32,111 bases of DNA from an uncultured Alistipes sp. GTDB lineage: Bacteria > Bacteroidota > Bacteroidia > Bacteroidales > Rikenellaceae. A model generated the notes under the pieces. That model ran no database searches. It was not told where the DNA came from and saw only the letters and a list, made by a program, of their open reading frames with translations. Numbering within the stretch: the stretch's first letter is position 1; each line of letters begins with the position of its first letter. Positions 1 to 32,111 of the stretch are shown here, piece after piece. The DNA lies in the NCBI GenBank assembly GCA_947178455.1, contig CAMWYI010000003.1, positions 1 through 32,111 on the forward strand. Direction: 5' to 3'. Made by a program: the position numbers and the translations under genes.

Positions 1-26
1 GCTCTAACCAGCTGAGCTATCCCGCC
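1..26 (-). tRNA. tRNA, 5' part only (truncated by window edge), isotype not determinable
   Basis: Reverse complement reads GGCGGGATAGCTCAGCTGGTTAGAGC, a canonical acceptor 5' strand plus D-arm; anticodon lies outside the window. Confidence 0.85.
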
Positions 27-237
27 ATCGCTCGAAAGCGAGGGCAAAGGTAATCGTTTTTTTCAATCGAACAAAATCTTTTTCCGAAAAAACCGATTTT
101 TTCGGCATCCCCCGATTGCGGCCTGCCGGTCGCACGATAACGGTTTTGTGAAATAAATGATTTTCGATGCGGTGAAATCGAATTTGTTTCGTATTTTTGC
201 GCCGAAAAGCGAAAAACAAGAAACAAAATTCGACAAA

Positions 238-2100
238 ATGAATAAAAAACTGAAAATCAGAGACCTTACGTTGCGCGACGGCCAGCAGTCGTCGTTCGCG
301 ACCCGTATGAGCCAAGCGCAAATCGACCGCTGCCTGCCTTATTATAAGGATGCGAAGTTCTATGCCATGGAAGTTTGGGGCGGTGCCGTGCCCGATTCGG
401 TGATGCGCTATCTGAACGAAAATCCGTGGACGCGTCTCGAAACCATCCACAAGGCGGTAGGCGACGTCTCGAAACTGACGGCCCTTTCGCGCGGCCGCAA
501 CCTTTTCGGCTACGCGCCCTATACGGACGAAATCATCGACGGATTCTGCCGCAACGCAATCGAAAGCGGGTTGGGCATCATGCGTATTTTCGACGCGCTG
601 AACGACGTCGACAACGTGAAGTCGACGATTAAATACGTGAAGCAGTACGGCGGCATCGCCGATTGCGCCGTATGCTACACGGTCGACCCCAAATATCCCG
701 AACCGGGGTTCTTCGCCAAACTGCTGGGCAAGAAGAAGCCGCAACCGGTCTTCACGGACGCTTATTTCGTCGACAAGGCCAAGCAAATGGCCGCGCTCGG
801 CGCCGATATGATTACGATTAAGGACATGTCGGGTCTGATTCCGCCGCGCCGCGTCGCTACGCTCGTCAAGCTGCTGAAGCAGAACATCTCGATTCCGGTC
901 GATTTCCATACCCACTGCACGCCGGGCTACGGTTTGGCGTCGGTGCTGTCGGCTATCATGGCCGGTGCCGACATCGTGGACACTAACTGCTGGTACTTCG
1001 CCGAAGGTACGGGTGCACCGGCATTGGAGCTCATCTACGTCTTCTGCAAGAAGTTGGGCATCGACTTGGGCGTGAACATGGAGGCCGTAGCGAAAATCAA
1101 CGTCGAGCTGCGTGAAATCCGCAAGGAGCTGAACAAATCGGTCTTCAACACGGAGAAACCCGAACCCAAACCGTTCAACCCGCTGACGGACAAACTGCCC
1201 GCCGACATCGACGCGCTGTTCGATGCCGCAATCGAAGCAGTGAAGAAAGACGACGAAGAGGGCGTTATCGCTGCCTGCCGCAAAATCGAAGCGCACTTCG
1301 GGTTCCCCGCACCGAACGAACTGGTGCAAAAAGCCGAAATCCCGGGCGGCATGTACTCGAACATGGTGGCCCAGCTGCAACAGCTGAAATCCGAAGAGAT
1401 TTTGCCGCGCGCTATGGAGTTGATTCCGACGGTGCGTTTAGCTGCCGGTCTGCCGCCGTTGGTGACTCCGACGTCGCAAATCGTCGGTGCGCAGGCCGTC
1501 AACTGCGCGCTCGACGAGAAAGCGGGCCGCGCGATGTACACCAACAAGAGTGCCCAGTTCGTCGGACTGGTCAAAGGCGAGTACGGCAAGACGCCGGTGC
1601 AAATCGACCCCGAATTCCGGTTCAAGATTTGCGGTGTGCGTGACGAACAGCCCTACGACACCTCGAAGTACCAAATGCAGCCCAACCCCGAACTGCCCGA
1701 AGCAGGCGGCATGAAGTTAGCCGAGACGGAGAAAGAGGTGCTGCTGCTGGAACTCTTCCCGATGGTGGCCAAGAAGTTCCTGACCGACGCGAAAGTCAAG
1801 GCTTACGAAGCGAAGAAAGCGGCCGAAAAACCGAAAGAAGTCGAGAAACCGCAGCAGGCCGAAGCGAAGCCGCAGCCGGCCGTCACGGGCAATCCCGTCA
1901 CCGCGCCGCTGCCGGGCCGTATCTTGGAGGTGCTGGTCAAGGAGGGCGACACGGTGGTCGAGGGACAGGACATCGTAGTGCTGGAAGCCATGAAAATGGA
2001 AAATTCCATCACGACGGACTATGCCGGTGTGGTAAAAGCGGTCTGCGTACAGCCGGGCGACACGGTGCCGACCGATGCCGTGCTGGCCGACATCGCATAG
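238..2100 (+). CDS. Biotin-dependent decarboxylase/carboxylase alpha subunit (oxaloacetate decarboxylase alpha / pyruvate carboxylase subunit B-like)
   Basis: Starts MNKKLKIRDLTLRDGQQSSFATRM (HMGL-like carboxyltransferase domain), Pro/Ala/Lys-rich hinge, C-terminal biotinyl motif EAMKMENSI. The ATG at 238 is preferred over the track start at 157. Confidence 0.92.
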   Translation: MNKKLKIRDLTLRDGQQSSFATRMSQAQIDRCLPYYKDAKFYAMEVWGGAVPDSVMRYLNENPWTRLETIHKAVGDVSKLTALSRGRNLFGYAPYTDEIIDGFCRNAIESGLGIMRIFDALNDVDNVKSTIKYVKQYGGIADCAVCYTVDPKYPEPGFFAKLLGKKKPQPVFTDAYFVDKAKQMAALGADMITIKDMSGLIPPRRVATLVKLLKQNISIPVDFHTHCTPGYGLASVLSAIMAGADIVDTNCWYFAEGTGAPALELIYVFCKKLGIDLGVNMEAVAKINVELREIRKELNKSVFNTEKPEPKPFNPLTDKLPADIDALFDAAIEAVKKDDEEGVIAACRKIEAHFGFPAPNELVQKAEIPGGMYSNMVAQLQQLKSEEILPRAMELIPTVRLAAGLPPLVTPTSQIVGAQAVNCALDEKAGRAMYTNKSAQFVGLVKGEYGKTPVQIDPEFRFKICGVRDEQPYDTSKYQMQPNPELPEAGGMKLAETEKEVLLLELFPMVAKKFLTDAKVKAYEAKKAAEKPKEVEKPQQAEAKPQPAVTGNPVTAPLPGRILEVLVKEGDTVVEGQDIVVLEAMKMENSITTDYAGVVKAVCVQPGDTVPTDAVLADIA

Positions 2101-2130
2101 GCTGAATAGAATTACAACAAATTAATAAGT

Positions 2131-2535
2131 ATGGCTTTTCTTAAAGAGTTCAAGGAGTTCGCCATCAAAGGCAACGTGATGGACATGGCCGTCGGTGTCA
2201 TCATCGGCGGGGCGTTCGGCAAAATCGTTTCGTCGATGGTCAACGACATTCTGATGCCGCCCATCGGGGCATTGATCGGCAACACCGATTTCACGCAGTT
2301 GAAAATCGTCTTGAAAAAGGCGGTCGAGGGCGGCGAGCCCCTCACGTGGAATTACGGCAACTTCATCCAGCAGTGCGTCGATTTCACGATTTTGGCTTTC
2401 TGCATCTTCATGATGGTCAAGATGATGAACAAGCTCATCAAGAAAAAGGAGGCCGCTCCTGCGCCCGCTCCGGCTCCCTCGAAAGAGGAGCAGTTGCTCG
2501 CCGAAATCCGCGACCTGCTGAAAGAGAAAAAGTAA
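2131..2535 (+). CDS. mscL: Large-conductance mechanosensitive channel MscL
   Basis: [46 protein letters not shown] is the canonical MscL N-terminus; charged C-terminal helix present. Confidence 0.97.
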
Positions 2536-2600
2536 GAGGCAGCGGCTGACGGAGTTTTTCAGACGCTCTCCCAAAGCCTGCCGCGTCAACGCTGTTATAC

Positions 2601-2640
2601 AAAAACGACCCTGTTGCATTTGTGCAACAGGGTCGTTTTT
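2601..2640 (+). terminator. Intrinsic terminator downstream of mscL
   Basis: Perfect 18-bp stem AAAAACGACCCTGTTGCA / TGCAACAGGGTCGTTTTT with TTTG loop, ending in T-tract. Confidence 0.9.
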
Positions 2641-2659
2641 GTCGGTAGACGCATAAAAA

Positions 2660-2691
2660 TTTGGCAGTATTTGAAAATGTCGCTATCTTTG
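2660..2691 (+). promoter_or_regulatory. Bacteroidota-type promoter for the structured RNA/lipoprotein unit
   Basis: TTTG (2660-2663) - 20 nt - TATCTTTG (2684-2691). Confidence 0.7.
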
Positions 2692-2696
2692 CCACG

Positions 2697-2924
2697 CATT
2701 GCCGAATAGGCAATGTTCGGATGGCATTTAGGCTATTGCAGAACTGAAAAACGACCAATTCTTCAAGTACACACGCAATAGGCACGATGAATGCCCCGCT
2801 GTATGGCGTGGGTTGTGCTTATGTGTACAGGTGCTTGGTCGTACCTTCAGTTTGAAGCATCAACCCACGTTTCGATTTAGTTGAACGGTTGTCATTCGAT
2901 GACGACAATGGCATTGCGCAATGC
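2697..2924 (+). ncRNA. Candidate structured RNA (rod-shaped, 6S-like) or long structured 5' leader of the lipoprotein gene
   Basis: Nested complementary segments: AACTGAA 2742-2748/TTCAGTT 2846-2852; ACGACCAA 2751-2758/TTGGTCGT 2835-2842; GTACAC 2767-2772/GTGTAC 2823-2828; GCAC/GTGC; ATGCC/GGCGT. Flanking hairpins at 2697-2715 and 2888-2906. Begins just after a consensus promoter. The 3' end is uncertain. Confidence 0.55.
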
Positions 2925-2959
2925 ACAAATAAACGTTTAACTAAAATCTAAAAAACACC

Positions 2960-3346
2960 ATGAAAAATTTATTTTTGGCGTTGGCGGCAGTAGCTGCAAT
3001 CGCTTTCGTCGGCTGTTCGAAAGACGACGACAACAACAAATCCACCGGTTTGGTCGGTACATCTTGGACTTATTCCGAATCGTATCCTTCGTCATCGTTG
3101 ACCGAAACTTTACAGTTTCAGAGCGGCGGCGTAGTGATTTGGTCGGGACAGTATACGGAATCCGGATACGGAACGGAAAAATACTCCAATGTCGGTTCCT
3201 ATACTTATGAAGCATCTGAGGTTACGATTCGCATCGTCCAAGACGATGAGTACGGAGCAGATGTATATACCGGCAAGGTGGAAGGAAAGAATCTGGTCCT
3301 GTACAATACGTATGGAAGCGTTTACGGAACTTTTCGGAAGAACTGA
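2960..3346 (+). CDS. Small predicted lipoprotein
   Basis: MKNLFLALAAVAAIAFVGCSKDDDNNKS: signal peptide with lipobox FVGC followed by an Asp-rich stretch; beta-rich remainder. Confidence 0.85.
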   Translation: MKNLFLALAAVAAIAFVGCSKDDDNNKSTGLVGTSWTYSESYPSSSLTETLQFQSGGVVIWSGQYTESGYGTEKYSNVGSYTYEASEVTIRIVQDDEYGADVYTGKVEGKNLVLYNTYGSVYGTFRKN

Positions 3347-3364
3347 ATCGCTGGTTGAATAGGG

Positions 3365-3400
3365 GAACGGACACCGGATATTCCGGTGTCCGTTCTTTGT
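3365..3400 (+). terminator. Intrinsic terminator after lipoprotein gene
   Basis: GAACGGACACCGGA-TAT-TCCGGTGTCCGTTC perfect 14-bp stem followed by TTTGT. Confidence 0.85.
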
Positions 3401-3418
3401 ATTAAAATTAGGTACTGA

Positions 3419-4111
3419 TTACGCCTGCTCTTTCTTGCCCGTATAGCGGTCAAGGATGTAGGTGGTGAAAATCGGGAAGAACATCATGCCCAACGACGGC
3501 AGGAGAATCGTAACGATTTTACCGATAGCGGTCACAGCGAAAATCTCGGCGCCGACCGTCGTGACGTTCATCCACGCCCACCAAAGCGCATTGCCGAAGC
3601 CGACCAATTTGGTGTTGACCCCTGCTTCATAATCATAGAACACGAGCGCCGAAAGGTAGGTGAAGACCACGACCGTGAAGATGTAGGCCCAGAAAACCCG
3701 ACCCATGCGGTTGCGTTTGCTGACCAGCCATTGCACGACGATGACCATCGCCAAGAACGCCCGCAGCATCGGAATCAACCCCACCAGCAGCGCCCAGTCG
3801 CGGGTCAGCACGACGCCGCTCCAATCGAGGATGTTGAGGTACGGAATCGAAATCAACAGGTAGGGCAAATGCACCCAAAAGAAGCGGCTGCGGCGCGGGG
3901 CGACGCCCCACCGCACGAAAAAATCGCACAGAAAAACGAGGCAGACCAAGAACTGCGTGACCATATAGGCCTGCGAGAAATGGACATGGTCGCCCGCGAT
4001 AATTTCCCACGAGATAGCGAACAGCAGGACGATACCGGCAATCACTTTCAGGATTTCCAACGTTTTCGTCAGCCCGCTGCGCATCGGTTCGGAAGAGGTA
4101 TTTTTCGACAT
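3419..4111 (-). CDS. Ion channel-like membrane protein (voltage-gated/K+ channel family architecture, atypical filter)
   Basis: Several hydrophobic helices and a pore-like segment NALWWAWMNVTTVGAEIFAVTAIGK. Start taken at MSKNTSSEP. Confidence 0.75.
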   Translation of the reverse strand: MSKNTSSEPMRSGLTKTLEILKVIAGIVLLFAISWEIIAGDHVHFSQAYMVTQFLVCLVFLCDFFVRWGVAPRRSRFFWVHLPYLLISIPYLNILDWSGVVLTRDWALLVGLIPMLRAFLAMVIVVQWLVSKRNRMGRVFWAYIFTVVVFTYLSALVFYDYEAGVNTKLVGFGNALWWAWMNVTTVGAEIFAVTAIGKIVTILLPSLGMMFFPIFTTYILDRYTGKKEQA

Positions 4112-4166
4112 GATTCGGAATGTTTTACGGCGGTGCTCCTGCAAATGCGATGCCAGCTCGCCCGCC

Positions 4167-5216
4167 CTACGAATCGGAAGAATCGAGGCGCGACGGAATC
4201 GTCATGCTTTGTGGGTCGAGGTAGGTGCGTTTGAACATATCGACGCAGAAAATGAACAGCGCGACCAGCAACGGCCCGAAGACCACGCCCATGAACCCGA
4301 ACAACGGAATCCCGACGATGACGCCGAACACAGTAACGAGCGGATGTGCATCGGCCATGCGTTTTTGGAGCAGCAGCCGCATCACGTTGTCGACATGCGT
4401 CACAATCAATATGCCGTAAAGCGCCAGTCCGAGCCCCAGCCCCCAATGGCCGTCCAGCATCAGATAACCGGCCAGCGGAAGCCACACGAGGGCGGTTCCG
4501 AGCACCGGAATGACCGTTGCGAAACAGGTCACCAACCCCCAAAACCACGCCAGCGGCACCCGAAAAACGAGGTACCCGACATAGGCCAACGCCCCCTGCG
4601 CCAAAGCCAGCAGCGGAATGACGATGGCGTTCGACCGCACGATGACGTGGATTTCGCGCAGCACATCGCGCGATACGGCTCGGTTGAAAGGCAGGATTTC
4701 GCGGCAATACTCCTCCATGCGGCGACCTCCTATCAGCATGAAATAGAGCACGAAAAGCAGTGCGACGACATTGAGCGACAACCCGACCAGACTGCGCACC
4801 ACCCACTGCCCCAGCCGCGAAAGCCAAGCAACGAGCGACGTCGCAATCGCCTCCTGCTCCATCTCGATGCCGATATGGTGATGCACGACGGTGTTCAAAT
4901 GTTGCAGCCGCAGGAGCAGCGTCTGCGGGTTGAGCGTCAAATCCTGAATCCGCGCGACCAGCATCCAAATAATCAACGACATCGGAATCAGGAAGCAGAA
5001 AATCGTCTCGACCACCAGCAGCGTCGCCGCCGCACTGCGCCGCCATTGGCAGCGGTCGGTGAGGTGGGTCATCTGCTTGCGCAGCAGGATGTAGATGGTC
5101 ATGGCTCCGAGCAGTCCGCCGAGCAACGGAATCAGTTTGCAGAAAATCGTGACGCCCATCGCCAAAATCAGCACGAAAAGCGAGTACCGCCAGTATTTTT
5201 CACGCACCGAAAACAT
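4167..5216 (-). CDS. AI-2E family transporter (UPF0118 permease)
   Basis: Multi-TM protein with family-typical segments, e.g. LLALAQGALAYVGYLVFRVPLAWFWGLVTCFATVIPVLGTALVWLPLAGYLML and VFGPLLVALFIF. Start taken at MFSVREKYW. Confidence 0.88.
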   Translation of the reverse strand: MFSVREKYWRYSLFVLILAMGVTIFCKLIPLLGGLLGAMTIYILLRKQMTHLTDRCQWRRSAAATLLVVETIFCFLIPMSLIIWMLVARIQDLTLNPQTLLLRLQHLNTVVHHHIGIEMEQEAIATSLVAWLSRLGQWVVRSLVGLSLNVVALLFVLYFMLIGGRRMEEYCREILPFNRAVSRDVLREIHVIVRSNAIVIPLLALAQGALAYVGYLVFRVPLAWFWGLVTCFATVIPVLGTALVWLPLAGYLMLDGHWGLGLGLALYGILIVTHVDNVMRLLLQKRMADAHPLVTVFGVIVGIPLFGFMGVVFGPLLVALFIFCVDMFKRTYLDPQSMTIPSRLDSSDS

Positions 5217-5310
5217 AGCATCCCACCGAAAGCAAGGAACATGCCGCACTGCTTTCGTGCAGTTGTTGAAAAGTTGTCGAAAACTTCATCCGAAAATAAA
5301 TCGAAATGTG

Positions 5311-5341
5311 TTGCGCCGGCGGATTGTTTGAACTATCTTTG
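5311..5341 (+). promoter_or_regulatory. Bacteroidota-type promoter
   Basis: TTG (5311-5313) - 20 nt - TATCTTTG (5334-5341). Confidence 0.6.
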
Positions 5342-5357
5342 CGACGTGAAACGACAG

Positions 5358-5462
5358 ATGCGACATACGACCCTGCACCAGACTTTCGGTAAGCGCCGAC
5401 GGGGGGGGGTAGCGCAGCCGTATAACGCAATGTCGTATTGCGCACGAAGTTCGGCAGAATAA
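5358..5462 (+). CDS. Candidate 34-aa small ORF containing a G9 tract
   Basis: ATG about 17 nt after a -7 box; MRHTTLHQTFGKRRRGGVAQPYNAMSYCARSSAE; stop immediately followed by a terminator. Coding status unproven. Confidence 0.3.
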   Translation: MRHTTLHQTFGKRRRGGVAQPYNAMSYCARSSAE

Positions 5463-5506
5463 CGCGAGGGATGATTCACACCTGAATTGTCCCTCGCGCA
5501 TTTTTA
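5463..5506 (+). terminator. Intrinsic terminator after the small transcription unit
   Basis: CGCGAGGGA (5463-5471) / TCCCTCGCG (5490-5498) followed by CATTTTTATT. Confidence 0.75.
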
Positions 5507-5621
5507 TTAAAGCGTCCTCGCAAGACCGACGCGCCGCACATTCGGCCACCGAGACAATAGCAATACACGCAAGACACATAAATTCCGTAATACTTTAACT
5601 TAATAAAAAACCAAATCAAAA

Positions 5622-8600
5622 ATGCGTATGAAGAAATTATTGCTTCTCGTGTTCTCGACAGTTGCCTTTTGCGTCGCACAGGCGCAGGTGACGACATCGA
5701 GCATCCATGGCAAAGTTGTGGATGACAACCGCAAGCCGGTAGTCGGCGCAACCGTCATTGCCGTACACACGCCGACCGGAACGGAATATGCCGTTGCGAC
5801 CAGCCGGGACGGTATGTTCAACCTCGGCGGTATGCGTGTCGGCGGCCCGTATGACATTACCGTCAGCTTCGTCGGTTGCAACGATGAAAAGTACAGCAAT
5901 GTGTATTTGACCATCGGCGAAGATGCCCAGTTCAACACGACGCTGCACGAATCATCGACCGACATCGGCGAAGTAGTCGTCATGGGAACCGCCAATCCGG
6001 TGTTCAACTCCAACCGCACCGGTGCACAGGAAATCATTTCCCGCGACATGATGGACAAACTTCCGACCGTCAATCGTTCGTTGACCGATTACACGCGTCT
6101 GACTCCGATGTCGAGCGGCTCGAACTTCGCCGGTACGTCCTATCGTTTCAACAACGTGACGGTCGACGGTGCGTCGTTCAACAACTCGTTCGGTCTTTCG
6201 GCTTCGTTGGGTGCCAGCGGCATCGAACCCATTTCGCTCGAATCCATCGAGCAGGTGCAGGTGATGATTGCTCCGTTCGACGTCCGAAACGGCGGCTTCA
6301 CGGGCGGCGGTATCAACTCTGTCACCAAATCGGGTTCCAATGAGTGGGAGGCTTCGGCTTATTTCTATAAAAAGAGCCCCTCGATGACCGGTTACCGCGT
6401 GAAAGATTACATCGGTACGGTAAAAGAGTTTACCAGCAACCAGTACGGCTTGAGCTTGAGCGGCCCGATTATCAAGAACAAATTGTTCTTCTTCCTCAAC
6501 GGCGAATTGGACCGCATCGAGGAGCCGATCAATTACACGACGAAGAACTCCGTTCCCACGCCGGAATCGCTGCAAGATCTTTCCAACTTCTTGGGCGACG
6601 AACTGGGCTACAATCCCGGTGCATTCGACTTGTCGAAAACCGAGACTTACGGCGACCGCATCACGGCCCGCGTAGACTGGAACATCAACTCGAAAAATAC
6701 GTTCTCGGTCAAGTACTATTATCTGAAATCGTACAACACGAACAGCCCTTCGACTTCCGGCAAACCGGCCAACGGTCGTGGCCCCAACGCCTATGCCATC
6801 CCCTACTCGTCGAGCTTCTACCGCACGAACAACAACTTCCACATCGTCATGGCCGACCTCAATACGACCGTGAACGACCGTATGTCGAACACGTTGAAGT
6901 TCGGTTACTCGCGTCTGCGCGACTATCGTGACATGGACGGCGGTTTCTTCCCGCAAGTCGATATTCTGAAAGACGGCAACAGCTATACCGTATTCGGAAC
7001 GGAAGCCAACTCTTACAACAACCAGTTGGATACCGACATTTTCCAGATTCAGGACAACTTCACGATTAATGCAGGCAAGCATCAAATCGTCATCGGTACC
7101 CAATCCGACTATCGTAGCTTCAAAAACGGATTCGCCCAGAACTTCCCCGGAACTTGGGTATTCTCGTCGATTGACGACTTCAAATTCAACGTGCTGGCGT
7201 CGAAGCAGTATCTTGCACAGCACGGCTCGATGGAAGGATTCAACATTACGAACTTCAATCCGGCCGACTTCGGTCTGACGGGTGTCGTAAACAACGGTTT
7301 GGCAAACTCGGCCGGTACCGGATACACCTATTACAATCAGAAATTCACGAACTCGGAGAAATATAGTTCGTTCCCCTTCGCCGAAGTGAATGTCGTTCAG
7401 CTGGGCTTCTATGTTCAGGACAAATGGGCTCCCTCGCACAAATTCAACCTCACTTACGGTTTGCGCGTCGACGTACCGATTTTCGTTACCGACCTGCCGA
7501 CCAACGACAAAGTCGCCGGTGCGACCTTCCGCGACGGTATCAAAATCGACGTGTCGAAATACCCGAACGCGCACCCGCAGTTCTCGCCGCGTCTCGGCTT
7601 CAACTGGAAACCGCTTGAAGACGGTTCGCTGCAAGTACGCGGCGGTACGGGTCTTTTCTCCGGTACGCCTCCGTATGTATGGATCAGCAATCAGGCCGGA
7701 AACAACGGCGTACTTTTCACCGACGTGAATCTCAGTGGCAATGCGCTCCAAAACCTCGGCTTTACCGGCAATATCGACGAATACAACTGGATGGCCAAAG
7801 CCGCCGGTGCCGCTGATATTTCGATTACCGACCCCGATTTCAAATATCCGATGCTGTGGAAGACCAATGTCGCTATCGACTACAAATGGCGCGGCTGGGT
7901 GTTGACTTGGGAAACGCTTTACAGCAAAGATCTCAATGCCATCTACCACGACAACATCAACCTCGAAGTAGCAGACCAAAATATCAACGACGGTGCCCCC
8001 AACAGCAAACGTACGGCATTCACCGGCAACTACATCAGCAACGGCGAAGGTGCTAACAGTGTCGTGATGTTGCGCAACACCAGCAAAGGTTATTCGATTT
8101 ACAACACCATCCAGTTGCAGAAATCGTTTACCGAAGGTCTGTTCCGAGGCTTGGGCATCAACGCATCGTACTCGTTCGGTACTGCTCGCAGTGTAACTGA
8201 CGGTACATCTTCGGTTGCCTTGTCCGCATGGAAATACACGCCGAAAGTGGCTGTGAACAGCGAAGAGGTAGGTTATAGCGCCGGTGCATTCGACGGTCGT
8301 CTGCTCCTTTCGGCCTACTACACGGCTCGCTGGGGCAAACACGGTGCTACGAACATCGGTTTGGTTTACCAGCGCTATCGTCCGTACCGTTATTCCTATT
8401 GCTATGACGGAGATGCCAATGGCGACAAACAAACCGCGAATGACCTGATTTACATTCCGCGCGACCGCTCGGAAGTAGAAGGACACTTGGTAAAAGGTTC
8501 GTTCGGCAGTGTCGACGAAGCATGGGAGGCAATGGATGCTTTCATCGCACAGGATGCCTATCTGTCGAAACATCGCGGCGAATACGCCACCCGCAACGGC

Positions 8601-8960
8601 GGTGTCGCACCTTATGCCAACCGCTTGGATTTGAGCATTTCGCATGACATCATCCTGCCGCAGCGCAACGGACGCAAACACACGCTCCGTTTCAGTTTCA
8701 ACGTCGACAACTTCCTGAACCTGCTCAACAAGGATTGGGGCGTCAGCTACTCGCAGCTTATGGGAACCAACGGTCAGCAATATCAGTTCCTGAAAGTCAC
8801 TCAGAAACCTACTGCTGCCAACGACTATACGCTGCAATACCAAATGACCAAGAGTGCCAAAGACTACTTGGGCAAAGATATGCCGTTGAACAAGACATTC
8901 AAGCCCAATATCGGTTCGTACTGGACGATGCAATTCGGTATCAAGTACATGTTCAACTAA
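5622..8960 (+). CDS. TonB-dependent receptor with N-terminal carboxypeptidase-regulatory-like domain (Oar-like)
   Basis: Signal peptide MRMKKLLLLVFSTVAFCVAQAQ; SSIHGKVVDDNRKPVVGATVIAVHTPTGTEYAVATSRDGMFNLGGMRVGGPYDITVSFVG; plug and barrel; C-terminal YWTMQFGIKYMFN. No SusD-like gene follows. Confidence 0.9.
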   Translation: MRMKKLLLLVFSTVAFCVAQAQVTTSSIHGKVVDDNRKPVVGATVIAVHTPTGTEYAVATSRDGMFNLGGMRVGGPYDITVSFVGCNDEKYSNVYLTIGEDAQFNTTLHESSTDIGEVVVMGTANPVFNSNRTGAQEIISRDMMDKLPTVNRSLTDYTRLTPMSSGSNFAGTSYRFNNVTVDGASFNNSFGLSASLGASGIEPISLESIEQVQVMIAPFDVRNGGFTGGGINSVTKSGSNEWEASAYFYKKSPSMTGYRVKDYIGTVKEFTSNQYGLSLSGPIIKNKLFFFLNGELDRIEEPINYTTKNSVPTPESLQDLSNFLGDELGYNPGAFDLSKTETYGDRITARVDWNINSKNTFSVKYYYLKSYNTNSPSTSGKPANGRGPNAYAIPYSSSFYRTNNNFHIVMADLNTTVNDRMSNTLKFGYSRLRDYRDMDGGFFPQVDILKDGNSYTVFGTEANSYNNQLDTDIFQIQDNFTINAGKHQIVIGTQSDYRSFKNGFAQNFPGTWVFSSIDDFKFNVLASKQYLAQHGSMEGFNITNFNPADFGLTGVVNNGLANSAGTGYTYYNQKFTNSEKYSSFPFAEVNVVQLGFYVQDKWAPSHKFNLTYGLRVDVPIFVTDLPTNDKVAGATFRDGIKIDVSKYPNAHPQFSPRLGFNWKPLEDGSLQVRGGTGLFSGTPPYVWISNQAGNNGVLFTDVNLSGNALQNLGFTGNIDEYNWMAKAAGAADISITDPDFKYPMLWKTNVAIDYKWRGWVLTWETLYSKDLNAIYHDNINLEVADQNINDGAPNSKRTAFTGNYISNGEGANSVVMLRNTSKGYSIYNTIQLQKSFTEGLFRGLGINASYSFGTARSVTDGTSSVALSAWKYTPKVAVNSEEVGYSAGAFDGRLLLSAYYTARWGKHGATNIGLVYQRYRPYRYSYCYDGDANGDKQTANDLIYIPRDRSEVEGHLVKGSFGSVDEAWEAMDAFIAQDAYLSKHRGEYATRNGGVAPYANRLDLSISHDIILPQRNGRKHTLRFSFNVDNFLNLLNKDWGVSYSQLMGTNGQQYQFLKVTQKPTAANDYTLQYQMTKSAKDYLGKDMPLNKTFKPNIGSYWTMQFGIKYMFN

Positions 8961-8983
8961 TCGCAAACGATTCAAACACTGCA

Positions 8984-9015
8984 CGGGTCGGACGAAATGT
9001 CCGACCCGTTTTTTT
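8984..9015 (+). terminator. Intrinsic terminator after the TonB-dependent receptor
   Basis: CGGGTCGGAC-GAAAT-GTCCGACCCG followed by TTTTTTTGT. Confidence 0.92.
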
Positions 9016-9161
9016 GTAAAAAATTTCATTGTTATTTATTTCACAAACCCGAAACTTTTTCTACCTTTGCGGTGTTCGTTCGTGCGCGATTTTTGCTCGC
9101 ATCGGACGGCGGTTCATTATCTTATGACATTGAAATTCGATTCAAGCAAATTAATAAAACT

Positions 9162-10766
9162 ATGGACAAACAGGATTTGAAAAAGTACGGGATTACGGGC
9201 GTGACCGAAATCGTGTACAATCCGTCGTATGACGAACTTTTCCGCGAGGAGACGAAAAAAGGCCTGCGCGGTTTCGACAAAGGCCAGCTGACCGAAACCG
9301 GTGCGGTGAACGTCATGACCGGCGTCTACACCGGCCGTTCGCCCAAAGACAAGTTCTTCGTGATGGACGAAACTACGCGCGACACCATTTGGTGGACGTC
9401 GGACGAGTACAAGAACGACAACAAACCGGTGACCAAAGCCGCTTGGAAAGAGCTGCGCAAACTGGCCGCACAGGAGCTGTCGAACAAAAAACTCTATGTC
9501 GTCGATACGTTCTGCGGCGCCAACGAGAACTCGCGTCTGAAAATCCGCTTCATCATGGAGGTGGCATGGCAGGCGCACTTCGTGAAAAACATGTTCATCC
9601 GGCCGACCGACGCCGAACTGGAAAACTACGGCGAACCCGACTTCGTGGTGCTCAACGCCTCGAAAGCCAAAGTCAAGAACTACAAGAAACTGGGCCTGAA
9701 CTCGGAAACGGCGGTTGTCTTCAACCTCACCGAGAAGATGCAGGTCATCATCAACACGTGGTACGGCGGTGAGATGAAAAAGGGTATGTTCTCCTACATG
9801 AACTACCTGCTGCCGCTGAAAGGCATGGCTTCGATGCACTGCTCGGCCAACACCAACGAAAAGGGCGAAACGGCCATCTTCTTCGGTCTGTCGGGCACGG
9901 GTAAAACGACCCTCTCGACCGACCCGAAACGTCAGCTCATCGGCGACGACGAACACGGCTGGGACGACGACGGCGTATTCAACTTCGAGGGCGGCTGCTA
10001 TGCCAAAGTCATCAACCTCTCGAAAGAGAACGAACCCGACATCTGGAACGCTATCCGCCGCAACGCGCTGCTGGAGAACGTGACGGTCGACAAGAAAGGC
10101 AAAATCGACTATGCGGACAAGTCCGTTACGGAGAACACGCGTGTTTCCTACCCGATTTACCACATCGACAACATCGTGAAACCCGTATCGAAGGCTCCGG
10201 CCGCCAAGAAAGTCATCTTCCTTTCGGCCGACGCATTCGGCGTGCTGCCTCCGGTGTCGATTCTGACCCCCGAGCAGACGAAATACTACTTCCTGTCGGG
10301 CTTCACGGCCAAGTTGGCCGGTACGGAACGCGGCATCACCGAACCGACGCCGACTTTCTCGGCTTGCTTCGGCGCGGCATTCCTCTCGCTGCACCCCACG
10401 AAGTACGGCGAGGAACTCGTGAAGAAGATGCAGAAATCGGGCGCAACGGCCTACTTGGTGAACACGGGCTGGAACGGTACGGGCAAACGTATCTCGATCA
10501 AGGATACGCGCGGCATCATCGACGCCATTTTGGACGGTTCGATCGACAAGGCTTCGACGAAAAACATTCCGATTTTCGACTTCAAGGTGCCGACGCAGTT
10601 GCCGGGCGTGGATTCGAAGATTCTCGACCCGCGCGACACCTACAAGAAAGCATCCGAGTGGGAGACCAAAGCGAAAGACCTTGCAGCCCGCTTCATCAAG
10701 AATTTCACGAAATTCTGCGGCAACGACGAGGGCAAGAAGCTGGTCAACGCCGGTCCGAAGTTGTAA
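9162..10766 (+). CDS. pckA: Phosphoenolpyruvate carboxykinase (ATP)
   Basis: [47 protein letters not shown]-loop [44 protein letters not shown] at 9162 preferred over the track start. Confidence 0.97.
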
Positions 10767-10806
10767 TCGCCCGGATACGAAAAAACACCGAGAGGTGTAC
10801 CGCTCT

Positions 10807-10847
10807 TAATAAAACACCGTTCCGAAATTCGGGACGGTGTTTTATTA
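10807..10847 (+). terminator. Intrinsic terminator after pckA
   Basis: TAATAAAACACCGTTCCGA / TCGGGACGGTGTTTTATTA inverted repeat with A/T flanks. Confidence 0.85.
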
Positions 10848-10858
10848 ATGGGGCGTGC

Positions 10859-10903
10859 ATCGTCGGCAACTCGTCAGCAACTCATCGGCAACTCGCCGAC
10901 GAT
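10859..10903. repeat. 11-bp short tandem repeat (3 copies) bounded by a 9-bp inverted repeat
   Basis: CGTCGGCAACT CGTCAGCAACT CATCGGCAACT; outer ATCGTCGGC (10859-10867) / GCCGACGAT (10895-10903). Confidence 0.75.
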
Positions 10904-10937
10904 TCCGCACAAAGAGAATATATTTTTTCGCAATTAT

Positions 10938-10968
10938 TTTGTTCGAGTGACTTTTTTGTTTAACTTTG
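10938..10968 (+). promoter_or_regulatory. Bacteroidota-type promoter for tRNA-Glu/rpsT
   Basis: TTTG (10938-10941) - 19 nt - TAACTTTG (10961-10968). Confidence 0.75.
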
Positions 10969-11007
10969 CACCGCTAAAGTTCCCCGCAAGGGCTGCGATA
11001 GCGGTAA

Positions 11008-11079
11008 GGCCCATTCGTCTATCGGTTAGGACGCAAGATTTTCATTCTTGAAAGAGCAGTTCGATTCTGCTATGGGCTA
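11008..11079 (+). tRNA. tRNA-Glu (anticodon TTC)
   Basis: GGCCCATTCGTCTATCGGTTAGGACGCAAGATTTTCATTCTTGAAAGAGCAGTTCGATTCTGCTATGGGCTA; anticodon stem CAAGA/TCTTG with 7-nt loop TTTTCAT. Confidence 0.93.
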
Positions 11080-11117
11080 CACGAATACGAAAAGTAAAAA
11101 TAAACACAAAGCGAATT

Positions 11118-11369
11118 ATGGCAAACCATAAGTCATCGAAAAAAAGAATCCGTCAGACCTTGACCAAACGTGCGCACAACCGGCTGTTCCACAAGACAGC
11201 CCGCAATGCGGTGAAAGCGTTGCGTGCCACCACCGAGAAGAGCGCGGCCGAAGCCCTGCTCCCGAAGGTGAACTCGATGTTGGACAAGCTCGCCAAGCAC
11301 AACATCATGCACAAGAACAAGGCGGCGAACTTGAAAAGCGCCATACAGTTGCATGTGAACGCTTTGTAG
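11118..11369 (+). CDS. rpsT: 30S ribosomal protein S20
   Basis: MANHKSSKKRIRQTLTKRAHNRLFHKTARNAVKAL...HKNKAANLKSAIQLHVNAL. Confidence 0.97.
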   Translation: MANHKSSKKRIRQTLTKRAHNRLFHKTARNAVKALRATTEKSAAEALLPKVNSMLDKLAKHNIMHKNKAANLKSAIQLHVNAL

Positions 11370-11392
11370 TCCGCGAGAGCGACGCAAACAGC

Positions 11393-11438
11393 AAACGACC
11401 GGATTTTTCTTCATCGAAAATCCGGTCGTTTCTTTTTG
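11393..11438 (+). terminator. Intrinsic terminator after rpsT
   Basis: AAACGACCGGATTTT / AAAATCCGGTCGTTT stem followed by CTTTTTGTTT. Confidence 0.9.
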
Positions 11439-11495
11439 TTTATTCGGAAAGCATCGGGCGTAAAACGGTTTTCCGCATAGCTCACCGCCAACCGA

Positions 11496-12713
11496 TTACT
11501 TTTCCCGCTGCGTATGCAAATCGTAATGCCGCGCCAGTCCGCCTTCGGAGGTCTCTCGGTATAGGCTCGGCAGGTTGTGTCCCGTTTCGTTCATCACCGC
11601 CACTACACGGTCGTAGCTCACCAAGTGCGAACCGTCGGACAACGTGGCATAGGCATTCGCATCGAACGCCCGCGCCGCCGCGACGGCATTCCGTTCGATA
11701 CACGGCACCTGCACCAGCCCGCACACGGGGTCGCAGGTCAATCCCAAATGGTGTTCCAGCGCCATTTCGGCCGCATACTCGATTTGCGCAGGCGTACCGC
11801 CGAACAGCTGGCAGGCAGCAGCGGCAGCCATCGCGCACGCCACGCCGACCTCGCCCTGACAACCGACTTCGGCCCCCGATATGGACGAATTGGTCTTGGC
11901 CACATTCCCGAATAATCCGGCCGTAGCCAATGCCCGCAAAATGCGGATACGCAGAAAATTACGCGAACTGGCCAAATGATAGAGCACGGCCGGCACCACG
12001 CCGCTCGACCCGCACGTCGGCGCCGTCACGACTACCCCACCGGCGGCATTTTCTTCGGCCGTAGCCAGCGCATAGGCATAGATTTTGGCCCGCGAACTCA
12101 ACGAATCGGTGTAGCTTTTCGACTTGACCCAATAGGTGCTCGCCTTGCGCGCCACTTTCAGACCACCCGGCAACACGCCGTCGTTGTTCAGGCCGCGTTC
12201 GATGGTTTCGCACATGACCGTCCAGATATGGTCGAGGTAATCCCAAATTTCAGGCCCCTCGCAGTCGTTCACATACTCCCAGTAGGTCTTGCCCTCGTCG
12301 TAGCACCACTGCTTGATTTGGGCAATGGTCGACATCGGGTAGACGCTTCGGGGTTGTTCGGCACGGGTCGTTTCGTTGGCCAGCGCACCACCGCCGATGC
12401 TGTAAATCGTCCAGCTGTCGACCGCCGCACCGCCGCGCAACCCCTCGAACAGCATGCCGTTCGGATGAAACGGCAGCGTGACGTCGGGCTTCCAAACGAT
12501 TTCGGTCGGCGCAAGCGGCTCCAACACCGAGCGGATAGCCACGTCGGTCAAGTGACCCTTGCCGGTCGCAGCAAGCGACCCGTACAACGTCACGCGATAG
12601 GCTTCGACCTCCCGGCAACGCACTGCGAACTGCTCGGCCGCCCGTTTGGGGCCCATCGTATGACTGCTCGACGGGCCGTTGCCCACCTTATATAATGCTT
12701 CGAGTGATTCCAT
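11496..12713 (-). CDS. sdaA: L-serine ammonia-lyase (L-serine dehydratase), single-chain
   Basis: MESLEALYKVGNGPSSSHTMGPKRAAEQF; VVTAPTCGSSGVVPAVLYHL; ISGAEVGCQGEVGVACAMAAAA; LTCDPVCGLVQVPCIERN. Confidence 0.95.
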   Translation of the reverse strand: MESLEALYKVGNGPSSSHTMGPKRAAEQFAVRCREVEAYRVTLYGSLAATGKGHLTDVAIRSVLEPLAPTEIVWKPDVTLPFHPNGMLFEGLRGGAAVDSWTIYSIGGGALANETTRAEQPRSVYPMSTIAQIKQWCYDEGKTYWEYVNDCEGPEIWDYLDHIWTVMCETIERGLNNDGVLPGGLKVARKASTYWVKSKSYTDSLSSRAKIYAYALATAEENAAGGVVVTAPTCGSSGVVPAVLYHLASSRNFLRIRILRALATAGLFGNVAKTNSSISGAEVGCQGEVGVACAMAAAAACQLFGGTPAQIEYAAEMALEHHLGLTCDPVCGLVQVPCIERNAVAAARAFDANAYATLSDGSHLVSYDRVVAVMNETGHNLPSLYRETSEGGLARHYDLHTQREK

Positions 12714-12731
12714 CGCACACGGAACGGATTT

Positions 12732-12989
12732 TTAGGAAAGTTTGCTCAATTTCGCGAGCGGTTTCATATACCTGTCGATGTCCTGCGGGTCGACGTACAG
12801 CGCGACCCCCTCGAACAAATCCTCCATCGCTTCCTGCATATTTTCGATGTCCGACTGGGTAAATTTGATTTTGCTTTCGGTTTCGATGAAATCCACCAGA
12901 CTGCGGAACGAAATGGTCGTCATGACCATCGCATAAGCGGCATAACGGGGATCGACCTTGATTTCGATTTTGCGTTTTTCGTACGCCAT
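12732..12989 (-). CDS. Conserved-looking 85-aa protein of unknown function
   Basis: MAYEKRKIEIKVDPRYAAYAMVMTTISFRSLVDFIETESKIKFTQSDIENMQEAMEDLFEG; 18-nt gap to sdaA on the same strand; own leader and promoter. Confidence 0.75.
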   Translation of the reverse strand: MAYEKRKIEIKVDPRYAAYAMVMTTISFRSLVDFIETESKIKFTQSDIENMQEAMEDLFEGVALYVDPQDIDRYMKPLAKLSKLS

Positions 12990-13180
12990 GATACATTGAG
13001 TTTTAAGCGATCGCCTCTGCGGCTCAGCCCTGCCGGCAATCGAGGCGATCGGTAGTTAACAAATGCAAAAAGGGGCGCGGTATCAGCCCCCAACGAATCG
13101 GTTTCAGCAACCTTTCGACAACGGAACCCGCTCCGGTGCGGCACGGTTCCGACGAGTCCTTCTCCCCTCCGATACGCACG
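12990..13180 (-). promoter_or_regulatory. About 190-nt structured 5' leader with terminator-like hairpin upstream of the 85-aa/sdaA operon
   Basis: Minus-strand hairpin GGGGC-TGATACCGC-GCCCC-TTTTT (13067-13090); second hairpin CGATCGCCTC/GAGGCGATCG (13008-13017/13042-13051); upstream GGAACC/GGTTCC stem. Confidence 0.55.
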
Positions 13181-13184
13181 AGGG

Positions 13185-13216
13185 CAAAGATAGGACTAAA
13201 TCTTCATTCACCCAAA
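13185..13216 (-). promoter_or_regulatory. Bacteroidota-type promoter
   Basis: Minus strand TTTG (13216-13213) - 20 nt - TATCTTTG (13192-13185). Confidence 0.75.
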
Positions 13217-13321
13217 TGTAACAAAACGGGAAACGTCCCTGCAAAGCGTTTTTCGCCCGCATGTCCGCAACGAACCAGCGACGTCCTGCTCGGGGACGTC
13301 GCTGGCCATGCGCACGAAACC

Positions 13322-13807
<486 letters not shown>

Positions 13808-13868
13808 TTATTAAAATTTTCTAAATTTTTCGGGCGGGCGATTCGGGCAGTCCCGGTCTCGCCTATCT

Positions 13869-15707
13869 CTATTCCTCTTCGTCCATTTTGCGAATCGGGT
13901 CGAACGCACGCGGCGCCATCTCGAATCCGGCATTCTTGAAAAACTCCACGAATGTCAGACGCATCGGGTGCACGAACGACGAAATGGTGGACATGAACAG
14001 GTTGATGCCGTGCCCCACCAGCAGAATCGGCACCATGATGAGCAGCCGCACGGCGAAATTGGCCCCTTCGGGCACGAATCCGCTCGCCAGCGTATTGAAC
14101 ACCAGCGCCAGCACGCCGCCCGAAAGTCCGATTGCGAACAGACGGATGTACGACAGCACATCGCTCAACAGACCGGTCAGGTTGTTATACAGTTCCCACA
14201 GCCCCGCACCGATATTGATAAGCGGATTGCGGCGCGGATTGTTCAGCAGAAGCAGGAGCGCTCCGCCGATGCCCAGCGCAATGTAGAACGCCACCGAACC
14301 GGACGTGAACCCGGGAATGGCCAGCCCGAACATCGGCAGGCCCATCGCCACGCAGCACGACAGCAGGATGACGAACCACCCCAGCGCACCCAGCGTATTG
14401 GACAGCCCGAAGAGCCGGATTTTCGTCCACAGATTCAGCGCCATAGCGAACAGAATCTGCACCACCCCGATGACCAGCGACAGCGAGAAGAACTGTTTTT
14501 GGAAATCGAGGAACGGCACATCGGGAAAATACTCTTTCAGATTCATGCCGAAGACCGAACCGCAAATCAATCCGAACACGACAGTCGAAACGGCGCACCA
14601 CGTAGCGAACCACGACGCGCGGCGCATCATGCCCGTGCGGAATTTCCACAACATGAACAGACCGGCGGCCAGCAGAATCAAACCGTAACCGGCGTCGTTC
14701 AGACAGATGCCGAAAAACAGCATGTAGAACGGCGCGAAATAGGGCGTCAGGTCGAGCGTGCCGTATTTCGGACGGGCATACATGTCGCCCACCATCTCGA
14801 ACGTGCGGGCGAAACGGCCGTTTTTCAACTTCACGGGCGTTTCGTCTTCGGGCGTCGGAGCGTTTTTGAGCCACACCACGTTGGGATAACTTTCCAGCAG
14901 GGCATCGACCTTGTCCGAAGTCTCCCGTTCGGCCCAGCCCTCCATGACGAGCAGCGTGCCGTCGGCCTCCTTGCGGGCGGTCGCCCGAACGCGCGCGCCC
15001 TGCAACCGTTCTTTCAGTGCGGCGGCACCCGCCTGCAACAGCTTCTCCGACGCGGCGACCCGTGCGAACTCGGCATCGAGCGCGTCGAGCTGTCCTTGCT
15101 GGTCGGCGATGCGCCGTTCCGCCTCGCGGATGTCCATCGTCGGGGTTTTCATCTCCTGCGCATCGAGCGAAATCTCCTCGCCCGGAGCAGCGACGACCAC
15201 GAAATAGACCATCGTCTCGGTACGGGCGACCTCCGAGAGGGTGTATTGTTCGCCCCACGCTTCGGCTTCCTTGTCGAACGTGCCGATTTGCGTCGAAAAA
15301 TAACGCAGCACGATGCCTTGTTCGGTCAAAGCTGCCACGCGCTGCACATCGAACGCTCCCCAAGCCCGCAACTCGTCGGCGAGCTTTTCCAACCGGCCGA
15401 TTTCGGTGCGGAGTGCGGCAGCCTGCTGCTGCGCGGCGATGTAATGTTCGTAGGCTTCGTCCGCCGAACCGAACGGCACGGCCTGCCGCAGGGCTTCGGC
15501 ATGTCGCTCGTCCCTACGGAAGTCGGCGATGCACTCGGCCGCTTTGGCGTGGCCCTCGATGTCGAGCAGCAGCTGCCGCTCGTCCTCCGAAGGCTCCCAG
15601 CCGGCGGTCGTAATATCCACCAGCCCGAGCTCCCGCAACCGCTGAATAAAATCTTCGCTCTGCGCTGCGAACAGCACGAAGTCGTATTTCATCATCGGAG
15701 CAATCAT
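13869..15707 (-). CDS. ntpI: V/A-type ATP synthase subunit I
   Basis: Long soluble N-terminal region, then multi-TM C-terminal half with GICLNDAGYGLILL and LSYIRLFAIGLSGGVLALVFN. Confidence 0.93.
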   Translation of the reverse strand: MIAPMMKYDFVLFAAQSEDFIQRLRELGLVDITTAGWEPSEDERQLLLDIEGHAKAAECIADFRRDERHAEALRQAVPFGSADEAYEHYIAAQQQAAALRTEIGRLEKLADELRAWGAFDVQRVAALTEQGIVLRYFSTQIGTFDKEAEAWGEQYTLSEVARTETMVYFVVVAAPGEEISLDAQEMKTPTMDIREAERRIADQQGQLDALDAEFARVAASEKLLQAGAAALKERLQGARVRATARKEADGTLLVMEGWAERETSDKVDALLESYPNVVWLKNAPTPEDETPVKLKNGRFARTFEMVGDMYARPKYGTLDLTPYFAPFYMLFFGICLNDAGYGLILLAAGLFMLWKFRTGMMRRASWFATWCAVSTVVFGLICGSVFGMNLKEYFPDVPFLDFQKQFFSLSLVIGVVQILFAMALNLWTKIRLFGLSNTLGALGWFVILLSCCVAMGLPMFGLAIPGFTSGSVAFYIALGIGGALLLLLNNPRRNPLINIGAGLWELYNNLTGLLSDVLSYIRLFAIGLSGGVLALVFNTLASGFVPEGANFAVRLLIMVPILLVGHGINLFMSTISSFVHPMRLTFVEFFKNAGFEMAPRAFDPIRKMDEEE

Positions 15708-16312
15708 AGCATCGCGCCCTCCCCGGCTTGCTGTTGTTTGGTTTTCACGATTTTCTGTGCCGACTTCGAGAGGTTTTCCTCGTCCTCCATGAAGCGTTTG
15801 ATTTTGCGAATCGCATCCTCGTAGCCCGGAATCTGGACTTTTTCGTAGAGATTCACTTTCTGCGTCGTCTTGCGGCGGGCCTTGTCCAGCAGCTCCATTT
15901 TGCGGTCATACACCGCCTGTTCCAATCCCAGACGAGCCAACCGCTCCAAAATGCCGACTCCGGCCGAGAACCACACGGGCGACGAGAACAAGTCGTAAGC
16001 CCGCTGCTCGAACCGCACGTCGCGCAAGACGGGCGTCCGCACACCGGCGATTTTCTGTTCGTCGAGTTCGACATCGGCGATACGCACCAAGTCGCTGTCG
16101 AATTCGCCCCACAGCGCCACCATGTAGTCGTACTCGGCTTTGAGGGCCTCGAACTGCCGCTGGTAATCGCCGGCCGCATCGCGCGCTTTCTTCACTTCGG
16201 AACGCAGGGCCGATTCCTTGCTCTTGATGGTCGGCAGCGCTTTCTGCCGCATCTTGAGCTGCTTGCCCAACTCGCCGAGCGAAGTCTTGTTGTATTGGAA
16301 TTTGATAGCCAT
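15704..16312 (-). CDS. ntpD: V/A-type ATP synthase subunit D
   Basis: MAIKFQYNKTSLGELGKQLKMRQKALPTIKSKESALRSEVKKA, coiled-coil; position in operon. Confidence 0.9.
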   Translation of the reverse strand: MAIKFQYNKTSLGELGKQLKMRQKALPTIKSKESALRSEVKKARDAAGDYQRQFEALKAEYDYMVALWGEFDSDLVRIADVELDEQKIAGVRTPVLRDVRFEQRAYDLFSSPVWFSAGVGILERLARLGLEQAVYDRKMELLDKARRKTTQKVNLYEKVQIPGYEDAIRKIKRFMEDEENLSKSAQKIVKTKQQQAGEGAML

Positions 16313-16323
16313 ACACGTCGCGA

Positions 16324-17646
16324 TTAGGCTGCTTTCCAGTATTTCTTAATAAGTTCCTCTTTAATCGCCACTTCCTCTTTGGAAAAATATTTGGAAAAAA
16401 GTGCCCACGCCGTATCGAGCATCTCGGTGATGCCGATGTTGACGTCGATAGCCAGCAATTTTTCCGAATAGTCGTGGGCGAATTTCAGCGTGCGTTCGTC
16501 GTAATCCGACAGGTCGAAACCGTTTTCCAGCTTAGTCTTGGCGTTCGCCGCATCGGCATAGAGGCGCACGCAGGCATTCATCACCTGCGGGTGGTCTTCG
16601 CGGGTCTTCTTGCCGATGACGAGCTGTTTCAGACGCGACAGCGAACGGAACGGGTCGACGATGACCTTGCCCGTATCGGAGTCGTTGCGCAGGAACAACT
16701 GACCCTCCGTAATGTAACCCGTGTTATCGGGAATGGCGTGCGTGATGTCGCCGCCCGAAAGGGTCGTCACGGCGATAATCGTAATCGAACCGCCGTTGGG
16801 TAGCTGCACGGCTTTCTCGTAGATTTTGGCCAAGTCGGAGTAGAGCGAGCCCGGCATCGAGTCTTTCGACGGAATCTGATCCATACGGTTCGAGACGATA
16901 GCCAGCGCATCGGCATACAACGTCATGTCGGTCAACAGCACCAGCACTTTTTCGCCCTTGTCGACGGCGAAGTATTCGGCGGCGGTCAGTGCCATGTCGG
17001 GCACCAACAGACGCTCGACGGGCGGATTCTCGGTCGTGTTGACGAACGAGACGATGCGGTCGAGCGCACCGGCGTTCTCGAACACCGACTTGAAATAGAG
17101 GAAGTCATCGTTCGTCAGACCCATGCCGCCCAAGATGATTTTGTCGGCTTTCGCACGCAGGGCCACGTTGGCCATGACGGCGTTGTAGGGCTGGTCAGGG
17201 TCGGCGAAGAACGGAATCTTCTGCCCCGTCACGATGGTGTTGTTCAGGTCGATACCGGCGATACCCGTCGCGATGAGCTCCGACGGCTGCAAACGCTTGA
17301 ACGGATTGACCGTCGGGCCGCCGATTTCGCGCTCCTCGCCCTCGACGATTTCGCCCCCTTCGAGCGGTTCGCCGTAAGCATTGAAGAAGCGTCCGGCAAG
17401 ATTGTCCGACACACGGAGCTTCGGCGGCTCGCCGTGGAAGATGACCTCCGAGTCGGTCGAAAGGCCCTCCGTTCCGGCGAACACCTGCAACGTGACGTGT
17501 TCGCCCATGATTTTCACCACCTGCGCCAGCTTGCCGCCGACGGTAGCCAGTTCATCGTTGCCGACGCCCTGCGCCCGCAGTGTGACGGTCGCTTTGGTGA
17601 TGTTGTCGATTTTGGTGTATATCTTCTGAAATGCGCGTGTTGTCAT
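16324..17646 (-). CDS. ntpB: V/A-type ATP synthase subunit B
   Basis: MTTRAFQKIYTKIDNITKATVTLRAQGVGNDELATV; ELIATGIAGIDLNNTIVTGQKIPFFADPDQPYN; MPGSLYSDLAKIYEKA. Confidence 0.95.
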   Translation of the reverse strand: MTTRAFQKIYTKIDNITKATVTLRAQGVGNDELATVGGKLAQVVKIMGEHVTLQVFAGTEGLSTDSEVIFHGEPPKLRVSDNLAGRFFNAYGEPLEGGEIVEGEEREIGGPTVNPFKRLQPSELIATGIAGIDLNNTIVTGQKIPFFADPDQPYNAVMANVALRAKADKIILGGMGLTNDDFLYFKSVFENAGALDRIVSFVNTTENPPVERLLVPDMALTAAEYFAVDKGEKVLVLLTDMTLYADALAIVSNRMDQIPSKDSMPGSLYSDLAKIYEKAVQLPNGGSITIIAVTTLSGGDITHAIPDNTGYITEGQLFLRNDSDTGKVIVDPFRSLSRLKQLVIGKKTREDHPQVMNACVRLYADAANAKTKLENGFDLSDYDERTLKFAHDYSEKLLAIDVNIGITEMLDTAWALFSKYFSKEEVAIKEELIKKYWKAA

Positions 17647-17654
17647 GGCTCTGC

Positions 17655-19412
17655 TTATTTCGATTTTTCACTCACGTACTGTTCGATTTGCTTGCGGTAG
17701 TCCTCGAACTTCTCCGACTTCCACTCCGAGTAGTTCATCTGGCGGAAGAGGTTGATGAGGCCCTTGAAGAACTGCGAGCAGGCCTCGAAATCGGCGAATC
17801 CGAAGTCGCGGCGGCAGATTTCGAGCACCATTTTGTACATCATCCGCTGACGCTCCATCGGGCAGTTGGCGTCGATGGCATCGAACGCATCCTGCTGCAA
17901 AATCACGAAGTCGATCAGCTCCGATTTCCAGAACCGTTCGTGATACTCAACGGGCACACCGTCGTCGCCGAGGATGTTGATTTGGTCGTTGGCCTCCTTG
18001 CCGCGCTGCACGATAGTTTTGCCCGCATACACGAGGTCGACCCAGTCTTTCTCGATGTGTTCGTCGAGGTAGGCGCGGATTTCGGGATACTCCAAGTACT
18101 TCGAATAGGAATCGAGCGGGTCGATAGCCGGATAGCGTTTCGAGTCGGCACGTCCCTGCGACAGGGCATAGAAACAGCGGGCCGCTTTCTTGGTCGATTC
18201 GGTTACGGGTTCTTTGAGGTTACCGCCCGCGGGCGACACCGTACCGAGGAACGTCACCGAACCGGTCGCGCCGTTGTTGAGTTTCACCAAACCGGCACGC
18301 GAATAGAAATTCGAGATAATCGCCGACAAGTCCATCGGGAAAGCGTCCTGACCGGGCAGCTCCTCCAAACGGTTCGACATCTCGCGCAGCGCCTGCGCCC
18401 AACGCGACGTCGAGTCGGCCATGACCAACACTTTCAAGCCCATCGAACGGTAGTACTCGCCGATGGTCATACCCGTGTAGACCGACGCTTCACGCGCCGC
18501 AACGGGCATGTTCGACGTATTGCAAATGATAATCGTACGTTCCATGAGCTTGTGGCCCGTGCGAGGGTCGACCAGTTCGGGGAACTCCTTGAAAATCTCG
18601 ACCACCTCGTTGGCACGCTCGCCGCACGCCACCATGATGATGATGTCGGCATCGGCCTGTTTCGAGATAGCGTGCTGCAACACCGTCTTGCCCGCACCGA
18701 ACGGCCCCGGAATGAAGCCCGTACCGCCCTCGGCCATCGGGTTGAACGTGTCGATAGGCCGCACGCCCGTCTCCATGATGCGCGACGGACGGGGTTTCTC
18801 GGTATAGCAGCGCACGGCCTGCTTGACGGGCCATTTCTGTACCATCGTCACGTTGTGGTCGTGTCCCTCGGCATCGGTAATTACAGCAACGGTGTCGGTC
18901 ACCTTGTATTTACCGGCCGCAGCGACGCTCTTCACGGTGTAGGTATCGGTCATCGTGAACGGCACCATGATTTTGTGCATCACCCACTGCTCCTTGACCT
19001 CGCCCAGCCAAGCGGCAGCGGTCACCTTGTCGCCCGCTTTGGCCAATGGAGAAAAATCCCATTCGGCGTTGTAGTCGATCGGGTCGGTAATCGAACCGCG
19101 AGCAATGAAAAGCCCATCCATCTTTTCGAGGTCGTTTTGCAGACCGTCGTAATTGCGCGACAGCATGCCGGGAGCCAGCGTCGCTTCGAGCATGTGGCCC
19201 TCGAACTCCACGCGGTCGCCGATTTTCAGTCCGCGCGTGCTGTCGAAGACCTGCACATAGGCGTCGTCGCCCATGACCTTGATGACCTCGGCCATCATCT
19301 TGGTATCCCCCGCATACACGTAGCAGATTTCGTTCTGGCCTACGGCTCCGTCGGCCTTCACGATGACGATGTTCGAGATGATACCGTGTACTCGTCCAGT
19401 AGTTTTCATCAA
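17655..19412 (-). CDS. ntpA: V/A-type ATP synthase subunit A (catalytic)
   Basis: P-loop GPFGAGKTVLQHAISKQ; VACGERANEVVEIFKEFPEL; ADSTSRWAQALREMSNRLEELPG. Confidence 0.96.
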   Translation of the reverse strand: MMKTTGRVHGIISNIVIVKADGAVGQNEICYVYAGDTKMMAEVIKVMGDDAYVQVFDSTRGLKIGDRVEFEGHMLEATLAPGMLSRNYDGLQNDLEKMDGLFIARGSITDPIDYNAEWDFSPLAKAGDKVTAAAWLGEVKEQWVMHKIMVPFTMTDTYTVKSVAAAGKYKVTDTVAVITDAEGHDHNVTMVQKWPVKQAVRCYTEKPRPSRIMETGVRPIDTFNPMAEGGTGFIPGPFGAGKTVLQHAISKQADADIIIMVACGERANEVVEIFKEFPELVDPRTGHKLMERTIIICNTSNMPVAAREASVYTGMTIGEYYRSMGLKVLVMADSTSRWAQALREMSNRLEELPGQDAFPMDLSAIISNFYSRAGLVKLNNGATGSVTFLGTVSPAGGNLKEPVTESTKKAARCFYALSQGRADSKRYPAIDPLDSYSKYLEYPEIRAYLDEHIEKDWVDLVYAGKTIVQRGKEANDQINILGDDGVPVEYHERFWKSELIDFVILQQDAFDAIDANCPMERQRMMYKMVLEICRRDFGFADFEACSQFFKGLINLFRQMNYSEWKSEKFEDYRKQIEQYVSEKSK

Positions 19413-19424
19413 TGATGTATGTTT

Positions 19425-20261
19425 TTATTTATTTCTTGCAATCAGTTCCCGACCGTCCAGTTCGGACATCAGCCGGTCGAACATCGCACGGCCGCGAGCG
19501 GCATCGAGCAGCGTCCAGCGGGCCACGATATTCATCCGCACCAGATACGAAAGAATGGCATCGACGTCGAAATAGTCGAATTGCGACAATTCCGACGCCT
19601 CGTTCCAGCGAATCAGGTCGATTTTGTGCTCTTTTTCCAGCAGATTGGGTTCGTCGTTCACCGCCGCTATCACGCCGTCGATGTAGGGCAGTTCGCCCCG
19701 CAGGCCGAAATCCGCCGCCGAGCTGCGTTGCAGCTGGTCGACCACATCGCCGCCGCCCACCGTCACCTCTTCGACCGGACGCCCCGTCGCACGGGCCGTC
19801 ACTGCCGCCGCCACGTTGCGCAGCGTGCGGTCGAACTCGGCCCAAGCGCGCAGAAAATCGCTTCCCTGCCGCCGGCACTGCGCATAGTAGGCCTCGAACA
19901 GCGCGGCCTCGAAGCGTTGCGTCGTGTCGACCGTCTCGGCATCCTCGCCTTCGGGGTCGGCGAACGCACGCACCACCGCAGCCAATGCTTCGGGCAGTTG
20001 CTTGGGGGCTTTCAGCTCCTCCGCCAGCTCCTCTCTCGTGAGGCTTCCCAGCGGATTGAACGCGGCCCTCCCCGCGCGCAAGGCGACCAGATTTTCGCAA
20101 TCGTAGTAACCGTAAAGCAGGCGCACCTGACGGGCGTCGGAGGCCTTCACCCCGTCGAGAATCTCGGCGACGATGGCCGCGACGTCGAACCCTTTGTTCT
20201 CGCCGTCGAGCGCATACTCCCGCAGTCCGGCTACCAGACTGTAATAATTCGTGCGGAACAT
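19425..20261 (-). CDS. DUF2764-like V-ATPase-associated protein (possible subunit C counterpart)
   Basis: MFRTNYYSLVAGLREYALDGENKGFDVAAIVAEIL...; located between E and A in the ATPase operon. Confidence 0.8.
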   Translation of the reverse strand: MFRTNYYSLVAGLREYALDGENKGFDVAAIVAEILDGVKASDARQVRLLYGYYDCENLVALRAGRAAFNPLGSLTREELAEELKAPKQLPEALAAVVRAFADPEGEDAETVDTTQRFEAALFEAYYAQCRRQGSDFLRAWAEFDRTLRNVAAAVTARATGRPVEEVTVGGGDVVDQLQRSSAADFGLRGELPYIDGVIAAVNDEPNLLEKEHKIDLIRWNEASELSQFDYFDVDAILSYLVRMNIVARWTLLDAARGRAMFDRLMSELDGRELIARNK

Positions 20262-20265
20262 GCTG

Positions 20266-20883
20266 TTACGCATTAAAAAGCAGTTGAGCGACTTTCTCGC
20301 GCAGGTATTCGCCGAGCAGCGCCTCGACATCGGCATCGGAGAACGAAATGTAGTAACCGCCCTCTTTCGCGCCGACTTTGAAGCCGCTCTTCACCTCTTT
20401 CGAGTAGCCGACTTCGATACCGGCCGCCAGCAAGTGCTGCGCTTCGGCCGCTATCGCCGCATCGAGCTTTTCGCGGGCGGATTCGGGCAGCAGCGCCTGC
20501 AACGAGACCTTGCCCGAATCGGTACCGTTCCAATTCTTGGCCACCGCAATCAGCATCTCTTTGATAAAAGCGGCATCCATACCGGCGGCCTTGATGCCCT
20601 CGCCCGTCGCACGGGCCACGATTGCCGAAGCGATTTCCGATTTGATTTTCGCGACGGCCTGTTTACCGGCCAATGCGATTTCGGACATGGTGTTCTTGCC
20701 GACGTCCTCCGCCTTGCTCTCGGCCTGCCGCACGATGTCGGCAGCCTGCGCACGCGCTTCGGCGAGCAGTTGTTCGGCCTGCTTCTTGGCATCGGCCACC
20801 AGACGGTCGGCCTCGGCACGTCCCTTTTCCAGTCCTTCGGCGTAAAGTTTCTGCGTCAGCTGGTCCAATTTCGTATTGTCCAT
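20266..20883 (-). CDS. ntpE: V/A-type ATP synthase subunit E
   Basis: MDNTKLDQLTQKLYAEGLEKGRAEADRLVADAKKQAEQLLAEARAQAADIV, stalk coiled-coil; first gene of the operon. Confidence 0.88.
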   Translation of the reverse strand: MDNTKLDQLTQKLYAEGLEKGRAEADRLVADAKKQAEQLLAEARAQAADIVRQAESKAEDVGKNTMSEIALAGKQAVAKIKSEIASAIVARATGEGIKAAGMDAAFIKEMLIAVAKNWNGTDSGKVSLQALLPESAREKLDAAIAAEAQHLLAAGIEVGYSKEVKSGFKVGAKEGGYYISFSDADVEALLGEYLREKVAQLLFNA

Positions 20884-20927
20884 AGGTATCTGTTTTTGTA
20901 ATTTTTTCGGTTTGCCTCTGTGGAGCA

Positions 20928-20935
20928 CAAAGTTA
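20928..20935 (-). promoter_or_regulatory. Candidate -7 box of the V-ATPase operon promoter
   Basis: Minus strand TAACTTTG about 45 nt upstream of subunit E start, downstream of the tRNA-Gln terminator; -33 element not clear. Confidence 0.5.
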
Positions 20936-20989
20936 AAAATAATTTCGGGAATCGGAAAAATCCGCCGCACCGAATTGCACCCCACCCCA

Positions 20990-21030
20990 ACAAAAAATCG
21001 GGACACCCTCGATAAAAGAGTGTCCCGATT
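20990..21030 (-). terminator. Intrinsic terminator of tRNA-Gln unit
   Basis: Minus strand AATCGGGACACTC...GAGGGTGTCCCGATT followed by TTTTTTG. Confidence 0.8.
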
Positions 21031-21035
21031 CGGTG

Positions 21036-21106
21036 TTGAGCTACCAAGATTCGAACTTGGAATAACAGGACCAGAATCTGTTGTGTTACCATTACACCAT
21101 AGCTCA
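21036..21106 (-). tRNA. tRNA-Gln (anticodon CTG)
   Basis: Minus strand TGAGCTATGGTGTAATGGTAACACAACAGATTCTGGTCCTGTTATTCCAAGTTCGAATCTTGGTAGCTCA; acceptor TGAGCTA/TAGCTCA; anticodon loop TTCTGGT. Confidence 0.88.
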
Positions 21107-21210
21107 ATGTCCTTTTCGACGCTGCAAAAGTAGAACTTTATTTTTCAACTGCAAAAAAATCGACAAAATTTTTCATACCTTTGGAGGTATCATCCAAAAA
21201 CTCGAACGTT

Positions 21211-22524
21211 ATGAGCATTAAACTCCGCCTCACGGCGATGAATTTCCTGCAATTCGCCATTTGGGGCTCTTATTTAGTCTGCATCGGCAACTTTCTCGGC
21301 CGCGTCGGGCTGGGCGATTACATCTCGTGGTTCTACGTGGCACAGGGCGTCGTGTCGATTTTCATGCCCGCCGTCATCGGCGCTATCGCCGACAAATTCG
21401 TCGAACCGCAGCGGCTGCTCGGGCTCTCGCACCTGCTCGCCGGCGGATTCATGCTGCTGGCCGCCTACTTCGGCTATCAGGCTACCGTCCTGACCGAAGC
21501 AGGCCTCGCGACCTCGATTGCCCCCATTTTCACGGCCTACTGCGCGAGCGTGGCATTCTACATGCCCACCATCGCCCTCTCCAACACGGTGGCGTTCTCC
21601 GTCCTGAAACGCAACGGATTCGACACCGTGCGCGACTTCCCGCCTATCCGCGTCTTCGGCACCGTCGGTTTCATCGCCGCCATGTGGTTCGTCAATTTCT
21701 TCGGCTTCGGACTGCCGCAGGCCGCGCAATTCACCTACATGCAGCTGGTCGTTTGCGCCGTTTTCGGGTTCGTGCTCGGACTGTACGCCTTCACGCTGCC
21801 CCGATGCCCTATCGACCGCTCGGCGCAGCAGACCGAACGCAAAAGCTGGGCCCAACGGCTCGGACTGGACGCTTTTGTGCTCTTCAAACAAAAGAAAATG
21901 GCGCTGTTCTTCATCTTTTCGATGCTGCTGGGCGTCTCGCTCCAAATCACCAACGGCTATGCTACGCCCTACATCAACAGCTTCGCGGCCGTCTCGACCG
22001 ACTGGTTCGCCCAAAATCCGACGCTGCTGGTTTCGGTGTCGCAGGTCTCCGAAGCGCTGTGCATTCTGCTGATTCCGTTCTTCCTCAAACGCTTCGGCAT
22101 CAAGAACGTGATGCTCATGGCGATGTTCGCATGGGTGCTGCGGTTCGGATTCTTCGGCATCGGCACGACCCAGAACGCCGTCGGTGTGTCGCTGCTCTTC
22201 CTCTCGTGCATCGTCTACGGCGTGGCGTTCGACTTCTTCAACGTTTCGGGCGCGCTGTTCGTCGAGCAGGAGGCCGCCAAGCCCATGCAGGCCAGCGCAC
22301 AGGGGTTGTTCATGTTGATGACCAACGGCATCGGCGCATCGGTCGGCACGTGGCTGGCCGGAAAAATCGTCACGCACTACTGCGACTGGAACGGCGGCTA
22401 TCTGCTGGCCCGCGAGGGCGTCGCAGGCGGCTGGCCCACGACGTGGGGCATCTTCGCCGGTTATGCGCTGGTGGTGGGCGTGGTCTTCGCGGCGGTGTTC
22501 CGCTACAAACACAAAGCGGCTTAA
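21211..22524 (+). CDS. MFS permease, nucleoside:H+ symporter (NupG-like) family
   Basis: MSIKLRLTAMNFLQFAIWGSYLVCIGNFLGRVGLGDYISWFYVAQGVVSIFMPAVIGAIADKF; 12-TM pattern. Confidence 0.85.
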   Translation: MSIKLRLTAMNFLQFAIWGSYLVCIGNFLGRVGLGDYISWFYVAQGVVSIFMPAVIGAIADKFVEPQRLLGLSHLLAGGFMLLAAYFGYQATVLTEAGLATSIAPIFTAYCASVAFYMPTIALSNTVAFSVLKRNGFDTVRDFPPIRVFGTVGFIAAMWFVNFFGFGLPQAAQFTYMQLVVCAVFGFVLGLYAFTLPRCPIDRSAQQTERKSWAQRLGLDAFVLFKQKKMALFFIFSMLLGVSLQITNGYATPYINSFAAVSTDWFAQNPTLLVSVSQVSEALCILLIPFFLKRFGIKNVMLMAMFAWVLRFGFFGIGTTQNAVGVSLLFLSCIVYGVAFDFFNVSGALFVEQEAAKPMQASAQGLFMLMTNGIGASVGTWLAGKIVTHYCDWNGGYLLAREGVAGGWPTTWGIFAGYALVVGVVFAAVFRYKHKAA

Positions 22525-22533
22525 CCGAAAAGC

Positions 22534-22566
22534 AAAGGGCGACCCGAACGGTCGCCCTTTTTTATT
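22534..22566 (+). terminator. Intrinsic terminator after the MFS gene
   Basis: AAAGGGCGACC-CGAAC-GGTCGCCCTTT followed by TTTATT. Confidence 0.88.
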
Positions 22567-22615
22567 GGATCGGGAGCGCAGACGAGGATGAGAGCCGTCA
22601 AAACGGTCTATCGCG

Positions 22616-25510
22616 TTAATAAAGGTTGTCGTACATCGACTCGCTCTTGTCGTATTTCAGGTCGGACAAGGAACCGGCCTTGACTCCGATGTTGAAGCTC
22701 CAGCTGCGGTGGAATCCGAACGGAATCCACGAGAACGACATCTGCCAGCAGTGCAGGTCGCGCGTAATGGAAATCGACGAGGTAGTCAGCTTCCGCTGCA
22801 TGATGTCGAAACCGCCTTGGAACGTAATGCCCATCTTCGGCGTCAGGTTGAGCGAACCGTTGAATCCGATGGTCTGCGTCACGTTTTTGCGATAGCCCGT
22901 CGTGCCGTTGTTGACGTACGAAATCGAGTAGTTGATAGCGTAATTGAACCCGAAGTTCCACGGCAGCGAGAAATCGTAGTAACTCCGCGCCATGTACTGC
23001 CGCCGCAAGACCGGATCCATGTGGCCGTAAGGGTCGTAGAACGGGTTTTGGTATTCGGGCGGGATGCTCGTGATGTCGTTGATAGCCGGGTCGCTGCGGT
23101 CTTGGCGCGATTTGAACGTATAGCCGAACGACCACCCCGTCGACACGATGCGGCCCGGGAAAAAGAGCTTGTCGTAGCGTTTGCCTTCGGGCGTCACGCG
23201 GTAGGGATCCAACGTTGCCGATAAATTGATACCGAAATTATTGAATAGCGTCGTGCGGAACGACACCGGAATGGTCGACAGCCGCATCGAGTCGGCCAAG
23301 AAGTTGTACGAACCGCTGATGCGCAGTTCGTCGATGAGCTTGATTTTCCGCACGCCCGACGTATCGCGTTTCGACAGCACTTTCATCTCCAAGTTCTGCG
23401 ACAGCGAGAAGTTCATCGACATCGAACGGCCCGACGACGGCACGCCGTAGGCATTCACCGCATAGGGCGAATAGGTGTTCGTGCGGCCCGACGCATCGGA
23501 CTGGTAGGTGCTGTAATAGCCGTAGCTCGGATTGGTGAAATCGGGCGCATAGGAGAATCCGAACGAGGGCGTCAGCGTGTGCCTGATAGCCTGTATTTTA
23601 CGATCCCGCCGCTTTTTAGTAAAATCGTACATGCCGTAGACGGTCGTCGAGGCCGACACGCTCATCTGGTAATTGTACAACCGGTAGAACCCGTAGTTGG
23701 CCGGAAGCGTATCGACTTTGTTCAGCACCGGATTCCACTCGAAATCCACCTTCTTGAAATACCACTTCTCGGTGTAGTTGAACGACGGCGACACGTTGAT
23801 GTAGTTGAACAGGTTGAACGACGCCGACACCGGCAAGCTGTGTTCGATGCCGTTGCGCATGTTGTCCAGCGTCTTGCGGGTGAACATTTCGGATTCGGTC
23901 GCCGTCACCGAGTTGGTCATCTTGGCGGTGTACTGCATGGCGATTTTCTCGTACCAGCGGTCTTTGCCCGTCTTCTCCTTGCGTTTGAAGGGGTAGATGC
24001 GCGACACGTTGAAGACGATGTTGGGCAGCGTCACCGACAGGGTCTTGTTCTGCGAGTTCTGCGACACGGCCATGTTCGCCGACAGCGAGAAAGGCGTGCC
24101 GGCCCAGTTCTTCGAGTAGGAAATCGTCGAGTTGGTCTGCGTCGCCAGAATGTCGTTGAGGTTGGTCGCCGAATAGCGGCTGTAACCGCTCGTCGCGAAG
24201 TTGACCGACGCCGAGAACGTCGACCCCGGATTGGCTTTGGGGTCTTGCGAATGGGTCCACTGCAAGCGGAAGTTCTTTTGCTTGATGTAGTCGGGTTCGC
24301 CCTTTTCGCCCGTCTTGACATTGGAGTACTGCATGTTGAAACTGCCGCTGTACTTGTAGCGCTTGACGTAGCGCGACGCGGCCGACGCCTCCCACGAACC
24401 GAGCGTATAGAATCCGCCGCGCAGGGCGAGGTCGGCATGCTGGCCCAGCGTGAAGTAATAGCCCATGTCGCGCAGGAAGAAGCCCTTGCTGTACTCCTCG
24501 CCGTAGGTCGGCATCAGGAAACCCGACTTGGGCCCCATGCTGATAGGGAAAAATCCTTCGGGTATGCCGAGAAAGTAAATCGGCACGTCCTCCAACACCA
24601 GATAGGCAGGCCCCGTAACCACCTTTTTGCCCGGAATGACCTTCGCTTTGGTCATCGCCAAGTAGAAGTGCGGGTGGTCGGTTTCGTCGCAGGTGGTGTA
24701 TTTGCCGTGCTGGATGTTGATTACGTTGTCGGGCATCTTCTTCACGCTGCCGCCCACTAACCAGCCGTCGCCCTGCTGCGTCGCCACGCCCTTGATTTTC
24801 GCCTTTTGCGAATCGAGGTTGTAGGTGATGGTGTCCATTTGATAGGAGGCCGACCCGTCCGAGTATTCGGGCTTGGTGACGATAGGACGGCCGTCGAGCG
24901 TATCGGGCTTGCCGTAGGCATAGACCAGCTTGCTGTTCATGTCGATGCGCATGAAGTCGGCCGTCAGGTTGTTTTTCTCGTAGGTGATGTCGCCCTTGTT
25001 GTAGATGTAGACCAGCCGGTTGCGCACGTCGTAGACCAGCGAGTCGCTGTTCTTGCCGAAAATCGGTTTGTCGAGGAATGCGCTCGGTTCTTTGGGGCCT
25101 CCCTCCACCGGACGGCCCAGCGTGTCGGATTGCTCGGAGCGTTCGTTGCGCATCGAATCCAGTTCGGTCTCCTTGCGGGCGACCAGCGAATCGACCCGCG
25201 CCGAAAAGAGCGAATCGCGCTCCTCCTGCGACAAAACGACGGAATCACTATTGCGACGCGCGAGGTTGCGTTCGGCCCGCCGCGCCCGACGCTGCTCGGC
25301 CCGCGACGGCGCGGGGTCGACGAGGCGGCCTTCCGGCAACTCGGCCGCACGAGCCGTATCGCCCAGCGACGCAGGCATTTCGCTCCGCACGACCGTATCG
25401 GGTTCTTCGACCACGACCAGCGCACGGGCCCCGCCCCGCCCCAGCACGAACTGTGCGAAGAACACGACGACGGCCGCCGACAGCGCATATTTCCCTCTCG
25501 TTTTGCCCAA
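22616..25510 (-). CDS. lptD: LPS-assembly protein LptD-like outer membrane protein; likely TTG start
   Basis: OstA-like region (DVRNRLVYIYNKGDITYEKNNLTADFMRIDMNSKLVYAYG) then LptD region (VPIYFLGIPEGFFPISMGPKSGFLMPTYGEE) and a beta-barrel. From TTG at 25510: (M)GKTRGKYALSAAVVVFFAQFVLGRGGARA resembles a signal peptide. Confidence 0.87.
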   Translation of the reverse strand: MGKTRGKYALSAAVVVFFAQFVLGRGGARALVVVEEPDTVVRSEMPASLGDTARAAELPEGRLVDPAPSRAEQRRARRAERNLARRNSDSVVLSQEERDSLFSARVDSLVARKETELDSMRNERSEQSDTLGRPVEGGPKEPSAFLDKPIFGKNSDSLVYDVRNRLVYIYNKGDITYEKNNLTADFMRIDMNSKLVYAYGKPDTLDGRPIVTKPEYSDGSASYQMDTITYNLDSQKAKIKGVATQQGDGWLVGGSVKKMPDNVINIQHGKYTTCDETDHPHFYLAMTKAKVIPGKKVVTGPAYLVLEDVPIYFLGIPEGFFPISMGPKSGFLMPTYGEEYSKGFFLRDMGYYFTLGQHADLALRGGFYTLGSWEASAASRYVKRYKYSGSFNMQYSNVKTGEKGEPDYIKQKNFRLQWTHSQDPKANPGSTFSASVNFATSGYSRYSATNLNDILATQTNSTISYSKNWAGTPFSLSANMAVSQNSQNKTLSVTLPNIVFNVSRIYPFKRKEKTGKDRWYEKIAMQYTAKMTNSVTATESEMFTRKTLDNMRNGIEHSLPVSASFNLFNYINVSPSFNYTEKWYFKKVDFEWNPVLNKVDTLPANYGFYRLYNYQMSVSASTTVYGMYDFTKKRRDRKIQAIRHTLTPSFGFSYAPDFTNPSYGYYSTYQSDASGRTNTYSPYAVNAYGVPSSGRSMSMNFSLSQNLEMKVLSKRDTSGVRKIKLIDELRISGSYNFLADSMRLSTIPVSFRTTLFNNFGINLSATLDPYRVTPEGKRYDKLFFPGRIVSTGWSFGYTFKSRQDRSDPAINDITSIPPEYQNPFYDPYGHMDPVLRRQYMARSYYDFSLPWNFGFNYAINYSISYVNNGTTGYRKNVTQTIGFNGSLNLTPKMGITFQGGFDIMQRKLTTSSISITRDLHCWQMSFSWIPFGFHRSWSFNIGVKAGSLSDLKYDKSESMYDNLY

Positions 25511-25590
25511 AATTCCAAAAAATTCCGTAACTTTGCCGACAAGTCGGCAAAACGCCCCCGAATCCCCCGAAAAGGGTTCGGGACAACCGC

Positions 25591-25622
25591 CAAAGATACG
25601 AATAAGTGAGCGCAAACCCAAA
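25591..25622 (-). promoter_or_regulatory. Promoter for lptD
   Basis: Minus strand TTTG (25622-25619) - 20 nt - TATCTTTG (25598-25591). Confidence 0.7.
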
Positions 25623-25706
25623 TTTATTTGGAGTTTGCCGAGCGGAAGTATCTTCGGCAAAGCCAAAGTACGAATAAATTTAAGAAAACAGCGAATCGCC
25701 CCGAAT

Positions 25707-27026
25707 ATGCAACCTCGTCCCCTTACTCGCGCTGCCGCGAAATCGTCGGGTTCGACCCGAAACCGCACTCCGCGCCAGAATCGGCCGCTTCGGCCGGTCG
25801 CGTTCGTGTTGTCCGTGCTGTTTTCGCTTTTGGCCGGAAACGCCGTCTCGGCCGCCCAGCCCGCACGCGGCATCAGCGTCATCGTGCTCGACGCCGGACA
25901 CGGCGGCAACGACCCGGGCGCCCACTATTCGGGCGTTTACGAAAAGGACATCACGCTGAAAGTGGTCTTGCGGCTCGGCAAACGCATCGAGCAGGAGATG
26001 CCGGGCGTGAAAGTGGTCTACACGCGCAAGACCGACAAACAGCTGGGCGAGACCAAAAACGAAGACCTCCAAGCCCGCGCCGACATCGCGAACCGTGCGG
26101 GCGGCGACCTGTTTCTGTCGGTGCACGTCAACGCCTCGCATTTCGCAGCAGCACGGGGCACCGAGACGCTCGTCATGGGCGAATCGACCAAAGAACAACG
26201 CTACAACGGCGATGCGCTCTACGAGAATCACCGCGACGACCTCATCGACATGTCCGACGAACGCACGGCCGCTATCGTCCGCGCCTACATCCAAAACCTG
26301 CAATTCACCTACGGCGAATACAGTTTGGCGCTGGCCAACTGCATCCAGCAGAATTACAAGGCTTCGGGCCGCAGTTCGCGCGGCGTGAAACCCCAGCTGC
26401 TGCGGGTGCTCTATGCTACGGACATGCCGGGCGTGTTGACCGAAATCGGTTTTCTGTCGAATGCCAAAGATGCGGCTTATATGAAATCCGACAAGGGCAT
26501 CAACGAAATCGTGCAGGCGCTGCTGCGTTCCGTGAAAGAGTACTCGGCACGCCTTTCGCAGCTGCGCGGCGACGTCTCGGCCGACGCTCCCCAAACGCCG
26601 CGTCCGAAAGTCGAGCGCACGCCCCTACCCGATACGAAACCCGCCACCACATCTGCACCTGCTGCCGCCCAGCCGTCCGCGACCGACAAATCGGCTTCCC
26701 GACCGGCACAGCAGCAGCCCGCCGCACAGCCCCAGCGTCCGGCACCCGCATCGACCCCGCAGTCGTCGGAAGCCGACGACGCGCAGCCCGTCCGTTTCGC
26801 CGTGCAAATCAAGGCGGCCGAAAAAACGCTTCCGGCCGGTTCGGAAGAGCTCCGCAGCTACCGCAACGAAGCGCGGCAGCTGCTCGGCGAGGGACGCTAC
26901 CGATACAAATACTGCGTGGGGTCGTATGCGACCTACGCCGAAGCGCATCTCCGATTGGGCGAAGTGCGCAAAGAGTTCCCCGATGCCTTCATCGTGCGCT
27001 ATCGGGGCTCGCGAATCGTCAAATAA
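25707..27026 (+). CDS. N-acetylmuramoyl-L-alanine amidase (Amidase_3) with C-terminal SPOR-like region
   Basis: SVIVLDAGHGGNDPGAHYSGVYEKDITLKVVLRLGKRIE; SVHVNASHF; LTEIGFLSNAKDAAYM; Pro/Ala/Gln-rich linker; C-terminal FAVQIKAAE...YCVGSYATYAEAHLRLGEVRKEFPDAFIVRYRGSRIV. Confidence 0.93.
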   Translation: MQPRPLTRAAAKSSGSTRNRTPRQNRPLRPVAFVLSVLFSLLAGNAVSAAQPARGISVIVLDAGHGGNDPGAHYSGVYEKDITLKVVLRLGKRIEQEMPGVKVVYTRKTDKQLGETKNEDLQARADIANRAGGDLFLSVHVNASHFAAARGTETLVMGESTKEQRYNGDALYENHRDDLIDMSDERTAAIVRAYIQNLQFTYGEYSLALANCIQQNYKASGRSSRGVKPQLLRVLYATDMPGVLTEIGFLSNAKDAAYMKSDKGINEIVQALLRSVKEYSARLSQLRGDVSADAPQTPRPKVERTPLPDTKPATTSAPAAAQPSATDKSASRPAQQQPAAQPQRPAPASTPQSSEADDAQPVRFAVQIKAAEKTLPAGSEELRSYRNEARQLLGEGRYRYKYCVGSYATYAEAHLRLGEVRKEFPDAFIVRYRGSRIVK

Positions 27027-27038
27027 GAACAACACAGT

Positions 27039-28052
27039 ATGAAACGAGAGGTAAAAATCGGTCTTTTCGCCGTCGCGATGATCGGCGCGGCATGGGCCGG
27101 CATCCGGTTTTTGAGCGGATTCGACATTTTCAGCCGCAACGCCGTCTATTACGCCGCCTACGAACAGGTGAGCGGCGTGCAGCACGCATCGCCCATTCTG
27201 ATGAAGGGCGTGAAAATCGGCACGGTGACGGACATCGCGTTCGACCCGTCGCAAAGCGACAAGGTGGTGCTGCAGCTCACCGTCCAGCGCCGCTACCGGC
27301 TGCCCGAAGATTCCGAAGCCAAAATTTTCAGCAACGGACTCATGGGCAACAAGGCCATCGAAATCATCTACGGCACTTCGTCGGCCTATCTTCGCAGCGG
27401 CGACACGCTGCGGGCGGGCCGCGACCGCGACCTGATGGACGTGGCGGGCTCGGAACTGGACTTCTTCAAGCAGCAATTTTCCAACATCGCGACCGATTTG
27501 ACCGCCACGCTGCAAAACATCAGCGGCCTGCTGGAACGCAATGCCCAAAACATCGACGGCACGCTGGGCCACCTCAACGCCTTGTCGGGCGACATGGCGT
27601 CGGTGCTCGATGCCGAAAAGGTGCATCTCCAACAGGCTATCGCCAATCTGTCGCGCTTCGCCCAGACGCTCGGCAAGAACAGCGGTCAGGTCGACAGCCT
27701 CATCGGCAATCTGAACCGTTTTTCGGCCCAGCTGACCGACGAACAAATCGCCGTGCGGCTCGGTACGACGGTCGAAGAACTTTCGACCCTGCTGGCCCGC
27801 ATCGAACATGGCGACGGCACGATGGCGCGGCTCGTGAACGACCCCGCGCTGTACGAATCCGTCAACGGTGCCGTCGAAAATCTGTCGGCCCTGCTGGCCG
27901 ACCTCAAACAGTATCCGGCGCGTTACGTCCACCTGTCGCTGTTCGGGCGCAATCCCGAAAAGATGAAGGCCCGCGCCGACCGCAAGGCGGCCAAAGCAGC
28001 CGAAAAAGCGCGGCGCGATTCGCTCGCCCGAGCCGAAAAAGAGACGCGCTGA
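27039..28052 (+). CDS. MCE/MlaD family protein
   Basis: Single N-terminal TM then MCE domain: YYAAYEQVSGVQHASPILMKGVKIGTVTDIAFD...AKIFSNGLMGNKAIEI. Confidence 0.92.
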   Translation: MKREVKIGLFAVAMIGAAWAGIRFLSGFDIFSRNAVYYAAYEQVSGVQHASPILMKGVKIGTVTDIAFDPSQSDKVVLQLTVQRRYRLPEDSEAKIFSNGLMGNKAIEIIYGTSSAYLRSGDTLRAGRDRDLMDVAGSELDFFKQQFSNIATDLTATLQNISGLLERNAQNIDGTLGHLNALSGDMASVLDAEKVHLQQAIANLSRFAQTLGKNSGQVDSLIGNLNRFSAQLTDEQIAVRLGTTVEELSTLLARIEHGDGTMARLVNDPALYESVNGAVENLSALLADLKQYPARYVHLSLFGRNPEKMKARADRKAAKAAEKARRDSLARAEKETR

Positions 28053-28092
28053 CGCCCGTTCGCGACCGTACACACTCGCTCGTGCCGAAAGA

Positions 28093-30573
28093 ATGGAACA
28101 TTTCGAGCAAAAAATCGGGTTCGACCGCATCCGTGCGCAGGTTGCGGAACGGTGTACCATGCAGGCGGCCCGCCAGCGGCTGGCCGACGAGGGATTCTGC
28201 ACGTCGGCCCGCGAAATCGAACGGCGGCTGTCGCTGGCCGACGAGATGCGGCTCATCGTCGAAATGGAACGCGACTTTCCCGACGGCGACTACCCCGACG
28301 TCGGCCAAGTCATCGCCAAACTCCGCATCGAGGGGGCTTTTCTCGACGTCGCCGAAGTCGTCACGCTGCGGCAGGCGCTGACCGACATCGGCAGCATCGT
28401 CGCCTTTTTATTCAATAGGAAAGAGCGTTATCCGGCCCTTTACGAACGCACGCGCGGCGTCGAGTCGTTTCCCGAAACCGTCCGGCGCATCGACGGGCTG
28501 GTCGACAAATTCGGTGAAGTGCGCGACAGCGCCTCGCCCGAACTGGCGCAGATTCGGCGCGCCATCCGCGAACGCGAGGGCCAAGCGGCCAAACGGCTGC
28601 AACAAGTGCTCGCGGCGGCCAAAAGCGCGGGCATCGTCGAGGCCGACGCCCAGCTGTCGGTGCGCGACGGCAAGACGGTCATCCCCGTGTCGGCGGCCAA
28701 CAAACGCAAGCTTAACGGATTTATCCACGACGAATCGGCGACGGGCCGGACGTTTTACGTCGAACCGGTCGAAGTGGTCGAACTCAACAACGAACTGCGC
28801 GAACTGCAATACGCCGAACGGCGCGAAATCGTCCGCATCCTCACCGAATTCACCGAAGAACTGCGCCCCGACGCCGAGCTGTTCGCTGCGTCGGGCGACT
28901 GCCTCGCCGACATCGACCTCTGCCGCGCCAAAGGACGCTGGGCTTCGGAAAACCGGTGCGTGAAACCGATCGTCTCGACCGACGACCGGCTGGTGCTGAA
29001 AAACGCCCGCCACCCGCTGTTGCAACAGACCCTGCGGGCTACCGGACGCGAGGTCGTACCGCTCGATTTGCAGTTGGACGCCCACAAACGCATCTTGGTG
29101 ATTTCGGGCCCCAACGCGGGCGGCAAATCGGTCTGTCTGAAAACGACCGGCATCGTGCAGTACATGTTCCAGTGCGGTTTTCCGGTACCGACCTCCGAAA
29201 TTTCGGAATTGCCTGTCTTCGAGCGCATCTTCATCGACATCGGCGACGAACAATCCATCGACAACGACCTGTCGACCTACTCGTCGCACCTGCTCAACAT
29301 GAAACGGATGCTCGCCGGTGCGACCGACCGTTCGCTGGTGCTCATCGACGAGTTCGGTTCGGGCGCCGAGCCCACGATCGGCGGCGCAATCGCCGAAGCC
29401 ATTTTGGAAAAATTGTTGGAGAAACGCGCCTACGGCATCATCACGACGCACTATGCCAACATCAAATACTTCGCCTCGAACCACGACGGCGTGGCCAACG
29501 GCGCGATGATGTTCGACGTGCAGAACATCCGGCCGCTGTTCCGCTTGGAAACCGGAAAACCGGGCAGTTCGTTCGCTATCGAAATCGCCCGCAAAATCGG
29601 GCTGCCCGACGAAATCATCCGCTCGGCGAGCGAGAAAATCGGCAGCGACCACCTCGACATCGAACGGCAGCTGCGCGAAATCGCCCGCGACAAACACTAC
29701 TGGGAGCAGAAGCGCGACCGCATCCGGCTGACCGACCGCAAGGTCGAGGAGCTGGAACAGAACTACGCCCGCCAGCTCGAAAACATCCGCACCGAGCGTC
29801 AGGAGATTCTGCGCCGTGCGAAACAGGAGGCGCAGGAGCTGGTCGCCGAAGCCAACCGCCAAATCGAAAGCACCATTCGCACCATTCGCGAGGCGCAGGC
29901 CGAGAAGGAGCTGACCCGACTGGCCCGCCGCGAGTTGGAGGAGTTCCGCGACCGCGCGCAGCAGGCCGACGACACGGCCCGCGACGAGGCAATCGGCCGC
30001 GAAATCGAGCGCATCGAACGCCGCCGTCAGCGTCGTGCCGAGCGCAAAGCGCAGCAAGGCCAAGCACCGGCGTCCGCGCAACCCGAAGCGGCCCCGAAGC
30101 CCCGCGCCGTAGAGGCGGGCTCGAAAGTCCGCATGGCGGGGCAGGATGTCGTGGGCATCGTGCAATCGGTCAAAGGGCGCAAAGCACAGGTGGCGTTCGG
30201 TCAGATGCTGACGACCGTCGAATGCGCACGGCTGACCGTCGTATCGAACAACGAATACCGCGACGCCACCCGTCCGCAAACCGCCCGCACGGTGGTATCG
30301 GTCGACATCTCGGCGCGCAAACTCAACTTCCGCGACCGCATCGACGTGCGCGGCATGCGGGCCGTCGAGGCGCTGGACGCCGTGCAGGATTTCATCGACG
30401 ACGCCCTCATGGTCGGCGTCGGCTCCGTGACCATTCTGCACGGCAAGGGCACCGGCGCCCTCAAAGAGGAAATCCGCCGCTACCTGCGCACGATACCCGA
30501 AGTGGCGAGCGCCGCAGACGAACATGCCGACCGCGGCGGCGCAGGAATCACTATCGTAACTTTTTCGGAATAA
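28093..30573 (+). CDS. mutS2: Endonuclease MutS2
   Basis: Walker A GPNAGGKSVCLKT; DEFGSGAEPTIGGAIAEAILE; C-terminal Smr domain IDVRGMRAVEALDAVQDFIDDALMVGVGSVTILHGKGTGALKEEIRRYL. Confidence 0.95.
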   Translation: MEHFEQKIGFDRIRAQVAERCTMQAARQRLADEGFCTSAREIERRLSLADEMRLIVEMERDFPDGDYPDVGQVIAKLRIEGAFLDVAEVVTLRQALTDIGSIVAFLFNRKERYPALYERTRGVESFPETVRRIDGLVDKFGEVRDSASPELAQIRRAIREREGQAAKRLQQVLAAAKSAGIVEADAQLSVRDGKTVIPVSAANKRKLNGFIHDESATGRTFYVEPVEVVELNNELRELQYAERREIVRILTEFTEELRPDAELFAASGDCLADIDLCRAKGRWASENRCVKPIVSTDDRLVLKNARHPLLQQTLRATGREVVPLDLQLDAHKRILVISGPNAGGKSVCLKTTGIVQYMFQCGFPVPTSEISELPVFERIFIDIGDEQSIDNDLSTYSSHLLNMKRMLAGATDRSLVLIDEFGSGAEPTIGGAIAEAILEKLLEKRAYGIITTHYANIKYFASNHDGVANGAMMFDVQNIRPLFRLETGKPGSSFAIEIARKIGLPDEIIRSASEKIGSDHLDIERQLREIARDKHYWEQKRDRIRLTDRKVEELEQNYARQLENIRTERQEILRRAKQEAQELVAEANRQIESTIRTIREAQAEKELTRLARRELEEFRDRAQQADDTARDEAIGREIERIERRRQRRAERKAQQGQAPASAQPEAAPKPRAVEAGSKVRMAGQDVVGIVQSVKGRKAQVAFGQMLTTVECARLTVVSNNEYRDATRPQTARTVVSVDISARKLNFRDRIDVRGMRAVEALDAVQDFIDDALMVGVGSVTILHGKGTGALKEEIRRYLRTIPEVASAADEHADRGGAGITIVTFSE

Positions 30574-32111
30574 ATGAAATACACGCTTTCAGAAATCGCC
30601 GCAGTCTGCGGAGGCCGGTTCACGGGCTGCGACCGCACGGTGCGCACGGTCGTCACGGACAGCCGTTCGCTCGCCTGCGAACTGGGTGCCGACCCGTTGT
30701 TCGTCGCCATGCGCGGCGCGAACCACGACTCGCACGACTTCATCGCCGAGATGTACGGACGCGGCGTGCGGGCCTTTTTGGTCGAACGGCCCGTCGACGA
30801 CCTGCCGGAGTGCGGATACGTGCTTGTAGAAAATGCGATAGAGGCTTTGCAGGCATTGGCCGTCGACTACCGCGCACGGTTTCGCGGCACGGTCGTGGGC
30901 ATCACCGGCTCGAACGGCAAAACCGTTATCAAGGAGTGGATTGCCGACGAACTGCCCGCCGGCACGAAATACTACCGCTCGCCCAAAAGCTACAATTCGC
31001 AGTTGGGCGTGCCGCTGTCGGTGCTGATGTTGGAGGGCGACGAAGAGCTGGCCATTTTCGAGGCGGGCATCTCGCAGCCCGGCGAAATGGAGCGGCTCGA
31101 ACGCATCATCCGGCCCGACGCAGTGCTGTTCACTTCGCTGGGCGACGCGCATCAGGAAAATTTTTCAGACTTGGATCAGAAGTGCGAGGAAAAGTTGTTG
31201 TTGGCCCGCCGCGCCCGACGCATCATCTACCACAGCCACTACGAAACGCTGAAACAGGGCATCGAGGAGCGTTTCGCCGACCGCCAGCTCGTCGATGCCG
31301 CCGCGTTCCCCGAAGCTCCGGCCTCGCTCATCGGCAATGCCGCCTCGCGCCGCAACGCCCAGCTGGTCGAAGCATTCTGCTCCGCAATGGGCTATCCGGC
31401 TCCCGTGTTCGCCGCCGCACCGACCGTCGCCATGCGCCTCGAAGTCAAGGAAGGCATCTACGATTCGGTATTGGTGAACGACGCCTACAACCTCGACCTC
31501 CATTCGCTCGCCCTCGCGCTCGACTACCTGCACAGCGTCGCGCTCGGACGCCGCCGCACGCTGGTGCTGTCCGACATTTCGCAAAGCGGGCTCGCGGACG
31601 ACGAACTCTATCGCCGCGTGGCCGACATGGTGGCCCATGCGGAAATCGACCGGCTCATCGGCATCGGCCCGAAACTGAAACGTTACGCCGCGCTGTTCGC
31701 GTGCGACAAGGAGTTTTTCGCCTCGACCGACGAGTGCATCGAGCGCATCGAACGCCGCGACGTGGCGGGACGCGCCGTGCTGCTCAAAGGCGCGCGCGAC
31801 TTCCGGTTCGAGAAGCTGGCCCACGCGCTGGCCCGCCGGAGCCATACGACCGTATTGGAAATCGACCTCGACGCGATGCGCCACAACCTCAACTATTTCC
31901 GCTCGAAACTGGCCCCGCAGACCAAACTGGTGGCGATGGTCAAGGCCAACTCCTACGGCGCGGGCGATTTCGAGGTGGCGCAGCTGTTGCAGCATCAGGT
32001 GTGGACTATCTGGCCGTCGCATTCGCCGACGAGGGGGTGCTGCTGCGCGAACGCGGCATCACGATGCCCGTCGTGGTGCTCAATGCCGATGCGGACAGCT
32101 TCGACCTGATG
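30574..32111 (+). CDS. Bifunctional MurF ligase / alanine racemase fusion, truncated by window edge; frameshift at ~31998 in the Alr domain
   Basis: MurF part: GITGSNGKTVIKEW, YYRSPKSYNSQLGVPLSVL. Alr part: TTVLEIDLDAMRHNLNYFRSKLAPQTKLVAMVKANSYGAGDFEVAQLLQHQ; homology continues in another frame as GVDYLAVAFADEGVLLRERGITMPVVVLNADADSFDLM. Confidence 0.9.

Follow-up and report, generated by a model that had tools for sequence, protein, structure and literature searches.

A structured RNA between mscL and a lipoprotein gene of an uncultured Alistipes: a multicopy candidate attenuator leader of the Bacteroidota

The window, i.e. the whole stretch of 32,111 nucleotides that was analysed (contig CAMWYI010000003.1 of an uncultured Alistipes sp.), carries a structured RNA, preceded by a Bacteroidota-type promoter, between mscL and a gene for a small lipoprotein (Table 1). 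The lipoprotein has no Pfam match; a weak match, below the cut-off, is to the PG1828 family lipoprotein. The gene mscL ends in a hairpin terminator of its own, in the stem of which AAAACGACC/GGTCGTTTT look like the P3 strands of the RNA. This likeness is probably a coincidence, because in the closest relative found (G188, mscL 92% identical) the terminator stem after mscL is unrelated. Farther along the window, a homopolymer of about 10 G (5400-5410) lies between an AI-2E transporter gene and a gene starting at 5622.

The original prediction had placed at this locus a consensus promoter, a 7-bp hairpin at the 5' end of the transcript, a long interrupted rod of nested complementary segments and, farther downstream, an 8-bp hairpin and a palindrome. 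The promoter elements TTTG and TATCTTTG are found at or very near the places given, as are the nested segments AACTGAA/TTCAGTT, ACGACCAA/TTGGTCGT, GTACACA/TGTGTAC, and GGCAC/GTGCT. The 5' hairpin is present as P1, which probably sits at the inferred start of transcription, and the downstream hairpin and palindrome are located as claimed, between the RNA core and the lipoprotein ATG. A further segment, ATGCC/GGCGT, was right in that pairing exists there but imprecise, being better described as GCCCCGCT/GGCGTGGG (P6). Absent from the prediction were the pseudoknot partners, the ability of AACCCACG to pair with CGTGGGTT, and an outer linker stem that encloses both downstream hairpins and ends 14 nt before the ATG. 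The linker stem is taken from the fold, its comparative test being confounded by overlapping segments; the GTTAAAC..GTTTAAC of the linker is found again in the window-type copies.

Table 1. Features of the mscL-lipoprotein locus (positions in the window).
Feature	Position	Strand	Basis or remarks
mscL, upstream neighbour	2131..2535	+	Pfam MscL, 7.3e-48
Hairpin terminator of mscL	about 2602-2640		sequence
Promoter, Bacteroidota-type	TTTG 2660-2663, spacer 20 nt, TATCTTTG 2684-2691	+	sequence
Structured RNA core	2693..2870	+	matched by models R1 (166.9 bits) and R2 (157.9 bits); scores not independent, because the window copy is among the R1 training sequences
P1, 5' hairpin CATTGCC-GAATA-GGCAATG	2697..2715	+	two-sided changes in 8/8 modelled pairs
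P1b, hairpin GATGGC/GCTATT	2720..2737	+	96.2% paired, without two-sided changes
PK1, GCATT (P1b loop side) with AATGC	2724-2728 with 2790-2794	+	pairs covary
PK2, TATTGC with GCAATA	2734-2739 with 2775-2780	+	pairs covary
P2	2742-2748 with 2846-2852	+	two-sided changes in 6/6 pairs
P3, ACGACCAA/TTGGTCGT	2751-2758 with 2835-2842	+	two-sided changes in 5/8 pairs
P4, GTACACA/TGTGTAC	2767-2773 with 2822-2828	+	two-sided changes in 4/4 pairs
P5, AGGCAC/GTGCTT	2780-2785 with 2815-2820	+	two-sided changes in 4/7 pairs
P6, apical hairpin, CCCCGCT with GGCGTGGG	2794..2812	+	two-sided changes in 5/7 pairs
P7, CGTGGGTT with AACCCACG, then TTTCGATTTA; terminator-like	2807..2879 (2807-2814 with 2862-2869)	+	96.7% paired; two-sided changes in 4/8 pairs
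P8, AGGT with ACCT, P3 strand in between	2829..2846 (2829-2832 with 2843-2846)	+	89.9% of cells paired; two-sided changes in 2/3 pairs
Linker stem TTTAGTTGAACG/CGTTTAACTAAA, 12 bp	2876-2887/2934-2945	+	fold of 2875-2964, -23.7 kcal/mol
8-bp hairpin	2888-2906		
Palindrome	2911-2924		
Small lipoprotein gene, 128 aa	2960..3346	+	gene downstream of the RNA

The fold is more stable than its shuffles for both segments analysed (z = -3.1 for 2697-2930 and -3.4 for 2730-2870), and no shuffle was as stable. In an alignment of 63 sequences, 95.5% of the cells in the rod together with P1, P1b, PK1, and P8 are paired, and 37 of the 55 pairs vary on both sides; these counts lean towards the rod because the alignment was fitted to a model containing P1-P6. 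None of 500 shuffles reached any of these measures, and sliding the partners by 1-3 columns left about 36-47% paired. The alternative pairings (PK1+PK2 and P7, together with P1 and P8) exhibit two-sided changes in 22 of 36 pairs, with 93.7% paired; PK1+PK2 and P7 lie outside the covariance models, and are therefore free of the alignment-fit bias. As an example, one pair in PK1/PK2 is UA in 29, CG in 18, and GC in 8 sequences.

In an alignment-free swap test (four groups, 300 swaps), each member receives one strand from another member of its group. For P2, P3, P4, and the 5' arm (PK1+PK2), the own partner beats 300 of 300 swaps in three divergent groups, and for the 5' arm none of the 300 swaps reaches the own pairing in any of the four. 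The signal is modest for P7 (z = -2.0 to -3.9) and weak for P8 (z = -3.3 to -1.8), which shows none in the window type. Among the paired positions, G-U occurs 364 times versus 19 for A-C; therefore, the selected molecule appears to be RNA of this strand, not DNA. This asymmetry, like the fixed orientation of the copies, speaks against a DNA hairpin or an integron attC site. The linker motif GTTAAAC/GTTTAAC presumably resembles attC core motifs, but its order is reversed and it is missing in the divergent members.

A structured RNA between mscL and the lipoprotein gene is real, and the long interrupted rod that had been claimed is supported by strong covariation in P2-P6 among the 63 homologues and, for P2, P3, and P4, by the swap test. 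The comparison of homologues shows the predicted rod P2-P6 to be kept through compensatory changes, and the 5' arm (P1b region) to pair into the bulges of the rod. These 5'-arm pairings could be a double pseudoknot within the rod, or an earlier alternative helix. When successive prefixes of the window copy are folded, the 5'-arm pairing is predicted to appear at 120 nt, before the rod, which is predicted for lengths of 140 nt and more, an order consistent with a co-transcriptional decision. Because the pairings lie in the rod bulges, however, they may belong to one pseudoknotted fold and represent no rival state, in which case the switch model discussed below would depend on competition between P6 and P7 only. 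These two helices have one strand in common, the 3' strand of P6 (family GCGTGGGY) being the 5' strand of P7, and the P7 partner strand (RCCCACGY) lies just 3' of P2 and is followed by U's in the family consensus. From these features P7 may be, with weaker support than any other helix, an intrinsic-terminator-like stem.

The RNA belongs to a large family. A search with the DNA sequence revealed one more copy in this assembly, besides copies in nine further genomes of the genus; the sampled genomes of other genera gave none. In the alignment of these copies, a TAnnTTTG promoter precedes a core of about 180 nt, from which a linker leads to an ATG; the genes that begin there differ. A pattern scan of named genomes yielded at least 80 loci, mostly in Alistipes, Tidjanibacter, and other Rikenellaceae MAGs from herbivore guts, with matches in Alistipes sp. 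Marseille-P5061 and an Alistipes senegalensis MAG. With two covariance models (R1, from 12 sequences, and the broader R2, from 63), the RNA is found in 142 of 268 genomes (13 of 22 genera) of the own family, 150 of 394 genomes (96 of 207 genera) of the own order, 58 of 293 genomes of the own class, and 27 of 299 genomes drawn from the phylum, six of these outside the own class. The large searches scored the best 6-9 candidates per genome, so that copy numbers are lower bounds; in the own genome, which was scored more fully, there are 18 places at E ≤ 0.001 and 20 at E ≤ 0.002, the E-values being rough since they come from a short calibration. As a control for false positives, 150 kb of E. coli DNA scanned with R2 gave nothing, even with the threshold relaxed to E = 10. 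An origin from phages or plasmids was rejected, as BLASTN gave no match in phages with the window-type or the divergent probe, and none in plasmids with the divergent probe. At two loci copies appear to stand in tandem: two full ones in a row at G878:C103:29783-30257, and at L166:1200-1340 a truncated one that follows the first and carries a terminator-like hairpin of its own.

The position of the copies relative to genes is regular. The TAnnTTTG promoter is present at the 5' end of 154 of 181 members, compared with 7% in shuffled flanks. The 10 nt after the core are T-rich in all five sets (T fraction 0.58-0.78, versus 0.20-0.31 nearby), and the median distance from the core to the next start codon is 56-75 nt. 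The original prediction had seen no clear terminator before the lipoprotein gene; this is apt for the window copy, the U-tract of which (TTTCGATTTA) is poor, but in the family a stem followed by a U-run is found there. An ATG-initiated ORF of at least 90 aa starts on the same strand 20-120 nt downstream of 119 of 157 testable copies, and the mirror arrangement is seen in 10 of 157. It is this placement, along with the covariation, that supports the riboregulatory leader which had been offered as a fallback, and a conserved structured domain, as expected of a riboswitch, does lie on the mRNA strand within the 5' leader. A leader role does not extend to all copies, since 9 of 18 testable divergent copies in the own genome have no ORF in the expected place.

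The downstream genes share no family. Their products (123 proteins) fall into 57 Pfam families, the commonest of which, Lipocalin_4, accounts for four, and scans with Pfam, NCBIfam, PADLOC, and PHROGs revealed no common family. They therefore give no hint to a ligand, and guessing one from them was abandoned. By a crude signal-sequence rule, which makes the figures rough, 68% of the downstream products look exported, compared with 29% of the remaining nearby ORFs (odds ratio 5.3; p = 8e-17, a value that is optimistic because many sequences come from related genomes).

The RNA matches no known class. The window has no match to 6S, 6S-Flavo, or Bacteroidales-1 at the gathering score, and these models find nothing in 2400-3100 even at E up to 10. 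Nor is there a 6S match elsewhere in the assembly, although at 81% completeness this is not decisive about 6S RNA in the organism. Instead of the stand-alone gene in one or two copies expected of 6S RNA, there are about 18-20 copies in the genome and most testable family members lie directly upstream of a same-strand ORF, and the 6S RNA of the original prediction was therefore rejected. A scan of about 80 loci with the 4227 models of Rfam 15 gave no convincing match over the RNA, and known cis-regulatory and riboswitch classes were likewise set aside. The only overlaps are sub-threshold and implausible, namely a plant microRNA model at L174 (E = 0.011) and L20_leader at L204 (E = 0.14). One locus of the own genome also has a SAM-II riboswitch (RF01726, 68.8 bits; L205:897-957, contig C9), an ordinary known element. 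No description of the RNA was found in the main texts of open-access papers. Fremin and Bhatt (2021; PMC8040213) predicted structured-RNA candidates from human microbiomes in a screen that covered Alistipes; the sole Alistipes motif named in the main text is 49 bp long and precedes ribosomal protein L20, and their candidate models could include the present RNA.

Because P6 and P7 share one strand, and P7 is followed by U's, a riboswitch-like attenuator is proposed. With a probability of roughly 0.6, the RNA is a cis-acting leader with its own promoter that decides on transcription into the single gene behind it, and it is probably an on/off switch for that gene. Since P7 with its U's is terminator-like, P6 belongs to the conserved rod, and the strand is common to both, the two outcomes would exclude each other. 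When the sensor domain is folded and stabilised, P6 would keep the common strand, P7 would be blocked, and the gene would be transcribed; when it is not, P7 and the U-run would end transcription after about 190 nt. This direction of control is a guess. In the window-type copies, translation may be controlled as well, by the second stem before the ATG. Candidates for the signal are a small molecule, an ion, a protein, or a physical cue. The knotted, sensor-like domain makes an orphan riboswitch the most natural guess, though no more than a guess. More tentatively, and with the odds somewhat against it, the RNA may represent a phylum-wide class of orphan riboswitches in the Bacteroidota, in which a double-pseudoknot sensor, present in about 20 copies here, ties the expression of accessory exported proteins to a single cellular signal that they have in common, and moves with their genes as a leader-plus-gene unit.

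In G188, pyc is followed without interruption by mscL and the ion channel gene; neither the RNA nor the lipoprotein gene lies between them. The site of the second window-type copy is similar: oxyR and trpS lie within about 100-600 nt of each other in relatives with both genes in view, and none of the 17 oxyR-trpS loci searched with the model has the RNA. From these empty sites it seems that this lineage acquired RNA and gene together, as a unit. The RNA accompanies only some homologues of the window lipoprotein: a copy is found in the fetched flanks of 10 of 29 loci, and in six or seven of these ten it is directly upstream. In the own genome, one subtype is scattered between genes as a repeat of about 200-220 bp, its copies being 76-89% identical and often followed by no ORF (L205, L208, L214, L216, L217, and L219-L222, on the contigs of G000). 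Other short repeats lie around these loci.

Empty sites for both window-type copies, the dispersed subtype that often lacks an ORF, and a highly diverse cargo might all be expected if the RNA were part of a mobile or dispersed element (promoter and RNA with an arbitrary cargo ORF, or the RNA alone) whose structure serves mobility. This is a live but improbable alternative, as the orientation and the distance to the ATG are consistent, compensatory G-U changes indicate that selection acts on the strand of the RNA, neither a transposase nor end repeats came to light, and the empty sites are accounted for if small genes were gained horizontally together with their leaders. Somewhat less improbable, yet still unlikely, is a leader bound by a protein, in which read-through into surface-protein genes, or their translation, is governed by a Bacteroidota-specific regulator, e.g. 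a NusG-type antitermination factor. A common fate without a common family would fit such a global regulator, and long invariant stretches, e.g. ACGACCAA in the window-type copies, could be protein contacts; outside the window type, however, P3 varies freely with compensation (ACGACCAA, TCGCCA, CTGCCA), which points to structure, not sequence reading, at P3. Least probable by far is a free-standing RNA of about 180 nt that ends at P7 and acts in trans, 6S-like or otherwise, the gene next to it being there by chance. This reading is favoured by the terminator-like 3' end and by the copies without a downstream ORF, but a same-strand gene lies consistently at 20-120 nt, the linker of 60-90 nt in the window copy shows no second promoter, paralogues are many per genome, and a 6S match is lacking.

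If the attenuator reading is true, this is one of the commonest structured leader RNAs of the Bacteroidota, a dominant gut phylum, that is missing from Rfam, and it controls a large share of their lineage-specific exported proteins. About 20 loci in one small genome would then make up a ready regulon, and the structure could be put to the test in the hunt for the signal.

Compared with known systems, the RNA resembles 6S (RF00013), 6S-Flavo (RF01685), and Bacteroidales-1 (RF01693) in its interrupted rod of about 180 nt and its Bacteroidota promoter. It differs from them in having no sequence or covariance match, in being multicopy and directly upstream of genes, and in its bulges, which are partners in conserved pairing and not a mimic of an open promoter. 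With terminating riboswitches it shares the 5' leader position, the own promoter, a compact knotted domain, many loci per genome, and a strand common to an upstream helix and a terminator-like stem with a U-run; in contrast to these, it has no Rfam riboswitch match, its genes give no ligand hint, and switching is inferred only. The DUF805 and DUF805b motifs (RF03081, RF02914) are likewise cis-regulatory in the Bacteroidota, but are 35-68 nt long, unrelated in sequence, and present at few loci only. They occur between the RNA and the start codon at L009:1739-1774, L166:1341-1375, and L225:1738-1804, with a match of this type below the gathering score at L241:1767-1799. Some leaders may thus contain a pair of successive regulatory RNA elements, of which the DUF805 motifs look like the second.
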